A DNA stretch of 64,000 nt from NCBI RefSeq assembly GCF_947495735.1, contig NZ_CANMAA010000001.1, positions 186,001 to 250,000 on the forward strand, in the 5' to 3' direction. This stretch comes from an uncultured Pseudokineococcus sp. GTDB lineage: Bacteria; Actinomycetota; Actinomycetes; Actinomycetales; Quadrisphaeraceae. Both the position numbers and the translations under genes were made by a program. Positions 1-64,000 of this stretch are shown here, in pieces. The notes beneath the pieces are model-generated. The model saw only the letters and a list, made by a program, of their open reading frames with translations, made no database searches and was not told the DNA's origin. Numbering within the stretch: position 1 is the first letter of the stretch; every line of letters begins with the position of its first letter.

Positions 1-512
1 ACCTCGTCGACCAGCTCGACGACGTCCGGCAGCGCAGTCGTGCCGGGCGCCGACAGCAGCGGGTGCGCGCCGGTGCGCACCCGCACCTGCGCCGGCCCGA
101 TCGGCGGGTGCCACGTGAGGTCGCGGACCCACCGGCCGCCCAGGCGCTCCTCCCACTCGGGCACCTCGACGAAGGAGGTGGCGGCCACGTGCACGCCGAG
201 CAGGGCGCGGTCCCCGGCGAGGAAGGCGCGCAGGCCGTCAAGCGCCGGGCCGGGGGCCGGCGACGGGGCGCCGTCGCGGGGCAGGCCGACGTCCAGGACG
301 AGGACGTCCGGCCAGGCGCCCGGGTCGACCAGGGCGGCCAGCGCGTCCTCGACGCCGTCGTCCGTCCCGGGGGTCACCTCCACCTCCAGCCCGGCGCCGC
401 GCAGGACGTCGGCCGCGCGCGCCGCCGTCACGGCGAAGGGGTGCCACGGGTCGGCGTACCGGCCGGCGCCGGCGACGACGAGCGCACTGGGGCGTGGGGG
501 GTGCTTCGGCAC
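1..512 (-). CDS. ThuA-like domain protein (3' end outside window)
   Basis: This reverse-strand frame stays open from a GTG at 512 to the window edge, so the C-terminus is missing. GGAGGT at 518-523 lies 5 nt before the GTG, which fixes the start. The visible 170 residues start with SALVVAGAGRYADPWHPF and continue through VLVLDVGLP and LLGVHVAATSFVEVPEWEE. This is the glutamine-amidotransferase-like alpha/beta fold of the ThuA (trehalose utilisation) family. ThuA-like proteins usually act in the cytoplasm in sugar catabolism, but the reaction is poorly known. The secreted rhamnosidase nearby fits a sugar-use context, though that link is inference. The family call is fairly safe and the substrate is unknown. 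Confidence 0.72.
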   Translation of the reverse strand, partial: MPKHPPRPSALVVAGAGRYADPWHPFAVTAARAADVLRGAGLEVEVTPGTDDGVEDALAALVDPGAWPDVLVLDVGLPRDGAPSPAPGPALDGLRAFLAGDRALLGVHVAATSFVEVPEWEERLGGRWVRDLTWHPPIGPAQVRVRTGAHPLLSAPGTTALPDVVELVDE

Positions 513-632
513 GGTCGACCTCCGGTCGGCGGGCGCGGGCCAGGAGTCGGGCCGCAGACGGGGCCGGGTGCGCGTGGTGCCAGGCCTACCACGGCCGGTG
601 CGCGTCCGTGGTCGCACCGCGTGGACTCGGGC

Positions 633-911
633 ATGCTGAAACCATTCACGTGGACGGGCGGGGTGGTGGCGGCCATGGGTGGGCGCAGGGGGTGCGAGGG
701 CTGCGACGAGCCCCGTCGGAGCGGGGTGGACCCGGAGGACGTCGAGCTGCTGCGGCTCCTGGCCTCCGGGCTGCCGCTGACCGCCGTGGCGCGTCGGGTC
801 TGCCTGTCCGAGAGGACCGTCCGCCGTCGCGTGCGCGGGGTCTGCGACCAGGTGGGAGTGGCCACGTCGATCGAGGCCGTGGTCTGGGCGGCTCACCGCG
901 GCCTGCTGTGA
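633..911 (+). CDS. Stand-alone LuxR-type HTH DNA-binding protein
   Basis: A small protein of 92 residues from ATG 633, or 78 from ATG 675; neither start has a convincing ribosome site. The C-terminal 60 residues form a LuxR/GerE helix-turn-helix: DVELLRLLASGLPLTAVARRV is the scaffold helix plus turn, and LSERTVRRRVRGVCDQVGVAT is the recognition helix and the following helix. There is no receiver, PAS or other sensor domain, and an N-terminal CEGC pair is the only other notable feature. It probably binds DNA as a dimer. Its position directly upstream of the rhamnosidase on the same strand suggests it may regulate that gene, but no operator was recognised. Confidence 0.7.
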   Translation: MLKPFTWTGGVVAAMGGRRGCEGCDEPRRSGVDPEDVELLRLLASGLPLTAVARRVCLSERTVRRRVRGVCDQVGVATSIEAVVWAAHRGLL

Positions 912-1025
912 GGGAGCGCGGTGGTCCTCGCCCCGGTCGACCAGCGGGCACCGCCACGGCGCGGCCTGAGGGGAGATGTCCGGTTCCGGCCAGGTCGAGG
1001 TCTGGTCGGCGACACGCTGGCTCCC

Positions 1026-1031
1026 TAGCGT
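1026..1031 (+). promoter_or_regulatory. Putative -10 element for the rhamnosidase
   Basis: TAGCGT lies 62 nt upstream of the rhamnosidase ATG and would give a leader of about 55 nt. It matches the TAGCGT -10 seen before other genes in this window. No clear -35 was found. Confidence 0.4.
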
Positions 1032-1093
1032 CCTCCTCGCAGACGCCGAGCCCGACGACGGGCTCCGACGCCCCTCGACGGACGGAGCTGTCC

Positions 1094-3889
1094 ATGTCAC
1101 GCCGCACCTGCCCACCACCTCATCGCCGCAGCGGCTCCCGCGCGGCGGCCGCGTGCCTGGCGGTCGGCGTGGTGGTCTCCCTCGTGACGCCGGCGTCGGC
1201 GGACGCACCCGGGCGGGCCGGGCTGAACCGAGCGCCCGAGCCGCCGCGCCACCTCACCGTGGGCGACCGCGAGGAGGCGGCCAACGTCGAGGGCGTCCCG
1301 CAGCTGGGCTGGTGGCCGGAGGACCCCGACCACGACGAGGTGCAGACCGCCTACCAGGTCGAGGTGGTCGACGCCTCGGGCGGCGTCCTCTGGGACAGCG
1401 GGAGGGTCCCCGGGGCCCAGCAGTCCTACGTCGACTACGGCGGGCCCGCGCTGGCGCCGGGCGCCGACCACTCGTGGCGCGTGCGGACCTGGGACCGAGG
1501 AGGGCTCGCCTCGCCGTGGTCGCCGTGGTCGCACTTCAGCACCGGCCTCTCGGACGGCGACTGGGAGGGGGCGTCGTGGATCCAGCGACCGCAGACGCGG
1601 CCCGGCGACGAGTGGACGCTGGCGCGGCGCGAGGTGGACGTCGACGGCGACGACGTCGTGCGAGCCACCGCCTACGTGGCCGGGAGCCACACCTACGAGC
1701 TGCGGGTGGACGGCGTGCGCGCCGACCGCGGCCAGTCCTTCGCCTACCCGGGTGAGGGCTACTACAAGGCGACGGACATCACGGGTCTCGTGGCGGGCAA
1801 GCAGCGCGTGGCGCTCGGCGCGGTCCTGCACTGGTACGGCAGCGGTCAGGGCCGTCCGGCGGGCGTCCCCGGTCTGCTCGTCAAGGTCGTCGTGGAGCAC
1901 GCGGACGGCTCGCGGCAGGTCGTGGTCAGCGACGGCTCGTGGACCACGAGCCCGGGTCCCTACGTCGCGTCGCCCCGGCGCAACGGCGAGGGGGACAGGG
2001 TCGAGCACCTCGACGCGCGGCTCGTGCAGCCCGGCTGGGACGCCGTCGGCTTCGACGACTCGGAGTGGTCCGGCGCGGCCGAGCTCGGCGAGCACCCGGT
2101 GGCGCCGTTCACCGCGCTGCAGGCCCAGCACACGCGGATGGAGGAGACGACGGCCCGCCCCGTGGCCCTGCTCCGCGCCGACGACGGCACGGTCGTCGCC
2201 GACTTCGGCCGGGTCGTGCCGGCGCGCCCCCGGGTCCGGTTCGACGAGGGCGTCACCGGGCGCGTCGTCGAGATGCGCGCGGGCTACGAGCTGCGCGAGG
2301 ACGGGCGCGTCGACGACTCCACGCTCGCCTCCCAGGGCACCGACATGTCCTTCCCCTACACGCAGGTGGACGGCCCCCAGGAGTTCGCGGCCTTCACGCA
2401 CCTGGCCTTCCGCTACCTGGAGATCCCCGGCGCGGACGAGGACGTCGCGCTGGAGGACGTCTCGGCGGTGGTCGTCCACCGCCAGGTGCCCGCCGGGCGC
2501 GCGGCGGAGCTCTCCAGCTCGGACCCGGTCCTGGACGACGTCTGGGACCTCATGCAGCGCTCGGCGCTGTACTCGGTCCAGGAGGCCTTCGTCGACACGC
2601 CGACCCGGGAGAAGGGGCAGTTCCTCGGGGACGCGGCCGACATCTCCTACGCCACCATGGCCGGCTTCGGCGAACGGGACGTCACCCGGCAGGCCCTCCT
2701 CGAGTTCCTGACCTCGTCGGACCGCTTCTGGTCCGAGGAGGGCGACCGGGGGCGCTACAACGCCGTCTACCCCAACGGCGACGGCAAGCGCGACATCCCG
2801 GACTACTCGCTGATGATGGTCGACTGGGTCTGGCGCTACTACGAGGAGACGGGCGACCGGGACCTGCTGGAGACCGCCTACCCGTACATGCTCCAGACCG
2901 CTGACTACGTCCGGCGGGCCATCCCGGCCGAGGGGCCGACGGCCGGGCTCGTCACCGAGCTGCCGGGCGGGAGCGGTCCGTACCTCCACGGGATCGTGGA
3001 CTGGCCGGAGCCCGGGCGCTTCGGCTACGACATGAGCACCGTCGCCCGCACGACCATCAACGCGCAGTCCGTGGCCGTGCTCGAGGACGTCGCCCGCATG
3101 GCGGAGGAGCTGGGCGAGGACGACGCCGGCCTGCGGGAGGACTCCCGGGCGCTGGCGGACCGGATGAACGCGACCCTGCGCACGGCCGACGGCCTGTACG
3201 TCGACGGCCTGCGGGAGTCGGGGGAGCAGAGCGACCACGCCGGTCAGCACGCGACCTCCTACGCCATCGCCTACGGGGTCGCGCCGGAGGAGGACTGGCC
3301 GCTGCTCGCCGAGCACCTGGACGGCCTCGGCATGGCGCAGGGGCCGATGACCGTCCACCGCCTCCTCGAGGCCCTCGGCGAGTCGGGTCGTCCCGACGCG
3401 GTCCTCGAGCGCCTGACGGACCCCGACGACCTGGGGTGGGCCGACATCCTGCGCCGCGGCGGCACCTTCACCTGGGAGGCCTGGACGCTGGACCCCGGCA
3501 CGAACTTCAGCCAGTCCCACGGCTGGAGCTCGCAGGCGCTCGTGGACGTCCAGGAGTACCTCCTGGGCGTGGAGACGACGAGCCCCGGGGCGCAGACCAT
3601 CACGGTGGCCCCGCCCGAGGACGTGCTGGAGCGGGTCGCCGGGACGGTGCCCACCCAGAGGGGCCCCGTGTCGGTGGAGTGGCGGCGCACGGGGCCGGCC
3701 GACACGGTCGTGCTCGTCCTCGACGTCCCGGTCGGCACCACGGCCCGGGTGGAGCTGCCCGTCGCCGACGGCGTCACGTACGAGGCGCGGGGGCGCGGCG
3801 ACGCGCGCTCCCTGGGCTCCGCCGGCGGGCGCGCGGTCTTCGAGGTGGGCTCCGGGCTCACGCGCTTCGTCCCGCGGGCGGGTCGCTGA
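1094..3889 (+). CDS. Secreted alpha-L-rhamnosidase, GH78 family
   Basis: A 931-residue glycoside hydrolase expected to release terminal alpha-L-rhamnose from glycans or glycosides outside the cell. Residues 1-36 are a signal peptide: an Arg-rich start, a hydrophobic core and an ASA cleavage motif. An N-terminal fibronectin-like/beta-sandwich region follows (about 45-330), then the (alpha/alpha)6 barrel. DTPTREKGQFLGD at 501-513 corresponds to the GH78 acidic motif with the candidate general acid E506. GGTFTWEAW carries the candidate general base E795. A C-terminal beta domain ends the chain. GGAG sits 6 nt before ATG 1094. No transporter or rhamnose-catabolic gene adjoins it, so it looks like an orphan scavenging enzyme, possibly acquired. 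Confidence 0.88.
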   Translation: MSRRTCPPPHRRSGSRAAAACLAVGVVVSLVTPASADAPGRAGLNRAPEPPRHLTVGDREEAANVEGVPQLGWWPEDPDHDEVQTAYQVEVVDASGGVLWDSGRVPGAQQSYVDYGGPALAPGADHSWRVRTWDRGGLASPWSPWSHFSTGLSDGDWEGASWIQRPQTRPGDEWTLARREVDVDGDDVVRATAYVAGSHTYELRVDGVRADRGQSFAYPGEGYYKATDITGLVAGKQRVALGAVLHWYGSGQGRPAGVPGLLVKVVVEHADGSRQVVVSDGSWTTSPGPYVASPRRNGEGDRVEHLDARLVQPGWDAVGFDDSEWSGAAELGEHPVAPFTALQAQHTRMEETTARPVALLRADDGTVVADFGRVVPARPRVRFDEGVTGRVVEMRAGYELREDGRVDDSTLASQGTDMSFPYTQVDGPQEFAAFTHLAFRYLEIPGADEDVALEDVSAVVVHRQVPAGRAAELSSSDPVLDDVWDLMQRSALYSVQEAFVDTPTREKGQFLGDAADISYATMAGFGERDVTRQALLEFLTSSDRFWSEEGDRGRYNAVYPNGDGKRDIPDYSLMMVDWVWRYYEETGDRDLLETAYPYMLQTADYVRRAIPAEGPTAGLVTELPGGSGPYLHGIVDWPEPGRFGYDMSTVARTTINAQSVAVLEDVARMAEELGEDDAGLREDSRALADRMNATLRTADGLYVDGLRESGEQSDHAGQHATSYAIAYGVAPEEDWPLLAEHLDGLGMAQGPMTVHRLLEALGESGRPDAVLERLTDPDDLGWADILRRGGTFTWEAWTLDPGTNFSQSHGWSSQALVDVQEYLLGVETTSPGAQTITVAPPEDVLERVAGTVPTQRGPVSVEWRRTGPADTVVLVLDVPVGTTARVELPVADGVTYEARGRGDARSLGSAGGRAVFEVGSGLTRFVPRAGR

Positions 3890-3905
3890 GAGGACCGGTC
3901 GGCCG

Positions 3906-3940
3906 CCTCCCCCGCCCCGCGCGCCACGGGGCGGGGGAGG
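3906..3940 (+). terminator. Rho-independent-type hairpin after the rhamnosidase
   Basis: A perfect 14-bp stem (3906-3919 with 3927-3940) with a 7-nt loop lies 17 nt after the stop. There is no U-tract, as is common in high-GC actinobacteria. Confidence 0.75.
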
Positions 3941-3980
3941 CTCCGGTGCGCGAGGGGGCGGGACCCGGGAGGACGCCGCC

Positions 3981-3986
3981 TAGACT
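3981..3986 (+). promoter_or_regulatory. Putative -10 element for typA
   Basis: TAGACT lies 39 nt before the typA ATG, giving a leader of about 30 nt. Confidence 0.45.
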
Positions 3987-4024
3987 GCAGCGACCCCGAC
4001 CTCCAGCGAGACGAGCGCACACCC

Positions 4025-5947
4025 ATGCCCGCACCCGACACCGCGACCGCCACGGCGACGCGCGCCGACATCCGCAACCTCGCGATCGTCGCGCACGTCG
4101 ACCACGGCAAGACGACCCTGGTCGACGCCATGCTGCAGCAGGCGGGCGCCTTCACCGCGCACCAGACCGCGGAGGGCCTCGCCGAGCGCGTCATGGACTC
4201 CGGTGACCTGGAGCGCGAGAAGGGCATCACGATCCTCGCGAAGAACACCGGCGTGCACTACCGCGGTCCCTCGGTGCCCGAGGGCGTCGCGCCCGAGGAC
4301 GGCGTGACGATCAACATCATCGACACCCCCGGCCACGCCGACTTCGGCGGCGAGGTGGAGCGCGGCCTGTCGATGGTCGACGCCATCGCGCTGCTCGTGG
4401 ACGCCTCCGAGGGTCCCCTCCCGCAGACCCGCTTCGTGCTCCGCAAGGCGCTCGCGGCCCGCCTGCCGGTGATCCTCGTCGTCAACAAGGTGGACCGCCC
4501 GGACGCGCGCATCCAGGAGGTCGTCAACGAGACGTACGACCTCTTCCTCGACCTGGCCTCGGACCTGCCCGGCGCCGAGGAGATGCTCGAGTTCCCCGTC
4601 GTCTACGCCTCGGCCCGCGCCGGCCGCGCGTCGCTCGAGCGCCCGGAGAACGGCGGGATGCCGGACTCGGACAGCCTCGAGCCGCTCTTCCGCACGATCA
4701 TGGAGCACGTCCCGGCGCCGTCCTTCACGCCGGGCGCCCCGCTGCAGGCGCACGTGACGAACCTCGACGCCTCGCCGTTCCTCGGCCGCATCGCCCTCTG
4801 CCGCGTCCACGAGGGCACGATCCGCAAGAACCAGCAGGTCACCTGGTGCCGCGCCGACGGCACCCAGCAGCGAGTCAAGATCACCGAGCTGCTCATGACC
4901 GAGGCGCTCACGCGCGTGCCGGCCGAGGAGGCCGGCCCGGGCGACATCATCGCCGTCGCCGGCATCCCCGAGATCACCATCGGCGAGACCCTGGCCGACC
5001 CCGAGGACCCGCGCCCCCTGCCGCTCATCACGGTGGACGAGCCGGCCATCTCGATGACCATCGGCACGAACAACTCCCCGCTGGCCGGCAAGGTCAAGGG
5101 CAGCAAGGTCACCGCGCGCCTGGTCAAGGACCGCCTCGACCGCGAGCTCGTCGGCAACGTGTCCATGCGGGTCCTGCCCACCGAGCGTCCCGACACCTGG
5201 GAGGTCCAGGGCCGCGGCGAGCTCGCCCTGGCCATCCTCGTCGAGCAGATGCGGCGCGAGAACTTCGAGCTGACCGTCGGCAAGCCCCAGGTGGTCACGC
5301 GCGAGATCGACGGCAAGCTCCACGAGCCCGTCGAGCGCCTGACCGTCGACGCCCCGGAGGAGTACCTCGGCGCCATCACCCAGCTGCTGGCCGTCCGCAA
5401 GGGCCGCATGGAGCAGATGAGCAACCACGGCACCGGCTGGGTCCGCATGGAGTTCCTCGTCCCGAGCCGCGGCCTCATCGGCTTCCGGACCGAGTTCCTC
5501 ACCGAGACCCGCGGCACGGGCATCGCCCACCAGGTCTTCGAGAAGTACGAGCCCTGGGTCGGCGAGCTCCGCACCCGCCCGTCGGGCTCGATGGTCTCCG
5601 ACCGCTCCGGCGTCGCGACCACCTACGCCATGACGAGCCTCCAGGAGCGCGGCACGCTCTTCGTCGACCCCACCACGGAGGTCTACGAGGGGATGGTCAT
5701 CGGCGAGAACAGCCGCGCCGACGACATGGACGTGAACATCACCAAGGAGAAGAAGATGACCAACGTCCGCTCCAACGCGGACGAGCTGGAGCGGCTGGTT
5801 CCCGCGCGGCGCCTGTCCCTCGAGCAGAGCCTGGAGTTCTGCCGCGAGGACGAGTGCGTCGAGGTCGTCGCCAACGCCGTGCGCATCCGCAAGGTCGTCC
5901 TCGACGCCAACGCCCGCAGCAAGACGGCCCGCGCCGCCAAGCGCTGA
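4025..5947 (+). CDS. typA: Translational GTPase TypA/BipA
   Basis: A 640-residue ribosome-associated GTPase of the EF-G/LepA class. It acts in the cytoplasm in 50S assembly and stress adaptation. The GTPase motifs are intact: G1 AHVDHGKTT (23-31), the switch-I segment ending EREKGITI, G3 DTPGH (100-104) and G4 NKVD (154-157). The EF-Tu domain-2-like region, the EF-G domain V-like region and the TypA-specific C-terminal domain follow, with the length usual for the family. It is a single gene between its own promoter (TAGACT at 3981) and a strong terminator. Start ATG 4025 puts G1 at the expected distance from the N-terminus. Confidence 0.96.
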
Positions 5948-5960
5948 CGAGCTCCCCCCG

Positions 5961-6006
5961 GGCTGTGCGCCCAGGTCGCGGTCTCCCGCGGCCTGGGCGC
6001 ACAGCC
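5961..6006 (+). terminator. Terminator of typA
   Basis: A near-perfect 21-bp stem (5961-5981 with 5986-6006, one G-U pair) closes on a TCTC loop, 14 nt after the typA stop. Confidence 0.85.
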
Positions 6007-6273
6007 GTCTCCGGCTGCGTCGCCCGTGCGACGTGGCCGTCGGCTCCCGCCCGAGGTGCGCCCGTGGCACGACGGCGCGGCCGGGCCTGCGGGGAGCACG
6101 TCAGGCAGGCGCTCCCGGACCCCAGCGGCCGGTGGGCCCGCTCGGACGGGTGACTGGTGCGCCGTCGCCAGTGCGACCCCGCAGGCGCGGGTGGGCCGGG
6201 ACGCGACCACACGTCCGTGACGCAGCGGGCGAGCCGCACACGTCGTCCCGGGCGCCCGTGCCGCACCACGACG

Positions 6274-6313
6274 CACGAGGGGCGCACCAGCAGCTGCTGG
6301 TGCGCCCCTCGTG
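6274..6313 (-). terminator. Terminator of the aldo/keto reductase
   Basis: A perfect 40-nt palindrome (20 nt on each side, AGCT at the centre) lies 16 nt beyond the reverse-strand gene's stop. It would work in both directions. Confidence 0.85.
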
Positions 6314-6328
6314 GCGTCCTGGGTGGGA

Positions 6329-7348
6329 TCAGGCCTGGCGCTCCTTCGGGGAGCTCTCGAGCGTGCGCGCCGGGTCGGTGACGACGGCGTCGCCGAGGGC
6401 CTCGTCGATGCGCGCCATGGCGTCGGCGGGGATCTTCACGCCGGCGGCGGCGGCGTTGTCGTGGACCTGCTCGGGCTTGGAGGCGCCGATGATGGCGGTG
6501 GCCACGTTGTCGTTCTGCAGGACCCAGGCGACGGCGAGCTGCGCCATGGACAGGCCGAGGTCTGAGGCGACCGGCGTGAGCTCCTGCACGCGGGCGAGGA
6601 CGTCGTCGGACATCCAGCGGGCGATCATGTCCTTGCCGCCCTTGTCGTCCGTGGCGCGCGAGCCCTCGGGGGCCTGCTGGCCGGGCAGGTACTTGCCCGT
6701 CAGCACGCCCTGGGCGATGGGCGACCACACCACCTGGGAGATGCCGAGCTCGCGGGAGGTCGGGACCACCTCGCCCTCGATGACGCGCCAGAGCGCGGAG
6801 TACTGCGGCTGGTTGGAGATCAGCTGGAAGCCCAGCTGGCGCGAGAGCTCGTGCCCGGCGCGCAGCTGGTCGGCGGTCCACTCGCTGACGCCGACGTAGA
6901 GGACCTTGCCCGACCGGACGAGGTCGGCGAAGGCCTGCATCGTCTCCTCGAGCGGGGTGGCGTAGTCGTAGCGGTGCGCCTGGTAGAGGTCGATGTGGTC
7001 GGTCTGCAGCCGGCGCAGGGAGGCCTCCGCGGACTCCATGACGTGCTTGCGCGACAGGCCCGTGTCGTTGGGCCCCTTCGGGCCGGTGGGGCCGTACACC
7101 TTGGTGAAGATCTCGAGCGACTCGCGCCGCTCGCCCTTGAGGGCCTCGCCGAGGACGGTCTCGGCGCGGGTGTTGGCGTAGACGTCGGCGGTGTCGAAGG
7201 TCGTGATGCCCGCGTCGAGCGCGGCGCGGACGCAGGCCGTGGCGGCCTCGTCCTCCACCTGCGAGCCGTGCGTGAGCCAGTTGCCGTAGGTGATCTCGGA
7301 GATCTTGAAGCCGGAGTCGCCCAGGTGTCGGTAGTCCATGAGCGCCAC
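6329..7348 (-). CDS. Aldo/keto reductase, potassium-channel beta-subunit-like type
   Basis: A 339-residue NADPH-dependent aldo/keto reductase with the (beta/alpha)8 fold. The catalytic tetrad is readable as D52, Y57 (FDTADVY), K83 (FTKVYG) and H125 (YQAHRYD). The overall pattern, including the later SPIAQGVLTGKY and a C-terminal cofactor segment ending IIGASKPEQV, is that of the KvBeta/YghZ group. These enzymes reduce aldehydes such as methylglyoxal or glyceraldehyde-phosphate; the substrate here is unknown. Two starts are possible: GTG 7348, with AGGAG 4 nt upstream, or ATG 7339. It is divergent from mshB with about 60 nt between them. Confidence 0.9.
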   Translation of the reverse strand: MALMDYRHLGDSGFKISEITYGNWLTHGSQVEDEAATACVRAALDAGITTFDTADVYANTRAETVLGEALKGERRESLEIFTKVYGPTGPKGPNDTGLSRKHVMESAEASLRRLQTDHIDLYQAHRYDYATPLEETMQAFADLVRSGKVLYVGVSEWTADQLRAGHELSRQLGFQLISNQPQYSALWRVIEGEVVPTSRELGISQVVWSPIAQGVLTGKYLPGQQAPEGSRATDDKGGKDMIARWMSDDVLARVQELTPVASDLGLSMAQLAVAWVLQNDNVATAIIGASKPEQVHDNAAAAGVKIPADAMARIDEALGDAVVTDPARTLESSPKERQA

Positions 7349-7397
7349 CCTGCTCCTGCACCGCGGAGAGCGCTCGCCGGACGCGCCGGGCCCGGGG

Positions 7398-7403
7398 CAG
7401 GAT
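7398..7403 (+). promoter_or_regulatory. Putative leaderless -10 of mshB
   Basis: CAGGAT is followed by exactly 7 nt and then GTG 7411. This is the spacing of leaderless genes in this window, although the first base is C rather than T. Confidence 0.4.
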
Positions 7404-7410
7404 GGCGGGC

Positions 7411-8553
7411 GTGACGACGACGCCCGAGCACCCGGCCGAGCCCGACCCCGTGGCGCCCGGCGCCACCCCGACGGCCGACGGCGCCGAGCTGGCCGTGGGG
7501 CAGGACGTCGCGCAGGACGTGCTGCAGCAGGCGGCGGACGCCCTGGACGAGGCGGTCGAGCGCGAGCTCGAGCCCGGCGAGCTCGAGGCCATGGACGCCC
7601 TGGACACCCCGCACCGGCTGCTCCTGGTCCACGCCCACCCCGACGACGAGACCATCGCCACCGGCGCGACCATCGCCGCGGCGGCGGCGGCGACGGGCAC
7701 GTCGGTGACGCTCGTGACCTGCACCCGCGGCGAGCGGGGGGAGGTGCTGCCGTCCGTCCTCGCCGAGCACCCGGAGGTGGACGCCGACGAGGAGGCGCTC
7801 GCGGAGCTGCGCGTGCAGGAGCTGGCCGCGGCGGCCGAGGCGCTGGGGCTGGAGGACCGGCGCCTCCTGGGCGCCGACGCCACGGGCCCGGACGGCGAGC
7901 CGGTCCGCTACCGCGACTCCGGGATGGCCTGGGCGCCCCTCCCGGACGGCGAGGCGGGCGGCGACGGCGCCAGCGCGCGGGCGGTGCCCGCCCCCGACGC
8001 GCCGGCGGGCGCGCTGTCGCTGGCCCCGCTCGAGGAGCTGGCCGGGCACCTGGCGCGGGTGCTGCGGGAGGTGCGGCCCCAGGTCGTCATCACCTACGAG
8101 CCCGGCGGCGGGTACGGGCACCCCGACCACGTGCGGGCGCACGAGCTCACCCTGCGCGCCGTGGAGATGGCCGAGGACCCGTCCGGGGCGGCCCCGTGGT
8201 CCGTCGCCCGGGTGCTCGGGCACGTGGCGGACGCCGAGCAGCTGCGGGCCGGCCTGCGGGAGCTGCGCGCGGCCGGCCTCGCGACGATCGACCCCGACGG
8301 CGCGCTGCCGAGCCTCGCGGTGGCCTCCGAGGAGGTGGACGTCGTCGTGGACGCCTCCGCCGAGCTGCCGGCCAAGGTGGCGGCCCTGCGCGCCCACGCG
8401 AGCCAGGTGGAGCTGGGCCGGGCCTCGCTGGCCATGACCAACGGGCTGCACCAGCCGCTGTCGGGGGTCGAGAGCTACCGGCTCCTGCGCGGCGAGCCGC
8501 TGCGCCCCGCGGGCGGGGAGCCCGCGACCGACCTGTTCGCGGGGCTGGCCTGA
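7411..8553 (+). CDS. mshB: GlcNAc-inositol deacetylase MshB (mycothiol biosynthesis)
   Basis: This enzyme deacetylates GlcNAc-inositol in mycothiol synthesis, the step before cysteine ligation. It is a Zn enzyme of the LmbE/PIG-L fold. The metal motif HAHPDDE (H76, D79 from GTG 7411), the RYRDSGMAW block and the second metal/substrate motif GGGYGHPDHVRAHE are all present. At 380 residues it is longer than the roughly 300 usual for MshB, because of an acidic Ala/Glu-rich N-terminal extension of about 65 residues and a Gly/Ala-rich insert. The start is GTG 7411 (leaderless geometry) or ATG 7402. The mycothiol pathway agrees with the mycoredoxin gene further along. Confidence 0.9.
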   Translation: MTTTPEHPAEPDPVAPGATPTADGAELAVGQDVAQDVLQQAADALDEAVERELEPGELEAMDALDTPHRLLLVHAHPDDETIATGATIAAAAAATGTSVTLVTCTRGERGEVLPSVLAEHPEVDADEEALAELRVQELAAAAEALGLEDRRLLGADATGPDGEPVRYRDSGMAWAPLPDGEAGGDGASARAVPAPDAPAGALSLAPLEELAGHLARVLREVRPQVVITYEPGGGYGHPDHVRAHELTLRAVEMAEDPSGAAPWSVARVLGHVADAEQLRAGLRELRAAGLATIDPDGALPSLAVASEEVDVVVDASAELPAKVAALRAHASQVELGRASLAMTNGLHQPLSGVESYRLLRGEPLRPAGGEPATDLFAGLA

Positions 8554-9098
8554 GCCCCGGGGCCGCGGGCCCGGCCGTCCCCGGCGGGGACCGCGAGCCC
8601 GGCACCGCGGCGGCGACCGTCGACGTCGACACCTACCGCCGCGCCGCCGGGCGGTTCGCCAGCGGGGTCTGCGTCGTCAGCACGCGCCAGGGCAGCCACG
8701 ACCACGCCATCACCGTCAGCAGCTTCGCGTCGGTCTCGCTCGACCCGCTCCTCGTGCTCGTGTGCGTGCACGCCGACGCGCGCTTCTACGACGCGGTCGA
8801 GGAGACCCGCACCTGGGGGCTGAGCATCCTGTCCACGAGCGCGCGGCCCGCGGCGGCGTGGCTCGCGACGCCGGGCCGGCCCGTCGTCGACCAGCTCGCC
8901 CGCGTGCCCCACCGGCGCGGCCCGCGCACGGGCGCCGCGCTGCTCGAGGACTCCGTCGCGACGCTCGAGTGCGCCACGGAGGCCGAGCACCCCGCGGGCA
9001 CCCACGTCGTCCTCGTCGGGCGCGTGCTCGACGTCGCGCTGGCCCCGGACGGCGTCCGCCCGCTGCTCCACCACCGCGGCGCCTACGCCGAGCTCTGA
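8550..9098 (+). CDS. Flavin reductase-like FMN-binding protein, probable CTG start
   Basis: About 182 residues with the split-barrel flavin reductase (HpaC/RutF-type) fold. TYRRAAGRFASGVCVVST opens the domain, ITVSSFASVSLDPLLVLVCV is the FMN-binding core, and LLHHRGAYAEL is the typical family end. It probably reduces FMN with NAD(P)H for a partner monooxygenase, but none is adjacent. The conserved domain starts only about 25 codons after the mshB stop, and there is no ATG, GTG or TTG in frame between them or for a long way upstream. The only near-cognate start is CTG 8550, which overlaps the mshB stop as CTGA. The product family is clear; the start is unusual. Confidence 0.82.
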   Translation: MSPGAAGPAVPGGDREPGTAAATVDVDTYRRAAGRFASGVCVVSTRQGSHDHAITVSSFASVSLDPLLVLVCVHADARFYDAVEETRTWGLSILSTSARPAAAWLATPGRPVVDQLARVPHRRGPRTGAALLEDSVATLECATEAEHPAGTHVVLVGRVLDVALAPDGVRPLLHHRGAYAEL

Positions 9099-9144
9099 CC
9101 GCCGGAGCGCGTCCCGCCGGGCGCACGTCCGGCGAGGCCCGACC

Positions 9145-9202
9145 CGCCCGGCGGCGGGTGCCGGGGGCACCGACCGCCCGGCGGCGGGTGCCGGGCGCAC
9201 CG
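9145..9202. repeat. Two tandem 28-bp near-identical repeats
   Basis: CGCCCGGCGGCGGGTGCCGG and its following bases recur with a 30-nt period (9145-9172 and 9175-9202, one difference). They lie just upstream of the promoter of the VanW gene. The role is unknown; this could be a binding site or a minisatellite. Confidence 0.7.
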
Positions 9203-9213
9203 GTCGGTCCCCG

Positions 9214-9219
9214 TAGCAT
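9214..9219 (+). promoter_or_regulatory. Leaderless -10 of the VanW-family gene
   Basis: TAGCAT is followed by 6 nt and then GTG 9226, so transcription would begin at the start codon. Confidence 0.6.
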
Positions 9220-9225
9220 CGCCGG

Positions 9226-10998
9226 GTGCCTCCTGCTGACGACGCCAGCACCCCGGGCTCCCCGACGGAGCCACCCACCGGCGAGGGGAGGGGGACCGCC
9301 GCCCGGAGGCGCCGCTGGCCGTGGGGCGTCGGGGCCGCCGCCGTCCTCGTCCTGGGCGGGTACGGCGCGGCGGCCGCCCTGACGGCGGACCGCGTGCCCT
9401 CGGGCACGACGGTGGCCGGCGTCCCGCTGGGCGGCCTGGACCGCGACGAGGCCGAGCAGCGCCTGGCGCAGGACCTCCTGCCGCGCGCCGAGGAGCCGCT
9501 GGCGGTCGACGTGCTCGGCACCGGCGCCGAGGTGGTGCCCGCCGACGCCGGTCTGGCGCTCGACCCGAGGGCGACCGCGGACGGGCTGGTCGGCTTCTCC
9601 CTGGACCCGCGGGTCCTGTGGGCGCACGTCGCGGACCGGGGCGAGGAGGTCGCGCCCGAGACGACCGTCGACGACGACGCCCTCGCCGCCGCCGTCGAGG
9701 ACCTCGCCGGGCGGGTGGACGCCGCGCCCGTGGAGGGGGACGTCGTCTTCGACGCCGAGGGCTACGACGTCGTCGCCGCCGTGCCCGGCACCGCCCTGGA
9801 CCGCGAGGCCGCGGCCGCCGCGCTGGAGGAGGCCTGGCCGGGGGTCCTCGACCAAGCCGCGCCGGAGGCCCTCGAGCTGCCCGCCGAGGCCCCGGCACCG
9901 GCGGTGGACGCCGAGGCGGTCGACGCCTTCGTGGCCTCCTTCGCCGAGCCCGCGGTGGCGGGCCCCCTGCCGGTGCGCGTGGGCACGGCGACCGCCGAGG
10001 TGCCCGTGCCGGCGTTCGCGCCCGCGCTCTCCGCGGAGCCGGGGGAGGACGGCGCTCTCGCGCCCGTCGTCGACGCCGAGGCGCTGCGCAGCGCACTGCT
10101 CGAGGTCGAGCCCGACCTCGACGCCGAGGCGCAGGACGCCTCGCTCGAGCTGCAGGACGGCCGGCCCGTCGTGGTCCCGGCCGTGGTCGGGCGCAGCGTC
10201 GCCGCCGACGCCCTGGGGCCCGCGGCCCTGGAGGCCCTTGCGGTGCCGCCGGGCCCCGAGCGCGTGGCCGTGGTGACCTCGCAGGAAGTCCAGCCGGAGC
10301 GGACGACCGCGGACGTGGAGGCGCTCGGCGTCACCGAGGTCATCGCCGAGTTCTCGACGCCGCTGCGCGGCAGCAACGCCGGGCGCCTGCAGAACGTGCG
10401 CACCGCGGCGCGCGCGGTGGACGAGACGCTGCTGGCCCCCGGCGAGGTGTTCGACCTCAACGAGGTGCTGGGGCGCCGGACGGCGGCCGCCGGCTACGCC
10501 GAGGCGACGATCATCAGCGGCGGCCGCTACGTGGAGAGCTACGGCGGCGGGGTCTCCCAGATCTCGACGACGCTCTACAACGGCGCGTTCTTCGCGGGCC
10601 TGGAGCTGCTGGACCACCAGCCGCACTCCTTCTACATCTCCCGCTACCCCGAGGGGCGCGAGGCGACGCTGGACTTCAACAGCATCGACATGCGCTTCCG
10701 CAACGACACGAGCACCGGCGTCCTCATCCAGATGAGCGCCGGCAGCAGCAGCTCCGGCGACGTGACCGTCCGCTTCTGGGGCACGGACGTGAGCGACGTC
10801 GAGACCTCCACCAGCTCGCGGCGGAACATCACCCAGCCGGAGAGCCGCGAGATCGACGACGACGACTGCATCCCCTCGACCGCCGGCGAGGGCTTCACGG
10901 TGACCGTCACGCGCACCGTGACCCGGGCCGGCGGCGTCGTCCACGACGACCGCGACGTCGTCCGCTACGACCCGGTGCCCGGGATCACCTGCGTCTGA
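9226..10998 (+). CDS. VanW-family protein with peptidoglycan-binding-like repeats
   Basis: A 590-residue membrane-anchored extracytoplasmic protein. A charged N-terminus is followed by one transmembrane helix (about 26-48, WPWGVGAAAVLVLGGYG). Two copies of a putative peptidoglycan-binding (PG_binding_4/YoaR) domain rich in Asp, Glu and Ala follow. The VanW domain occupies about 365-520: PLRGSNAGRLQNVRTAA, PGEVFDLNEVLGRRT, GGRYVESYGGGVSQISTTLYN and DHQPHSFYISRYPEGREA are highly characteristic. A Ser-rich tail ends the chain. VanW proteins accompany some vancomycin-resistance clusters, but their biochemistry is unknown, and no van genes are seen here. It is probably a cell-wall protein. Confidence 0.9.
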   Translation: MPPADDASTPGSPTEPPTGEGRGTAARRRRWPWGVGAAAVLVLGGYGAAAALTADRVPSGTTVAGVPLGGLDRDEAEQRLAQDLLPRAEEPLAVDVLGTGAEVVPADAGLALDPRATADGLVGFSLDPRVLWAHVADRGEEVAPETTVDDDALAAAVEDLAGRVDAAPVEGDVVFDAEGYDVVAAVPGTALDREAAAAALEEAWPGVLDQAAPEALELPAEAPAPAVDAEAVDAFVASFAEPAVAGPLPVRVGTATAEVPVPAFAPALSAEPGEDGALAPVVDAEALRSALLEVEPDLDAEAQDASLELQDGRPVVVPAVVGRSVAADALGPAALEALAVPPGPERVAVVTSQEVQPERTTADVEALGVTEVIAEFSTPLRGSNAGRLQNVRTAARAVDETLLAPGEVFDLNEVLGRRTAAAGYAEATIISGGRYVESYGGGVSQISTTLYNGAFFAGLELLDHQPHSFYISRYPEGREATLDFNSIDMRFRNDTSTGVLIQMSAGSSSSGDVTVRFWGTDVSDVETSTSSRRNITQPESREIDDDDCIPSTAGEGFTVTVTRTVTRAGGVVHDDRDVVRYDPVPGITCV

Positions 10999-11008
10999 CC
11001 CGGTCCGA

Positions 11009-11036
11009 CGTCCAGCGCCGCGCGGGGCGCTGGACG
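11009..11036 (+). terminator. Hairpin between convergent VanW and GNAT genes
   Basis: An 11-bp perfect stem (11009-11019 with 11026-11036) with a 6-nt loop lies 10 nt after the VanW stop. It can serve both genes. Confidence 0.7.
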
Positions 11037-11051
11037 GCGCCCGCCGTGGCG

Positions 11052-12251
11052 TCAGCGGGGAGAGGGCGCCTCGCGGTAGGCGTACCGGTGGTGCTCGACG
11101 AGGCCGAGGGACTCGTACAGGGACCGCGCGCGGTCGTTGCCGTCGGCCACCTGCAGGGCGACGCGGTCGGCGCCGCGCTCGCCCGCCCAGACGGCGAGCG
11201 CGGCCACGACGGCGCGGGCGAGGCCCCGGCGGCGGTGCCCGGTCGCCACGGCGAGGTCGGTCAGCACCGCCCACCCGTCAGCCACGGCCATGCGCCCGGC
11301 GGCCGCGGCAGCACCGGCCTCGCCCTCGTCCACGTCCTCGCGGACGACGGCGAAGGCCTGCGCGGGCGCCGAGCGGAGGAGGCCGTCCACGACAGGGTCG
11401 TCGACGGCGCCGGGCCGCACGAGCGCCGTCCACGCGGCGTCCGGGGCAGCGCTCACGAGCACGCGCGGCGCCCCGGCCCGAGCGCCGGCGCCCGAGGACC
11501 CCGGGCCGGCCGGCGGTCCGGCGGCCCCCGGGGCGGCCAGCGCCTGCAGGGCCCCGACCATCACGGTCGTGGGGCTGACGAGCGACCACCCGCGCCGGGC
11601 CAGCTCGGCGTCGACGTCGGCGACGGCCGCGAGGCCGGCCGCGTCCGCGCGCGCAGCGGCGCCCACCGGCGCGCCCGTCGACCGCGGCAGCTGGAAGCGG
11701 GGGGTGGAGCCGCGGGCGGAGAGCCAGTCGCCCGCGGCCTCCACCGCCCGTCCGAGGTCGTCGGCCGTGCCCGCCGCGGGCCCCGGGTCGCCGGCCGCCC
11801 CCGCGCCGGTCGACGGGGCGCCCGTCGGGCCGGGCTCGCCGAGGACGAGCACCGAGCTGGCGCGCCGCGTGCGGTCGCCGGCGGAGCGCAGGAGCCACCG
11901 GCCGGTCCGGGCGACGTCCGCCGGCTGCCACGCGCGGGCGAGGACGGCCTCGAGGTCCAGGACGCCGACGACCGGCTCGCCGGCGCGCGGACGGCGCACC
12001 CGCGGCGGCACGCGGCGGGCGGCGACGACGTCGCCCGCCGGGACCTCGACGAGCGCCCCGTCGCCCCGGCGCACGGCCAGGACCTCCCCGGCGCGCTCGA
12101 GGACGCCCACGACGTCGCTCGCCGCGCCGTCGGGCAGCCGGTGCCGCACGACGACGCGCCCCCCGACCGCCGAGGGCGGCAGCGCGCTGCGGCTCCGCTC
12201 CGCGGCGGGCGGGCGCGCGGGGTCGCCGGGGGGCGGGAGGGGGCTCGGCAC
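11052..12251 (-). CDS. GNAT-family N-acetyltransferase with long N-terminal region
   Basis: A 399-residue cytoplasmic protein. Only the last ~130 residues are a recognisable GNAT domain: VADGWAVLTDLAVATGHRRRGLARAVVAAL holds the acetyl-CoA pyrophosphate-binding motif (Q/RxxGxG/A type), and ALQVADGNDRARSLYESLGL is motif B. The first 60-110 residues resemble a small barrel (GRVVVRHRLPDGAASDVVGVL), followed by an Ala/Gly-rich linker. Acetyl-CoA-dependent acetyl transfer is predicted, with unknown substrate. A GNAT of this layout divergent from fdxA and dapC is a recurring actinobacterial arrangement. The start is GTG 12251. Confidence 0.8.
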   Translation of the reverse strand: MPSPLPPPGDPARPPAAERSRSALPPSAVGGRVVVRHRLPDGAASDVVGVLERAGEVLAVRRGDGALVEVPAGDVVAARRVPPRVRRPRAGEPVVGVLDLEAVLARAWQPADVARTGRWLLRSAGDRTRRASSVLVLGEPGPTGAPSTGAGAAGDPGPAAGTADDLGRAVEAAGDWLSARGSTPRFQLPRSTGAPVGAAARADAAGLAAVADVDAELARRGWSLVSPTTVMVGALQALAAPGAAGPPAGPGSSGAGARAGAPRVLVSAAPDAAWTALVRPGAVDDPVVDGLLRSAPAQAFAVVREDVDEGEAGAAAAAGRMAVADGWAVLTDLAVATGHRRRGLARAVVAALAVWAGERGADRVALQVADGNDRARSLYESLGLVEHHRYAYREAPSPR

Positions 12252-12466
12252 GGCGGAAGGCTGCCACGGAGCGCAGGAGCGGAGGGCCCCGCCGTCCCGC
12301 GACCCGCCGGCCCGGGCCCGAGCGGGTGGCGCCTCGCGCCCCGGCCGTCGTCCGGCGGTCGGACCGGCCGGGCGGGGGGAGCGCCGGCGGGTAGATTGAC
12401 GCGCGTTCCGCCGTCCCCTCGCCGCACGCCGGGGGACGCCCTCGACCGCCCCGGAAGGTACGACCC

Positions 12467-12793
12467 GTGACGTACGTCATCGCCCAGCCCTGCGTCGACC
12501 TCAAGGACAAGGCCTGCATCGAGGAGTGCCCGGTCGACTGCATCTACGAGGGCGAGCGCGCCCTCTACATCCACCCGGACGAGTGCGTGGACTGCGGCGC
12601 CTGCGAGCCGGTCTGCCCGGTGGAGGCCATCTACTACGAGGACGACGTCCCCGAGCAGTGGAGCGCCTTCACGGCGGCCAACGTGGAGTTCTTCGACGAC
12701 CTGGGATCGCCCGGCGGCGCGGCGAAGATGGGCCTCATCCACAAGGACCACCCGGTGGTCACGGCCCTCCCGCCGCAGGAGCACGACAGCTGA
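12467..12793 (+). CDS. fdxA: 7Fe-8S ferredoxin FdxA
   Basis: A 108-residue electron-transfer protein of the cytoplasm. The eight cysteines are C9, C17, C21, C25, C40, C43, C46 and C50, in the FdxA pattern that binds one 3Fe-4S and one 4Fe-4S cluster (CIEECPVDC and CVDCGACEPVC). The C-terminal extension after residue 60 (PEQWSAFTAANVEFF) is typical of actinobacterial FdxA. It would pass electrons to partners such as cytochromes P450 or other reductases, none of which is nearby. The start ATG 12467 is preceded by GGAAGG. dapC follows with overlap or a few nt of spacing. Confidence 0.95.
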   Translation: MTYVIAQPCVDLKDKACIEECPVDCIYEGERALYIHPDECVDCGACEPVCPVEAIYYEDDVPEQWSAFTAANVEFFDDLGSPGGAAKMGLIHKDHPVVTALPPQEHDS

Positions 12794-12801
12794 GCGCCGT
12801 C

Positions 12802-14004
12802 GTGACCGGCGCCGGGGCGCTCGGCGGAGGTGCCGGGCGCCTGGCGCTGCCCGACTTCCCGTGGGACGCGCTCGTGCCGCACGCGGAGCGGGCGCGGCGG
12901 GTGCCCGGCGGCATCGTCGACCTGTCCGTCGGCACCCCCGTGGACCCGACGCCGGCGCTGCTGCGCGACGCGCTCGCCGCGGCCTCGGACTCCCCGGGGT
13001 ACCCGCAGGTGTGGGGCACCCCCGCGGTGCGCGAGGCCGTGGCGGGCTGGTTCGCCCGTCGCCGCGGCGTCCCGGAGCTCGACCCGGACGGGGTGATGCC
13101 GACGCCCGGGTCCAAGGAGCTGGTCGCGTGGCTGCCGACGCTGCTCGGCCTCGGCCCGGGCGACGTGGTCGCCCACCCGGCCGCCGCCTACCCGACGTAC
13201 GACGTCGGCGCCCGCCTGGCGGGCGCGGCGCCCCTGGCGCTGGACGACGTCGCCTCGCTGGCCTCCCCGCAGGTGGAGCTGCCCGGCGGCGGCACGGGGC
13301 GCATCCGGCTCGTGTGGCTGAACTCGCCGTCCAACCCCACGGGCGCGGTCGACCCGGTGGAGCGCCTCGCCGCCGTCGTGGCCTGGGCGCGCGAGCACGA
13401 CGTCGTGGTCGCGAGCGACGAGTGCTACGCCGAGCTGGGCTGGCGCGCCCCGGCGGACGGGCCCGCGGAGGGCCTGGACGTCGACGCCCGCGGCGACGTC
13501 GTCGTGCCGAGCGTGCTGGACCCCCGCGTCGTCGGGGACGACCCGAGCGGCGTCCTCGCCGTGTACTCGCTGTCCAAGCAGTCCAACCTCGCGGGCTACC
13601 GGGCGGCGTTCGTCGCCGGGTGCCCCGCGCTGGTGCGGGCGCTCGTCGCGGTGCGCAAGCACGCCGGCGTGATCGTGCCGCGGCCGGTGCAGGAGGTCCT
13701 GCGCACGGCGCTGGAGGACGACGCGCACGTCGCCGAGCAGAAGGAGCGCTACCGCGCGCGCCGGGACGTCCTGCGCCCGGCGCTGGAGGCCGCCGGAGGA
13801 CGGGTCGACGGGTCGGTCGCGGGGCTCTACCTGTGGACGACGTTCGGGGAGCCGGCCCTGGCCACCGTGGCCCGCCTCGCCGACCTGGGGGTGCTCGTGG
13901 CGCCCGGGTCCTTCTACGGCGCCGCGGGGGAGCAGCACGTGCGGGTGGCGCTCACCGCGAGCGACGAGCGCGTCGCCGCAGCGGCCCAGCGCCTGCACGG
14001 CTGA
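12802..14004 (+). CDS. dapC: Succinyldiaminopimelate aminotransferase DapC
   Basis: A class I PLP aminotransferase of about 400 residues that makes N-succinyl-L,L-diaminopimelate in lysine and peptidoglycan precursor synthesis. RLALPDFPWDALVPHAERAR is the family-typical start. NSPSNPTGAVDP and the PLP lysine K259 in YSLSKQSNLAGYRAAF are readable, followed by the C-terminal GLYLWTTFG. Coupling to fdxA is the standard actinobacterial order. Two starts compete: GTG 12802, which lacks a good ribosome site, and CTG 12790, which overlaps the fdxA stop as CTGA and has AGGAG (12777-12781) 8 nt upstream. dapD and dapE lie 4-5 kb downstream. Confidence 0.92.
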   Translation: MTGAGALGGGAGRLALPDFPWDALVPHAERARRVPGGIVDLSVGTPVDPTPALLRDALAAASDSPGYPQVWGTPAVREAVAGWFARRRGVPELDPDGVMPTPGSKELVAWLPTLLGLGPGDVVAHPAAAYPTYDVGARLAGAAPLALDDVASLASPQVELPGGGTGRIRLVWLNSPSNPTGAVDPVERLAAVVAWAREHDVVVASDECYAELGWRAPADGPAEGLDVDARGDVVVPSVLDPRVVGDDPSGVLAVYSLSKQSNLAGYRAAFVAGCPALVRALVAVRKHAGVIVPRPVQEVLRTALEDDAHVAEQKERYRARRDVLRPALEAAGGRVDGSVAGLYLWTTFGEPALATVARLADLGVLVAPGSFYGAAGEQHVRVALTASDERVAAAAQRLHG

Positions 14005-14186
14005 CCCCGGCGCTCCCCGGAGCCGCTGCGACCGGCGTTCGCCGCGCGTCGGCGCCGCCCGGTAGCGTGCGAGTCGCGCCCTCGCGGAGCGCCCCGACGA
14101 CGCGGCACCGGTCGAGCGGGAGCCGCGGGCGGCCCGACGACCACGAGCGGCCCGCACCGGAGCCGCGCTGCTGCGAGGAGACGCCC

Positions 14187-15506
14187 GTGACCGAGGACCA
14201 GGCCGCCACCGCCCCCGCCTCCCCCGAGGGGAGCGTGCTGCACCACCCCGGCGGCGAGCTCCCGCTCGCGACCGTGCCGGCGACCGAGGGCAGCTCGGGC
14301 ATCGACGTCTCGAAGCTGCTGAAGGAGACGGGCCAGGTCACGCTCGACCCGGGCTTCGTCAACACGGCGTCGTGCCGCTCCGAGATCACCTACATCGACG
14401 GCGACGCCGGCATCCTGCGCTACCGCGGCTACCCGATCGAGCAGCTGGCCGAGGGCTCGACCTTCCTCGAGACGAGCTACCTGCTCATCCACGGGAACCT
14501 GCCCAGCGCCGCCGAGCTCGAGGAGTTCTCCTCGAGCCTCAGCCGGCACACGCTGCTGCACGAGGACCTGAAGAACTTCTTCAACGGCTTCCCCTCGAAC
14601 GCCCACCCCATGCCGGTCCTGAGCTCGGCCGTCTCCGCGCTGTCCACGTTCTACGAGGACAGCCTCGACCCGTTCGACCGCCGCGCCGTGGACCTCTCGA
14701 CCGTCCGGCTGATGGCGAAGCTCCCCACGATCGCGGCCTACGCGCACAAGAAGACGCTGGGCCAGCCCTTCCTGTACCCGGACAACTCCCTCGGCCTGGT
14801 GGAGAACTTCCTCCGGATGACCTTCGGCTTCCCGGCCGAGCCCTACGAGGTCGACCCCGCGCTGGCCTCGGCCCTGGACCAGCTCTTCATCCTGCACGCC
14901 GATCACGAGCAGAACTGCTCCACGTCGACGGTGCGGATGGTGGGCTCGGGCCAGGCGAACCTCTACGCGTCGGTCTCCGCGGGCATCCACGCGCTGTCGG
15001 GGCCGCTGCACGGCGGTGCCAACTCGGCGGTGCTGACCATGCTGGACGACATCATCGCCAGCGGCGACGACGTCGACACCTTCATGGAGCGCGTGAAGAA
15101 GAAGGAGAAGGGCGTCCGGCTGATGGGCTTCGGCCACCGGGTCTACAAGAACTACGACCCGCGCGCCGCCATCGTCAAGAAGACGGCCGACCGCGTGCTC
15201 GAGCAGCTCGGCGTCAACGACCCGCGCCTCGACGTGGCGCTGCGGCTCGAGGAGATCGCCCTGCGCGACGACTACTTCGTCGAGCGCAAGCTGTACCCGA
15301 ACGTGGACTTCTACACCGGCCTGATCTACAAGGCGATGGGCTTCCCGACGCGGATGTTCACCGTCCTGTTCGCCATCGGCCGCCTGCCGGGCTGGATCGC
15401 CCAGTGGCGCGAGATGATGGAGGACCCGCAGACCAAGATCGGGCGCCCGCGCCAGGTCTACGTCGGCGAGCCCGAGCGCGCGTACGTGCCGATCGGCCAG
15501 CGCTGA
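14187..15506 (+). CDS. gltA: Citrate synthase
   Basis: A 439-residue TCA-cycle enzyme condensing oxaloacetate and acetyl-CoA to citrate. The catalytic landmarks are present: FILHADHEQNCSTSTVRMV with the first His region, SGPLHGGANSAVL with the second catalytic His, GFGHRVYKNYDPRA for substrate binding, and NVDFYTGLIYKAMGF with the catalytic Asp. An N-terminal extension of about 45 residues precedes the type II citrate synthase start. AGGAG (14176-14180) lies 6 nt before GTG 14187, fixing the start. A membrane protein and an epimerase-like gene follow with 1-nt spacing and a GTGA overlap, suggesting one transcript. Confidence 0.96.
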   Translation: MTEDQAATAPASPEGSVLHHPGGELPLATVPATEGSSGIDVSKLLKETGQVTLDPGFVNTASCRSEITYIDGDAGILRYRGYPIEQLAEGSTFLETSYLLIHGNLPSAAELEEFSSSLSRHTLLHEDLKNFFNGFPSNAHPMPVLSSAVSALSTFYEDSLDPFDRRAVDLSTVRLMAKLPTIAAYAHKKTLGQPFLYPDNSLGLVENFLRMTFGFPAEPYEVDPALASALDQLFILHADHEQNCSTSTVRMVGSGQANLYASVSAGIHALSGPLHGGANSAVLTMLDDIIASGDDVDTFMERVKKKEKGVRLMGFGHRVYKNYDPRAAIVKKTADRVLEQLGVNDPRLDVALRLEEIALRDDYFVERKLYPNVDFYTGLIYKAMGFPTRMFTVLFAIGRLPGWIAQWREMMEDPQTKIGRPRQVYVGEPERAYVPIGQR

Positions 15507-15507
15507 C

Positions 15508-15804
15508 GTGGCGGCCGACGGCGGCCCCGGCACCCGGGCGCTCGGCGCGCTGACCGCCCCCGACGACGACCTGCGCGCGTGGGCGCGGCTGGCGCCGCTC
15601 GGGCTGGTGCTCCTCGGCGCCGGGACCTGCGTCACGGGCGACGCCGCCGTCGGCCGCGGCACGGGCGCGTCCCGGCGCCGCTGGGTCCTCGGGGGGACGG
15701 TGGGGCTGCTGCTGCAGGGCGCGGGCCTGTCCGTCTTCGGCGAGGCCGTCAAGCGCCGGGCCCTGCACGACGTCCGGACCTCGTCCGCGGCGGGTGCCGC
15801 GTGA
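15508..15804 (+). CDS. Small two-helix membrane protein of unknown function
   Basis: 98 residues starting at GTG 15508, one nucleotide after the gltA stop. Two hydrophobic stretches (APLGLVLLGAGTCVTG around 29-44, and WVLGGTVGLLLQGAGLSVFG around 59-78) are separated by a short Arg-rich loop, so it is probably a hairpin inner-membrane protein. I do not recognise a family. It ends in a GTGA overlap with the next gene, so it is almost certainly translated from the gltA transcript. Confidence 0.65.
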   Translation: MAADGGPGTRALGALTAPDDDLRAWARLAPLGLVLLGAGTCVTGDAAVGRGTGASRRRWVLGGTVGLLLQGAGLSVFGEAVKRRALHDVRTSSAAGAA

Positions 15805-16769
15805 GGGTCGTCGTCGTCGGCGCGACCGGCCACATCGGCACCTACCTGGTGCCGCGGCTGGTGCGCGCGGGCCACGAGGTGGTCGCGATGAGCCGCGGCG
15901 AGCGGGAGCCCTACTCGCCCGACGACGCCTGGTCGTCGGTCGAGCGCGTGCGGGTGGACCGGGACGCCGAGGACGCGGCCGGGACCTTCGCCGGTCGCGT
16001 GATCGACCTGCGCCCCGACGCCGTCGTCGACCTCGTCTGCTTCACGCCCGCCTCCGCGGAGCAGCTGGTGGAGGGCCTGCGGGGCCGGGTCGACCACCAC
16101 GTCCACTGCGGGACCGTCTGGGTGCACGGCGACAGCACCGTCGCCCCCATGGACGAGGACGACGACCGGGAGCCCTACGGCGACTACGGCGTCCAGAAGG
16201 ACGCGATCGAGCACCTGCTGGTCGAGGAGACCCGCCGCGGCGGGCTCGTCAGCACCGTGGTCCACCCCGGCCACATCAGCGGGCCGGGCTGGCCCTGCAT
16301 CACGCCGGCGGGCAACCTCGACCCGCGCACCTGGCAGGCGCTCGCGGCCGGCGAGCCGCTGGTGCTGCCGGGCTCGGGCTCGGAGCTCATGCACCACGTC
16401 CACGCCGACGACGTCGCCGCGCTGTTCGAGCGCTCGCTCGAGCGGCGCGACGCGGCGGCGGGGCAGGCCTTCCACGCCGTCTCCCCGCAGGCCATGACGT
16501 CGCGCGGGCTCGCCCGGGCCGCTGCCGCCTGGTTCGGCCGCGAGGCCGTCCTCGAGCAGGTCAGCTGGGAGCGCTTCGCCGAGACGACGGCGCCCGAGCA
16601 CGTCGAGGCCAGCCGCGCCCACCTGCTGCGCAGCCACAGCGCCAGCACGCGTCGCGGCCGCGAGGTGCTCGGCCACGAGCCCCGGTACTCCTCGGCCGAG
16701 ACCTGCCGCCAGGCCGTGCGCTCGCTCGTCGACGCCGGCGAGCTCGACCTCGGTGGCGCCCGGCCCTGA
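15801..16769 (+). CDS. NAD-dependent epimerase/dehydratase (extended SDR)
   Basis: A 322-residue Rossmann-fold protein. The nucleotide motif GATGHIG lies at residues 8-14 (VRVVVVGATGHIGTYLVP). VVDLVCFTPAS, the YGDYGVQKDAIEHLL segment with the Tyr-x3-Lys-like catalytic pair, and STVVHPGHISGPG follow. It resembles extended short-chain dehydrogenases such as nucleotide-sugar epimerases and chloroplast CSP41-like proteins. The substrate cannot be read. The GTG start overlaps the preceding stop (GTGA, 15801-15804), making it the third gene of the gltA transcript. Confidence 0.85.
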   Translation: MRVVVVGATGHIGTYLVPRLVRAGHEVVAMSRGEREPYSPDDAWSSVERVRVDRDAEDAAGTFAGRVIDLRPDAVVDLVCFTPASAEQLVEGLRGRVDHHVHCGTVWVHGDSTVAPMDEDDDREPYGDYGVQKDAIEHLLVEETRRGGLVSTVVHPGHISGPGWPCITPAGNLDPRTWQALAAGEPLVLPGSGSELMHHVHADDVAALFERSLERRDAAAGQAFHAVSPQAMTSRGLARAAAAWFGREAVLEQVSWERFAETTAPEHVEASRAHLLRSHSASTRRGREVLGHEPRYSSAETCRQAVRSLVDAGELDLGGARP

Positions 16770-16800
16770 GGCGGCGCCGGCGCCGCGCCGGGGGCTGGCT

Positions 16801-16870
16801 CGCCGGACCGGGGACGCCGGACCGGGGACGCCGGACCGGGGACGCCGGACCGGGGACGCCGGACCGGGGA
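16801..16870. repeat. Five perfect tandem copies of a 14-bp repeat
   Basis: CGCCGGACCGGGGA is repeated five times without change, ending 65 nt before the stop of the next (reverse-strand) gene. It sits between convergent genes. I see no coding sense; it could be a minisatellite or affect transcript ends. Confidence 0.9.
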
Positions 16871-16934
16871 CGCTGAGTGCGGGGCGCCGGTGCGAGCGTG
16901 GTCGGTGTCCCGGGTCTGCGTCAGTCGGCCCCGG

Positions 16935-17867
16935 TCAGCCGGCGACGGTCAGGCGCACGACCCCCGGGCCCGGCGCGGAGGCGTCCGGCGTCCACGCGGC
17001 CTCGCCGCGCACCCAGCGGCGCCCGTCGGTGGCCACCTCGACGACGTCCGTGCTGACGGCGCGGGCCACCGCCCAGTGCGCGAGGGCCCAGCCGGCGCGG
17101 GTGCCCTCCTCGCCCTCGCCGTAGGAGCGGTCCAGCACGGTGCCGGAGGCGTCGTCGTCGAGCGGAGCCAGGTCCTGCTCGCCGAGCTGGGCCGCGGCCT
17201 CCTCGACCACCGCACGCGCGCGGGGGGCGAGACCGTCCTCGCCCGGCACTTGGGGCGTGCCGCTGACCTCCACGTCGGGCAGCCGGCACACGAGGGAGGC
17301 GGGGGAGTGGCCGGTCAGGGCCGAGGCCAGGACGCGCGCCTCCGGCTCGTGGTCGGCGTAGGCCGTGGGGAACCCCGAGCGCTGCACCTCCTGGGCGGCG
17401 ACCGTGACGTCCATCGACGCGTAGTCGTCGACCTCCACGAGGCCGTCGTAGAAGGCCTCGGTGGCGTAGAGCGGGTCCTGCACCTGCTCGGGGGTGCCCC
17501 AGCCCTGGGAGGGCCGCTGCTGGAAGAGGCCCAGGGAGTCGCGGTCGCCGTGGTCGAGGTTGCGCAGGCCGGACTCCTGGATCGCCGTGGCGATGGCGAT
17601 CGTGGCGGCCCGGGGCGGCAGGCCCCGCGCCTGCGACCGGGCGGTGATGAGCGCTGCCACCGCGGCGCGGTCGGCCGTCAGGGTGTGCTCGTCGCCGCTG
17701 GCCGAGGCCGTGCAGCGCGGGCTGACGACCGGCACGTCCACCTCCCGCACCACCACCGCGCCGACGACGGCGGTGGCGCCGAGCAGGAGCGCGGCGACGG
17801 CGGCTGTGCGGCCCAGGCGCCGGCGGCGCTCGGCGGACGCCCGGCGGCGCGCGGAGGAGGACGGCAC
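16935..17867 (-). CDS. Membrane-anchored lytic-transglycosylase-like protein
   Basis: 310 residues from GTG 17867. An Arg/Ser-rich cytoplasmic start is followed by one transmembrane helix (LGRTAAVAALLLGATAVVGAVVV), so most of the protein lies outside the membrane. The segment IAIATAIQESGLRNLDHGDRDSLGLFQQRP looks like the catalytic Glu region of lysozyme-fold lytic transglycosylases (E in IQESG, then SLGLFQQ). Actinobacteria carry many such uncharacterised proteins. Cell-wall hydrolysis is therefore an inference. It follows dapD on the reverse strand. An alternative start, CTG 17894, would overlap the dapD stop as CTGA, but GTG 17867 gives a more usual signal-anchor. Confidence 0.7.
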   Translation of the reverse strand: MPSSSARRRASAERRRRLGRTAAVAALLLGATAVVGAVVVREVDVPVVSPRCTASASGDEHTLTADRAAVAALITARSQARGLPPRAATIAIATAIQESGLRNLDHGDRDSLGLFQQRPSQGWGTPEQVQDPLYATEAFYDGLVEVDDYASMDVTVAAQEVQRSGFPTAYADHEPEARVLASALTGHSPASLVCRLPDVEVSGTPQVPGEDGLAPRARAVVEEAAAQLGEQDLAPLDDDASGTVLDRSYGEGEEGTRAGWALAHWAVARAVSTDVVEVATDGRRWVRGEAAWTPDASAPGPGVVRLTVAG

Positions 17868-17890
17868 GGCGCGTCGGGGAGCCGGCGTCG

Positions 17891-18889
17891 TCAGTTCGCG
17901 TGCAGCGCCGCGTTGAGCGCGCCCCAGGAGCCGCTGCGGGTCCGCGCCTCGACGGCGCCCGTCGTGGAGTCGCGCCACAGCTGGAGGCCGTCGACGCCGG
18001 ACAGCTCGCGGGCCTTGACCACGCGGGCGACCTCGCGCGTCTGCGGGTCGACGACGGACACCTTCGTGCCCGCCGTCACGTACAGCCCGGCCTCGACGAC
18101 GCAGTCGTCCCCGAGCGAGATGCCGATCCCGGCGTTGGCGCCGAGCAGGCACCGCTCGCCCACGGAGATGACCTCGGTGCCGCCGCCGGACAGCGTCCCC
18201 ATGATCGACGACCCCCCGCCGACGTCCGAGCCGTCGCCGACCACGACGCCCGCGCTGATGCGCCCCTCGACCATCGAGGCGCCGAGGGTCCCGGCGTTGA
18301 AGTTCACGAAGCCCTCGTGCATGACCGTGGTGCCGGGCGCGAGGTGCGCCCCGAGCCGCACGCGGGAGGCGTCCGCCACGCGCACCCCGGACGGCAGCAC
18401 GTAGTCGGTCATGCGGGGGAACTTGTCGACGCCGAGCACGGTGACGCGCTCGCCGCGGGCGGCCAGCAGCCGGGTGCGCACGTCCTCGAAGCCCTCGACC
18501 GCGCAGGGGCCGGCGGAGGTCCACACGACGGTCGGCAGCACGCCGAACAGGCCGGTGAGGTCGACGCCGTGGGGGCGCACGAGGCGGGCGGAGAGCAGGT
18601 GCAGGCGCAGGTAGGCGTCCGGCACGTCGGCGGGGGCCGCGTCGAGGTCGACGACGGTGCGCACGACGTGCGTGCGGACGCCGCGCCGCGGGTCGGTGCC
18701 CTCGAGGGCCGCCAGGTCGGCGGGGACGCCGAAGGGCCCAGGGTCGTCGCCGGGGTACCCGAGAGCCGGTGCGGGGTACCAGGTGTCGAGGACGGCGCCG
18801 TCGTCGGTGCTGGTGGCCAGCCCGTAGCCCCAGGCCCAGCGGGCCTCGGGAGCGCTCGTGTCGGAGGTCTGGTCGGAGGCGTCCGGCAT
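17891..18889 (-). CDS. dapD: Tetrahydrodipicolinate N-succinyltransferase DapD
   Basis: 332 residues. It transfers succinyl from succinyl-CoA to tetrahydrodipicolinate in the DAP/lysine pathway. The C-terminal half shows left-handed beta-helix hexapeptide repeats, with the catalytic and substrate region [14 protein letters not shown] and [19 protein letters not shown], then [10 protein letters not shown]. This is the actinobacterial (mycobacterial-type) DapD. ATG 18889 has TAGCCT 7 nt upstream on its strand, a leaderless arrangement. It is divergent from dapE, the next-but-one enzyme of the same pathway, with 127 nt between the starts. Confidence 0.94.
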
Positions 18890-18896
18890 GGCGCCG

Positions 18897-18902
18897 AGGC
18901 TA
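18897..18902 (-). promoter_or_regulatory. Leaderless -10 of dapD
   Basis: Read on the reverse strand, TAGCCT is followed by 7 nt and then ATG 18889. Confidence 0.6.
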
Positions 18903-19003
18903 CCGGGGGCGCGGCGCGCGGACCGCCGCGCCTCGCCCGCCGGCCCTCGCGCGCACCCTCCCCGGCGCCGCGGCGCGCGCCCGCCCGGCGGGCCCCGGCG
19001 CCC

Positions 19004-19009
19004 TACCCT
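19004..19009 (+). promoter_or_regulatory. Leaderless -10 of dapE
   Basis: TACCCT is followed by 7 nt and then ATG 19017. It faces away from the dapD promoter about 100 nt distant. Confidence 0.6.
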
Positions 19010-19016
19010 TCCCGGC

Positions 19017-20204
19017 ATGACGACCGCGCCGCCGCAGCCCGCCGTCCTCGACCTCGCAGCCGACCTCGCGGACCTGCTGCAGGCCGTGTGCGACCTCGAG
19101 TCGGTCAGCGGGGACGAGGCGCGCCTGGCCGACGCCGTGGAGGCCGCCCTCACGGGCTGCGCGCACCTGGAGGTGCTGCGCGACGGGGACGCCGTCGTGG
19201 CGCGCACCCGCCTGGGCCGCTCCTCGCGGGTCGTCGTGGCGGGGCACCTCGACACCGTCCCGCTGGGCCGGCGCGAGGACGGCAGCCCCAACCTGCCGAC
19301 GTGGCGCACGGGCTCCGGCGCCGACGAGGTGGTGCACGGCCGCGGCACGGCCGACATGAAGGGCGGTGTGGCCGTAGCGCTCTCGCTCGCCGCGTCGCTC
19401 GTGGAGCCGTCCCGGGACGTCACCTGGGTCTTCTACGACCACGAGGAGGTGGAGGCCTCCCTCAACGGCCTGGGCCGCCTGGCCGCCAACCACCCGGACT
19501 GGCTGGCCGGCGACGTCGCCGTGCTCGGCGAGCCCACGTCCGCGGCCGTCGAGGGCGGCTGCAACGGGACCCTGCGCGTCGAGGTGACCCTCACCGGGGT
19601 CCCCGCCCACTCGGCGCGGCCCTGGCGCGGGCGCAACGCCGTGCACGCGGCCGCGCCGCTGCTGGCGCTCCTGGCCGACCACGACCCCGGCGAGCGGGAG
19701 GTGGACGGCCTGGTCTACCGCCAGAGCCTGCAGGCGGTCGGCGTCCGCGGCGGCGGCGCCGGCAACGTCGTCCCGGACCGCTGCGTGGTGACGATCAACC
19801 ACCGCTTCGCGCCCGACCGGACGCTGGCGCAGGCCGAGGCCGACCTGCGCGAGCTGCTGGCCGGCTACGACGTCGTCCTCACCGACGGCGCGGAGGGCGC
19901 CCGCCCCGGCCTGGACCGACCCGCCGCGGCCGACGTCGTCGCGGTGACGGGGGAGGAGCCCCGCGCCAAGCTCGGGTGGACCGACGTCGCCCGCTTCAGC
20001 GCCCTCGGCGTGCCCGCCGTCAACTTCGGCCCCGGCGACCCCCTGCTGGCCCACGCCGACGACGAGCGGTGCCCGGTCTCGGACCTGCACCGCTGCGCCC
20101 AGGTGCTCGGCGACTGGCTCCGGGGCACCCCGCGCGAGGACGTCGCGGCCGGCCCGGCCCCCGGCGCGTCGGCGCCCCGCGAGCCTGGGACGATCGCGCC
20201 GTGA
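19017..20204 (+). CDS. dapE: Succinyl-diaminopimelate desuccinylase DapE
   Basis: 395 residues, M20 metallopeptidase family. It removes succinate to give L,L-diaminopimelate for lysine and the cell wall. The di-zinc motifs are [11 protein letters not shown] (His and Asp), [11 protein letters not shown] and FYDHEEVEA (Glu base and ligand), with [16 protein letters not shown] and the dimerisation-domain His in [15 protein letters not shown]. The C-terminal [15 protein letters not shown] carries the last metal-ligand His. The start is set by the leaderless TACCCT. It leads a four-gene run (dapE, DivIVA, SRPBCC, tag) with overlapping stops and starts. Confidence 0.94.
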
Positions 20205-20557
20205 CCCTGGTGCTGCTCCTCGTGGCCGTCGCGGTGGCCGGCGGCGCGGTCGCCGTCGCGCTCGGCCGCATCCCCGGCGGGCTGGACGAGCCGACGACGA
20301 GCAGGCCGCTGCGGGCGCTGCCCGACGGTCCGCTGGCCGCCGACGACCTCGACCGCGTGCGCTTCTCCCTCGGGCTGCGCGGCTACCGCATGGACGAGGT
20401 GGACGCCGTGCTCGACCGCGTCCGCGACGAGGTGGCCGAGCGCGACGCGCGCCTGGCCGAGCTGGAGGCGCTCGTGCGGCGCGCCGACCCGGTCGACCCG
20501 CCGTGGCGGGAGCCCGGCGCGACGGCGGAGCGGGCCGCGGCGGGGGGCGGGTCCTGA
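20201..20557 (+). CDS. Small membrane-anchored DivIVA-domain protein
   Basis: 118 residues. An N-terminal transmembrane helix (about 2-23, LVLLLVAVAVAGGAVAVAL) is followed by a DivIVA-type N-terminal motif, VRFSLGLRGYRMDEVDAVLDRVRDEVAERDARL, which binds curved or negatively charged membrane and runs into a short coiled coil. It is much shorter than Wag31 and so is a minor DivIVA-domain protein, probably tied to pole or septum organisation. The GTG start overlaps the dapE stop (GTGA), and its own stop shares a base with the next ATG (TGATG). The dapE-DivIVA-tag order is also found in mycobacteria. Confidence 0.82.
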   Translation: MTLVLLLVAVAVAGGAVAVALGRIPGGLDEPTTSRPLRALPDGPLAADDLDRVRFSLGLRGYRMDEVDAVLDRVRDEVAERDARLAELEALVRRADPVDPPWREPGATAERAAAGGGS

Positions 20558-21045
20558 TGCGCCTCGTCGTCGAGGTGAGCGCTCGCCGCAGCGCCCCGGT
20601 CGTGTGGCGCCACCTGACGGACTGGCCCTGGCAGACCGGGTCCATCCCCCTCACCCGGGTCTTCTCCACCCGTCGCACCGGCGGGGTGGGGGACTCCTTC
20701 ACCGGCCGCACCGCGCTCCTCGGCGTCGGCTTCGACGACCCCATGGACGTCGTCCGCTGGGAGCCTCCGACGGCCGGGGCCCCCGAGGACGGCGGTCTCC
20801 CGGGCACCGCCGTGCTGGCCAAGCGCGGCTCCGTCGTGCTCGGCAGCGCCGCCCTGCGGGTCGACCCGCTCACGGCCGGCTCGTGCCGCGTGGTCTGGGG
20901 CGAGGACGTCGAGATCGCACCCGTGGCCCTCACCCGCCCGCTGGCGCCGCTGCTGCGCGTGCCCGCCTGGGTGGGGCTGCGGTCGGTGGTCGTCGACATG
21001 GTCCGCCGCGTCGAGGCGCAGACCCCCGAGCCGCTCGAGCCGTGA
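20557..21045 (+). CDS. SRPBCC (START-like) family protein
   Basis: 162 residues with the pattern of polyketide-cyclase/SRPBCC lipid- or ligand-binding proteins: VEVSARRSAPVVWRHLTDW at the start, GGVGDSFTGRTALLGVGFDDPMDVVRW in the middle, and a long C-terminal helix (VGLRSVVVDMVRRVEAQ). No catalytic residue can be assigned and the ligand is unknown. Translation is coupled on both sides (TGATG before, GTGA after), so it belongs to the dapE-tag transcript. Confidence 0.78.
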   Translation: MRLVVEVSARRSAPVVWRHLTDWPWQTGSIPLTRVFSTRRTGGVGDSFTGRTALLGVGFDDPMDVVRWEPPTAGAPEDGGLPGTAVLAKRGSVVLGSAALRVDPLTAGSCRVVWGEDVEIAPVALTRPLAPLLRVPAWVGLRSVVVDMVRRVEAQTPEPLEP

Positions 21046-21680
21046 CCGAGCGCCCGCAGGGGCCCGTGCTCGGGTCCTCGGGCGGGGACGGGGGCGGTCC
21101 CGTGGTCGGCGACGACGGGCGCGCCCGCTGCCCCTGGGGCGACGGCCCCGAGGACTACCGCCGCTACCACGACGAGGAGTGGGGCCGCCCGGTCACGGGC
21201 GAGGCCGAGCTCTTCGAGCGCCTGAGCCTCGAGGCGTTCCAGTCCGGCCTGTCCTGGCTCACGATCCTGCGCAAGCGCCCCGCCTTCCGCGTCGCCTTCG
21301 CGGGCTTCGACGCCGACGCCGTCGCGGCCTTCGGGCCGGACGACCGCGCGCGGCTGCTCGCCGACGCGGGGATCGTGCGCAACCGCGCCAAGGTCGACGC
21401 CGTCCTCGCGAACGCGCGCGCCGTCGTCGCGCTGCGCGAGCGCGGGGGGCTCGAGGCGCTGCTCGTGCGCGCGGCCGAGCCGGCGGGCCACCGCCCCGCG
21501 CCCGAGCACGTGGGCGAGGTCCCCTCGGCCACCCCGGCGTCCGCAGCCCTCGCGCGGGCGCTGAAGGCCGAGGGCCTCGTCTTCGTGGGGCCGACCACCG
21601 CCTACGCGACGATGCAGGCGGTCGGGCTCGTCGACGACCACCTCGCCGGGTGCTGGGTGCGGGGCGGCGGGAGCGGCTGA
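21042..21680 (+). CDS. tag: DNA-3-methyladenine glycosylase I
   Basis: 212 residues. It excises 3-methyladenine from alkylated DNA as the first step of base-excision repair. The Tag signature is plain: RCPWGDGPEDYRRYHDEEWGRPV, LSLEAFQSGLSWLTILRKRPAFR with the catalytic-pocket Glu, and GIVRNRAKVDAVLANA (helix-hairpin-helix region). The end, FVGPTTAYATMQAVGLVDDHLAGCW, retains the zinc-snap Cys/His. About 20 Gly-rich residues precede the usual start. GTG 21042 overlaps the preceding stop. Confidence 0.94.
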   Translation: MTERPQGPVLGSSGGDGGGPVVGDDGRARCPWGDGPEDYRRYHDEEWGRPVTGEAELFERLSLEAFQSGLSWLTILRKRPAFRVAFAGFDADAVAAFGPDDRARLLADAGIVRNRAKVDAVLANARAVVALRERGGLEALLVRAAEPAGHRPAPEHVGEVPSATPASAALARALKAEGLVFVGPTTAYATMQAVGLVDDHLAGCWVRGGGSG

Positions 21681-21717
21681 GCCGCAGGCGGTCGCCCGGA
21701 CCCCGCTGCTCGCGGAG

Positions 21718-21742
21718 GAGCCCGGCGCCCGCGCCGGGGCTC
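21718..21742 (+). terminator. Hairpin between convergent tag and crotonase genes
   Basis: A stem of 11-12 bp with one bulged base (21718-21728 with 21731-21742) lies 37 nt after the tag stop and before the end of the reverse-strand crotonase. Confidence 0.6.
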
Positions 21743-21761
21743 GTCGCGAGCGCTGCGGCCC

Positions 21762-22544
21762 TCAGCGCCGGCGGCGGAGGAAGGCCTCGACCGCGGCGCG
21801 GTGCTCGGGGCGCTGCGCCGCCTCGACCACGAGGCGCCCCTCGTGCTCCAGCGTCGCGGCCAGGTCGTGCGTCGCGGCGAAGGCCAGGGCGCGCCGCGTG
21901 GCCACGAGCGCCGCCGTCGGGCCGGCCGCCAGCTGCTGCGCCACCTCGGTGACGCGCGCGTCGAGGGCGTCGTCGTCGACGGCCTCGGTGGCCAGCCCGA
22001 TCGCCGCGCACTCCGCCGCCGGCAGGGGGCGGGGGAGCAGCAGCAGGTCGCGGGCGCGCCCCTCGCCCACCAGGCGCGGCAGCCACCACGACGTCCCCGT
22101 GTCGGGTGGCAGCCCCACGCGGGAGAAGCCGAGGTCGATGCGGGCGGACGCCGCGAGCAGCCGCAGATCGGCGGCCAGGGCCAGCGCGGCCCCGGCGCCC
22201 GCAGCGGTGCCGCGGACGGCGGCCACCACCGGCGCCGGCATCTCGGCCAGCAGCAGCGCGAGCGGGGCGTACTCCTCCTCGACGACCCGCCCCAGCGCGG
22301 CGTCGCCGTCGGCGAGCCGCGCGGCGTGCTCGCGCAGGTCCTGCCCGGCGCAGAAGGAGTCCCCCGCGCCCGTGAGGACCACGCAGCGCACGGCCCCCGC
22401 CTCGGCGTCCGCCGCGACCTCCCGCAGGGCGGCCAGCAGCGCTCGGCGGGTGGCGGCGTCCAGGGCGCCGCGGACCTCCGGGCGCCCGACGACGACCCGG
22501 GCGACGGCGCCGTCGTGCTCGACGGCGGCGAGCGGCGCGGTCAC
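21762..22544 (-). CDS. Enoyl-CoA hydratase/isomerase family protein
   Basis: 260 residues of the crotonase fold, acting on acyl-CoA thioesters in the cytoplasm. The first oxyanion-hole segment is GDSFCAGQDLREHA and the second is VVAAVRGTAAGAGAALALAADLRL. FSRVGLPPDTGTSWWLPRLVGEGRARDLLL matches PaaG-type enzymes. The general position of the catalytic Glu seen in true hydratases carries Asp or Thr here, so an isomerase or PaaG-like role is as likely as hydration. GGAGGT lies 3 nt before GTG 22544, fixing the start and excluding 20 residues of longer open frame. Confidence 0.85.
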   Translation of the reverse strand: MTAPLAAVEHDGAVARVVVGRPEVRGALDAATRRALLAALREVAADAEAGAVRCVVLTGAGDSFCAGQDLREHAARLADGDAALGRVVEEEYAPLALLLAEMPAPVVAAVRGTAAGAGAALALAADLRLLAASARIDLGFSRVGLPPDTGTSWWLPRLVGEGRARDLLLLPRPLPAAECAAIGLATEAVDDDALDARVTEVAQQLAAGPTAALVATRRALAFAATHDLAATLEHEGRLVVEAAQRPEHRAAVEAFLRRRR

Positions 22545-22631
22545 GGGACCTCCGGGGGCTGACGGCGCGGGCGCGGGAGGGCGCCGGGCGCCCCGCGAGG
22601 GCACCGGTGCCGCCCGGGAGGCTAGCCCCGT

Positions 22632-22660
22632 TTCGACTTCCCGCGATCACCACGGATAAT
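22632..22660 (+). promoter_or_regulatory. Promoter of the DUF3117 gene
   Basis: TTCGAC (22632-22637) and GATAAT (22655-22660) are separated by 17 nt. This is close to the vegetative sigma consensus and AT-rich against the local background. Translation starts 36 nt downstream. Confidence 0.65.
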
Positions 22661-22696
22661 GGAGGCCGATCACGTCCACAGGAAGGGGACCCGCAG

Positions 22697-22864
22697 ATGG
22701 CGGCCATGAAGCCGAGGACAGGTGACGGCCCGCTCGAGGTCACGAAGGAGGGTCGCGGCATCGTCATGCGCATGCCCCTGGAGGGCGGCGGGCGGCTCGT
22801 CGTCGAGATGACCCCCGACGAGGCCAAGGGCCTGGGCGACGCGCTGGGCACGGCGGTCGGCTGA
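22697..22864 (+). CDS. DUF3117 family small protein
   Basis: 55 residues that match the highly conserved actinobacterial DUF3117 family nearly end to end: MAAMKPRTGDGPLEVTKEGR, then IVMRMPLEGGGRLVVEMTPDEA and LGDALGTAVG. The function is unknown, but its extreme conservation and small size are typical of an abundant cytoplasmic protein. AGGAAGGGG lies 8-9 nt upstream. It is a single-gene unit with its own strong promoter (22632-22660) and a 21-bp terminator, which suggests high, independent expression. Confidence 0.93.
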   Translation: MAAMKPRTGDGPLEVTKEGRGIVMRMPLEGGGRLVVEMTPDEAKGLGDALGTAVG

Positions 22865-22886
22865 CCGGTCCGCCGGTCCGCGACCT

Positions 22887-22930
22887 GCACGACGGCCCCG
22901 CCCGGAGCGCTCCGGGCGGGGCCGTCGTGC
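22887..22930 (+). terminator. Terminator of the DUF3117 gene
   Basis: A perfect 21-bp inverted repeat (22887-22907 with 22910-22930) lies 22 nt after the stop. Confidence 0.9.
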
Positions 22931-23027
22931 GTCCACCGCCCGCCCCGACCACCGGACCCCGCTGCCGACCCGGCCGCGAGGGCCCCGCGGCCGGGCCGGG
23001 CCGCCGGGCGGACGCCGGAGCCGTGGG

Positions 23028-23033
23028 TAGGGT
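23028..23033 (+). promoter_or_regulatory. Leaderless -10 of pepA
   Basis: TAGGGT is followed by 7 nt and then GTG 23041. Confidence 0.55.
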
Positions 23034-23040
23034 CGCGGAC

Positions 23041-24561
23041 GTGGTCGCCCGCATGCCCCGCCTGGTCCCCGTCTCGAGCAGCGACGTCCGCTCCGCCGCC
23101 GGGGCCGACGTCCTCGCGGTCCCCGTCGCCGCGCCGCCCCCCGGGGAGAGCGATCCGCAGCCGCGCCCGGGGACGGCCGACGCCGCGGTGTGGCTGGGGG
23201 TGAACACGGCCGTCCTGGCCGAGCAGCAGCGCTTCCGCGGGGCGGCGGGCGAGGTCCTCGGCGTGCCCCTGCCGTCCTCGCGCGACGACGGCGCGGGCCC
23301 TCGCCGCCTCCTCCTGCTCGGCGTCGGCGACGGCGGCGCGACGGCCCTGCGCCGCGCCGGCGCGGCGCTGGCGCGCGCCACCCGCGGCACCGAGCGCGTC
23401 GTGACGACGGCCGGTGTCGGGCTCGCCCCGCGGGCGCTGCGGTCCCTGCTCGAGGGACTGCTCCTGGCGAGCTACGACCCGCCCCGCACGGGGCTGGAGG
23501 ACGGCCCCCGACCGGCGGCCGAGGTCGTGGAGCTCCTCGGCGTGGACGAGGGGCCCGCGCTGGCGCGCGCCGTCGTCGCCGCGCGCGCCACGTGGCGCGC
23601 GCGGGACCTGACCACCACGCCGTCGTCGGTCAAGGACCCGGCCTGGGTGGCCGAGCAGGCCCGCGCCCTGGCCGCCGACGTCCCCGGCGTCGAGGTCGAG
23701 GTGCTCGACGCGGCCGCCCTGGAGCGCCAGGGCTTCGGCGGCATCCTCGCGGTGGGTCGCGGCTCGGACTCCCCGCCGTGCCTGGTGACCGTGCGGTACC
23801 GGCCTGCCGCCGGGACGGCGCCGCGGCGCCACGTCGTGCTCGTGGGCAAGGGCATCACCTTCGACAGCGGGGGCCTGTCCATCAAGCCCCGCGAGGGCAT
23901 GGTCCCGATGAAGACCGACATGGCCGGCGCCGCGGTCGTCCTCGCCGCCGTCCTCGGCGCGGCCGAGATGGAGCTGCCCCAGCCCGTCACGGCGCTGCTG
24001 CCGCTGGCCGAGAACGCCTTCGGCGGGTCCTCCTACCGCCCCGGCGACGTCGTGCGCGTCCACGGCGGCACCACCGTGGAGATCGCCAACACCGACGCCG
24101 AGGGGCGGATGGTCCTGGCGGACGCCCTCGCCCACGCCGACGCGTCCCTGGACCCCGACCTGCTCGTGGACGTGGCCACGCTGACGGGGGCGGCCTCCCT
24201 GGGCCTGGGCAAGCGCCACGCGGCCCTGTACACCGGGGACGCCCCGCTGCTCGAGCAGCTGCGCAGCGCCTCCGAGGCGACGGGCGAGCGCGTCTGGCGG
24301 ATGCCGCTGGTGGAGGACTACACCTACGCCCTGGACTCCGACGTCGCCGACCTGCGGCACGTGGCCGCCAAGGGCGGCCCCGGCGCGGGGTCCATCACCG
24401 CCGCGCTGTTCCTGCGCGAGTTCGTCGGCTCGCGGCGCTGGGCGCACCTGGACATCGCCGGCCCCGGCCGGGCCGACAAGGACGAGCACGAGGTCACCCG
24501 GGGCGCCACGGGCTTCGGCGCCCGCCTGCTGCTGCGGTGGCTGGAGGACGGCGCCGTCTGA
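23041..24561 (+). CDS. pepA: Leucyl aminopeptidase (M17 family)
   Basis: 506 residues. This two-metal exopeptidase removes N-terminal residues from peptides in the cytoplasm. Metal and catalytic elements are K270 in GKGITFDSGGLSIKP, MKTDMAGAA, and the family signature NTDAEGRMVLADAL (N350 to R356, with the catalytic Arg). The N-terminal macro-like domain is shorter than in E. coli PepA, and the C-terminal ATGFGARLL is normal. The start is GTG 23041 from the leaderless hexamer; ATG 23053 and an upstream ATG 22927, which overlaps the preceding terminator, are less likely. Confidence 0.93.
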   Translation: MVARMPRLVPVSSSDVRSAAGADVLAVPVAAPPPGESDPQPRPGTADAAVWLGVNTAVLAEQQRFRGAAGEVLGVPLPSSRDDGAGPRRLLLLGVGDGGATALRRAGAALARATRGTERVVTTAGVGLAPRALRSLLEGLLLASYDPPRTGLEDGPRPAAEVVELLGVDEGPALARAVVAARATWRARDLTTTPSSVKDPAWVAEQARALAADVPGVEVEVLDAAALERQGFGGILAVGRGSDSPPCLVTVRYRPAAGTAPRRHVVLVGKGITFDSGGLSIKPREGMVPMKTDMAGAAVVLAAVLGAAEMELPQPVTALLPLAENAFGGSSYRPGDVVRVHGGTTVEIANTDAEGRMVLADALAHADASLDPDLLVDVATLTGAASLGLGKRHAALYTGDAPLLEQLRSASEATGERVWRMPLVEDYTYALDSDVADLRHVAAKGGPGAGSITAALFLREFVGSRRWAHLDIAGPGRADKDEHEVTRGATGFGARLLLRWLEDGAV

Positions 24562-24592
24562 CGCGCGGCGCCCGCACGGGGCGTCGCAGCGC

Positions 24593-24628
24593 CCCGGTGC
24601 CGTCCTGACGCCCGGTGCCGTCCTGACG
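24593..24628. repeat. Two tandem 18-bp repeats
   Basis: CCCGGTGCCGTCCTGACG occurs twice in direct succession, and a degenerate third piece follows. They lie between the convergent pepA and O-methyltransferase genes. Confidence 0.85.
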
Positions 24629-24741
24629 CCGCCCGGCGTCCTGGGGCGCGCCTCGTCGACGGGGTGCCGCCGACGGGGCCGGACCCGGCAGCCCGGCGAC
24701 GACGGGCCTCGGAGGGCCGGTCGGGGGCGCCGGGGGACGGC

Positions 24742-25380
24742 TCAGCCGCGGACGACCCCGACGAGCAGGCCGTCGCCCACCGGCAGGAGGGCGGGCACGA
24801 GGCGCTCGTCGTCGCGCACGCGCCGACCGGCCTGGCGGACGGCGGTCGTGGTCTCGTCGCGCTGCGCCGGGTCGGCGACCTTGTCGCGCCACAGGGCGCC
24901 GACGACGACGAGGAGGCCGCCCGGCCGCAGCAGCCGGAGCGCCTGGTCGAGGTGGGCGTCCAGGTCGCGGCGGTCGGCGTCGAGCAGCACGAGGTCGTAG
25001 GCGCCGTCGGTCAGGCGCGGCAGCACGTCCTGCGCGCGGCCCCCGATGACGCGGACCCGCCCGCCGCGGACGCCGGCGTCGGCGAGCGCCTCGCGGGCGG
25101 CCCGCTGGTGCTCGGGCTCGCTGTCGATCGTCGTCAGGACGCCGTCGGCGGGCATGCCCGCCAGCAGCCACAGCGTGGAGACGCCGCTGCCGGTGCCGAC
25201 CTCGACCACCGCGCGGGCCGCCGAGGCGGCGGCGAGCACCCGCAGGGCCGCGCCGGTGCCCGGGGCGACGGGCGAGCAGCCCAGCTCGACGCCGCGGCCC
25301 CGCGCGCGCTCCGTCGCCTCGTCCTCGACGACGAAGTCCTCGGCGTAGCTGCGGCTGGCGGCGGACGTGGCGGCGATGAC
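24742..25380 (-). CDS. O-methyltransferase, no standard start codon visible
   Basis: A SAM-dependent methyltransferase of the CmcI/catechol O-methyltransferase class, matching the gene that neighbours sigE in mycobacteria. The SAM motif [19 protein letters not shown], then [17 protein letters not shown] and [19 protein letters not shown], are intact. The conserved family start ([19 protein letters not shown]) is encoded upstream of the first ATG (25239). Back to the in-frame TAG at 25443-25441 there is no ATG, GTG, TTG or CTG before that segment. GAGGGG lies 6 nt before an ATC (25377), which may act as the start. The 5' coordinate is therefore approximate. Confidence 0.8.
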
Positions 25381-25590
25381 GCACCCCTCGGCTCGTGCGC
25401 CCCTCCCGACCGGGTCGGTCGGCGGCGGCGCCCCCCGAGGCTAGTGGGAGAGCGGCGGGCAGGAGAGCGGCGCGGGGGAGGGCCGCGGGGCGCCCGGGCG
25501 GCGGCGTCCGCTGCTCCGTCCGCTGGTCCCTGCGCGGCGCGGGGCCGGGGCTGCCAGGTGGCGTCCAGGCGCCGGTGGCACCATCGGCGC

Positions 25591-26238
25591 ATGACGACGC
25601 GAGCCCACGGCTCCGCGCACACCGCTGCCGGGCACGACGACGCCGGGCGCACCGACGCAGGGCGCACCGAGGCCGTCCACGCCGATGTCCCGGGGGCGCC
25701 CGCGGACGGAGACGCCTGGACGCCGCCGTCCTGGGACCAGGTGGTCCGGGACCACTCGGCCCGGGTCTTCCGCCTGGCCTACCGCCTGACGGGCAACCGC
25801 CACGACGCCGAGGACCTGACGCAGGAGGTCTTCGTCCGGGTGTTCCGGTCCCTGTCCTCCTACACGCCGGGGACCTTCGAGGGCTGGCTCCACCGCATCA
25901 CCACCAACCTCTTCCTCGACCAGGTGCGGCGCCGCCAGCGCATCCGCTTCGACGCCCTCGGGGACGACGCGACGGACCGCCTCCCGGGCGGGGACCCGGG
26001 GCCGGAGCGGGCGTTCGAGCACGGCAACCTCGACCACGACGTGCAGGCGGCGCTGCTCGACCTGTCGCCGGAGTTCCGCGCGGCCGTGGTGCTCTGCGAC
26101 ATCGAGGGCCTCAGCTACGAGGAGATCGCCCGGACCCTGGGCGTCAAGATCGGCACGGTGCGCTCGCGCATCCACCGCGCCCGCGCCCAGCTGCGCGCGT
26201 CCCTGGCCCACCGCGCCCCCACCGCCCGCCTGGACTGA
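25591..26238 (+). CDS. sigE: ECF sigma factor of the SigE type
   Basis: 215 residues. This RNA polymerase sigma factor for envelope or oxidative stress has an N-terminal extension of about 45 residues as in SigE. Region 2 spans about 50-120: [38 protein letters not shown] and [21 protein letters not shown]. Region 4 spans about 160-205: [25 protein letters not shown] and [20 protein letters not shown]. The neighbours (O-methyltransferase upstream, then htrA, tatB, mrp) match the mycobacterial sigE locus, but the usual anti-sigma gene rseA is missing. CACCAT lies 6 nt before ATG 25591. Confidence 0.93.
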
Positions 26239-26399
26239 GGCCCGGAGCGCCGCTCGGCACGCCGCGCCCCCGCCGGACGTCGGTCCGCGGGAGGGCCGCC
26301 CGGGGGTCTCGTGCGGGCCCGGTGCGCGCCGCCGCCCCCGCCGGGCGAGGATGGCTCGTCCAGCCACCGAGCGGCCGCGCCGCACGAGGAGGAGCACCC

Positions 26400-27827
26400 A
26401 TGAGCGTCCCGGGCCCCGCGCCGCGCGGCGACGACGCCGCGCCGAGCCGCGACCACCCGGCGCCGGGCGCCGACGAGAGCCAGCTCGGCCGGGAGCCCTC
26501 CCCCTGGGCGCCGCGAGAGGACCCGGGGGTCCCCTCCTCGGCGGACCCGGGTCACCGCGCCGACGCCGGGGCTGGGGCGTGGAGGGGCGCCGGCGGCCCG
26601 ACCGGCTCGGCGCCCGGCTCCGAAGACCCCCCCGGTGCCCCGGGGGGCGAGCCCGCCCCGGGGCCCCTGCTGGGGCACTCCGGGCCGGGGTTCCCGGAGG
26701 GTGCGCCCGCGCCGCTGCTCGGGCGCGCGCGCGAGCCGCGGCGCCGGTGGCGCTCGGCGCGCGCGCTGGCGCTCGTGGCCTCCTGCCTGCTCGTCGGCCT
26801 GCTCGGCGGCGTGGCGGGGCAGCGCCTCGCCGGCCCGGCCGGGACGACCGTCTCCGTCGTCGACCGCTCGGGCGGGGGCGCGGCGCAGCCCGCCGACGGC
26901 TCGGTCACCCAGGTCGCCGACGCGGTGCTGCCGAGCACCGTGTCGGTCGAGATCAGCTCGAGCGAGGGATCGGGCAACGGGTCGGGCTTCGTGCTGTCCG
27001 AGGACGGGTACGTGGTCACGAACAACCACGTCATCGCGCCGGCCGTCGAGGCGGCGGGGCGCATCCGCGTGCTCCTGTCCGACGGCACGCGGGAGCCCGC
27101 GACGGTCGTGGGACGCACCGCCGACTACGACCTCGCGGTGCTGCGCATCGACCGCACCGGTCTGGTCCCGCTCGCCTTCGCCGACACCTCCGCCGTCCGC
27201 GTGGGCGACCCCGTCGTGGCGGTGGGCGCGCCGCTCGGGCTGGCCAGCACGGTCACCAGCGGCATCGTCAGCGCGCTCAACCGCCCCGTCGTGGCCGGTC
27301 CCAGCCAGGGCGAGCAGGGCTTCATCAACGCCGTGCAGACGGACGCCGCGATCAACCCGGGCAACTCCGGGGGCCCGCTCGTCGACCTCACCGGCGCCGT
27401 GGTCGGCGTCAACTCGGCCATCGCCCAGACGGCCGCGCTCGGAGCGGGCGGCAGCATCGGCCTGGGCTTCGCGATCCCGGCGGACCAGGTGGTGCGCACG
27501 ACCACCGAGCTCATCGAGGACGGCGTCGCCACCTACCCCGTCATCGGCGTCTCCCTGGACTCCACCTACGAGGGCCAGGGCGTGCGCGTGGCGCAGGGGT
27601 CGAGCCCGGCCGGCGCACCCGTCGTCGCCGGCGGCCCGGCGGACCTCGCCGGCGTCGAGCCCGGCGACGTCATCACGGCGATCGACGACCAGCTCGTCAC
27701 CGCCCCGGACGAGCTCATCGTCGCCATCCGCGCCCGCACGCCGGGCGAGGAGGTGGTGCTCACGGTGCGCCGGGGGCGCGAGGCCGTCGAGATCCCCGTC
27801 GAGCTCGGGAGCGAGCCGAGCGACTGA
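26400..27827 (+). CDS. htrA: HtrA/DegQ-type membrane serine protease with PDZ domain
   Basis: 475 residues. The N-terminal 115 residues are a disordered Pro/Gly/Ala-rich cytoplasmic region. A transmembrane helix (ALALVASCLLVGLLGGVAGQ) is followed by an extracytoplasmic trypsin-like domain with H210 (VVTNNHVI), D244 (YDLAVLRI) and S323 (GNSGGPLVD), then one PDZ domain (about 385-470, AGVEPGDVITAIDDQLV). It degrades or refolds damaged envelope proteins. GAGGAGGAG precedes ATG 26400. It follows sigE by 161 nt, where rseA would normally be. The N-terminal region has no HxxxCxxC zinc motif, so it is not a fused anti-sigma domain. Confidence 0.92.
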   Translation: MSVPGPAPRGDDAAPSRDHPAPGADESQLGREPSPWAPREDPGVPSSADPGHRADAGAGAWRGAGGPTGSAPGSEDPPGAPGGEPAPGPLLGHSGPGFPEGAPAPLLGRAREPRRRWRSARALALVASCLLVGLLGGVAGQRLAGPAGTTVSVVDRSGGGAAQPADGSVTQVADAVLPSTVSVEISSSEGSGNGSGFVLSEDGYVVTNNHVIAPAVEAAGRIRVLLSDGTREPATVVGRTADYDLAVLRIDRTGLVPLAFADTSAVRVGDPVVAVGAPLGLASTVTSGIVSALNRPVVAGPSQGEQGFINAVQTDAAINPGNSGGPLVDLTGAVVGVNSAIAQTAALGAGGSIGLGFAIPADQVVRTTTELIEDGVATYPVIGVSLDSTYEGQGVRVAQGSSPAGAPVVAGGPADLAGVEPGDVITAIDDQLVTAPDELIVAIRARTPGEEVVLTVRRGREAVEIPVELGSEPSD

Positions 27828-28004
27828 CGCGGCGGGGCGGCGCGGACGACGCCGCGCTGCGGGAGTCGTCGACGACGTGGCCGTGACGGCGGACGGCGCC
27901 CGGCGGGTGGCCGTGCGGCGTCCGGCGGTCGACGGCCCGGTGACGCCCGCGGGGCGCGTCCGCCCCGCGGCGACGGGTGCGCACGAGCGGAGCGCACGCC
28001 GTCG

Positions 28005-28010
28005 TAGGCT
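28005..28010 (+). promoter_or_regulatory. Leaderless -10 of tatB
   Basis: TAGGCT is followed by 6 nt and then GTG 28017. Confidence 0.6.
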
Positions 28011-28016
28011 GCGGCC

Positions 28017-28475
28017 GTGTCCTTCCCCAACGGTGGCGAGCTGCTCGTGCTGCTCGTCATCGTCCTCGTGGTCGTGGGTCCCGAGCGGCTGCCGCGGTAC
28101 TCCCAGCAGCTCGCCGACCTCGTCCGCGGCGGCGTGCGCTACGCCAAGGGCGCCCGGGACAGCCTCAAGGAGGAGATGGGCCCGGAGTTCGACGACATCG
28201 ACTGGCAGAAGCTCGACCCGCGCCAGTACGACCCGCGTCGCATCGTCCGCGACGCGCTCACCGACGTGTGGGACGACCCGCCCGCCAAGCCCCGCAGCCC
28301 GGGAGCCCCGCGATCGCTGGCCGCGCCCGCGGCGGGTGGGGGGGGCGCCGCGGTCGCGGCCGCAGCGGCGACCGGCGGGTCGAGCCCGGCGCGCCCGCCC
28401 GTCCCGAGCCCGCGCGGCGGCGCCGAGCCCAGGGTGACGCCCGACCGCACGCCCTTCGACGACGAGGCCACCTAG
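28017..28475 (+). CDS. tatB: Sec-independent translocase subunit TatB
   Basis: 152 residues. It is the twin-arginine translocase component that, with TatC, recognises RR signal peptides. The single N-terminal transmembrane helix ELLVLLVIVLVVVGPERLP ends in the Gly-Pro-Glu hinge, followed by the amphipathic helix SQQLADLVRGGVRYAKGARDSL and DIDWQKLDPRQYDPRRIVRDAL, which is typical of actinobacterial TatB. The tail is Pro/Ala-rich. Its place after htrA repeats the mycobacterial order. It has its own leaderless promoter, so it is not strictly in the sigE transcript. tatA and tatC are not in the window. Confidence 0.92.
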   Translation: MSFPNGGELLVLLVIVLVVVGPERLPRYSQQLADLVRGGVRYAKGARDSLKEEMGPEFDDIDWQKLDPRQYDPRRIVRDALTDVWDDPPAKPRSPGAPRSLAAPAAGGGGAAVAAAAATGGSSPARPPVPSPRGGAEPRVTPDRTPFDDEAT

Positions 28476-28622
28476 CCCGGCACCCGACGCGCGCCACGAC
28501 GAGGTGGGCCCTCCCGGTGCCGGAGCGCCGCGACGTGCGGCGCCAGCGGCGCGGGCCCCGGCTCCGCCGGTGGTCGGCTGGCCCGGCCCGCGACGCGCTC
28601 TGGCCGGCGCGGCGCGGTGCGC

Positions 28623-29768
28623 TCAGCCCGCGACGCGCTGGGCGGGGGAGCGCACGGGCGTGATCCCGAGCGGGCGCCCGGCGAGGCCGCGGGGCTTCGA
28701 CAGCGCCCGGGCCACCTCCCGCAGCGCCACCGCCGCCGGCGCCTCGGGGTCCGAGAGCACGAGCGGGACGCCGGCGTCGCCGCCCTCGCGGACGCGCACG
28801 TCGAGCGGCACGCGGCCGAGCAGGCCCACGGGGACGCGCAGCAGGTCCTCGAGCCGCCCGGCCACGGCCTCGCCGCCGCCGCTGCCGAAGACCTCGACGC
28901 GCGAGCCGTCGGGCATCTCCATCCAGCTCATGTTCTCCACGACGCCGGCGACGGACTGCTTGGTCTGGTGCGCCACGGCGCCGGCGCGCTCGGCCACCTC
29001 GGCCGCCGCGGCCTGCGGGGTGGTCACCACGAGGAGCTCCGCCCCGGGCAGGAGCTGCGCGACGCTGATGGCGATGTCACCGGTGCCCGGCGGCAGGTCG
29101 AGCAGCAGGACGTCGAGGTCGCCCCAGTGCACGTCGGTGAGGAACTGCTCGAGCGTGCGGTGGAGCATCGGGCCGCGCCACACCACGGGCGCGTTCCCCT
29201 GGGTGAACATCCCGATGGAGACGATCTTCACGCCGTGCGCCACGGGCGGGATGATCATGTCGTCCACGCGCGTGGGGGCGTGCTCGACGCCGAGCATGCG
29301 GGGCACCGAGAAGCCGTGGACGTCGGCGTCCAGGACGCCGACGCGCAGCCCGTCCGCGGCCATCGCCGCGGCGAGGTTGACGGTGACGCTGGACTTGCCG
29401 ACGCCGCCCTTGCCCGAGGCGACGGCGACGACGCGCGTCAGCGACCCGGGCTGGGTGAAGGGCACCTCGCGGGCGGGGCGCCCGCCGCGCAGCACGTCCT
29501 TGAGCGCGGCGCGCTGGTCGTCGTCCATGACCCCGAGCTCGACCCGCACGGAGGCGACGCCCTCGACGGCGGAGACCTCGCGCGTGACCTCGCGGGTGAG
29601 CTGCTCGCGCATCGGGCAGCCCGCGGTGGTGAGGGAGACCTCGACCGCCACGTCGGGACCGTCGAGGGACACCGAGCGCACCATGCCGAGGTCGGTGATG
29701 GGGCGGCGGATCTCGGGGTCGAGCACGCGGCCCAGGGCCTCGCGCACGAGCGTCTCGGAGGGGCTCAT
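28623..29768 (-). CDS. mrp: Mrp/ApbC-family P-loop ATPase (Fe-S carrier)
   Basis: 381 residues. An N-terminal MIP18/DUF59 domain (about 5-85, VREALGRVLDPEIRRPITDLGMV with CPMREQL) is followed by the deviant Walker A GKGGVGKS (119-126) and the ATPase body (DADVHGFSVPRMLG, DLPPGTGD). The family assembles or carries iron-sulfur clusters. The CxxC usual near the C-terminus of bacterial Mrp is absent (WMEMPDGSRVEVFG here). The ATG overlaps the DUF1003 gene's stop (ATGA). TACCCT 6 nt upstream also suggests a separate leaderless transcript. Confidence 0.92.
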   Translation of the reverse strand: MSPSETLVREALGRVLDPEIRRPITDLGMVRSVSLDGPDVAVEVSLTTAGCPMREQLTREVTREVSAVEGVASVRVELGVMDDDQRAALKDVLRGGRPAREVPFTQPGSLTRVVAVASGKGGVGKSSVTVNLAAAMAADGLRVGVLDADVHGFSVPRMLGVEHAPTRVDDMIIPPVAHGVKIVSIGMFTQGNAPVVWRGPMLHRTLEQFLTDVHWGDLDVLLLDLPPGTGDIAISVAQLLPGAELLVVTTPQAAAAEVAERAGAVAHQTKQSVAGVVENMSWMEMPDGSRVEVFGSGGGEAVAGRLEDLLRVPVGLLGRVPLDVRVREGGDAGVPLVLSDPEAPAAVALREVARALSKPRGLAGRPLGITPVRSPAQRVAG

Positions 29769-30358
29769 GCCCCCAGGGTAGGTGTGCCGGGACGGCTCTC
29801 CGGACGCCCGTCCGAGCGGCCCTGGCGGCCCCGGCCGCGCCCGCGCTCGCCGTCCTCGCGCCCGCCGTCGAGCTCCTCGACGAAGCCCCGCAGCTCGCTG
29901 CGCAGGAAGTCCCGGGTCGCGACGTCGCGCATGGCGATGCGCAGCGCCGCCACCTCGCGCGCGAGGTACTCGGTGTCGGCGAGGTTCCGCTCGGCGCGCT
30001 GGCGGTCCTGCTCCAGGGAGACGCGGTCGCGGTCGTCCTGGCGGTTCTGCGCCAGGAGGATCAGCGGCGCCGCGTAGGAGGCCTGCAGCGAGAGCATCAG
30101 GGTGAGGAAGAGGAAGGCGTACGGGTCGAAGCGCACGCTCGCCGGGGCGAGGGTGTTCCACAAGACCCACAGGACGATGAAGCACGACATGTAGATGAGG
30201 AAGCGCGGCGTGCCCATGAAGCGGGCGAAGGCCTCCGAGAGCCGGCCGAAGGTCTCGGGGTCGATGCTCGGGCGGGGCAGGAACCGTCGCCTCGTCTCCT
30301 GGGGGCTGTCGAGCCCCGGCTCCCGCCGGCGCGTCCCGCTCTGGTCCCGTGCTGCCAT
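29765..30358 (-). CDS. DUF1003 family membrane protein
   Basis: 197 residues. Two transmembrane helices (FLIYMSCFIVLWVLWNTL and FLFLTLMLSLQASYAAPLILLA) carry the DUF1003 motif ...FDPYAFLFLTLMLSLQASYAAPLILLAQNRQDDRDR. A coiled-coil segment (about 105-155) and a charged Arg/Gly-rich tail follow. The function is unknown. It lies between the MgtE-N/CBS gene and mrp, an order shared with mycobacteria. Its stop overlaps the mrp start by 4 nt. GAGGAG lies 8 nt before ATG 30358. Confidence 0.9.
   Translation of the reverse strand: MAARDQSGTRRREPGLDSPQETRRRFLPRPSIDPETFGRLSEAFARFMGTPRFLIYMSCFIVLWVLWNTLAPASVRFDPYAFLFLTLMLSLQASYAAPLILLAQNRQDDRDRVSLEQDRQRAERNLADTEYLAREVAALRIAMRDVATRDFLRSELRGFVEELDGGREDGERGRGRGRQGRSDGRPESRPGTPTLGA
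29775..29780 (-). promoter_or_regulatory. Leaderless -10 of mrp
   Basis: On the reverse strand TACCCT is followed by 6 nt and ATG 29768. It lies inside the end of the DUF1003 gene. Confidence 0.5.
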
Positions 30359-30443
30359 CTCGTCCCTCCTCCTGCGTCCAGGTGCCGTCGTGGCTCCTGC
30401 TCGGTCCGCGCCGTCCGCCTCCCGCCCGCTCGGGCGGCACCCC

Positions 30444-31733
30444 TCAGCGCCGCGCCGCGCCGCCCCGCCCCAGCTCGGCGTCGTCCTGCTCCCGCCAGTC
30501 CTCGGGGAGGATGTGGTCGAGGACGTCGTCCACCGTCACGACCCCCAGCAGGCGCCCGGCGGGGTCGGTGACGGGGACCGACACGAGGTTGTAGACGGCG
30601 AGGCGCCGCGCCACCACGCCGAGCGGGGCGTCGGGGGAGAGGCCGTCCACGTCCGTGTCGAGGATGGAGCCGATCCGCTCGTGGGGCGCCACCCGCAGCA
30701 TGGCCTGGATGTGCACGACGCCCAGGTAGCGACCCGTCGGGGTCTCCAGCGGGGGGCGGCAGACGTAGACCGACGCCGCCTCGGCGACGGACAGGTCGCT
30801 GCTGCGCACCAGGGCCAGCGCCTCCGCCACCGACGCCTCCGGCGCCATGAGCACCGGCTCGGGCGTCATGAGGCCGCCCGCGGTCTCCTCGTCGTAGGCG
30901 AGCAGCCGGCGCACGTCGGCGGCGTCGTCGGGCTCCATGAGCTGCAGGAGCGTCTCCTTGGCGTCCTCCGGCAGCTCGCCGAGGACGTCGGCGGCGTCGT
31001 CGGCGTCCATCGCCTCCAGGACGTCGGCCGCGCGCTCGCGGGCGAGCCCGGTGACCACCTCGACGCGGTCGTCCTCGCCCAGCTCGGCGAGGACGTCCGC
31101 CAGCCGCTCGTCGTCGAGCTCGGCGGCCAGCTCGAGGCGGCGGCGCCCCGAGAGGTCGTGGAGCGCCTCGGCGATGTCGGCGGGCTTCATGTCCTCGAAG
31201 GTCGCGATGAGCAGGCTCGCGCCCTGGGCCGCGGCCGGCGTCCCGAGCAGGTTCCCGACCTCGTCGACGGGGACGAGCAGCGTCTCGCCCCGCCGGCCCC
31301 GCAGCCGGGAGCCGAGCCCGCCGGGGGTGCCGCGGCGGACGAAGACACGGGTGACCTCGAGGTCGCGGGGGCCGGGGCGCTCGAGGGCGAGGTCCTCCAC
31401 CGTGGCGGCGCCGGAGCCGTCGAGGAGCTCCACCTGGCGCTCCAGCACCTCGGCCAGCAGGAGCACCTCGGTGCTGCGCTGCTCGAAGCGGCGCATGTTC
31501 ACCAGGCCCGTGGTGATGACCTGGCCGGCGTCCATGGCCGTGACCCTCGTCATGGGCACGAAGACGCGGCGGCGGCCGGGGACCTCCACCACGAGCCCGA
31601 CGACGCGCAGGCGCCGCCCGTCGCCGCGCAGCACGCTGACGACGTCGCGCACGCGCCCGACCTGGTCGCCCATGGGGTCGAAGACGGGGAGCCCGGCCAG
31701 CCGCGCGGCGAAGATCCGGGACGGGCTGCTCAC
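30444..31733 (-). CDS. MgtE N-terminal/CBS-domain protein without transport domain
   Basis: 429 residues. The first ~120 residues are a PRC-barrel-like region (LPVFDPMGDQVGRVRDVV). The MgtE N-terminal superhelical domain spans about 190-285 (repeated DDERLADVLAEL, ERAADVLEAMDADDAADVLGEL). Two CBS domains follow (TPEPVLMAPEASVAEAL, DTDVDGLSPDAPLG). There is no membrane domain, so it is not itself a magnesium channel. It may sense Mg2+ or nucleotides for a partner. GTG 31733 has TACGCT 6 nt upstream. It leads DUF1003 and mrp on the reverse strand. Confidence 0.88.
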   Translation of the reverse strand: MSSPSRIFAARLAGLPVFDPMGDQVGRVRDVVSVLRGDGRRLRVVGLVVEVPGRRRVFVPMTRVTAMDAGQVITTGLVNMRRFEQRSTEVLLLAEVLERQVELLDGSGAATVEDLALERPGPRDLEVTRVFVRRGTPGGLGSRLRGRRGETLLVPVDEVGNLLGTPAAAQGASLLIATFEDMKPADIAEALHDLSGRRRLELAAELDDERLADVLAELGEDDRVEVVTGLARERAADVLEAMDADDAADVLGELPEDAKETLLQLMEPDDAADVRRLLAYDEETAGGLMTPEPVLMAPEASVAEALALVRSSDLSVAEAASVYVCRPPLETPTGRYLGVVHIQAMLRVAPHERIGSILDTDVDGLSPDAPLGVVARRLAVYNLVSVPVTDPAGRLLGVVTVDDVLDHILPEDWREQDDAELGRGGAARR

Positions 31734-31739
31734 GGGCGC

Positions 31740-31745
31740 AGCGTA
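31740..31745 (-). promoter_or_regulatory. Leaderless -10 of the MgtE-N/CBS gene
   Basis: On the reverse strand TACGCT is followed by 6 nt and GTG 31733. Confidence 0.6.
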
Positions 31746-31843
31746 GCGGCGACGTCGCGCGCCCCCGGCCCGCGCGGGCGGCGCCCTCCGCGCCCGCCCG
31801 GCCGCGCAGGTCCCGCGCGGGTGCGAGGGCGGTCGGCCGGTCG

Positions 31844-31849
31844 TAGCGT
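31844..31849 (+). promoter_or_regulatory. Leaderless -10 of dps
   Basis: TAGCGT is followed by 7 nt and ATG 31857. It is divergent from the promoter at 31740. Confidence 0.6.
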
Positions 31850-31856
31850 CGCGGGC

Positions 31857-32468
31857 ATGACCTACAGCGAGACCTCCAAGGACCCCTCGACCGCCCTCGA
31901 CGGCGCCCCGAAGATCGAGTACACGATCCCGGGCATGGACGCCGACGCCGGGGCGCAGGTCGTGAAGAACCTGCAGGAGCGGCTCATCGCCCTCACCGAC
32001 CTGCACCTGACCCTCAAGCACGTGCACTGGAACGTCATCGGGCCGAACTTCATCGGCGTGCACGAGATGCTCGACCCGCAGGTCGACGCCGTCCGCGAGA
32101 TGGCGGACGCCGTGGCCGAGCGCATCGCCGCCATGGGCGGCAGCCCGGTGGGCACGCCGGGGCACCTCGTCGCCCAGCGCAAGTGGGACGACTACTCCAT
32201 CGGCCGCGCGGGCACGATCGAGCACCTCGGCGCGCTCGACCTCGTCTACCAGGGCGTCATCGCCGACTACCGCGAGGCCATCGAGTCCGCGGGCGACCTC
32301 GACCCGGTCACCGAGGACCTGCTCATCGACCACTCGGGCGACCTCGAGCAGTTCCACTGGTTCGTGCGCGCGCACCTGGAGAACGCCGGCGGCCAGATCT
32401 CGACGGCCGGCGCCACCAGCGAGAAGCAGGCCGCGCAGCAGGCGGGGGACGAGCGCTTCGGCGAGTGA
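31857..32468 (+). CDS. dps: Dps-family ferritin-like DNA-protection protein
   Basis: 203 residues. A dodecameric mini-ferritin that oxidises and stores iron and protects DNA under stress. The inter-subunit ferroxidase residues are readable in LTLKHVHWNVIGPNFIGVHEMLD (His, His, Glu/Asp) and later DLLIDHSGDLEQFHWFVRAHLEN. A roughly 25-residue N-terminal arm and a C-terminal Glu/Gln/Ala tail fit the longer Dps types. The leaderless ATG 31857 and a 20-bp terminator make it a single-gene unit. Confidence 0.93.
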   Translation: MTYSETSKDPSTALDGAPKIEYTIPGMDADAGAQVVKNLQERLIALTDLHLTLKHVHWNVIGPNFIGVHEMLDPQVDAVREMADAVAERIAAMGGSPVGTPGHLVAQRKWDDYSIGRAGTIEHLGALDLVYQGVIADYREAIESAGDLDPVTEDLLIDHSGDLEQFHWFVRAHLENAGGQISTAGATSEKQAAQQAGDERFGE

Positions 32469-32484
32469 CCTCGCGCTGACCGCT

Positions 32485-32525
32485 CACCGCGGGGGGCCGT
32501 CCGGACCGGACGGCCCCCCGCGGTG
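32485..32525 (+). terminator. Terminator of dps
   Basis: A perfect 20-bp stem (32485-32504 with 32506-32525) lies 16 nt after the stop. Confidence 0.9.
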
Positions 32526-32555
32526 CGTCCGGGCGGGCGGGGCCGCCGCCCGCCG

Positions 32556-32561
32556 TAGGCT
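32556..32561 (+). promoter_or_regulatory. Putative -10 of the YbhN-like gene
   Basis: TAGGCT lies 34 nt before ATG 32596 and gives a short leader containing GGGGAGGAGG. Confidence 0.45.
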
Positions 32562-32595
32562 CGTGGGTCCACGGCACCGCGGGGAGGAGGACTCC

Positions 32596-33714
32596 ATGGC
32601 CGTCCCTCCGGAGGCCGACCTGACCCGCCCTCCCCACCGGTCCGACGTCCCCGGGGACGCCGCGGCCCGGCCCGACCGGTCCCCCACGGGCTCCTCCGGC
32701 GCCGCGCGGCCCGCCGCCCCCGGGGCCTCGCCGGCGGCCCGCGAGCGGGGCGCCGACGACGCCGCGCAGCCCTCGTCGACGATCCGGCGCTGGGGGCTCC
32801 TGGGCGCCCTGGCCGGGGCCGGGCTCGGCGTCCTCGCGCTCGTGCTCGTGGTCCGCCAGCTCGGCAGCGCCGACCCGGTGGAGGTGCTGCGCCAGGCCTC
32901 CCCGGGGTGGCTGGTGCTGACGGTCCTCACCGCGCTGGTCCCCTTCGCGGGCGCCACGACGACGGTCGTGGCCTTCTCGCCCGTGCCCCTGCGGCGGCTG
33001 CCGACGGCGGCCGTGCAGGTGGCCGGGACCTTCCTCAGCCTGCTCGGCCCCGCGGGCCTCGGGGGCATGGCCCTGAACGTCCGCTACCTGTACCGGCGGG
33101 GAGCGCCGACCCCGGCGGCCGTCGCGGCGGTGGTGGCCATCCAGGTCGTCTCGGTGGTCGTGACCGCGGCGGTGCTCGGCGTCGCCGTGCTCACCTCGGG
33201 GCGCATGGCCCAGGGCGTCCGGCTCCTGCCCGACGCGGTGACGCTGGTCACGGTGTGCTCGGTCGTCGTGGCGGCGCTCGCGGTGCTGGCGGTGCCGCGC
33301 GTGCGCGCCTGGGTCGTGGGGCGCCTGCGAGAGCCGGTGGGCCGCGCCGTCGCCGTGCTCCGCGACCTCGTCCGCCGGCCCGCCCGCCTGGCCGCGGGGG
33401 TGGCGGGCAGCTGCCTCGTCACCGGTGGCTTCCTCGCGGCGCTGGCCGCCAGCCTGCACGCCTACGACGCGTCGGTGCCGCTCCTGGAGCTGGCGGTCGT
33501 CCTGTTCGCCGGCACGGCCGTCGGCAGCGTCTTCCCCACCCCGGGCGGGGCGGGGGCCATCGAGACGGCCATCGCCGGCGGGCTGGTCGCCGTGGGGGTC
33601 GACCCGGTGCCGGCGGTGCTGGCGGCGGTCACCTACCGGATCGCCACGCTGTGGCTGTGGGTGCTCCCGGGGTGGGTGCTCGCGGTGCTGCTGCGGCGCG
33701 CCGGCCACATCTGA
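32596..33714 (+). CDS. YbhN/lysylphosphatidylglycerol synthetase-like membrane protein
   Basis: 372 residues. A disordered N-terminal tail of about 65 residues is followed by roughly eight transmembrane helices in the flippase-like UPF0104/LPG_synthase_TM pattern. This includes LGPAGLGGMALNVRYLYRRG and the family motif VFPTPGGAGAIETAIAGGLVAVGV near the end. Members flip or transfer membrane lipids; the lipid here is unknown and no synthetase domain is attached. GGGGAGGAGG lies 5 nt before ATG 32596, fixing the start over the longer open frame. Confidence 0.87.
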   Translation: MAVPPEADLTRPPHRSDVPGDAAARPDRSPTGSSGAARPAAPGASPAARERGADDAAQPSSTIRRWGLLGALAGAGLGVLALVLVVRQLGSADPVEVLRQASPGWLVLTVLTALVPFAGATTTVVAFSPVPLRRLPTAAVQVAGTFLSLLGPAGLGGMALNVRYLYRRGAPTPAAVAAVVAIQVVSVVVTAAVLGVAVLTSGRMAQGVRLLPDAVTLVTVCSVVVAALAVLAVPRVRAWVVGRLREPVGRAVAVLRDLVRRPARLAAGVAGSCLVTGGFLAALAASLHAYDASVPLLELAVVLFAGTAVGSVFPTPGGAGAIETAIAGGLVAVGVDPVPAVLAAVTYRIATLWLWVLPGWVLAVLLRRAGHI

Positions 33715-33842
33715 CCCCGGCGCCTGCGCGGCCCGGGTCGTCCGGTCCAGGAGGCGCCGCCGCCGCTGCGAGTCGGCTGGGAGTGCGCGCGCCGGCCGGT
33801 CCTCGGGTGGTGCCCCCCGGGGGGACGCCGGATGATCACGGC

Positions 33843-34544
33843 ATGGCCAGCTCCTTCACCTCCCCCCGCGACCGCCGCCAGGGCATGCCCACGGCGCCGA
33901 CCGGCGAGGAGGTCGCGTCCTACGACACCTACGCCGCAGCGCAGGCGGCGGTGGACTTCCTCTCCGACGAGCAGTTCCCCGTCCAGCACGTGACGATCGT
34001 CGGCACGGACCTGCGGATGGTCGAGCGCGTGCTCGGCCGCCTCACCTACGGGCGAGTGGCGGGGGCCGGGCTGGCCTCGGGCGCCTGGATCGGGCTGCTC
34101 ATCGGCCTCATCCTCGTGCTGCTGACGCCGCCCGAGGCGGGGCTGCTGGCCATCCTCCCGGCGGTGCTCATCGGTGCCGCCTTCGGCCTGATCCTCAGCC
34201 TCGTGAGCTACGCGGCCACCCGGGGCCGGCGCGACTTCACCTCCGTGAGCCAGATCGTGGCCTCCCGCTACGCGCTGTTCTGCACGCAGGAGCAGATGGG
34301 CGCCGCCCGCGAGGTGCTCGGCCGCGACGCCGACGCCGCTCGCGGCCTCGGCCGCCCGGGCTGGGGCGGTGCCGCGCAGCCGGCGCGGGTCCAGGCGCCG
34401 CAGTCGCCGGCACCCGGTGCCGGCGCCTCCGAGGGGACCGCCTCGGCGCCCGTCGCCAGCGGCCCCACGTACAGCGAGATGGTCGCCCGCCAGCGCGAGG
34501 AGGAGCGGGTCCGCGCCGAGGGCGAGGACCAGCAGCCGCGCTGA
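33843..34544 (+). CDS. YflT-like general stress family membrane protein
   Basis: 233 residues. The N-terminal domain (about 20-70: VASYDTYAAAQAAVDFLSDE, VQHVTIVGTDLRMVERVLGR) is the YflT/DUF1269-like stress domain. Two closely spaced hydrophobic helices with Gly-rich faces follow (GLASGAWIGLLIGLILVLL and LAILPAVLIGAAFGLILSLV). The C-terminus is disordered and charged. The function is unknown; actinobacterial members are annotated as general stress proteins. GATGAT lies 6 nt before ATG 33843, the spacing of leaderless genes here, though the hexamer is not TANNNT. Confidence 0.8.
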   Translation: MASSFTSPRDRRQGMPTAPTGEEVASYDTYAAAQAAVDFLSDEQFPVQHVTIVGTDLRMVERVLGRLTYGRVAGAGLASGAWIGLLIGLILVLLTPPEAGLLAILPAVLIGAAFGLILSLVSYAATRGRRDFTSVSQIVASRYALFCTQEQMGAAREVLGRDADAARGLGRPGWGGAAQPARVQAPQSPAPGAGASEGTASAPVASGPTYSEMVARQREEERVRAEGEDQQPR

Positions 34545-34584
34545 CGCGGCGGGCGTCGTCGCAGACGCCGCACATCCGGCACAG

Positions 34585-34616
34585 CGGCCCGCGGATCCTC
34601 CAGGATCCGCGGGCCG
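34585..34616 (+). terminator. Terminator between stress protein and aminopeptidase P
   Basis: A perfect 15-bp stem (34585-34599 with 34602-34616) is followed by TTCT. It sits between convergent genes. Confidence 0.85.
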
Positions 34617-34707
34617 TTCTGCTGCGCCGGGCCGTCCTGCTGCGCCGGTGGCCGGTGGCCGGTGGCCCGGGCCCGGGGGAGCCGCCCGGGCCCGGGGAGG
34701 AGCGGGC

Positions 34708-36408
34708 TCATCCGCGCAGCGACGCCATCCACGCCTCGACCGCGTCGGGGGTGCGCGGCAGCATCCCGGAGAGGTTCTCGCAGCCGTCGGCGGTCACCAG
34801 CACGTCGTCCTCGATGCGCACGCCGATGCCGCGCAGCTCGGCCGGCACCAGCTCGTCGTCGCCCTTGAAGTACAGGCCCGGCTCGATGGTGAAGACCATG
34901 CCCGGCTCGAGCACGGCGTCCAGGTACATCTCGCGGCGCGCCTGGGCGCAGTCGTGGACGTCGAGGCCCAGGTGGTGGGAGGTGCCGTGCACCATCCACC
35001 GGCGGTGCTGGCCGCCGTCCTCGGACAGGGCCTCCTCGGCGCTGACGGCCAGCAGGCCCCACTCCTCCAGGCGCGCGGCGATGACGCGCATGGCGGCCTC
35101 GTGGAGGTCGCGGAAGCGCGAGCCCGGCCGGACGACGGCGAACGAGGCGTCCGCGGCGTCGAGCACGGCCTGGTAGACGCGGCGCTGGGCGTCGGTGAAG
35201 CGGCCGTCGACGGGCAGGGTCCGGGTGACGTCGGCGGTGTAGAGGCTGTCGAGCTCGACGCCGGCGTCGACCAGCACCAGCTGGCCGCCCCGCACCGGGC
35301 CGTCGTTGCGGGTCCAGTGCAGCGTGCAGGCGTGCTCGCCCGCCGCGGCGATCGTCTCGTACCCGACGCCGTTGCCGTCCTCGCGCGCCCGGGCGGCGAA
35401 GGCGCCCTCGACGACCCGCTCGCCGCGGACGTGCTCGAGCGCCCGGGGGAGGGAGCGCACGATGTCGGCGAAGCCGCGGGCGCTCGCCTCGACGGCCAGG
35501 CGCATCTGCTCGACCTCGTGCGCGTCCTTGACGAGCCGGAGCTCGGAGAGCGCCACCACGAGCTCGTCGTCCGCGACGGCGGACGCGTCCGCGTCGGCCC
35601 CGGCGCCGGCCCGCAGCGACGCCACGCGCGCCGTGAGCGCGGGGTCGGCGTCCGGCACGACGCGCAGGGGCGCGTCCCCGGCGCCGAGGAGGTCCTCGAG
35701 GTCGGCGATGTCGCGGCAGACGAGCCCGAGCTCGGCCTCCGCGTCGGCCAGCGAGGGGCGGGCGCCGACCCAGAACTCCCCGTAGCGGGCGTCGGCGAAG
35801 AACTCCTCCGACGTGCGGGGGGTGCGCGGGCGGAACAGCAGGACGGCCTCGTGGCCCCTGTCCGCGCCGTCGCCGCTGCCGTCGCCCGCGGGCCGCGGGT
35901 CGAGCACGAGGACGGCGTCGGGCTCGCGCTCGCCGCCGAGCCCGGTCAGGTGCGCGAAGGCGCTGTGCGCGCGGAACCGGTAGTCGGTGTCGTTGGAGCG
36001 GGTCTTCAGGGGGCCGGCCGGCAGCACCAGCCGCTCGCCGGGGAACAGGCGCGAGACCTCGGCGCGACGCGCGGCGGCGAAGGGGGCGGAGGCGGCGAGC
36101 GCCGGGGCGGTCTCGTCCGCGGGCGACCAGCCCGACGCCATCAGCTCGCGGAAGGCGGCCGAGGTGGGGCGCTGGCGGTGGCTGCGCGCCGCCTGGCGGT
36201 CGGCGACGCCGGCGTCCGGCGCCTGGGGGTCGGGCTGGTCGCCGTCGGGGTGCTGGACCGGCGAGAGGGCGGAGCCGGAGCCGGGGACCTCGGTCGCGTG
36301 CTCGACGTCGCCGGGCTGGACGCCGCCGGGCTGGGACGGGGTCTCGACGGCGTCCTCGTGGGGGGCGGTGTCGGTGCGGGTGGTGGCCGGCGTCGTCGGC
36401 GTCGTCAT
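34708..36408 (-). CDS. pepP: Xaa-Pro aminopeptidase (aminopeptidase P)
   Basis: 566 residues. It cleaves N-terminal residues preceding proline. The N-terminal 90 residues are a low-complexity acidic/Thr-rich extension not found in E. coli PepP. A creatinase-type N domain follows (about 100-270), then the pita-bread M24 domain. The metal ligands read as VLVDAGVEL and YTADVTRTLPV (two Asp), GTSHHLGLDVHD (His), MVFTIEPGLY and GVRIEDDVLVTADGCENLS (two Glu). ATG 36408 has CATCCT 6 nt upstream. The substrate is inferred from the family. Confidence 0.92.
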   Translation of the reverse strand: MTTPTTPATTRTDTAPHEDAVETPSQPGGVQPGDVEHATEVPGSGSALSPVQHPDGDQPDPQAPDAGVADRQAARSHRQRPTSAAFRELMASGWSPADETAPALAASAPFAAARRAEVSRLFPGERLVLPAGPLKTRSNDTDYRFRAHSAFAHLTGLGGEREPDAVLVLDPRPAGDGSGDGADRGHEAVLLFRPRTPRTSEEFFADARYGEFWVGARPSLADAEAELGLVCRDIADLEDLLGAGDAPLRVVPDADPALTARVASLRAGAGADADASAVADDELVVALSELRLVKDAHEVEQMRLAVEASARGFADIVRSLPRALEHVRGERVVEGAFAARAREDGNGVGYETIAAAGEHACTLHWTRNDGPVRGGQLVLVDAGVELDSLYTADVTRTLPVDGRFTDAQRRVYQAVLDAADASFAVVRPGSRFRDLHEAAMRVIAARLEEWGLLAVSAEEALSEDGGQHRRWMVHGTSHHLGLDVHDCAQARREMYLDAVLEPGMVFTIEPGLYFKGDDELVPAELRGIGVRIEDDVLVTADGCENLSGMLPRTPDAVEAWMASLRG

Positions 36409-36504
36409 GGCGCCAGGATGCCACCGCGGGCGGGAGCGGGGCGGGACGGCGGGTGGGAGGGTGCCCGCCCGCCCTCCGGCGGACCGAGCGAGGGAGAGGT
36501 GCCC

Positions 36505-37785
36505 GTGGGCGGTGGCAGCGGCAGCGGTGGGGGCGGTCGGGCCGGCGGGGCTCGGCGCGGCAGCGCCCGGGGGCCGGGCGTGGTCGTCGAGCACCTGCGG
36601 CGGCAGGGGGCGATGTGCCGGGAGCTCGGGGCTCCCTTCACCGCGGCCCTGTGCGAGGCCGCGGCCGACGACGCGGCGCGCGGAGGTCCGGTGGCCGAGG
36701 TGCTGCGCGGGCGCGACGCGGAGCCCGGGCCCTCGGCGCTCGCGCTGCGGCTGGTGGGGGCGCTCGGCCGGCTCGTCTCGTCCGGCGCGGCACCCGAGCT
36801 CGCGCGCGCCTACCCCGGTGACGCCCGTCCCGACGGCGCGCCGGGCCCCTGGCCGGGGGACCCGGCGCGCGCCGCGGCGCTGCTGCCGGGCGTCGTCCGG
36901 GCGTCCGCGGACGTCCTGCGCGCCGACCTCGGGACGGCGCCGCAGACCAACGAGGTCGGGCGCGCCGCGGCGCTGTGGGGAGGGCTGCTGCGGCTGCTCG
37001 CCGAGGGGGCGGGCGACGGCGTGCGCGCCGCGGACGGGGCCGTCCCGGTGCACCTGCACGACGTCGGGGCCTCGGCCGGTCTGCTCCTGCAGGCCGACCG
37101 GATGCGGATGACGGCGCAGGACGGCGGCGCCTGGGGCCCGCCGTCCTCACCGGTGGTCCTGGAGGGCGCCTGGGACGTCTCGCCGTGGCTCCTCGAGGAC
37201 GCGCCGGGCGGCGCGGAGGGCGGGCGCAACGCGGGTCAGGGACCTCCCGCGGTGCGGGTCGTCGGGCGGGAGGGCGTCGACGTCGCCCCGCTGGACCCGC
37301 TCGACCCCGCGGACGCGCGCCGGCTGCTCTCCTTCGTCTGGCCGGAGCAGCGCCGGCGCGTCCACCGCCTCCAGGGGGCCCTGGCCCTCGCGCGCGCCCA
37401 CCCCGTCGCGGTGCGGCGGGCGGGGGCGGCGGAGCTGGCCCGCGGCCTCGAGCTGCGCGAGGGCGTCGTCACGGTGGTGTGGCAGTCGGTCGTGCGGCAG
37501 TACGTCCCCGAGGCCGAGCGCTCGGAGGCCGAGGCGGCGCTCGACGCGCTCGGCCGGCGGGCCTCGCCCGAGCGGCCGCTCGTGCGCCTGGCGCTCGAGC
37601 CGCGCCGGCTCCCCGGCGAGGACCGGCACCGCTTCGTCGTGGAGGCCCGGGTGCACGGCGGACCCGCCGGGGCGCGGGCCGGCGCGCCCGGGAGGGGAGG
37701 CCTCCGGCTGATCGGCGAGGCGGAGCCCCACGGCGTCCCCGTCACGTGGGGGACGCCGCCGCCGGCGTCCGGGCGCGGCGCCTGA
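36505..37785 (+). CDS. DUF2332 family protein
   Basis: About 426 residues, possibly 428 from GTG 36499. It matches the uncharacterised DUF2332 family: VVEHLRRQGAMCRELGAPFTAALCEAA near the start, TNEVGRAAALWGGLLRLL, the hallmark HLHDVGASAGLLLQADRMRM, and a C-terminal WQSVVRQYVPEAERSEAEAAL. The GASAG-x-LL segment recalls a nucleotide- or SAM-binding loop, but no activity is known. GAGGGAGAGG precedes GTG 36505 by 5 nt. It is divergent from pepP. Confidence 0.84.
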   Translation: MGGGSGSGGGGRAGGARRGSARGPGVVVEHLRRQGAMCRELGAPFTAALCEAAADDAARGGPVAEVLRGRDAEPGPSALALRLVGALGRLVSSGAAPELARAYPGDARPDGAPGPWPGDPARAAALLPGVVRASADVLRADLGTAPQTNEVGRAAALWGGLLRLLAEGAGDGVRAADGAVPVHLHDVGASAGLLLQADRMRMTAQDGGAWGPPSSPVVLEGAWDVSPWLLEDAPGGAEGGRNAGQGPPAVRVVGREGVDVAPLDPLDPADARRLLSFVWPEQRRRVHRLQGALALARAHPVAVRRAGAAELARGLELREGVVTVVWQSVVRQYVPEAERSEAEAALDALGRRASPERPLVRLALEPRRLPGEDRHRFVVEARVHGGPAGARAGAPGRGGLRLIGEAEPHGVPVTWGTPPPASGRGA

Positions 37786-37852
37786 GCCCGGACCGGCGGG
37801 CGGGGCGCACCCGTCCGGGGCCGTCCGTGCGGGGGCAGCGGGGCGCGGCACC

Positions 37853-37858
37853 TACGCT
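37853..37858 (+). promoter_or_regulatory. Leaderless -10 of the PHP gene
   Basis: TACGCT is followed by 6 nt and GTG 37865. Confidence 0.6.
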
Positions 37859-37864
37859 GGGGGC

Positions 37865-38707
37865 GTGATGATCGACCTCCACGCGCACTCCAGCGCGTCG
37901 GACGGGACGCAGTCACCGGCGCAGGTGGTGGCCTCCGCCTCCGCGGCGGGGATCGACGTGGTGGCCCTCACCGACCACGACACGACGTCGGGATGGGACG
38001 AGGCCGTCGCCGCCGCGACGAGCACGGGCACGGCGCTCGTGCGGGGTACCGAGATCTCCTGCCACGCCGGCGGCGCCAGCGTCCACCTGCTCTCCTACCT
38101 GCACGACCCCGCGTCGCCCGCCCTGCGCGCCGAGCTGGACCGCTCCCGCGGCTCGCGGCTGCGACGGGCGCGGCTGATGGTCGACCGCATCGGCGCCGAC
38201 CACCCGCTGACCTGGGACGACGTGCTCGAGCAGGTGGACGGCGAGGCGACCGTGGGGCGCCCCCACCTCGCCGACGCGCTGGTGGCCAAGGGGCTCGCGC
38301 GCGACCGGGGGCACGCCTTCGCGACCATCCTGTCGACCCGCTCCCCGTACTTCGTCGGCCACGCGGCGCCGGACGCCGTGGACGCCGTCCGGCTCGTGCG
38401 GGCGGCCGGGGGCGTCCCCGTCTTCGCCCACCCGCGGGCCGTCCTGCGCGGGCGCGTCGTCCCGGACGCCGTCGTCGAGGAGATGGCCGCGGCGGGCCTC
38501 GCGGGCCTGGAGGTCCACCACCGCGACCACGACGCGACCGCCGTGCGCGAGCTGGCGGACCTCGCCGCGTCCCTGGGCCTCCTCGTGACCGGGTCGAGCG
38601 ACTACCACGGCGCCGGCAAGGAGAACCGGCTCGGGGAGTTCACGACCGGTGCGGACGCCCTCGAGGTCATCGAGTCCGAGGGCGCGCTCGAGGTCGTCCG
38701 GCCCTGA
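37865..38707 (+). CDS. PHP-domain phosphoesterase
   Basis: 280 residues of the polymerase and histidinol phosphatase family. The metal-binding motifs are MIDLHAHSSASDGTQSP (HxH near residue 6), VVALTDHDTTSGW (DHD), RGTEISC, and the C-terminal VTGSSDYHGAGKENRLGEF (SDxH). The layout fits the YciV/TrpH group, which includes 3',5'-nucleotide phosphatases and RNA 5'-end nucleases. The exact substrate is inferred only. GTG 37865 is leaderless. A terminator follows at once. Confidence 0.9.
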   Translation: MMIDLHAHSSASDGTQSPAQVVASASAAGIDVVALTDHDTTSGWDEAVAAATSTGTALVRGTEISCHAGGASVHLLSYLHDPASPALRAELDRSRGSRLRRARLMVDRIGADHPLTWDDVLEQVDGEATVGRPHLADALVAKGLARDRGHAFATILSTRSPYFVGHAAPDAVDAVRLVRAAGGVPVFAHPRAVLRGRVVPDAVVEEMAAAGLAGLEVHHRDHDATAVRELADLAASLGLLVTGSSDYHGAGKENRLGEFTTGADALEVIESEGALEVVRP

Positions 38708-38714
38708 GGCCGCT

Positions 38715-38744
38715 GCCCCCGCCCGGTCGAGCGGGGGCGGGGGC
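38715..38744 (+). terminator. Hairpin between PHP and MpaB-like genes
   Basis: A 10-bp G/C stem (38715-38724 with 38735-38744) with a 10-nt loop lies between convergent genes. Confidence 0.6.
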
Positions 38745-38750
38745 CCCGGC

Positions 38751-39674
38751 TCAGCGGTGGCTCGCGGAGCGGTCCTCCTGCGTCCTCTCCCGGGCGGCCT
38801 CGCCCGCGCCGGCGAGGCGCTCGCGGGCCTGGCGCAGCGACGGAGGCTCGCGCAGCACCGGCACCGCGCGCTGCAGACCGCCCACCCCGGCGCGCAGGGC
38901 GCGCAGCGCGGCGGTGGTGGCGGCGTCGGCAGCGGGCGCCAGCAGGAGGGGCCGGGGCACCCCGTGGAGGCGCAGGGCCCAGGACGGCAGGGTCGCGAGC
39001 GCCAGCCCGGCCGTCGACGCCCACAGCGGCGCCGCCGGCGTGGCCAGCGCCAGGAGCAGCGGCATCGGCGGCGCGACGACGCGGCCCACCACCTCGCGGG
39101 AGGCCGCGCTCGAGCGCAGCACCGGGCGGTAGCCCTCGAGGGCGTCCTGGAGCTCGGCGCGGCTCGAGGGCGCGTCGGCGGCCGGGACGCCGACGAGCTC
39201 GGCGGCGCGCACCTGCTCGCGCACGTACTCGTCGGCGTCCGCCGGCGTCAGCGGGGCGCCGGCGCGCTGCGCCGTGGACAGGAAGCTGTCGACGAGGCAG
39301 CAGTGGACCCACCGCAGGAGGTCGGTGTCCGAGGCGGCGTAGGACCCGCCGGTCTCGGGGTCCACGCCCCTCACCCGGCGGTGGACGCCGCGGACCCGCG
39401 CCGCGAGGGCCAGCGCCTCGTCGGTGGGCCCGAACGTCGTCGTCGCGACGAACTCCGCCGTCGTCGTCAGCCGCCCCCAGGGGTCGGCGCGGAAGCGCGA
39501 GTGCTGGTCGACCCCCGCCATGGCGAGGGGGTGCAGCGCCTGCAGGAGGAGCGCGCGCAGACCGGCGATCCCCGCGACGGGGTCCGCGTGCACGCGCCAG
39601 GTGACGCTGTCGGGGCCGAAGAGCCCCGGGTCGCCGGCCGCCTCGGCCGGGGTGGGACGGGCCGCGGGCCTCAC
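38751..39674 (-). CDS. MpaB-family (DUF2236) oxygenase
   Basis: 307 residues. The pattern of rubber-oxygenase/MpaB (DUF2236) haem proteins is clear: GPDSVTWRVHADPVAGIAGLRALLLQALHPLAMAGVDQHS, RVRGVHRRVRGVDPETGGSYAASDTDLLRWVH and YVREQVRAAELVGVP. The conserved His in QALHPLAM and in LLRWVHCCLVDSF would be haem-related. The substrate is unknown. GTG 39674 overlaps the GHKL ATPase stop (GTGA), so the pair is co-translated, an uncommon coupling. Confidence 0.85.
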   Translation of the reverse strand: MRPAARPTPAEAAGDPGLFGPDSVTWRVHADPVAGIAGLRALLLQALHPLAMAGVDQHSRFRADPWGRLTTTAEFVATTTFGPTDEALALAARVRGVHRRVRGVDPETGGSYAASDTDLLRWVHCCLVDSFLSTAQRAGAPLTPADADEYVREQVRAAELVGVPAADAPSSRAELQDALEGYRPVLRSSAASREVVGRVVAPPMPLLLALATPAAPLWASTAGLALATLPSWALRLHGVPRPLLLAPAADAATTAALRALRAGVGGLQRAVPVLREPPSLRQARERLAGAGEAARERTQEDRSASHR

Positions 39675-40081
39675 GCGGTCCCGGGAGCGGTGGCGCGGAG
39701 CTCGAACCAGACGCACTTGACCGGGCGGCCGCCCTCGTGGCGCCGGTCGCGCAGGCGCGAGCCCCAGGCGCTGGAGAGCATCTCGACCAGCTGGAGCCCC
39801 CGGCCGCCCAGGTCCTCGAGGTCGGGGTCCTGCGGGCGGATGGGGCTCGGGCTCGCGTCGTCCACCTCGACGCGGACCACGCCGCCCGCCAGGACCTCCG
39901 CGTGCACGTGCACGGGCGGGCGGCCGTGGCGGACGGCGTTGGTGACCAGCTCGGAGGTGAGCAGGAGGGCCGTGTCCGCGGCGTCCTCGTCGAGGTGCCA
40001 GGCGAGCAGCGCCTCGCCGAGCAGGTGCCGGGCCCGGGGCACCTCGGCCGCGTCGGCGTCGAGCTCGGCGATCAGCTGCAC
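39671..40081 (-). CDS. GHKL ATP-binding protein (RsbW-like anti-sigma kinase type)
   Basis: 136 residues, a stand-alone HATPase_c domain as in actinobacterial RsbW-like proteins. The N box reads TALLLTSELVTNAVRHG, and the ATP-lid and G boxes read VEVDDASPSPIRPQDPDLEDLGGRGLQLVEML. Such proteins often phosphorylate or bind an anti-sigma antagonist, but no sigma or STAS gene is adjacent. The upstream frame is open far into the helicase C-terminus, but GTG 40081, preceded 6 nt upstream by CACAAT, gives the family-length product. Confidence 0.82.
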   Translation of the reverse strand: MQLIAELDADAAEVPRARHLLGEALLAWHLDEDAADTALLLTSELVTNAVRHGRPPVHVHAEVLAGGVVRVEVDDASPSPIRPQDPDLEDLGGRGLQLVEMLSSAWGSRLRDRRHEGGRPVKCVWFELRATAPGTA

Positions 40082-40087
40082 GCCGGG

Positions 40088-40093
40088 ATTGTG
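40088..40093 (-). promoter_or_regulatory. Putative leaderless -10 of the GHKL gene
   Basis: On the reverse strand CACAAT is followed by 6 nt and GTG 40081. It is a CANNNT variant of the motif. Confidence 0.4.
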
Positions 40094-40151
40094 CCCTACG
40101 GGCGTCGCGTCCTCGCGAGGGGGACGTCCCGGCAGGGGCACGGCGGACCTC

Positions 40152-42143
40152 TCAGCTCTCGGCGGCGCGGTCGCCGCCCGAGCCGGACCGGACGCTGTCG
40201 GGCAGGGACCCGCTGGCCAGAGCCCCGCTCGGCAGGGACCGGCCGCCCTGGGCCCCGCCCGAGCGCGCCCCGCCGGACGTCGCCCCACCGGACCTCGCCC
40301 CGCGGGACTTCGCGTCGCCCGACGTCGCCTCGGTGGCCCGGGCCTCGCCGGACTGGGCCCCGCCGGACTGGGCCTCGCCGGAGCGGGCCTCGCCGGAGCG
40401 GGCCTCGCCGGAGCGGGCCTCGCCGGCCTGGGCCTCGCCGGCCTGGCCGCCACCGCGCCCGCCACGGCGGCGGCGACGGGGACGACGCCCGGCGGCGTCG
40501 CCCTCGGCGCCCTGGTCGCCGCCGTCGGTCGGCGCGCTGCCCGAGCGGGCCGGGGCCTCGTCCGCGGCCGTGGTGGTCGTCGTCGGCGCGTCACCGGTCG
40601 AGCCCTCGCCGCCGCGGCTGCGGCGTCGACGGCGCCCGGGGGCGTCGCCGTCACCCTCGGCGCGGGGCGCGCGCTCCTGGTCTCCGCTGCGGGCGCTGCC
40701 CCCCCGAGGGGCGCCGTCGCGCGAGCCGCCGTCGCGCGAGCCCCGCGCCCCGTCGCGCCCGCCGCCGCTGCGGCCGGTCTCGCCCAGGTCCTCGAGCACC
40801 TCGGCGCCCAGCCCGGCGCGGGTGCGGCGGCTGCGCGGCAGGCGTCCCGTGGTGCCCGCCGGGATGTCCAGGTCGCTGAACAGGTGCGGGGAGGTGGAGT
40901 AGGTCTCGACGGGGGCGGGGATCCCCAGGTCGAGCGTCTTGTCGATGAGGCCCCAGCGCGGCACGTCGTCCCAGTCGACGAACGTGACGGCGATGCCCTT
41001 CTGGCCCGCGCGGCCGGTGCGGCCGATGCGGTGGACGTAGGTCTTGTCGTCCTCGGGGCACTGGTAGTTCACGACGTGGGTGACGTCGGTGACGTCGATG
41101 CCGCGCGCGGCCACGTCCGTGGCGACGAGCACGTCGACCTTGCCGCTGCGGAAGGCGCGCAGGGCCTGCTCGCGGGCGCCCTGGCCGAGGTCGCCGTGCA
41201 GGGCCCCGGCGGCGAAGCCGCGCTCGGCGAGGTCGTCGGCGACCTTGGCCGCCGTGCGCTTGGTCCGGGTGAAGACGATGGACAGGCCGCGCCCCTCCGC
41301 CTGGAGCAGCCGCGCGAGGACCTCGACCTTGTCCATGGCGTGGGCCCGGTAGACGACCTGGCGGGTGGCCTTGACCGTGGCGCCGACGTCGTCGGGCTCG
41401 CTGGCCCGGATGTGCGTGGGCTGGGTCATGTAGCGGCGCGCCAGGGCGACGACCGGGCCGGGCATGGTGGCCGAGAACAGCATCGTCTGCCGGCCGGCGG
41501 GCGTCATCGCGAGGATCTTCTCGACGTCGGGCAGGAAGCCGAGGTCGAGCATCTCGTCGGCCTCGTCGAGGACGACGGTGCGGGCGTGGCCGAGGCGGAG
41601 CTTGCCCTGGTTGGCGAGGTCGAGCAGGCGGCCGGGGGTGCCGACGACGACCTCGACGCCCTTCTCGAGGGCCTCGACCTGCGGCTCGTAGGCGCGGCCG
41701 CCGTAGATGGTCAGCACGCGCACGGAGCGGCGGGCGGCGGCGGCGGTCAGGTCTCCCGAGACCTGCACGGCCAGCTCGCGGGTCGGGACGACGACCAGCG
41801 CCTGCGGCGAGCCGGGCTCGAGGAGGTCGTCCCAGCCCTCCTCGCCGGGGCCGACGGCGCGCTGGACGGCGGGGATGCCGAAGCCCAGGGTCTTGCCCGT
41901 GCCCGTCTTCGCCTGCCCGATGATGTCGTGGCCCGACAGGGCCACGGGCAGCGTCATGGCCTGGATGGGGAAGGGCCGCTCGATGCCCTTGACGGCCAGC
42001 GCGTCGGCGATGGCCTGCTGGACGCCGTGCTCGACGAACGTCGGCACGAGGGCCGGAGCGGCCTCGGGCGCGGGGGCCTCGAGGGTCTCGACGGCGATGT
42101 CGGCGACGTCCGCGGGCACGTCGGTGGTGGGGTCTGCAGTCAT
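40152..42143 (-). CDS. rhlE: DEAD-box RNA helicase (RhlE type) with repetitive tail
   Basis: 663 residues. An ATP-dependent RNA helicase for ribosome or mRNA remodelling. The motifs are PFPIQAMTLPVALSGHDIIG (Q), AKTGTGKT (I), PTRELAVQV (Ia), VLDEADEMLDLGF (II), FSATMPG (III), STDVAARGID-type segment (ATDVAARGIDV, V) and HRIGRTGRAG (VI). After about residue 450 the chain becomes Arg/Gly/Ser-rich and ends in pentapeptide repeats (SGEAR) encoded by seven 15-bp units at 40342-40446. The actinobacterial RhlE position next to DUF3107 and TetR is preserved. The start is ATG 42143 after a leader of about 130 nt. Confidence 0.93.
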   Translation of the reverse strand: MTADPTTDVPADVADIAVETLEAPAPEAAPALVPTFVEHGVQQAIADALAVKGIERPFPIQAMTLPVALSGHDIIGQAKTGTGKTLGFGIPAVQRAVGPGEEGWDDLLEPGSPQALVVVPTRELAVQVSGDLTAAAARRSVRVLTIYGGRAYEPQVEALEKGVEVVVGTPGRLLDLANQGKLRLGHARTVVLDEADEMLDLGFLPDVEKILAMTPAGRQTMLFSATMPGPVVALARRYMTQPTHIRASEPDDVGATVKATRQVVYRAHAMDKVEVLARLLQAEGRGLSIVFTRTKRTAAKVADDLAERGFAAGALHGDLGQGAREQALRAFRSGKVDVLVATDVAARGIDVTDVTHVVNYQCPEDDKTYVHRIGRTGRAGQKGIAVTFVDWDDVPRWGLIDKTLDLGIPAPVETYSTSPHLFSDLDIPAGTTGRLPRSRRTRAGLGAEVLEDLGETGRSGGGRDGARGSRDGGSRDGAPRGGSARSGDQERAPRAEGDGDAPGRRRRRSRGGEGSTGDAPTTTTTAADEAPARSGSAPTDGGDQGAEGDAAGRRPRRRRRGGRGGGQAGEAQAGEARSGEARSGEARSGEAQSGGAQSGEARATEATSGDAKSRGARSGGATSGGARSGGAQGGRSLPSGALASGSLPDSVRSGSGGDRAAES
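40342..40446 (-). repeat. Seven in-frame 15-bp repeats in the rhlE tail
   Basis: Units like GCCTCGCCGGAGCGG (plus strand) repeat seven times with small changes, encoding SGEAR/AGEAQ/SGGAQ-type pentapeptides. The tail is probably disordered and may bind RNA weakly. Confidence 0.85.
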
Positions 42144-42279
42144 GGGGGAGGGCCTTCGGGTCGTCGGGCGGGGCCGCACGCGGGCCGGGCGCTCCGGGCG
42201 CACCGCACCACACGGGCCTCTCGCGCCGGGGGTGGCGGCCGATCGCTGCGACGACCGGGCGTAGGCGTGTTCGCTGCCC

Positions 42280-42285
42280 ATGCTA
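42280..42285 (-). promoter_or_regulatory. Putative -10 of rhlE
   Basis: On the reverse strand TAGCAT lies 137 nt upstream of the rhlE ATG, implying an untranslated leader of about 130 nt. Confidence 0.4.
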
Positions 42286-42352
42286 CCCACCGGAGCCCTC
42301 CGGGGCCGATCAGCGCCCCGGGGACCCCGGGTTCGGCGGGTCCGGACGCACG

Positions 42353-42386
42353 AGGAGCCGCCACCCGCGTGCGGGTGGCGGCTCCT
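42353..42386 (-). terminator. Terminator of the GlsB-like gene
   Basis: A perfect 16-bp stem (42353-42368 with 42371-42386) lies 18 nt beyond the reverse-strand stop. Confidence 0.85.
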
Positions 42387-42404
42387 GCCAGCGGGCTGCT
42401 GGGA

Positions 42405-42677
42405 TCAGCGGCGGACGCTCTTGCGGCCCTGCGTGCCGGCGACGATCGAGACGCCGATGACGGCCAGGATCACCTGGATGATCAGGGTGATGAACGAGAA
42501 GCCGTCCCCGTTCGTGCCGATCGCGTTGCCGATGAATCCACCGATGAAGGCGGCCACGAGACCGATCAGGATGGTCAGCACGATGCTGATGTTCTGCTTG
42601 CCCGGCAGGACGAGTCGGGCGAGGGCCCCGACGACGAGCCCGACGATGATGGCGCTGATGATGCCGCTGACGGTCAT
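42405..42677 (-). CDS. GlsB/YeaQ/YmgE family stress membrane protein
   Basis: 90 residues with three transmembrane helices: GIISAIIVGLVVGALARLVLPG, SIVLTILIGLVAAFIGGFIGNAIG and FITLIIQVILAVIGVSIV. The RLVLPGKQ and FIGGFIGNAI signatures are those of transglycosylase-associated/GlsB proteins, which are general-stress products of unknown action. GGAGAGG precedes ATG 42677 by 7 nt. It is a single gene with its own terminator. Confidence 0.92.
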   Translation of the reverse strand: MTVSGIISAIIVGLVVGALARLVLPGKQNISIVLTILIGLVAAFIGGFIGNAIGTNGDGFSFITLIIQVILAVIGVSIVAGTQGRKSVRR

Positions 42678-42795
42678 GGCGGTGCCTCTCCGTGAGGGGG
42701 TTGTCACCTGGGACGGGCCCGGTCGGGCCCGTGGTGACGTTCCGGTGATCACACCGTCGCAGACTCGGGGGCCGTCGGCTAATCGAGGCCTCGTG

Positions 42796-42828
42796 CGTCA
42801 CCCCGTCGATGACCTCGTCGGGGTGACG
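42796..42828 (-). terminator. Hairpin downstream of the DUF3107 gene
   Basis: A 10-bp perfect stem (42796-42805 with 42819-42828) with a 13-nt loop lies 17 nt beyond the reverse-strand stop. Confidence 0.6.
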
Positions 42829-42844
42829 GGACCCCCGACGAGGG

Positions 42845-43069
42845 TCAGGACGTGCCGAAGCCCACGCGCCGGGGGCCCTCGGCACCGATCTCCACGTAGC
42901 CCAGGACGCCGGCCGGCACGACGACGCGGCGCCCGCGCTCGTCCTCGAGCTCCAGGGGCGCGGAGCCGGACACGGCCGCGTCCACGGCGCTGCGCACGTC
43001 CTCGGCGGACTGCGACGACTCCAGCACGATCTCGCGCGCCACGTTCTGCACGCCGATGCGGATCTCCAC
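42845..43069 (-). CDS. DUF3107 family small protein
   Basis: 74 residues matching the conserved actinobacterial DUF3107: VEIRIGVQNVAREIVLESSQSAEDV, then ALEL-type strand (APLELEDERGRRVVVPAGVLGYVEIG) and RRVGFGT at the end. The function is unknown; the family occurs beside this TetR gene in many actinobacteria. AGGAG lies 7 nt before GTG 43069, which is preferred to an ATG five codons upstream. Confidence 0.92.
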   Translation of the reverse strand: MEIRIGVQNVAREIVLESSQSAEDVRSAVDAAVSGSAPLELEDERGRRVVVPAGVLGYVEIGAEGPRRVGFGTS

Positions 43070-43222
43070 AGGTGCTCTCCTCACGTCGGGGTGGCGGGCC
43101 GCGGACTCCCGCCCGGCGCCGGGCGCCGCGGGGGGCCCGCCTCCGGCGAACCTAGCCCGGCGGCGGCGGACGACCCACCCCGGGCCGGCGGTGTTCGCCA
43201 GCGGCGCACCGGCTCGCGCGGG

Positions 43223-43924
43223 TCAGCGCCCCTGCCGCGGCAGGCCGCGCAGGCCGCGCCAGACCAGCGAGGAGATGAGGGCGGCGGCCTCCTCGCGCGG
43301 GACCTCCCGGCCCGCGGCCACCCACGAGCGCGCCGCCACCTGGGCGCTGCCCGCGAGCGCCACGGCGAGGACGTGGGCGCTGGCGCGGGGGAGCCCGGTG
43401 TCGGCCGCCACCACCTCGGTGATGGCGGCGGCGCAGGCGGTCTCCAGGGCGTCGAGGCGCTCGCGGACGGCGGGGTCGCTCGTGAGGTCGGACTCGAAGA
43501 CCAGCCGCGCGCCGTCGTCCTCGTCGACGAAGGCGAAGTAGGCGTCGATCGTCGCGGCGACCCGCACGCGGTTGTCCTCGGTCCCGGCCAGGGCCGCGCG
43601 CACCGAGGCCTCGAGGTCGTCGCAGGAGCGGTCGACGACCGCCAGGTAGAGGTCGCGCTTGCCGGGGAAGTGGCGGTAGAGGACGGGCTTGGTGATGCCG
43701 GCGCGCTCGGCGATGGCGTCCATGCCGCTGCCGTGGTACCCCGCCCGGGAGAAGACGCGCTGCGCGGCCCGCAGCAGCTGCGCGCGGCGGTCCGCCCGGG
43801 CGAGCCGGGCGGCGGGGGGCTGCGCCGCGCCGGTGCCCGGCGCGGCGGTCCCCGGGGCCGCTGCTGCCGCGACGACCCCCTCGTCGGCCGGCTGCTCGGG
43901 GGAGGGGGACGGGAGGCGGCTCAC
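43223..43924 (-). CDS. TetR-family transcriptional regulator
   Basis: 233 residues. A Pro/Ala-rich leader of about 40 residues is followed by the TetR DNA-binding domain: RRAQLLRAAQRVFSRAGYHGSGMDAIAERAGITKPVLYRHFPGKRDLYLAVV. The C-terminal ligand domain shows ARLVFESDLTSDPAVRERLDALE and WRGLRGLPRQ. It matches the TetR divergent from DUF3152 in mycobacteria; the ligand is unknown. AGGAGG lies 5 nt before GTG 43924. The 110-nt gap to the DUF3152 gene probably holds its operator, but no palindrome was evident. Confidence 0.9.
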   Translation of the reverse strand: MSRLPSPSPEQPADEGVVAAAAAPGTAAPGTGAAQPPAARLARADRRAQLLRAAQRVFSRAGYHGSGMDAIAERAGITKPVLYRHFPGKRDLYLAVVDRSCDDLEASVRAALAGTEDNRVRVAATIDAYFAFVDEDDGARLVFESDLTSDPAVRERLDALETACAAAITEVVAADTGLPRASAHVLAVALAGSAQVAARSWVAAGREVPREEAAALISSLVWRGLRGLPRQGR

Positions 43925-44020
43925 GGCGGCCTCCTGGAGACGGGTGGGGTGCGGGGCGCGGTCGGCCGGGGCGGGCGCGACGCGGGACGGCGCGCGGGCC
44001 GCGCGGTCGGTCGCTGATCG

Positions 44021-44026
44021 TAGGCT
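44021..44026 (+). promoter_or_regulatory. -10 element of the DUF3152 gene
   Basis: TAGGCT is followed by 8 nt and GTG 44035, so the transcript is leaderless or nearly so. Confidence 0.5.
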
Positions 44027-44034
44027 CCCGTCCC

Positions 44035-44856
44035 GTGGTGAGCAGGAGGGTCCGCCGGCGGCGGCGCGTGCTGACCGGCGCCCTCCTCCTCGTCGCCGTC
44101 CTGGCCGTGGTGCTGGCGGTCCGCGGCGGGGACCAGCGGGCACCGGTGGCCGGGTCCGCGCCGGCGACGTCGGCGCCCGCCGCGCCCGTCCCCGTGAGCG
44201 CCCCGCCGGAGGTCGACGGCGAGGGGGACGTCGACGTGGACCCGGACCCGCCGCAGGAGGCCCCGGCCCCGCCCGTGAGCCCCGACGCGCTCGCCGGGGT
44301 GCTGCAGGCGGAGGTGCCGGGCTCGGGGATGGGTCGCCTGCTCACCGTGCCCGGGACGCGCGCGGCGGCCCCCGGCCCCGCCGGGGCGCAGACGCTGCAG
44401 GTCCGCGTCCAGGTGGAGGAGGGGCTGCCCGCCGACGGCCCCGCCGTCGCGGAGACCGTGATGGACGTCCTGCAGGACCCGCGCGGCTGGGGGCCGGACG
44501 GCTGGGCCTTCGCCCGCACCGACGACGCCGACGGCGCCGAGGAGCCCGACGTCACGGTCGTGCTGGCGAGTCCGGACCTGACGGACGAGCTCTGCGCGCC
44601 GCTGCGCACGGGCGGCGTGCTCTCGTGCCGCAACGGCGACCGCGTCGTCCTGACCTGGTACCGCTGGGTGCACGGCGCCGAGGGCTACGGGCAGGACCGG
44701 GAGGGGTACCGCCGGTACCTGGTCTCCCACGAGGTGGGGCACGTCCTCGGGCACGGGCACGACCCCTGCTCCGGACCCGGGGAGCCCGCGCCCGTGATGC
44801 TGCAGCAGACCAAGGGCCTCCAGGGCTGCACGCCCCAGCCCTGGCCGCACCCGTGA
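44035..44856 (+). CDS. DUF3152 putative secreted metalloprotease-like protein
   Basis: 273 residues. An Arg-rich start and one membrane helix (VLTGALLLVAVLAVVLAV) are followed by a Pro/Ala-rich linker and a DUF3152 domain. The C-terminal HEVGHVLGHGHDPCSG is an extended HExxH zinc-protease motif; VTVVLASPDLTDELC and LSCRNGDRVVLTWYRW precede it. It is probably an extracytoplasmic zinc enzyme, although no member has a known substrate. It begins the overlapping run DUF3152-moeZ-MGMT. Confidence 0.88.
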   Translation: MVSRRVRRRRRVLTGALLLVAVLAVVLAVRGGDQRAPVAGSAPATSAPAAPVPVSAPPEVDGEGDVDVDPDPPQEAPAPPVSPDALAGVLQAEVPGSGMGRLLTVPGTRAAAPGPAGAQTLQVRVQVEEGLPADGPAVAETVMDVLQDPRGWGPDGWAFARTDDADGAEEPDVTVVLASPDLTDELCAPLRTGGVLSCRNGDRVVLTWYRWVHGAEGYGQDREGYRRYLVSHEVGHVLGHGHDPCSGPGEPAPVMLQQTKGLQGCTPQPWPHP

Positions 44857-46073
44857 GCGCCGCTCCGGGAGCCGTGCCGCCCGGTGGGGCGGCCGGCGGG
44901 GGGCGCCTGCCGCCGCTGGTGGAGCCCGGTCCCGCGCTGACGCCGGAGCGGCGCCGCCGCGCGGCGCGCCACCTCGTGCTCGCCGAGCTCGGCGAGGAGG
45001 GCCAGCGGCGGCTCGCGGCGGCCCGGGTGCTCGTGGTGGGGGCCGGGGGACTGGGGTCCCCGGTCATCAGCTACCTCGCCGCGGCGGGGGTGGGGACGCT
45101 CGGCGTCGTGGACGACGACGTCGTCAGCACCTCGAACCTGCAGCGCCAGGTGCTGCACGGCGCCGACGACGTGGGCCGGCCCAAGACCGCCAGCGCCGCG
45201 GACGCGGTCCGCGCCCTCGACCCCGGCGTGGTCGTGGTCGAGCACGCCCGCCGCCTCGCGGACCCGGCCGAGGCCGCCGCGCTGGTGCGCGGCTACGACC
45301 TCGTCGTGGACGGGGCCGACAACTTCCCGACGCGCTACCTGGTGGCCGACGCGTGCGAGGCCGCGGGCGTGCCCGAGGTGTGGGGCTCGGTGCTGCGCTG
45401 GGACGGGCAGGTCAGCGTCTTCTGGCCGGGGCGGGGCCCGACCTACCGGGACCTGTTCCCCGCGCCGCCGCTCGCCGGCTCGGTCGCCTCGTGCCAGGAG
45501 GCCGGCGTCCTGGGCGCCGTGTGCGGCGTCGTGGGCGCGGTGATGGCCGCCGAGGCGGTGAAGCTGCTCACCGGGACGGGCAGGCCGCTCGTCGGCCGCG
45601 TCGTCGTCCTGGACTCGCTCGCGATGACCTGGCGCGAGCTGCCGGTCCGCGCGGGCGGCCGGGAGGCGGCCTCCCCCGCGGCCGGGGGCGCGGCGGCGCG
45701 CCGCGGCGACCACGGGCAGGTGGTGGCGCCGGAGCGGCCCGGGGTCTCCGAGGTCGCGCCGGAGGACCTCGACGCGCTGCTGGCCGCGGGCGCGGCCGTC
45801 GTGGACGTGCGCGGCGAGGCGGAGCGGTCCGCGGCCCCGGTGCCGGGCGGGGTCCGGGTGGACCTCCACGAGGTCCTCTCGGCGCCGGGGGAGCGCCCCG
45901 CCGCCCTGCGGCCCGGCGGGGTGCTCGCGGACCTCGACCAGGGCGCGCCCGTCGTCGTCGTGTGCGGCAGCGGCGTGCGCTCGCTGCTCGCGGCCGAGCA
46001 GCTGCAGGACGCCGGGTTCTCCTCCGTCCTGCACCTGCGGGGCGGGGTCGCGGCCTGGCTCGAGCGGGCGTGA
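44853..46073 (+). CDS. moeZ: ThiF/MoeB adenylyltransferase with C-terminal rhodanese (MoeZ type)
   Basis: 406 residues. An E1-like enzyme (about 25-270) is followed by a rhodanese domain (about 300-405). ARVLVVGAGGLGSPVISYLAAAGVG binds ATP, then DDDVVSTSNLQRQVLH and the adenylation region VDGADNFPTRYLVADAC. The catalytic Cys lies in SVASCQEAGVLG. The rhodanese loop VVCGSGVRSL has the persulfide Cys. It activates and thiolates sulfur-carrier proteins such as MoaD or CysO for molybdopterin, cysteine or thioamide synthesis. The paired CxxC zinc site of E. coli MoeB was not seen. GTG 44853 overlaps the DUF3152 stop. Confidence 0.92.
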   Translation: MSAAPGAVPPGGAAGGGRLPPLVEPGPALTPERRRRAARHLVLAELGEEGQRRLAAARVLVVGAGGLGSPVISYLAAAGVGTLGVVDDDVVSTSNLQRQVLHGADDVGRPKTASAADAVRALDPGVVVVEHARRLADPAEAAALVRGYDLVVDGADNFPTRYLVADACEAAGVPEVWGSVLRWDGQVSVFWPGRGPTYRDLFPAPPLAGSVASCQEAGVLGAVCGVVGAVMAAEAVKLLTGTGRPLVGRVVVLDSLAMTWRELPVRAGGREAASPAAGGAAARRGDHGQVVAPERPGVSEVAPEDLDALLAAGAAVVDVRGEAERSAAPVPGGVRVDLHEVLSAPGERPAALRPGGVLADLDQGAPVVVVCGSGVRSLLAAEQLQDAGFSSVLHLRGGVAAWLERA

Positions 46074-46441
46074 GCGCCGGCGGGGGCGGGCGGGGCGGTC
46101 GCCGGCGCCTGCGCGGGGAGGAGTGGACCCGGGCGGTGCTGTCCCTCGTCGAGCAGGTGCCGCCCGGGCGCGTCCTCACCTACGGCGACGTCGCCGAGCT
46201 GCTCGCCAGCGGCGCCGCGCGCTCGGTCGGGCGGACCATGGCGCTGCACGGCTCCGAGGTGGCGTGGTGGCGCGTCGTGCGCGCCGACGGGACGCTCCAC
46301 GACGCCCTCGTGGAGCGCGCCGCGCGCGAGCACGAGCGCGAGGGCACGCCCCGGCGGGCCGGTGGCGCCGTCGACCTCGCCCGCGCCCGCTGGGACGCCG
46401 AGGGCTGGGACGCCGAGGGCCGGGACGGCCCGCCGGCCTGA
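46070..46441 (+). CDS. MGMT-family alkyltransferase-like protein
   Basis: 123 residues carrying only the methyltransferase DNA-binding domain: FTxxVL-like EEWTRAVLSLVEQVPPGRVLTYGDVAELL and SARSVGRTMALHGSEVAWWRVVRADGTL. The active-site PCHRV of true O6-alkylguanine transferases is replaced by AWWRV, so no alkyl acceptor Cys exists. This is the pattern of ATL proteins, which bind alkylated DNA and hand lesions to nucleotide-excision repair. GTG 46070 overlaps the moeZ stop. Its place before adnA follows the mycobacterial order. Confidence 0.87.
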   Translation: MSAGGGGRGGRRRLRGEEWTRAVLSLVEQVPPGRVLTYGDVAELLASGAARSVGRTMALHGSEVAWWRVVRADGTLHDALVERAAREHEREGTPRRAGGAVDLARARWDAEGWDAEGRDGPPA

Positions 46442-46506
46442 CGCGCGCGCCGGGTCCGCGCGCGCGGTCGGGCGGGGCCGGGCGGTGCCGGTCTCCGGTG
46501 CCGGCC

Positions 46507-46542
46507 CCGGGTCCGCTCCCGGGTCCGCTCCTGGGTCCGGTC
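46507..46542. repeat. Three tandem 12-bp repeats upstream of adnA
   Basis: CCGGGTCCGCTC occurs twice exactly and once with two changes, in the gap between the MGMT-like gene and adnA. Confidence 0.75.
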
Positions 46543-46569
46543 GTCGGTGGCTCGTGCTTGGGTGACGGC

Positions 46570-49500
46570 GTGGTGGAGCAGGAGCGCGCAGCAGCCCCCC
46601 GGACCCGACCCGGCTCCGGTGCGGGGCCCGTGCGGCTCGTGCGCCGTCCCCGTGGGGCCGCCCGCCCGGTCGTCCTCGACGCCGACCAGCGCCGCGTCGT
46701 CGACGCCGCGCCCGGGTCGGGGCGGCTGGTCGTCCTGGGCGCGCCGGGGACCGGTCGCACCACCGCGCTGGTCGAGCTCGTGGCCTCCCGCGTCGAGCGC
46801 TCCGGCGCCGACCCCGGCTCGGTGCTCCTGCTCGCCCCCGGGCGGCTGGCGGCGGCCTCGCTGCGCGACCGGGTGGGCGCGCGGCTGCAGCGCACCGCCG
46901 TCGAGCCCGCGGCCCGCAGCTGGCACGCCTACGCCTTCTCCCTGCTGCGCCGCACGGCGCTCGAGCGCGGCGAGCCCTCGCCGCGGCTGGTCTCCGGTCC
47001 CGAGCAGGACAGGGTCCTGGCGGACCTGCTGTCCGGCCACGCGCACGGGCAGGGGCGTCGCCCCGGCTGGCCCGCTGCCGTCCTGCCGGCGCTGGGGCCG
47101 GCGGGCACGGGGCTGCGCGGGCTGCGCGACGAGCTGCGCGACCTCGTCATGCGCTGCCTGGAGAGGGGCACGACGGCCGAGGAGCTCGAGGAGCTGGGGC
47201 GCACCGCCGAGCGGCCGGAGTGGGTCGCGGCTGCCTCGGTGCTGGCCGAGTACGAGGAGGTGGCGGCCCTGCGCGGCGGCGGGGCGCACGACCCCTCCGC
47301 GCTCGTGGACGCCGCGGCGCGCCTGCTCGAGGACGACCCCGACGTCGCCGACGCCGAGCGCGCCCGGTGGACGCTGGTCGGGGTGGACGACCACCACGAG
47401 GCCGGCGCCGCCGTGGCGCGGCTCCTGGACGCGCTGAGCCCGGGGGGCGTCGCGCCTGACCTCGTCGTCACCGGCGACCCGGACTCCACCACGCAGTCCT
47501 TCCGCGGCGGGGACCCGGTGCACCTGGTCGAGCTGGCGTCGCGCTCGCGCGTGGTGGTGCTCGGCACCCGCCACCGCTGCGGCCCCGAGCTGGCGGCCGC
47601 CGTGCGCCGGGTGGCGGACGGCGTCCCGAGCGCGGGCCTGGTCGCCCAGCGCCGCGCCGAGCCGTCCGCGGGGCCCGCCGACGCCCCGGCGGCCTCCTCG
47701 GAGGCTGGCTCCGAGGGGGCTGGGTCCCCAGGTGCCCACGGGCCGGAGGCCGGGTCCCCGGAGTCCGGGTCCGCCGGGTCCCCTGACGCGGCGTCGCGGC
47801 CGGGCCGCCCCGCGCTCTCGCGCGCGGTGCTGGCGTCGTCCGCCGCCGAGGGCGCGTACGCGGCGCACGTGCTGCGCGAGGCGCACCTGCTGGACGGCGT
47901 GCCCTGGGGCCGGATGGCCGTCGTCGTCCGCAGCGCCGGGCGCACGGGGAGCCTGCGCCGGGCGCTGGCCGGCGCGGGGGTCCCCGTGGGGGAGACCGGC
48001 CCCGGCGTGCCCGTGCGCGACGAGCCCGCCGTCCGCCCGCTCCTGCTGGCGCTCGCGGTGGCCCTGGACCTGCGCGCCGGCACGCGCGAGCACCTCGACG
48101 CCGACGCGGCCGTCGCCCTGCTCACCTCGCCCCTCGGCGGCGCCGACCCGGTCTCGCTGCGCCGGCTGCGGCGCCGGCTGCGGGCGCTGGAGCGCGAGGT
48201 GGCGCCCGCGGGGGTCGTCCGCAGCAGCGACGAGCTCCTCGTCGGCCTCCTGGCCGACGAGGCGGGCCCGGTGGCGGCGCGGGTGCTCGCCGAGGACGAC
48301 CGCGACGTCGCCCCCGCGGCGGCCGTGCTGGGCGTCCTGCGCGCCACGCGGGCGGCCCTGCCGCCCCTCGAGGTGCTGGAGCCCGACACCTCCGCCGGGG
48401 CGCGGACGCCGGGGCACCCGCCCCCGGGGGCCGCCGACCCGGGCGACGCCGAGGAGGTCCTGTGGGCGCTGTGGTCGGCCAGCGGGCTCGGTCCGCGCTG
48501 GCGCGACCAGGCCCTGGCCGGCGGTGCCGCGGGGCGCCGCGCCGACCGCGACCTCGACGCCGTCGTGGCGCTCTTCGAGGCCGTCGCCCGCTTCGCCGAC
48601 TCCGCCGTCGTGCGCGGGCCGCGCGCGCTGCTCGCCCAGCTCGCCGGGCAGGACCTGCCGGCCGACACCCTCGCCGAGCGGGCGCCCGCGGGCGGCAGCG
48701 TCGCCCTGCTGACGCCGCAGGCCGCGGCGGGCGGCGAGTGGGACCTCGTGGTGGTCGCCGGGCTGCAGGACGGCGTGTGGCCGGACACCCGCGTGCGCGA
48801 CGGCCTGCTCGGCGCCCAGGCGCTCGTCGACCTGCTCGCCGGGCGCGGCGACGGCTCGTCCCGGGGGCCCGGCGTCCGCGCGCAGGTGCTGGCCGACGAG
48901 CGCCGGCTCCTGCACGTCGCCGTCTCCCGGGCCCGCCGGCGGCTGGTCTGCACCGCTGTGGCGGACGGCGACCAGCGCCCCTCGCCCTTCCTCGACGTCG
49001 TCGTGCCGCCCCTCCCTCCCGCCCCGGGAGCCGAGGCCGACGCCGACGTCGAGGAGCGCACGCGCGTGCCGCGCCAGGTGTCGCTGCCGGCGCTCGTGGC
49101 CGAGCTGCGCCAGGTGCTCACCACGCCCGACGGCGGGCGGGACGGCTCCGGGCGCGCCGTGGACGGCGACCGCCGCGCCGCCGCCGCGGTCGAGCTGGCC
49201 CGCCTGGCGGCCGCCGGCGTCCCGGGGGCCGACCCCGACGACTGGTACGGCCTGCCCCCGCTCAGCGACCCCGGGCCGCTGCACCCCGGCGACGAGCGCG
49301 TGCCCGTCTCGCCGTCCAAGGTCGAGCAGCACGGCGCCTGCCCCCTGCGCTGGGTCCTCGAGGCCTCGGGCGCGCTCGCGCAGGAGTCGTCCTCGGCCGG
49401 GGTGGGCACGCTGGTGCACGACATCGCGGCGCACGCCCCCGACGCGGACCGCGCCGCGCTGGGCGCCGAGCTGGACCGCCGCTGGCACGAGCTCGGCGCC

Positions 49501-50085
49501 CCGGACACCTGGCCGGGCCGCCGGGAGCGGGCCCGCGCGGAGAAGATGCTCGACAACCTCGCGCCCTACCTGGCGACGTCCGGCGGGCGCGAGCTCGTCG
49601 GCACGGAGGTCGAGCTGCGCGTCGCCGTCGGGCGGGCCCTGCTCACCGGACGGGTGGACCGCCTGGAGCGCGACGACCAGGGCCGCCTCGTCGTCGTGGA
49701 CCTGAAGACCGGGAGCGCGGCGAAGAAGGACGACCTCGCGCAGCACCCGCAGCTGGGCACCTACCAGGCGGCGGTCGAGGCCGGGGCCTTCGACGAGGTC
49801 GTCGCGCCCGCGGAGCCGGCGAGCGCGTCGCAGGAGCCGCTCGCGCGCCGCAGCGGCGGCGCGCGGCTCGTCAACGTGCACCCGAGCCGGGCCAAGCACG
49901 CCGAGCAGGCGCAGCCGCCGCTGGAGGCGGCCGAGGACCCGGGGTGGGCGCGCGACCTCGTCCTGCGCACGGCGGAGGGCATGGCGGGCGCCGTCTTCCC
50001 CGCCCAGGACGGCCCGACGTGCCGCACGTGCCCGGTGCGCACCTCCTGCCCCGTGCGCGCCGAGGGCCGGCAGGTGGCCCCGTGA
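46570..50085 (+). CDS. adnA: AdnA helicase-nuclease subunit with degenerate motor
   Basis: About 1171 residues. One half of the AdnAB machine that resects double-strand DNA ends. It has a UvrD-like motor (about 35-890) and a RecB-type nuclease (about 910-1170). The motor looks impaired: Walker A is GAPGTGRTT (57-65, Arg63 for Lys) and motif II is VDDHHE (272-277) for VDEYQD. The nuclease is intact: LTGRVDRLE, VVVDLKTG and QLGTYQ, and four cysteines (C924, C1151, C1154, C1160) suit a 4Fe-4S cluster. A Ser/Gly/Pro-rich linker lies near 375-420. The start (GTG 46570, 46573 or 46630) is uncertain. adnB overlaps by GTGA. Confidence 0.9.
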   Translation: MVEQERAAAPRTRPGSGAGPVRLVRRPRGAARPVVLDADQRRVVDAAPGSGRLVVLGAPGTGRTTALVELVASRVERSGADPGSVLLLAPGRLAAASLRDRVGARLQRTAVEPAARSWHAYAFSLLRRTALERGEPSPRLVSGPEQDRVLADLLSGHAHGQGRRPGWPAAVLPALGPAGTGLRGLRDELRDLVMRCLERGTTAEELEELGRTAERPEWVAAASVLAEYEEVAALRGGGAHDPSALVDAAARLLEDDPDVADAERARWTLVGVDDHHEAGAAVARLLDALSPGGVAPDLVVTGDPDSTTQSFRGGDPVHLVELASRSRVVVLGTRHRCGPELAAAVRRVADGVPSAGLVAQRRAEPSAGPADAPAASSEAGSEGAGSPGAHGPEAGSPESGSAGSPDAASRPGRPALSRAVLASSAAEGAYAAHVLREAHLLDGVPWGRMAVVVRSAGRTGSLRRALAGAGVPVGETGPGVPVRDEPAVRPLLLALAVALDLRAGTREHLDADAAVALLTSPLGGADPVSLRRLRRRLRALEREVAPAGVVRSSDELLVGLLADEAGPVAARVLAEDDRDVAPAAAVLGVLRATRAALPPLEVLEPDTSAGARTPGHPPPGAADPGDAEEVLWALWSASGLGPRWRDQALAGGAAGRRADRDLDAVVALFEAVARFADSAVVRGPRALLAQLAGQDLPADTLAERAPAGGSVALLTPQAAAGGEWDLVVVAGLQDGVWPDTRVRDGLLGAQALVDLLAGRGDGSSRGPGVRAQVLADERRLLHVAVSRARRRLVCTAVADGDQRPSPFLDVVVPPLPPAPGAEADADVEERTRVPRQVSLPALVAELRQVLTTPDGGRDGSGRAVDGDRRAAAAVELARLAAAGVPGADPDDWYGLPPLSDPGPLHPGDERVPVSPSKVEQHGACPLRWVLEASGALAQESSSAGVGTLVHDIAAHAPDADRAALGAELDRRWHELGAPDTWPGRRERARAEKMLDNLAPYLATSGGRELVGTEVELRVAVGRALLTGRVDRLERDDQGRLVVVDLKTGSAAKKDDLAQHPQLGTYQAAVEAGAFDEVVAPAEPASASQEPLARRSGGARLVNVHPSRAKHAEQAQPPLEAAEDPGWARDLVLRTAEGMAGAVFPAQDGPTCRTCPVRTSCPVRAEGRQVAP

Positions 50086-53000
50086 GCCCGGCCGCGGGTC
50101 GTCCGTCCGGCGACGGCGACCAGCTGCTGCTCGAGCTGCCCGGTGAGGAGCCCGCGCCCGCCGCTCCGTCGCTGGACGCGCTGGCGGTGGCGCGGCTCCT
50201 GCGGCGCCACCCGCCCACGCCCGAGCAGCGCGCGGTCGTCGAGGCCGGGCTGGAGCCCCTGCTCGTCGTGGCGGGCGCCGGGTCCGGCAAGACGGAGACG
50301 ATGGCGGCGCGGGTGGTCCAGCTCGTGGTGTCCGGCCAGGTGGCCCCCGACCGGGTGCTCGGCCTCACCTTCACCCGCAAGGCCGCCGGCGAGCTGGCCG
50401 AGCGGGTGCGCGTGCGCCTGCGCGGGCTGCGGGCCGCTCTGGCGGCGCGCGGGGACGGCGCGCTGGTGGTGCCCGAGGGCGAGCCCGTCGTGGCCACCTA
50501 CCACTCCTACGCCGCGGGCGTCCTGGCCGAGCACGGCCTGCGCGTCGGCGTCGAGCCGGGCGCGCGGGTGCTGGGGGAGGCGGCGGCCTGGCAGCTGGCG
50601 TCGGAGGTGGTCGAGCGGTGGACGGGCGACCTGCCCGGCGTGGACTCCGCCGTCTCGACGGTCGTGCAGGGGGTCCTCGCGCTGGCCGCGGAGGGCGCCG
50701 AGCACCTCGTGGAGCCCGAGGCGCTGGACGCCGCCCTCGGCGAGGTGCTGGAGCGGGTGGGCTACCTGCCCAAGGACGACGCCGGCGGTGCGCCGGCCCG
50801 GCCGACGCCGTCCTCGCCGGTCGGCAGGGCCGTCTCGGCGCTGCGGGCCCGCCGCGCGCTCGTGCCGCTGCTGCACGCCTACGCCGAGCGCAAGGCCGCC
50901 GCCGAGGCGCTGGACTTCGGCGACCAGGTGCGCCTGGCCGCCCGGGCGGCCGCCCGCGCCCCGGCCGTCGGCGCGGTCGAGCGCGGGCGCTACGACGTCG
51001 TGCTGCTCGACGAGTACCAGGACACCAGCCACGCCCAGCTCGAGCTGCTGCGCCACCTGTTCGGCGGCGGGCACCCCGTCACGGCGGTCGGGGACCCGCA
51101 CCAGTCCATCTACGGGTTCCGCGGGGCGAGCGCGGGGACGCTCGAGCGCTTCCCGGCCCAGTTCCCGCGGGCGGACGGCGCGCCGGCGCCGGTGCTGCAC
51201 CTGTCGACGAGCTGGCGCAACGACGAGGAGGTCCTCGTCGCCGCCAACGCGGTCTCCGCGCCCCTGCGCGGTCCGGTCCCCGACCCGGTGGGCACCGACC
51301 CGGTGGACGCCGACCCGGTGGACGCCGCGCCCGTGGGCACCGACCCGGTGGGCACCGACCCGGTGGACGCCGCGCCGGTGGTGCCCGCTCCGGCCGGAGC
51401 CGACCCGGCGACCGGCAGCGGGCCCGCGGTCCCCGGCCCCGGTCGGTCCCGCGGCACCGGTGCACCGCTGGTGCCGCCGCTGGCCGCGCGGCCGGAGGCC
51501 GGGCGCGGCGAGGTCCGCGCGTCGTGGAGCGCGACGTCGGTCGCGGAGGCCGACGCGCTCGCCGAGGGCGTCGAGCGCGCGTGGCGGGCTCCGGGCGGGC
51601 AGCCGACGGCGGCCGTCCTGTGCCGTCGGCGCGCCCAGATCCCGGCCGTCGAGCAGGCCCTGCGGGCGAGGGGGCTGCCCGTCGAGGTCGTCGGCATGGG
51701 CGGGCTGCTGGAGCGGCCCGAGGTCCTGGACGTCCTCGCGGTGCTGCGCGTGCTGCACGACCCGGGGCGCGGCGACGCCCTCGCGCGGCTGCTCACCGGG
51801 CCGCGCTGGCACCTCGGGCCCCGCGACCTGCGCGCCCTGGGGCGGTGGGCCCGTCGCCTCGCGGACGACCCCGTCGGTGCGGTCGAGCCCGCCCCGGAGG
51901 CCGACCCCGCCGGCGAGGTCGGGCCCGAGGGGGTGCCGTCGGCCGAGGACGCCGGGGCTCCGGGGACCCGCCGCGACCGGCCGGAGCCCTCGGAGGCCGC
52001 GGGGCTCGTCGAGGCGCTGGCCGCCCTGGCGGGAGACCGCCCGGGCAGCGGCCCGCAGCGCGGGCTCTCGCCCGAGGGCCACCGGCGCCTCGTCCGGCTG
52101 GCCCGCGAGCTCGCGGGCCTGCGCGCGCGCAGCGGCCAGCCGTTGCCCGACCTCGTGGCCGACGTCGTCCGCACGACCCACCTCGACGTCGAGCTCGCCG
52201 CGGCCCCCGGGGCCTCGCCGTCGTCGGCGCGCGCGCAGCTGGACGCGCTCACCGAGGTCGCGGCGTCCTTCACCGAGTCGGCCCGGGGCGCGTCGCTCGG
52301 CGGCTTCCTCGCCTGGGTCGACGCCGCGGCCGCCCGGGAGCGCGGTCTGGAGCAGGCCGAGGAGGACGACCCCGTCGGGGAGCCCGACGAGGTCGAGCCC
52401 AGCCGCACCGCGGTGCAGGTCCTCACGGTGCACGCGGCCAAGGGCCTGGAGTGGGACGTGGTCGCGGTCCCGGGCCTGGCCGAGGGCACGTTCCCCAGCC
52501 GGGTGGGCGGGGGGCGCGCCGGGGCTCCGGACACCGGGTCCGGCTGGCTCGTCGGGCTCGACGCGCTGCCGTACGACCTGCGGGGCGACGCCGCGTCGCT
52601 GCCGCGCTGGCAGTGGGGCACGGCGCGCTCGCTGGAGGAGCTCACCGCGCGCACGACGGCCTTCCAGCAGGACTGCGGCGCCCACGCCGTCGACGAGGAG
52701 CGCCGGCTCGCCTACGTGGCCCTGACCCGCGCCCGGCACCTGCTGCTGCTCTCGGGGGCCTCCTGGACGCCGGGCCGCAAGACCCCGGTGCGCCCCTCGC
52801 GCTTCCTGCTCGAGGTGGCCGCGGCCCTCGGTCCCGACGTCCTGGCCGACCTCGAGCGCTCGGCGGCGGAGACGGGCGAGGGCGCGCCGCCCCCGGACGC
52901 CGTCACGGCGCCCTGGCCCGACCCCTCCGGGCCGCCGGAGGCGCTGCGCGGCGCGGCGGAGGCCGTCCGCGCCGTGCTGGCCGGCGCGTCGTCCGGAACG

Positions 53001-53699
53001 GCGCCGCTCGGTGAGCAGCCGGCTACGGAGTGGACGCGCGAGGTCGACCTGCTGCTCGCCGAGCGGGCGGCCGCTCGCCGGCCGGTGCGCGACGTCGAGC
53101 TGCCGGCGCACCTGTCGGCCTCCCGCGTCGTCGCGATGGCGCGCGACCCGCAGGCGCTGGCGCTCGCGGTGCGCCGCCCGATGCCCGCGCCCCCGGCGCG
53201 CGCGGCGCGGCGCGGCACCGCCTTCCACGCCTGGCTGGAGCAGCGCTGGGGGGCGGCGGCGCTCGTCGACCTGGACGACCTGCCGGGCGCGCAGGACGAG
53301 GGGGCGGCCGACGACGCCGCGCTTCCCGCCCTGCAGGCGGCCTTCGAGGCGTCCGAGTGGGCCTCGCGGGTGCCCGTGGCCGTCGAGGTGGCCGTGGAGA
53401 CCCCCGTGGACGGGACCGTGCTGCGCGGTCGCGTCGACGCGGTCTTCCGGACGCCGTCGGGCGGCTACGAGGTCGTCGACTGGAAGACGGGCCGCCCGCC
53501 GGGGGCGGGGGACGAGCGCGCCGCCGCGGTGCAGCTCGCCGTCTACCGCCTGGCCTGGTCGCGCGTCGTCGGCGTCCCCCTGGAGGACGTCTCCGCGGCC
53601 TTCTTCTACGCGGCCACCGGGAGCACGGTCCGCCCGGTCGAGGGCCTCGACGAGCAGGCGCTCCTGGCGGTGCTGCGCAGCGCCCCGCTCGAGGGCTGA
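50082..53699 (+). CDS. adnB: AdnB helicase-nuclease subunit
   Basis: 1205 residues. The active motor partner of AdnA. Walker A is AGAGSGKTE (K70), motif Ia LTFTRKAAGELAERV, motif II VVLLDEYQDTS (D310, E311), motif III VGDPHQSIYGFRGA, motif V LTVHAAKGLEWDVV and motif VI ERRLAYVALTRAR. The C-terminal nuclease has FHAWLEQRWG, LRGRVDAVF and EVVDWKTG (D1133, K1135). A run of 15-bp repeats inserts DPVGT/DPVDA pentapeptides at about residues 401-435, between motor subdomains. GTG 50082 overlaps the adnA stop, fitting equal subunit synthesis. Confidence 0.93.
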   Translation: MSPAAGRPSGDGDQLLLELPGEEPAPAAPSLDALAVARLLRRHPPTPEQRAVVEAGLEPLLVVAGAGSGKTETMAARVVQLVVSGQVAPDRVLGLTFTRKAAGELAERVRVRLRGLRAALAARGDGALVVPEGEPVVATYHSYAAGVLAEHGLRVGVEPGARVLGEAAAWQLASEVVERWTGDLPGVDSAVSTVVQGVLALAAEGAEHLVEPEALDAALGEVLERVGYLPKDDAGGAPARPTPSSPVGRAVSALRARRALVPLLHAYAERKAAAEALDFGDQVRLAARAAARAPAVGAVERGRYDVVLLDEYQDTSHAQLELLRHLFGGGHPVTAVGDPHQSIYGFRGASAGTLERFPAQFPRADGAPAPVLHLSTSWRNDEEVLVAANAVSAPLRGPVPDPVGTDPVDADPVDAAPVGTDPVGTDPVDAAPVVPAPAGADPATGSGPAVPGPGRSRGTGAPLVPPLAARPEAGRGEVRASWSATSVAEADALAEGVERAWRAPGGQPTAAVLCRRRAQIPAVEQALRARGLPVEVVGMGGLLERPEVLDVLAVLRVLHDPGRGDALARLLTGPRWHLGPRDLRALGRWARRLADDPVGAVEPAPEADPAGEVGPEGVPSAEDAGAPGTRRDRPEPSEAAGLVEALAALAGDRPGSGPQRGLSPEGHRRLVRLARELAGLRARSGQPLPDLVADVVRTTHLDVELAAAPGASPSSARAQLDALTEVAASFTESARGASLGGFLAWVDAAAARERGLEQAEEDDPVGEPDEVEPSRTAVQVLTVHAAKGLEWDVVAVPGLAEGTFPSRVGGGRAGAPDTGSGWLVGLDALPYDLRGDAASLPRWQWGTARSLEELTARTTAFQQDCGAHAVDEERRLAYVALTRARHLLLLSGASWTPGRKTPVRPSRFLLEVAAALGPDVLADLERSAAETGEGAPPPDAVTAPWPDPSGPPEALRGAAEAVRAVLAGASSGTAPLGEQPATEWTREVDLLLAERAAARRPVRDVELPAHLSASRVVAMARDPQALALAVRRPMPAPPARAARRGTAFHAWLEQRWGAAALVDLDDLPGAQDEGAADDAALPALQAAFEASEWASRVPVAVEVAVETPVDGTVLRGRVDAVFRTPSGGYEVVDWKTGRPPGAGDERAAAVQLAVYRLAWSRVVGVPLEDVSAAFFYAATGSTVRPVEGLDEQALLAVLRSAPLEG
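51282..51386 (+). repeat. Seven in-frame 15-bp repeats within adnB
   Basis: Units such as GACCCGGTGGGCACC and GACCCGGTGGACGCC repeat seven times, encoding DPVGT/DPVDA/APVGT pentapeptides in a surface insert of the helicase. Confidence 0.88.
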
Positions 53700-53741
53700 G
53701 CCGGGGGGCCGGCCGGGGGACGGCTCGCCGCAGTGCGCCGC

Positions 53742-54659
53742 TCAGCGGTGGGTCGGGACCTCGAGGTCGACGCACAGGGCGCGGTGGTCGCCCACGCCCA
53801 GGTCGAGGGCCACCTCGCCGGTCCGCCACGGCAGCAGGGCGGAGCCGCGGCGGTCGCCCAGCGGCGGCAGGGCGAGCACGTGGTCGAGCTGCCGCTTCGG
53901 CGAGGGCAGCGGGTAGGTGTCCCGCGTGACGAGCGCCCGGGCGCGCAGCAGGCGCGACGGGGCGGCGCCCGGGAGGTTCAGGTCGCCCACGAGCAGCACG
54001 GGGCCGGGCAGGCGGGCGGCCCACGTGCGCACGGCCCGCAGCTGGCGCACCGCGACGGGCGGCGCGAAGGAGAGGTGGGCGGCCACGACGGTCACGCCGT
54101 CGAGCTCGGCGGCCACGGCCACGCGCGGCTCGTCCTGGACGACGAGCACACCGGGGCGCCCGGAGTCCGGGTGCCGCACGGGCAGGGGCAGCGGGAAGCC
54201 GCCCGCTCGCAGCGGCAGGGCGCTCCAGCGGCGCACCGGCCGGCGCACGAGCAGGGCGGTGCCGTAGCGCGGCTGCTCGTCCTCGGGCCACAGCGGGTCC
54301 TCGAGCCGGCCGGCGACGGGCAGCTGCTCGCCGCCCGACCCGGGGACGCCGAGCACCGTGGGGGCGAAGCGCCAGTCGACCTCGCCGCCGGCGGCCGCCA
54401 GGACGCGCGCCACGACGGCGGGCTGGTGGACCCCGCCGGAGCGGGCGGCGCCCACGTCGAGCTCCTGCACGGCGAGGACGTCGGGCGCGACGTCGACGAG
54501 GGCGGCCAGGGCGGCCCCGAGCGCGTCGGGGTCGCGCAGGTGGCTCCCGAGCGAGGGCTCGGTCGCCCCCTCGACGGGGGCGTCCGGCTCGGGAGCGCCG
54601 GCCGCGGTCCCCGGTCCGCGGCCGGAGGCGATGTTGGCGGTGGCGACGCGCAGCCTCAG
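53742..54659 (-). CDS. Endonuclease/exonuclease/phosphatase family protein, probable CTG start
   Basis: About 305 residues with the EEP fold: VATANIASGRG at the N-terminus, PDVLAVQELDVGAARSG (catalytic Glu), VTVVAAHLSFAP, VLLVGDLNLPGA and the C-terminal LGVGDHRALCVDLEV (Asp-His). It would cut phosphodiester or phosphate esters; the substrate is unknown. No ATG or GTG precedes the first strand. The only start options are CTG 54659, which overlaps the APH stop as CTGA, or CTG 54653. It is co-transcribed with the APH-like gene. Confidence 0.82.
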   Translation of the reverse strand: MRLRVATANIASGRGPGTAAGAPEPDAPVEGATEPSLGSHLRDPDALGAALAALVDVAPDVLAVQELDVGAARSGGVHQPAVVARVLAAAGGEVDWRFAPTVLGVPGSGGEQLPVAGRLEDPLWPEDEQPRYGTALLVRRPVRRWSALPLRAGGFPLPLPVRHPDSGRPGVLVVQDEPRVAVAAELDGVTVVAAHLSFAPPVAVRQLRAVRTWAARLPGPVLLVGDLNLPGAAPSRLLRARALVTRDTYPLPSPKRQLDHVLALPPLGDRRGSALLPWRTGEVALDLGVGDHRALCVDLEVPTHR

Positions 54660-55585
54660 AGCGCCTCGCCCCCGACGTCGGAGTCCAGGTCGCGCAGCAT
54701 CTGCACGGCGTCGTCGACGACGCCCGCGTCGTCCGTGCGCACGCCGTGGAGCAGCCAGCGGACGAGCGCGACCTCGCCGGAGAGCTGCGCGCGCACCGGC
54801 AGGTGCCGGTCCGGCGGCTCGTGGCGGGCGACCGCGTAGGCCTCGAGCACCGTGTCGAGCGCGTCGGTGTCGGCGCCGACGGCGACCCAGGCGAGGTCGT
54901 CGGCCGGGTCGCCGACCCGGGCCTCGCCCCACTCGACGACGGCGACGACGTCCCGCCCCTCGGCGAGCACGCGCTCGGGGGTCAGGTCCCCGTGGACCAG
55001 GCACGGCGAGAAGCGCCAGCGGCCGACGTCCTCGGTGGCCTTCTCCCACCGGCTCAGCAGGCCGGGGGGCACCTGCCCGGTGCTCGCGGCGCGGTCCAGC
55101 TCCACCAGCCGGCGCTCGCGGTGCTCCTCGGCGGTGTAGGCCGGGAGCCCGACCTCCTCGGCCGTCGAGGGCGGCAGGTCGTGCAGGCGGCCCAGCGCGG
55201 TGCCGAGGGAGGACGACAGCCCGGGGCCCGGGCGGAGGTCGCCGGGGTGCAGCGGGCGCCCGGGCGGTCGGCGGTGGATCACCGCGCGACCGCCCCCCTT
55301 GAGGGAGGCGGACCCGACGAGGTCGGGGACGGCGAACGGGAGGACGTCCTCGCCCAGCGAGCTGAAGCGGCGCAGCAGCGAGGACTCCTGGTCGAGGAGC
55401 AGGCCGGAGGCGGCGTCCAGCGGGGCGCGCACCACCCACTCGCTCCCGGAGGCGTCGGTGACGACGGCGGCGTCGACGTCCTCGCCGACGCCGTCCTCGA
55501 CGCCGGCCCGCCGCGTCCCCTGCAGCACCAGCCCGGGGACGGCGGCGCTGGCGAGGGCCGCGAGCACGAGGGGGGAGCGGGGCAC
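54656..55585 (-). CDS. Aminoglycoside phosphotransferase-like (APH) kinase
   Basis: 309 residues of the APH/choline kinase fold. EWVVRAP in the N lobe carries no clear ATP-binding Lys (Arg instead). LSSSLGTALGRLHDLP leads to the Brenner-type catalytic loop CLVHGDLTPERVL, then VVEWGEARVGDPADDLAWV, in which the expected DWE/DFD metal Asp appears as EWG. A small-molecule kinase is the family role; antibiotic resistance should not be assumed. The leaderless hexamer TACCGT, 6 nt away, favours GTG 55585 over GTG 55591. It corresponds in position to a gene between adnB and nudC in other actinobacteria. Confidence 0.8.
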   Translation of the reverse strand: MPRSPLVLAALASAAVPGLVLQGTRRAGVEDGVGEDVDAAVVTDASGSEWVVRAPLDAASGLLLDQESSLLRRFSSLGEDVLPFAVPDLVGSASLKGGGRAVIHRRPPGRPLHPGDLRPGPGLSSSLGTALGRLHDLPPSTAEEVGLPAYTAEEHRERRLVELDRAASTGQVPPGLLSRWEKATEDVGRWRFSPCLVHGDLTPERVLAEGRDVVAVVEWGEARVGDPADDLAWVAVGADTDALDTVLEAYAVARHEPPDRHLPVRAQLSGEVALVRWLLHGVRTDDAGVVDDAVQMLRDLDSDVGGEAL

Positions 55586-55591
55586 CGGCAC

Positions 55592-55597
55592 ACGGTA
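55592..55597 (-). promoter_or_regulatory. Leaderless -10 of the APH-like gene
   Basis: On the reverse strand TACCGT is followed by 6 nt and GTG 55585. Confidence 0.55.
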
Positions 55598-55742
55598 GAC
55601 GCCCGCGGGGGCCCCGCACCTCCGGGCGGGGAGACGAGCGCCGTCGCCGGGCTCCCCCGCCCGAGCGCGGGTCCGGGCGCCCCGCCCCCGGCCCGTCGGC
55701 CGGCCGCGGGGCCCGGGCCCGGTGGCCCCGCGCGGTCCCGCC

Positions 55743-55748
55743 TACGGT
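55743..55748 (+). promoter_or_regulatory. Leaderless -10 of nudC
   Basis: TACGGT is followed by 6 nt and GTG 55755. Confidence 0.6.
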
Positions 55749-55754
55749 GGCGTG

Positions 55755-56711
55755 GTGAGCCCGCTGCGCAGCCTCCTGCTCTCCCGCTCGACGGTGGACC
55801 GGGACGGTGAGCGGCGCACCGACCCCGAGCTGCTGGCCGCCCTGTGGGCCGACCAGGCCACCCGGGTGCTGCGGGTGCGCCCCGACGGCTCGGCGCCGGT
55901 GCGGGCACGCGCCCTGGGGTCGGCCCTCGAGCTCGTGCCCCCGCACCAGGTGGCGCGCGCGCTGCCCGAGGACGCCCCCGTGGTCTACCTGGGGCGCGAG
56001 GACGACGGCACGGCGCACGTCGCCGTCGAGGTCCCGGACGACCAGGAGGTCGCGGACGCGGCGGGGTGGCCGGTGCGCTCCGGCGACGAGGAGTGGGCCG
56101 GTCTGCGATCCGTGGCCGCCGACCTCGACGACCGGGACGCGGGGCTGCTCGTGGCCGCGGTCGGGGTCCTCAACTGGCACCGGGTGCACCCGCACTGCCC
56201 GCGGTGCGGGTCGCGCACGCGCGTCACGACGTCGGGCTGGACCCGCACGTGCGCCGTGGACGGCAGCGAGCACTACCCGCGCACCGACCCGGCGGTGATC
56301 ATGGCCGTCGTCGACGGCGACGACCGCCTCCTGCTCGCCCACAACGCGCTGTGGCCGGAGGGGCGCTTCTCGGCGCTGGCGGGCTTCGTGGAGCCGGGGG
56401 AGCCGCTGGAGGCCGCGGTGCGCCGGGAGGTCCTCGAGGAGGTCGGCGTCGTCGTCGGGGAGGTCCGCTACGAGGGCAGCCAGCCGTGGCCCTTCCCCGC
56501 CTCCCTGATGCTCGGCTTCACCGCCCGCGCCGTCTCCACGGTCGTCCGCGTGGACGACGTCGAGATCTCCGACGCCCGCTGGTTCACCCGCGCCCAGCTG
56601 GCCGAGGCGGTCACCTCCGGCGAGGTGCTCCTGCCGCCGTCGACGTCGATCGCCCTGCGGCTGGTGGAGGAGTGGTACGGCGAGGAGCTCCCCGCCCGCC
56701 CGTCCTGGTGA
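55755..56711 (+). CDS. nudC: NAD+ diphosphatase NudC
   Basis: 318 residues. It hydrolyses NAD(H) to NMN and AMP and can remove NAD caps from RNA. The order is a substrate-binding N domain, a zinc ribbon (HPHCPRCGSRTRVTTSGWTRTC), then EHYPRTDPAVIMAVV and the Nudix box GFVEPGEPLEAAVRREVLEEVG. The NudC marker SQPWPFPASLMLGF follows. The second zinc knuckle seems to have only one Cys (TCAVDGSEHYPR), so the fourth ligand may be Asp or missing. GTG 55755 is set by the leaderless spacing. Confidence 0.94.
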   Translation: MSPLRSLLLSRSTVDRDGERRTDPELLAALWADQATRVLRVRPDGSAPVRARALGSALELVPPHQVARALPEDAPVVYLGREDDGTAHVAVEVPDDQEVADAAGWPVRSGDEEWAGLRSVAADLDDRDAGLLVAAVGVLNWHRVHPHCPRCGSRTRVTTSGWTRTCAVDGSEHYPRTDPAVIMAVVDGDDRLLLAHNALWPEGRFSALAGFVEPGEPLEAAVRREVLEEVGVVVGEVRYEGSQPWPFPASLMLGFTARAVSTVVRVDDVEISDARWFTRAQLAEAVTSGEVLLPPSTSIALRLVEEWYGEELPARPSW

Positions 56712-56733
56712 GCGGCGCGCGGGCGGCCGCCCG

Positions 56734-56778
56734 GGTCGGGGGAGCCGGGGTCGGGGGAGCCGGGGTCGGGGGAGCCGG
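56734..56778. repeat. Three perfect tandem 15-bp repeats after nudC
   Basis: GGTCGGGGGAGCCGG occurs three times in succession between the convergent nudC and kinase-like genes. Confidence 0.9.
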
Positions 56779-56780
56779 GC

Positions 56781-57494
56781 TCAGGCCCAGGCGCTGGGCA
56801 CGTCGCCGGTGAGGAGGGCGGGCCGACGCGGGTCCTCGGCCCGCACCACGAGGTCGGCCCGCGGCGCGGGATCGGTCTCCTCGACGTAGCGCGCCCACGC
56901 GCCGGTCTGCCGCTCGGCGTCGACGGCCGGCAGCCGGCGCCGCACGGCGGCGTCGGAGACCAGCAGGTGCACGGACAGGTCGAGCGCGTCGGCGGTCTCC
57001 CACCGCAGCAGGTAGGGCCCGTCGAGCACCAGCACGGAGCCGGGCGCCGCGGTGCGCCGCGGCGCGCGGGTGGCCCGGTCCGCGGCCTCGTCCCACAGCG
57101 TCGCCAGCCACGTGCCGGCGCCCCCGGGCCCGAGCGGGTCGAGGACCTCGCGCCGCAGCCCGAGGTGGTCGGTCCACGCCTCGTAGCCGGTGCCCGGGTC
57201 GGCGGGGCCGGCCGCCAGGCGCACCGACCGCGGCCGCAGGAAGTCCCGCGCCCGCACGCGCAGGACGCCGGCGCCCTGCGCGGCGAGCGCCTCGGCGACC
57301 GCGTCGCCCACGAGCTCCCCGTCGGCGGGCACGGCCGCGTCGACGCCGACGCGCACCGCCGCCCCGGCCGCGGGGTCCGCGCGCATGGCCAGCGACGCTG
57401 TCATCGCGCGGTCGGCCACCCGCTCGGCGAGCGCCCGCACGTCGAGCGGCTCGACCGAGTCCGTCCGGTGGCTGGGCTGCTGCCGTCGGGGCAC
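56781..57494 (-). CDS. Uridine-kinase-like protein with degenerate P-loop
   Basis: 237 residues resembling the actinobacterial uridine kinase/P-loop nucleoside kinase group. VRVGVDAAVPADGELVGDAVAEAL aligns with the P-loop strand but lacks the GxxxxGK(S/T) lysine. VLVLDGPYLLR, ALDLSVHLLVSDAAVRRRL and YVEETDPAPRADLVVRAEDPRRP keep the lid and base region. Without the Walker lysine, catalysis is doubtful. GGAGGAGG lies 6 nt before GTG 57494. The gene sits beside mycoredoxin on the same strand. Confidence 0.72.
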   Translation of the reverse strand: MPRRQQPSHRTDSVEPLDVRALAERVADRAMTASLAMRADPAAGAAVRVGVDAAVPADGELVGDAVAEALAAQGAGVLRVRARDFLRPRSVRLAAGPADPGTGYEAWTDHLGLRREVLDPLGPGGAGTWLATLWDEAADRATRAPRRTAAPGSVLVLDGPYLLRWETADALDLSVHLLVSDAAVRRRLPAVDAERQTGAWARYVEETDPAPRADLVVRAEDPRRPALLTGDVPSAWA

Positions 57495-57609
57495 GTCCGT
57501 CCTCCTCCGCGAGCGGTCCAGCGGCCGGTGGGCGGCCGTGTCGGGTCGGCGCGGGCTGGCCCGGCCGCATGTGCGGTGCGTCTCGGCCGGGGGCCCCGCG
57601 ATGCGCCGC

Positions 57610-57638
57610 GGCCCCGCCGCCCCGGGGGCAGCGGGGCC
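57610..57638 (-). terminator. Hairpin after the mycoredoxin gene
   Basis: An 8-bp stem (57610-57617 with 57631-57638) with further pairing outside it lies 20 nt beyond the reverse-strand stop. Confidence 0.55.
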
Positions 57639-57658
57639 GGGCGCACGGCGCGAGCGGG

Positions 57659-57922
57659 TCAGAGGCGGCTCTTGACCTCGGCGAGCGAGGGGTTGGTGGC
57701 CGTCGTGCCGTCGGAGAACAGCAGCGTCGGGACGGTCTGGTTGCCGCCGTTCACCTCGGCGACGAAGTCGGCGGTGCCGGCGACCTCCTCGATGTTCACC
57801 TCGCGGTAGGAGATGCCCTCGCGGTCCATCTGCCGCTTGAGGTTGCGGCAGTAGCCGCACCAGCTCGTCGTGAACATGGTGACGCCGCCCTCGGCGGGGC
57901 GGTGCTCGGTGGTCGCGCTCAT
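57659..57922 (-). CDS. mrx1: Mycoredoxin (glutaredoxin-like)
   Basis: 87 residues. A mycothiol-dependent thiol-disulfide oxidoreductase that removes mycothiol from proteins. VTMFTTSWCGYCRNLKRQMDREG carries the CGYC active site, and VNGGNQTVPTLLFSDGTTATNPS holds the cis-Pro loop and the glutathione/mycothiol-binding TNP motif. GAGGAG lies 5 nt before ATG 57922. It is divergent from uvrD2, as in mycobacteria, and agrees with the mshB gene in this window. Confidence 0.94.
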   Translation of the reverse strand: MSATTEHRPAEGGVTMFTTSWCGYCRNLKRQMDREGISYREVNIEEVAGTADFVAEVNGGNQTVPTLLFSDGTTATNPSLAEVKSRL

Positions 57923-58101
57923 CGGGTCTCCTCGGGTTTGTCGCGGTCTCACGTGCTCGGCGGCGCGGTCAGCGGCGGCGGCCGGGGGCGACCGCCTGCT
58001 GCGCGCTGTCGGACCCCTCAACGCGCGGACCCCCGCACGTCATCCGCCCGCGGCACGGGCCGGCGAGGGCTCGTCCACAGCCCCTCCCGCCCGCGCGTCG
58101 T

Positions 58102-58113
58102 CCACCGCGGTGG
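58102..58113. promoter_or_regulatory. 12-bp palindrome between mrx1 and uvrD2
   Basis: CCACCGCGGTGG is a perfect palindrome in the 238-nt divergent region. It may be an operator. The assignment is speculative. Confidence 0.3.
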
Positions 58114-58160
58114 TGGACGGTCCTCGACCCGCCGGCGAGCGGTGCGAGCATGGGCCCGCC

Positions 58161-60296
58161 ATGACCGACCTCTCCGCTGCCGCCCCCCTCGCCCGCCCGG
58201 GCGACCCCGACGCCGTGCTGGAGGGGCTGGACCCCGAGCAGCGCGAGGTCGCCCAGGCCCTGTCCGGGCCGGTGCGCGTGCTCGCGGGGGCTGGCACGGG
58301 CAAGACGCGCGCCCTCACCCACCGGATCGCGCACGGCGCCCTGGCCGGGGCGTGGCAGCCCCAGCAGGTGCTGGCGGTCACGTTCACGGCCCGCGCTGCC
58401 GCCGAGATGCGCACGCGCCTGCGCGACCTCGGCGTCCCCGGCGTCCAGGCGCGCACGTTCCACGCCGCGTCGCTGCGGCAGCTGCAGTACTTCTGGCCCC
58501 AGGTGGTCGGCGGGGCGCTGCCGCCGCTGGTCGAGCACAAGGCGCAGCTGGTCGCGCAGGCCGCCTCGCGACTGCGCCTGCGGGTGGACCGCGCCGCGGT
58601 GCGCGACCTGTCGGCCGAGGTCGAGTGGGCCAAGGTCGGCATGCTGACGCCGGACGCCTACCCCGAGGAGGCCCGGCGCCGCGGGCGGGCGGCCCCCGCC
58701 GGGCTGGACCACCTCGCCGCCGCGCGCGTGCTGCGCGGGTACGAGGAGGTCAAGACCGACCGCGGCGTCATCGACTTCGAGGACGTCCTGCTGCTCATGG
58801 TCGGCGTCCTGGAGGAGCGGGAGGACGTCGCCCGCGCCGTCCGCTCGCAGTACCGGCACCTCGTCGTGGACGAGTACCAGGACGTCAGCGGGCTCCAGCA
58901 GCGCCTGCTGGAGCTCTGGCTGGGCGAGCGCGACGACGTGTGCGTCGTCGGCGACGCCAGCCAGACCATCTACTCCTTCGCGGGGGCGGACCCGAAGCAC
59001 CTCCTGGAGTTCGACCGCCGCCACCCCGGCACGCGCACGGTCCGGCTCGTGCGCGACTACCGCTCCACCCCGCAGGTGGTCGGTCTCGCCAACGGCCTGC
59101 TGGACCGCGCGCCCCGCTCCGCCACCCGCGCCCGCGTGGAGCTGGTGGCCCAGCGGCCGGCCGGGCCGGCGCCGGAGTTCTGGGAGAACGCCGACGACGA
59201 CGCCGAGGCGGCCCGGGTGGCCGCCTGGGTCGAGGCGCGCATCGCGGAGGGCCACCCGGCCAGCGAGATCGCCGTCCTGTTCCGCACGAACAGCCAGTCC
59301 GAGCCCCTCGAGCAGGCCCTGGCCGCCCGCGGCATCGGCTACCTGCTGCGCGGCGGTGAGCGCTTCTTCGCCCGCAAGGAGGTCCGCGACGCGGTCCTGC
59401 TGCTGCGCGGCGCTGCGCGCTCCGACGACGGCGAGCAGCCCCTGGGGGCCCTGGTGCGCGACGTCCTCTCCGGCGCCGGGTGGGCCGAGAAGGCCCCCGA
59501 GGGCTCGGGTGCGGTGCGCGAGCGGTGGGAGTCGCTCCAGGCCCTCGTCGCGCTCGCCGACGACGTCGCGGCCGCCCGCCCCGACGACCGCCTGCCGCAG
59601 CTCGTCGCCGAGCTCGACGAGCGCGCCGCGGCGCAGCACGCGCCCGTCGTCGAGGGCGTGACCCTGGCGTCCCTGCACGCCGCCAAGGGCCTGGAGTGGG
59701 ACGCCGTCGTCCTCGTCGGCCTCTCCGAGGGGCTGATGCCCATCTCCTTCGCCGCTGACGACGCCGACGCCGTCGAGGAGGAGCGCCGCCTGCTGTACGT
59801 GGGCGTCACGCGCGCCCGCGAGCGGCTCGTCATCTCCTGGACCCTCTCGCGCACCCCGGGCGGGCGGGCCTCGCGCAAGCCCTCGCGCTTCCTCGACGGC
59901 CTGCGCCCGTCCTCGTCCTCCGACGCGGCGCCCGGCCGGGGCAGCGGCTCGACCCGCGGGTCGCGCTCGGGGGGCCGCCGCAGCGCCGCCCTCAGCCGGT
60001 GCCGCACGTGCGGCGAGCCGCTGACGAGCGCCGCCGCGCGCAAGACCGGCCGCTGCGAGGACTGCCCGCCCACCTACGACGAGGGCGTCTTCGAGGCGCT
60101 GCGGGAGTGGCGCTCGCGCACGGCGGCCGAGGCGAAGGTGCCCGCCTACGTCGTCTTCACCGACGCCACCCTCGTGGCGGTCGCCGAGGCGCGTCCCTCC
60201 GACACCGCCGGGCTGGCCGCCATCGCCGGCATCGGCCCCGCCAAGCTCGACAAGTACGGCGAGGACGTCCTCGCGCTGCTCGCCGCCGGCTCCTAG
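58161..60296 (+). CDS. uvrD2: UvrD2 DNA helicase with Cys4 and HRDC domains
   Basis: 711 residues. A superfamily 1 3'-to-5' helicase of the mycobacterial UvrD2 type. The motifs are AGAGTGKT (42-49), VTFTARAAAEMRTRL (Ia), VVDEYQDVS (II), VGDASQTIYSFAGA (III), RDYRSTPQVV (IV), LASLHAAKGLEWDAVV (V) and EERRLLYVGVTRAR (VI). A Ser/Gly/Arg linker leads to a tetracysteine (CRTCGEPL ... CEDCP) and a C-terminal HRDC domain (FEALREWRS to LAAIAGIGPAKLDKYG). It acts in DNA repair. The ATG 58161 start gives the normal length. Confidence 0.94.
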   Translation: MTDLSAAAPLARPGDPDAVLEGLDPEQREVAQALSGPVRVLAGAGTGKTRALTHRIAHGALAGAWQPQQVLAVTFTARAAAEMRTRLRDLGVPGVQARTFHAASLRQLQYFWPQVVGGALPPLVEHKAQLVAQAASRLRLRVDRAAVRDLSAEVEWAKVGMLTPDAYPEEARRRGRAAPAGLDHLAAARVLRGYEEVKTDRGVIDFEDVLLLMVGVLEEREDVARAVRSQYRHLVVDEYQDVSGLQQRLLELWLGERDDVCVVGDASQTIYSFAGADPKHLLEFDRRHPGTRTVRLVRDYRSTPQVVGLANGLLDRAPRSATRARVELVAQRPAGPAPEFWENADDDAEAARVAAWVEARIAEGHPASEIAVLFRTNSQSEPLEQALAARGIGYLLRGGERFFARKEVRDAVLLLRGAARSDDGEQPLGALVRDVLSGAGWAEKAPEGSGAVRERWESLQALVALADDVAAARPDDRLPQLVAELDERAAAQHAPVVEGVTLASLHAAKGLEWDAVVLVGLSEGLMPISFAADDADAVEEERRLLYVGVTRARERLVISWTLSRTPGGRASRKPSRFLDGLRPSSSSDAAPGRGSGSTRGSRSGGRRSAALSRCRTCGEPLTSAAARKTGRCEDCPPTYDEGVFEALREWRSRTAAEAKVPAYVVFTDATLVAVAEARPSDTAGLAAIAGIGPAKLDKYGEDVLALLAAGS

Positions 60297-60340
60297 CCCG
60301 CGCTCCGAGCCCCCACCACGGCCCGCGGCGACGCCGCGTC

Positions 60341-60376
60341 TGCACGAGCGGCGGGGTCCGTCCCGCCGCTCGTGCA
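60341..60376 (+). terminator. Terminator of uvrD2
   Basis: A perfect 15-bp stem (60341-60355 with 60362-60376) and a 6-nt loop lie 44 nt after the stop, separating uvrD2 from the whiB7 leader. Confidence 0.85.
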
Positions 60377-60467
60377 GGGGCTCGCGCCTCGGGCGCAGCG
60401 GCCCTCGGACGTGACCCGCGCCGTGCCCCCCGCCTCCTGCCCGACCACCGTCCGCGGGTCCGCGCGG

Positions 60468-60505
60468 AAAAGGCGTTGTGCGCGCCGCGGCGGCTCCCCT
60501 AGCGT
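60468..60505 (+). promoter_or_regulatory. whiB7 promoter with AT-rich upstream patch
   Basis: AAAA (60468-60471) lies 4 nt before a -35 TTGTGC (60476-60481); an 18-nt spacer leads to the -10 TAGCGT (60500-60505). An AT patch just upstream of the -35 is how WhiB7-type AT-hook regulators mark their own promoters. Four consecutive A are striking in this GC background. Confidence 0.7.
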
Positions 60506-60574
60506 CTGCTCCGGCAGCGCAGGAGCGCGCCCCCGCGACCGCGGGCGGCGCCCAGGTGGAGGAGGTGGTCCCCG

Positions 60575-60967
60575 GTGGTCAGCACGACGACGTACGACGT
60601 CCGCACGGTCGACCGCGTCGGGAACGTCCTCCCCGTCGCCGACTCCGGCACCGGTGGGGTCTGCCTCGCCCTGGCGGCCGACCGCACCGCCTCCAAGGCG
60701 GGCGGCTCGCAGATCGCCTTCATCCCGCTGGGTCTCGGAGGAGAGCTCCGTCCCCGGCGCGGCGACCGCGGCTCCGCGGAGCCCGGCGGCCGCGAGCTGA
60801 CCGGCGCAGAGGTCCGCGAGGGCTCCGCGTCCTCCGGCCGCGGCAGCTCGACCTCCCACCTCATGACCGACTTCGCCCGTGTGGCGGGGGCCGTCGACGG
60901 CTTCCGCCACCTCCGCTCCTGCGGGACCCCCGTCCCCGGCAGCGCTCCGAGCGCCACGGCCCCCTAG
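60575..60967 (+). CDS. Upstream ORF in the whiB7 leader
   Basis: 130 residues from GTG 60575, with GGAGGAGG about 10 nt upstream. I recognise no domain. The first 60 codons have GC-rich third positions (TYDVRTVDRVGNVLPVADSG, AFIPLGLGGELRP); the rest is Ser/Gly/Arg-rich. It lies between the whiB7 promoter and a strong hairpin and stops 21 nt before it. Its position is that of the upstream ORF which controls whiB7 by attenuation in other actinobacteria. It may act through its translation rather than its product. Confidence 0.6.
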   Translation: MVSTTTYDVRTVDRVGNVLPVADSGTGGVCLALAADRTASKAGGSQIAFIPLGLGGELRPRRGDRGSAEPGGRELTGAEVREGSASSGRGSSTSHLMTDFARVAGAVDGFRHLRSCGTPVPGSAPSATAP

Positions 60968-60988
60968 GCCCGCGCTCGAGGCCCTGCC

Positions 60989-61023
60989 GAGGCCGCGGCT
61001 CCCGACCCGGGAGCCGCGGCCTC
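60989..61023 (+). terminator. Attenuator hairpin in the whiB7 leader
   Basis: A perfect 15-bp G/C stem (60989-61003 with 61009-61023, 5-nt loop) lies between the upstream ORF and whiB7. Its 3' arm is also complementary to CCGCGGCTCC at 60766-60775 inside the ORF, which offers an alternative pairing. Confidence 0.7.
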
Positions 61024-61095
61024 ACCCGTTGCGCCGCGGCTCCTCCTGACCGCCCCCGCCCGACGACCTCGGGCAGCACGACCAGGAGAAGAACC

Positions 61096-61386
61096 GTGCA
61101 GCTCACGGCCATGCTCGAGCCCCCTCCCACCGGTCCGGACGACCGCGGCGCCGTCCCGTGCCGGGACGGCGACGGCGACCTGTGGTTCGCCGAGGCCCCC
61201 GCCGTCCTGGAGGAGGCCAAGACCCGGTGCGCCCCCTGCCCCCTGCGCGAGGCCTGCCTCGCCGGTGCCCTCGACCGGCGCGAGCCGTGGGGCGTCTGGG
61301 GCGGCGAGATCTTCGACGGGGGAGCCGTCATCGCGCGCAAGCGGCCCCGCGGCCGCCCCCGCAAGCACCCGGTCGCGGTCGCCTGA
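61096..61386 (+). CDS. whiB7: WhiB7 redox-sensitive transcription factor
   Basis: 96 residues. A 4Fe-4S WhiB-family activator of intrinsic antibiotic-resistance genes that works with the vegetative sigma factor. The cluster cysteines are C22, C45, C48 and C54 (PCRDGD, CAPCPLREAC); the turn EPWGVWGGE follows. The C-terminal AT-hook KRPRGRPRKHP identifies WhiB7 rather than other WhiB proteins. AGGAGAA precedes GTG 61096 by 5-6 nt. Regulation is probably by autoactivation at 60468-60505 plus attenuation at 60989-61023. It follows uvrD2, as in mycobacteria. Confidence 0.95.
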   Translation: MQLTAMLEPPPTGPDDRGAVPCRDGDGDLWFAEAPAVLEEAKTRCAPCPLREACLAGALDRREPWGVWGGEIFDGGAVIARKRPRGRPRKHPVAVA

Positions 61387-61479
61387 CCGCTCCCGCCCGC
61401 TCGTCCACCAGCCCGCACACCCGCGTCGCCCCCGACCCCCGTCGGGCGCGGCGCGGGACGCCCCTGAGGAGCGCTCGCC

Positions 61480-61737
61480 GTGAGCACCCGCCCCGCCCGT
61501 CCTCCCGACCACCTGCCCGACCCCGCCGGGGTCCTCGCCCGGCCGACGACCCAGCCCGTCAGCTCCTCGACGCTCACCGCCCGCGCGCTGCGCGGGGCCC
61601 GGGACGAGCGGCGCCTCACCGACGCCCTGGCGCTGCGCGCCGCCGACCGGCTCGAGCGCCGGGCGCTGCGTGCCACCGAGCGCGCTGCCGGCGCCCGGCG
61701 GCGCGCGGAGACCGCCGCTGCCCTCGCCCGCGCCTGA
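61480..61737 (+). CDS. Small Arg/Ala-rich protein of unknown function
   Basis: 85 residues from GTG 61480, with GAGGAG about 9 nt upstream. The composition is Ala/Arg/Leu-rich and mostly helical (RALRGARDERRLTDALALRA, ADRLERRALRATERAAGARR). No cysteines and no family are recognised. It may share the whiB7 transcript, since no terminator lies between them, and a good terminator follows. It could bind nucleic acid, judging only by charge. Confidence 0.55.
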   Translation: MSTRPARPPDHLPDPAGVLARPTTQPVSSSTLTARALRGARDERRLTDALALRAADRLERRALRATERAAGARRRAETAAALARA

Positions 61738-61742
61738 CCCGG

Positions 61743-61769
61743 GAGCCCGCCACCGCCGGTGGCGGGCTC
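61743..61769 (+). terminator. Terminator of the small Arg/Ala-rich gene
   Basis: A 12-bp perfect stem (61743-61754 with 61758-61769), followed by TCCGT, lies 5 nt after the stop. Confidence 0.85.
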
Positions 61770-61851
61770 TCCGTCGTCCGGGCGGCAGTCGCCCCGGCGG
61801 CGCCCTGGTGACCTGGGCCGCGGTGCATCAGGCCCGGTGCTCTGCGTCGTG

Positions 61852-61991
61852 GTGACCCGAACCCGTGACCCGAACCCGTGACCCGAACTCGGTGACCCGC
61901 ACCCGGTGACCCGCACCCGGTGAGCCGCACCCGCTGACCCGCACCCGGTGACCCGCACCCGGTGACCCGCACCCTGGTGACCGGCACCGAG
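61852..61991. repeat. Ten tandem copies of a 13-15-nt repeat
   Basis: The unit is GTGACCCGCACCCG, with variants at the edges (GTGACCCGAACCC at the left, GTGACCGGCACCGAG at the right). The middle copies are identical 14-mers. No spacers occur between copies, so this is not a CRISPR array. Confidence 0.92.
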
Positions 61992-62003
61992 GTGACGTCC
62001 AGG

Positions 62004-62108
62004 GGGGTGGGGCGGCTGGTGCCACGGCACGTGAGCCGAGCAGCCCCCGCGGGGCGCGAGCCCCGCGGGAGCGCGGAGGCAGTGCCGTGGCACCAGTCGC
62101 CCCACCCC
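62004..62108. repeat. Large inverted repeat with nested hairpin
   Basis: Two 27-nt arms (62004-62030 and 62082-62108) pair with a single G-U exception, and the 51-nt loop contains its own stem (CCCGCGGGG with CCCCGCGGG, around 62046-62069). Both arms contain GTGCC(A/G)(C/T)GGCAC. It lies 13 nt after the repeat array. Confidence 0.85.
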
Positions 62109-62243
62109 ACCCAGCCCGGCGCCCGCGACGCCGCCCCGCGTCCCCTGTCCCCGTGAGCGCGCCCCCGCCCACCGGGGCCCGGGGAGCCGCTCGAGCCGGG
62201 GGAGTGCACGAGCGAAGGGCTGCCGCGGTGCCCGGGCCGCGGC

Positions 62244-62249
62244 TAGCGT
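62244..62249 (+). promoter_or_regulatory. Leaderless -10 of the AIM24 gene
   Basis: TAGCGT is followed by 7 nt and GTG 62257. Confidence 0.6.
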
Positions 62250-62256
62250 CCGGCGC

Positions 62257-62961
62257 GTGCGCAGCCACCTCTTCGACCCCGCCCACGCCGAGCAGCAGAC
62301 CTCGGCCCGCTGGACCCGTCAGAACCACAAGATGGCCCGGGTCGTCCTGGGCCCCGACGTGCTCGCGGCCAAGGGGGCGATGGTCGCGTTCCAGGGCGAC
62401 GTCCGCTTCGACCACGAGGGCTCGGGCAGCGTCGGGCGCCTGGTGCGCCGGCTCGTGTCGTCGGCGGACACGCCGCTCATGCGCTGCTCGGGCGCGGGCG
62501 AGGTCTTCTTCGCCCGCCGGGCCGAGGACGTCTTCACGGTCGAGCTCGAGGGCGACGCCATCTCCGTCGACGGCGCGAACGTGCTGGCCTTCGACGCCGA
62601 CCTGGACTGGGACGTCCGGCGCGTCCAGGGCGCCGGGACCCTCACGGGCGGTCTGTTCACCCTGGAGATCAGCGGGCGGGGCACCGTCGCCCTGACCAGC
62701 GACGGACCGCCGGTGCTGCTGGACTGCTCGCAGCAGCCCACGTCCGTGGACCTGCAGGCGGCGGTGGCGTGGTCGGCGAACCTCCGGCCGACGCTGCGCA
62801 GCAGCCTGAACGCGCGCTCGATGCTGCGGGGCGGCACCGGCGAGGCGTTCCAGTACGTGTTCTCCGGGCCGGGCTTCGTGGTCGTCCAGCCCAGCGAGGG
62901 CCAGCCGGTGCCGCAGGGCGGTGGCGGGAACGGCGGCGGCCTGGGGGACCTCTTCAGCTGA
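62257..62961 (+). CDS. AIM24 family protein
   Basis: 234 residues with the AIM24/TIGR00266-type beta-rich fold: [74 protein letters not shown], and [22 protein letters not shown] at the end. A Gly-rich tail follows. The family is found in all domains and its function in bacteria is not established. The leaderless start GTG 62257 fits the family N-terminus. The upstream region is the repeat-rich non-coding stretch. Confidence 0.9.
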
Positions 62962-63012
62962 CCGAGCCCTCCTGCCCGGGGCGAGGGCACGGGGCGGCGC
63001 GCCCGCCGGGCG

Positions 63013-63018
63013 TAGTCT
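63013..63018 (+). promoter_or_regulatory. Leaderless -10 of prfB
   Basis: TAGTCT is followed by 7 nt and GTG 63026. Confidence 0.6.
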
Positions 63019-63025
63019 CCGGTCC

Positions 63026-64000
63026 GTGGCTGCCGTCGACTTCCCCGCCCGGATCCGCGACCTCCGGACGACCTACGGGTCCATCCGCGACGTCACGGAC
63101 GTCGAGGCGCTGCGCGCGACGATCCGCGAGCTCTCCGAGCAGGCGTCGGCGCCGGACCTGTGGGACGACGTCGACGCCGCCCAGCAGGTCACGAGCCGCC
63201 TGTCCCACGCGCAGGGGGAGCTGGACCGGATCGACCGCCTCGGCCAGCAGCTGGACGACCTCGAGGTGCTGGTCGAGATGGCGGAGGCCGCCGAGGGGGC
63301 CGAGCGCACCGAGACCCTCGCCGAGGCCGAGCGCGAGCTCGAGCAGCTGCGCACGGCGATGGCGCGGCTGGAGGTCCGCACCCTGCTGTCGGGGGAGTAC
63401 GACCCCCGGGAGGCCATCGTGACGATCCGCGCGGAGGCCGGGGGCGTCGACGCCGCCGACTTCGCCGAGATGCTCCTGCGGATGTACCTGCGCTGGAGCG
63501 AGCGGCACGGCTACCCGACCGACGTCTACGACACCTCCTTCGCGGAGGAGGCGGGCATCAAGTCCGCGACCTTCAAGGTCTCGGCGCCCTACGCCTACGG
63601 GACGCTGTCGGTGGAGCAGGGCACGCACCGGCTGGTGCGCATCTCGCCGTTCGACAACCAGGGCCGCCGCCAGACGTCGTTCGCGGGCGTCGAGGTGCTG
63701 CCCGTCGTGGCCGAGACGGACGCCGTCGAGATCCCGGAGAACGACCTGCGGGTCGACGTCTTCCGCTCGTCGGGCCCTGGCGGCCAGAGCGTCAACACGA
63801 CCGACTCCGCGGTGCGCCTGACCCACCTGCCCACCGGGGTCGTCGTGTCCTGCCAGAACGAGAAGAGCCAGCTGCAGAACAAGGCGGCGGCGCTGCGCGT
63901 GCTGCAGGCGCGCCTGCTCGAGCGCGCCCGCGCCGAGCGCCAGGCCGAGCTGGACGCGCTCAAGGGCGCCGACGCGGGCAGCTGGGGCAACCAGATGCGC
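63026..64000 (+). CDS. prfB: Peptide chain release factor 2 (3' end outside window)
   Basis: 325 codons are visible, open to the window edge. RF2 ends translation at UGA and UAA. Readable parts are the helical domain 1 ([21 protein letters not shown]), the stop-codon tripeptide SPF at 207-209 ([12 protein letters not shown]) and the peptidyl-transferase motif GGQ at 252-254 ([11 protein letters not shown]), followed by [16 protein letters not shown]. Unlike many bacteria, the gene runs in one frame from GTG 63026 with no in-frame UGA near codon 25, so no programmed frameshift is needed. Confidence 0.95.

Follow-up and report, generated by a model that had tools for sequence, protein, structure and literature searches.

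A dispersed hairpin family in Pseudokineococcus, most likely a non-autonomous mobile-like element, and the tandem array at its edge

Introduction

The locus described here holds repeats of two kinds side by side, and the question is what such a pair is: within the 64-kb stretch of Pseudokineococcus DNA that was analysed as a whole (hereafter the window), a regular 14-nt tandem array is followed at short distance by a long inverted repeat with a hairpin nested in it. An earlier note on the same DNA had offered a protein-binding array of the partition type, a structured RNA and a mobile miniature repeat as candidates. Among these, the mobile miniature repeat has turned out to fit best, as the inverted repeat belongs to a dispersed family and the window site is empty in three relatives. 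We regard the inverted repeat as a copy of a dispersed, non-coding and non-autonomous mobile-like hairpin of the REPIN/ERIC/"mobile repeat" kind, and the array as a satellite that arose from its edge, and assign to this reading a probability of roughly 0.6. The hairpins form a real family, restricted to one genus as far as the searches reach, that is most likely a non-autonomous mobile-like element.

The array and the hairpin at the window site

The tandem array of about ten GGTGACCCGCACCC-like units has been located on the + strand at 61851–61988 (repeat family D2; period 14, 9.9 copies, 91% matches, TRF score 204), and its score is the highest among the 45 TRF rows for the whole window. Nine ungapped copies follow each other at spacings of 13, 13, 14, 14, 14, 14, 14 and 14 nt, with a unit close to the 5′ motif GGTGACG-n-CAC of other hairpin copies. 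Other arrays have been observed in the window as well, namely 5.2 perfect copies of the 14-nt unit CGCCGGACCGGGGA at 16801–16873 and arrays with periods of 15, 30, 45 or 60 at 40242–40446 and 51280–51408.

The arms of the inverted repeat (62004–62030 and 62082–62108) are 27 nt long, 96% complementary and separated by 51 nt, in which a nested 13-nt inverted repeat is found (62043–62055/62060–62072, 92% complementary). The region 61990–62120 is predicted to fold with −107.3 kcal/mol, compared with −71.55 kcal/mol (sd 4.26) for 200 dinucleotide shuffles, none of which folds as well (z −8.39). Both repeats, as described in the earlier note, are confirmed, and so is the 519-nt extent of the non-coding gap (61738–62256); the spacer between array and arm, given there as 13 nt, measures 15 nt. 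The gap is flanked by an 85-aa ORF without Pfam match and by an AIM24-family gene, upstream of which hairpin and array are placed. Beyond the ORF, on the upstream side, a WhiB-like gene and a gene for a UvrD-type helicase are found, and a prfB-like frame, as read from its translation, lies downstream.

A hairpin family apparently restricted to Pseudokineococcus

The proposal to look for the 14-mer and the arms elsewhere in the genome and in relatives has proved to be the right test in kind, although conservation lies in the inner core and in the stem length and not in the arm sequence. Searching 39 genomes with the gap sequence has yielded further matches to the hairpin part, both in the own genome and in two of the other three Pseudokineococcus genomes. 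The core GCACGT[G/C]AG…AG[G/C]CAGTGC served to align fifteen copies, and the model built from them (R1) has found, under stricter filters, 14 copies in G000, 9 in G001, 10 in G003 and 1 in G002, and none in 55 other genomes. With E values up to 5 allowed within the genus, the numbers are 15, 9, 10 and 7 in the same order, and the matches in the own genome are spread over 7 contigs. Of the six weak matches in G002, five fall into a further subfamily, D, whose core is similar and whose tip is different, and which is present in all four genomes; the sixth, L124, has been judged not to be a member of the family.

Across the order, the exact pattern GGCACGTSAGSC-N30..60-GSCAGTGCC, which passes over diverged copies with other core letters (e.g., GTAA in L123), occurs 14 times in G000, 11 times in G001, 14 times in G003 and 8 times in G002; of the 392 other sampled genomes, 3 have a single match each. 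The reversed pattern, taken as control, has been found 0 times in the four Pseudokineococcus genomes and once each in 2 of the 396 overall. In a collection of 84,980 species, in which the window's own record is possibly absent, all 11 stretches with the stricter A-type core come from Pseudokineococcus (Kineosporiaceae, Actinomycetota), P. marinus JCM 14547 accounting for 6 of them and an uncultured isolate for 5. As judged from these searches, the hairpin family appears restricted to Pseudokineococcus.

Besides A and D, subfamilies B and C have been recognised, and each of the 4 Pseudokineococcus genomes searched holds at least two subfamilies. The window itself has a second, weaker member of subfamily B on the + strand at 6082–6189, between a TypA-like gene and a convergent gene. 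It has the core GCACGTCAGGCAGG…GTCGCCAGTGC, reaches only E 0.73 with model R1, and its outer stem pairs poorly, with 7 bp under the simple rule. Two long near-perfect hairpins, at ~5961–6006, just after the TypA-like gene, and at ~6268–6318, bracket this copy. In L080, near the contig end (G000:C9), a long run of C starts from ~7896 directly after a hairpin copy and is probably an assembly artefact at the hairpin.

Comparison with Rfam has given a best score of 24.3 bits for the window region, with a gathering score of 168, and solely tRNAs in 20 fetched family loci. Phage origin was considered and rejected: the strict core occurs in 0 viral contigs, and the relaxed core occurs in 5, none of which folds into an outer stem of about 26 bp. 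A description of the family has not been found in the literature, where the outcome of the broader search rests on titles and abstract openings and subscription journals are thinly covered.

A shared core, a nearly fixed stem length and a free stem sequence

The copies may each be described as one hairpin with inverted half-cores GGCAC…GTGCC and a variable outer stem, the shared core being approximately GGCAC-GTSA-GSC…GSC-A-GTGCC around a variable tip. At the window site all parts are read on the + strand. The 5′ arm of the outer stem (62004–62030) ends in the conserved GGCAC (62026–62030), and the stem comprises 26 bp here if Watson-Crick pairs alone are counted. It is followed by the asymmetric internal loop GTGA with the inner GCC (62031–62037), whose columns are invariant or covarying in the alignment of 15 copies (A2), and by the apical hairpin (62043–62072, inverted repeat I6), which differs between copies and is variable in the alignment. 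The right core GGC-A-GTGCC (62078–62086), seen in the core alignment, in the covariation and in the order-wide pattern, leads over into the 3′ arm (62082–62108), which is given by the inverted repeat, the fold and the covariation.

The outer-stem sequence varies from copy to copy while pairing is kept, and the length is nearly constant: by a symmetric Watson-Crick-only rule, 31 of the 38 A/B/C stems measure 24–28 bp and the other seven 6, 7, 8, 9, 11, 17 and 21 bp. Subfamily D has an extra internal loop; among the 14 distinct cores that remain of its 17 loci, the stem on the outer side of this loop has 17–20 bp in 13 and 11 bp in the other. The asymmetric internal loop of the core has mostly GTSA opposite one A. 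For the inner GSC pair, covariation is seen in subfamily A and not in D, where GGC stands opposite GGC in 7 of 14 cores. Readings of the loops as K-turn or sarcin-ricin motifs were dropped, as the loop letters vary.

Short motifs are enriched at both feet of the hairpin. On the 5′ side, 23 of 38 copies have GGTGA[CG] within 40 nt of the model, as against 0 of 38 at the mirrored place and 192 of 5156 random 40-mers; on the 3′ side, 32 of 38 have CCRRCC within the same distance, as against 12 of 38 at the mirrored place and 671 of 5156 random 40-mers. At the window site these are represented by GGTGACG (61991–61997, +), which adjoins the hairpin, and CCCAGCC (62110–62116, +). The GTGAC that the earlier note had seen just before the inverted repeat is indeed present (61992–61996); it occupies the place of the flank motif that is enriched next to related hairpins, and is more than a stray unit of the array. 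Where two copies lie within ~300 bp of each other, which is the case at 8 places, 7 of the pairs are divergent and 1 is direct. In the gyrB-gyrA gap of L078 (11778–12152), two opposite-facing copies with nearly identical cores lie ~200 bp apart.

Covariation and the strand that folds

With the structure taken from the fold of the window copy, 23 of 35 pairs have changed on both sides among the 15 aligned copies. The covariation score of 0.437 compares with 0.134 (sd 0.017) for 500 shuffles, none of which is as high, and it is at most 0.134 if the partner is slid. The same has been observed at orthologous positions, where eight sites gave 18 pairwise comparisons over 22 pair positions, i.e., 396 cells from overlapping and hence not independent comparisons. 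Of these cells, 308 are unchanged, 55 have double changes and 7 have single changes that still pair, and pairing is broken by single changes in 23 and by double changes in 3. Double changes that keep pairing thus make up 55 of the 88 changed pairs over the 18 overlapping comparisons.

Arms that change together would also be expected if such palindromes were kept perfect by template-switching during replication, with the fold itself unselected and a chance satellite beside it, so that the whole locus would be a mutational by-product. The numbers of double and single changes (58 versus 30 over the 18 comparisons, and 12 versus 14 for the closest species pair, G001–G003) are compatible with such a process. 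It leaves unexplained, however, why dispersed copies share a core, a loop, flank motifs and a nearly constant stem length, and why, in the A/B/C copies, G·T exceeds A·C on one strand. Template-switching, already weakened by the conserved core, is in our estimate a very improbable account of the locus.

The strand bias has been read from the mismatches in the outer stem. In the 38 A/B/C copies, G·T occurs 31 times and A·C 6 times, G·G 26 times and C·C once; with shared events counted once, G·T and A·C stand at 23 versus 6 (p 0.002). As equal folding of both strands in duplex DNA would give equal numbers of G·T and A·C, the bias suggests that the + strand of the element is the folded one. In subfamily D the numbers are small and mixed, with G·T 5, A·C 3, G·G 10 and C·C 0, and in a poorer count, which forbids G·U in the fold, with G·T 4 versus A·C 11. 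This latter count (51:10 for A/B/C and 4:11 for D, G·T:A·C) is itself skewed in its control 120-mers (G·T 127 versus A·C 171, G·G 453 versus C·C 121), and for this reason the Watson-Crick-rule count for A/B/C and the mismatch count for D have been relied upon. Because of the small and mixed numbers in D, we grade it as probable that the + strand folds, be it as RNA or as single-stranded DNA. A symmetric cruciform as the sole selected form is weakened by the G·T:A·C bias, and this evidence is partial in that the bias is not clearly reproduced in subfamily D. The structured RNA among the earlier candidates is supported to the extent that the covariation and, in part, the G·T:A·C bias speak for a folded single strand, whether of RNA or ssDNA.

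Genomic placement and signs of movement

The copies are found mainly between genes and on many contigs, with mixed orientation to the neighbouring genes. Many lie by housekeeping genes at sites common to several species (dnaA-dnaN, gyrB-gyrA, tig-clpP, rpsD), and further shared sites of this kind are rseP-ispG, pyk and pepO-cobO; the gene names are readings of translations, and some copies overlap ORFs that have been judged spurious. Gaps with a copy are tandem in 26, convergent in 9 and divergent in 2 cases, compared with 31, 8 and 13 for control gaps, so that divergent gaps are rarer with a copy (2 of 37 versus 13 of 52). These counts come from a simple gene caller with orthologous sites counted separately, both "divergent" cases rest on doubtful left genes, and at least one "tandem" case (L071) is probably convergent.

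The scarcity of divergent gaps, which places the copies mostly by the 3′ end of a gene, is what one would expect of a functional structured RNA, i.e., of transcribed 3′ or intergenic hairpins that serve as terminators or stabilisers of mRNA ends and are bound by an RNA-binding protein. Covariation, the G·T bias on one strand and the positions shared in several species at dnaA-dnaN, gyrB-gyrA, tig-clpP and rpsD point in the same direction. Such a function is at odds with the inconsistent gene orientation, which is even reversed at one site between species: at tig-clpP, G001 and G003 carry the whole unit, both foot motifs included, in opposite orientations and with a nearly unchanged stem. It is also at odds with orthologous sites in relatives that are without the element. 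In the window gap, moreover, a separate 13-bp hairpin (61743–61769) stands directly after the upstream ORF, and a consensus scan of 61700–62300, which reaches T-run terminators and sigma-70-type promoters, has returned 0 of either; the earlier statement that the locus is not a terminator pair holds for this type of terminator. We consider a structured RNA function unlikely, yet as a possibility to be taken seriously.

The reading as a mobile-like element draws on sites that differ between relatives. At the window site upstream of the AIM24 gene, array and hairpin are, by eye, absent in 3 of 3 relatives, and the gyrB-gyrA gap measures ~110 bp in G002 and ~580 bp with two copies in G000. The one clean filled/empty pair that has been found is L096 versus G001:C204, in which GCCCCCTGA stands on both sides of an insert of ~213 bp as a 9-bp direct repeat. 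This repeat may be a target duplication, and a deletion between short repeats would look alike. A partial deletion at L142, where half of the copy is lost in G001, points to the latter possibility; at the L146 site, G001 retains at least part of the copy. L086 and G003 were not alignable as a second case, and the insert ends, which in a MITE would be terminal inverted repeats common to the copies, are by eye not obviously shared with the flanks of other copies. Several sites are common to related species, which tells against inferring present movement.

Among the enzymes searched for, i.e., Y1 transposase and reverse transcriptase, none has been found that would mobilise the element. Y1_Tnp (PF01797) has 0 matches in the own genome, and as a control the same family was found in 5 of 14 named genomes; as the own genome is 96.7% complete, a Y1 gene may have been missed. 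A retron-like reverse transcriptase is present in G000 and G001, and none was found in G002 or G003. A retron or other reverse transcriptase has been rejected as the mover, being present in only 2 of 4 genomes and not found in the copy-rich G003 (97% complete). The retron-like enzyme at L126:1024–2361 (G000:C21) has the motifs YADD and VTGVVVN and its best PADLOC matches are RT_other and RT_outgroup. For the mobile-like element we envisage a trans-acting protein that would recognise the folded single strand, RNA or ssDNA, via the loop and the length of the stem, and that would spread or maintain the hairpin.

Origin of the array

The array unit GGTGACCCGCACCC is similar to the motif found 5′ of other copies, e.g., GGTGACGCGCAC in L071. 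Of 52 distinct copies, 9 have an array of at least 2.8 units within 200 bp, compared with 0 of 42 control gaps; five of the nine show a 14- or 15-nt period, and the repeated motif of several is foot-like. Array and hairpin are nonetheless separable, as follows from L025, in another genus of the same bacterial family, where a 7.4-copy array of nearly the same 14-mer has no core motif within 600 bp; in the own genome, too, a short array of a near-identical 14-mer stands alone. An array of another type has been seen in L026 (~2042–2139; G028, another genus), where 12.2 copies of the 8-nt unit CGCTGACC start from the 3′ end of a called gene, the stop codon seemingly having been copied along with the unit.

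The regular 14-nt spacing of about 10 units, and the occurrence of arrays near 9 of the 52 copies, may bring to mind a protein-binding array of the partition or nucleoid type, to which the hairpin would be an accessory site. Against this stand the 43 of 52 copies without an array within 200 bp, the orthologous arrays at L142, which by eye differ between two species in unit number and sequence, the absence of the array from the window site in relatives, and the similar arrays that stand alone elsewhere. The partition-type array that had been suggested for the window is likewise disfavoured by the spread of R1 matches over 7 contigs, and we think it hardly probable.

The simplest reading is that the array is a satellite seeded by the edge of the element, and it is probably a by-product of the hairpin element. 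It would have arisen as the 5′ flank motif was duplicated again and again, rather than as an independent device, and it may have been tolerated because the gap is inert. A neutral minisatellite would vary in unit number between relatives; the window array has no orthologue for such a comparison, and the comparable array beside L142 does, by eye, differ between two species. A bolder version would make of the family a new mobile or regulatory class, in which a protein reads the fixed loop and measures the ~26-bp stem of free sequence in a single strand, copies one arm from the other when spreading, and uses the foot motif as a binding or cleavage site that the same enzyme has amplified into the array; this we hold to be doubtful, although not negligible.

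Comparison with known systems

Integron attC sites are imperfect palindromes that are recognised as a folded strand, one strand being marked by extrahelical bases. The Pseudokineococcus hairpins may be similar, as imperfect palindromes that would be recognised as a folded strand marked by such bases, and differ in that their conserved sequence is internal and not at the ends. ERIC elements are conserved in sequence, whereas the outer stems of the present family share their length and not their sequence. ERIC and related families are described, similarly to the hairpins here, as intergenic single long stem-loops of similar size (PMC2267715).

Dispersed covarying hairpins as such are of a known kind, as can be taken from the available accounts of REPINs (PMC3116915), GTAG/CGTC repeats (PMC3733652), mobile and repeat candidates (PMC11109978) and stem-loop families (PMC2267715). 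REPINs or REP-BIMEs are REP doublets that are moved by RAYT tyrosine transposases. By the published accounts they share with the present family an intergenic and dispersed occurrence, a single hairpin, compensatory stem changes and a predominance of head-to-head dimers (PMC3116915; PMC3733652). The Pseudokineococcus family, in contrast, conserves an inner core where REPINs conserve two outer REP units, has few copies, and occurs in a genome in which no Y1 transposase has been found. The end tag of REP elements was looked for in the 10 nt outside the stem of 32 of the 38 A/B/C copies, namely those with a stem of 20–30 bp: at the 5′ foot GTAG is found in 0 and CGTC in 2 of 32, and at the 3′ foot both are found in 0 of 32, random 10-mers having GTAG in 75 and CGTC in 625 of 5600. 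An identity as RAYT/REP has been rejected on these grounds, i.e., no Y1_Tnp and no GTAG/CGTC end tag.

MRSC-65-2 resembles the family in that, by its description, it has a single long stem, strong covariation, several copies per genome and an inconsistent gene orientation (PMC11109978). The traits that mark MRSC candidates, a covarying structure, multiple copies per genome and inconsistent orientation to genes, are all found in the Pseudokineococcus family, whose nameable neighbours are housekeeping genes. As described, MRSC-65-2 differs by a UYCCGG repeat and its occurrence in diverse phyla (PMC11109978); the present family has been found in one genus so far and is distinguished by its asymmetric internal loop and by flank motifs that sometimes have tandem arrays close by.

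Dispersed covarying hairpin repeats being known already, the family sets itself apart by its core, its stem, its foot motifs and the lack of a REP tag and transposase. With 8–14 exact-core copies per genome it constitutes a small and tractable set for studying spread without a REP-type transposase, and it allows one to ask whether the edge of such a hairpin can give rise to tandem arrays. The family, of which no earlier description was found, follows a clear pattern in which stem length and loop are nearly fixed and the stem sequence is free, with arms that often change together.
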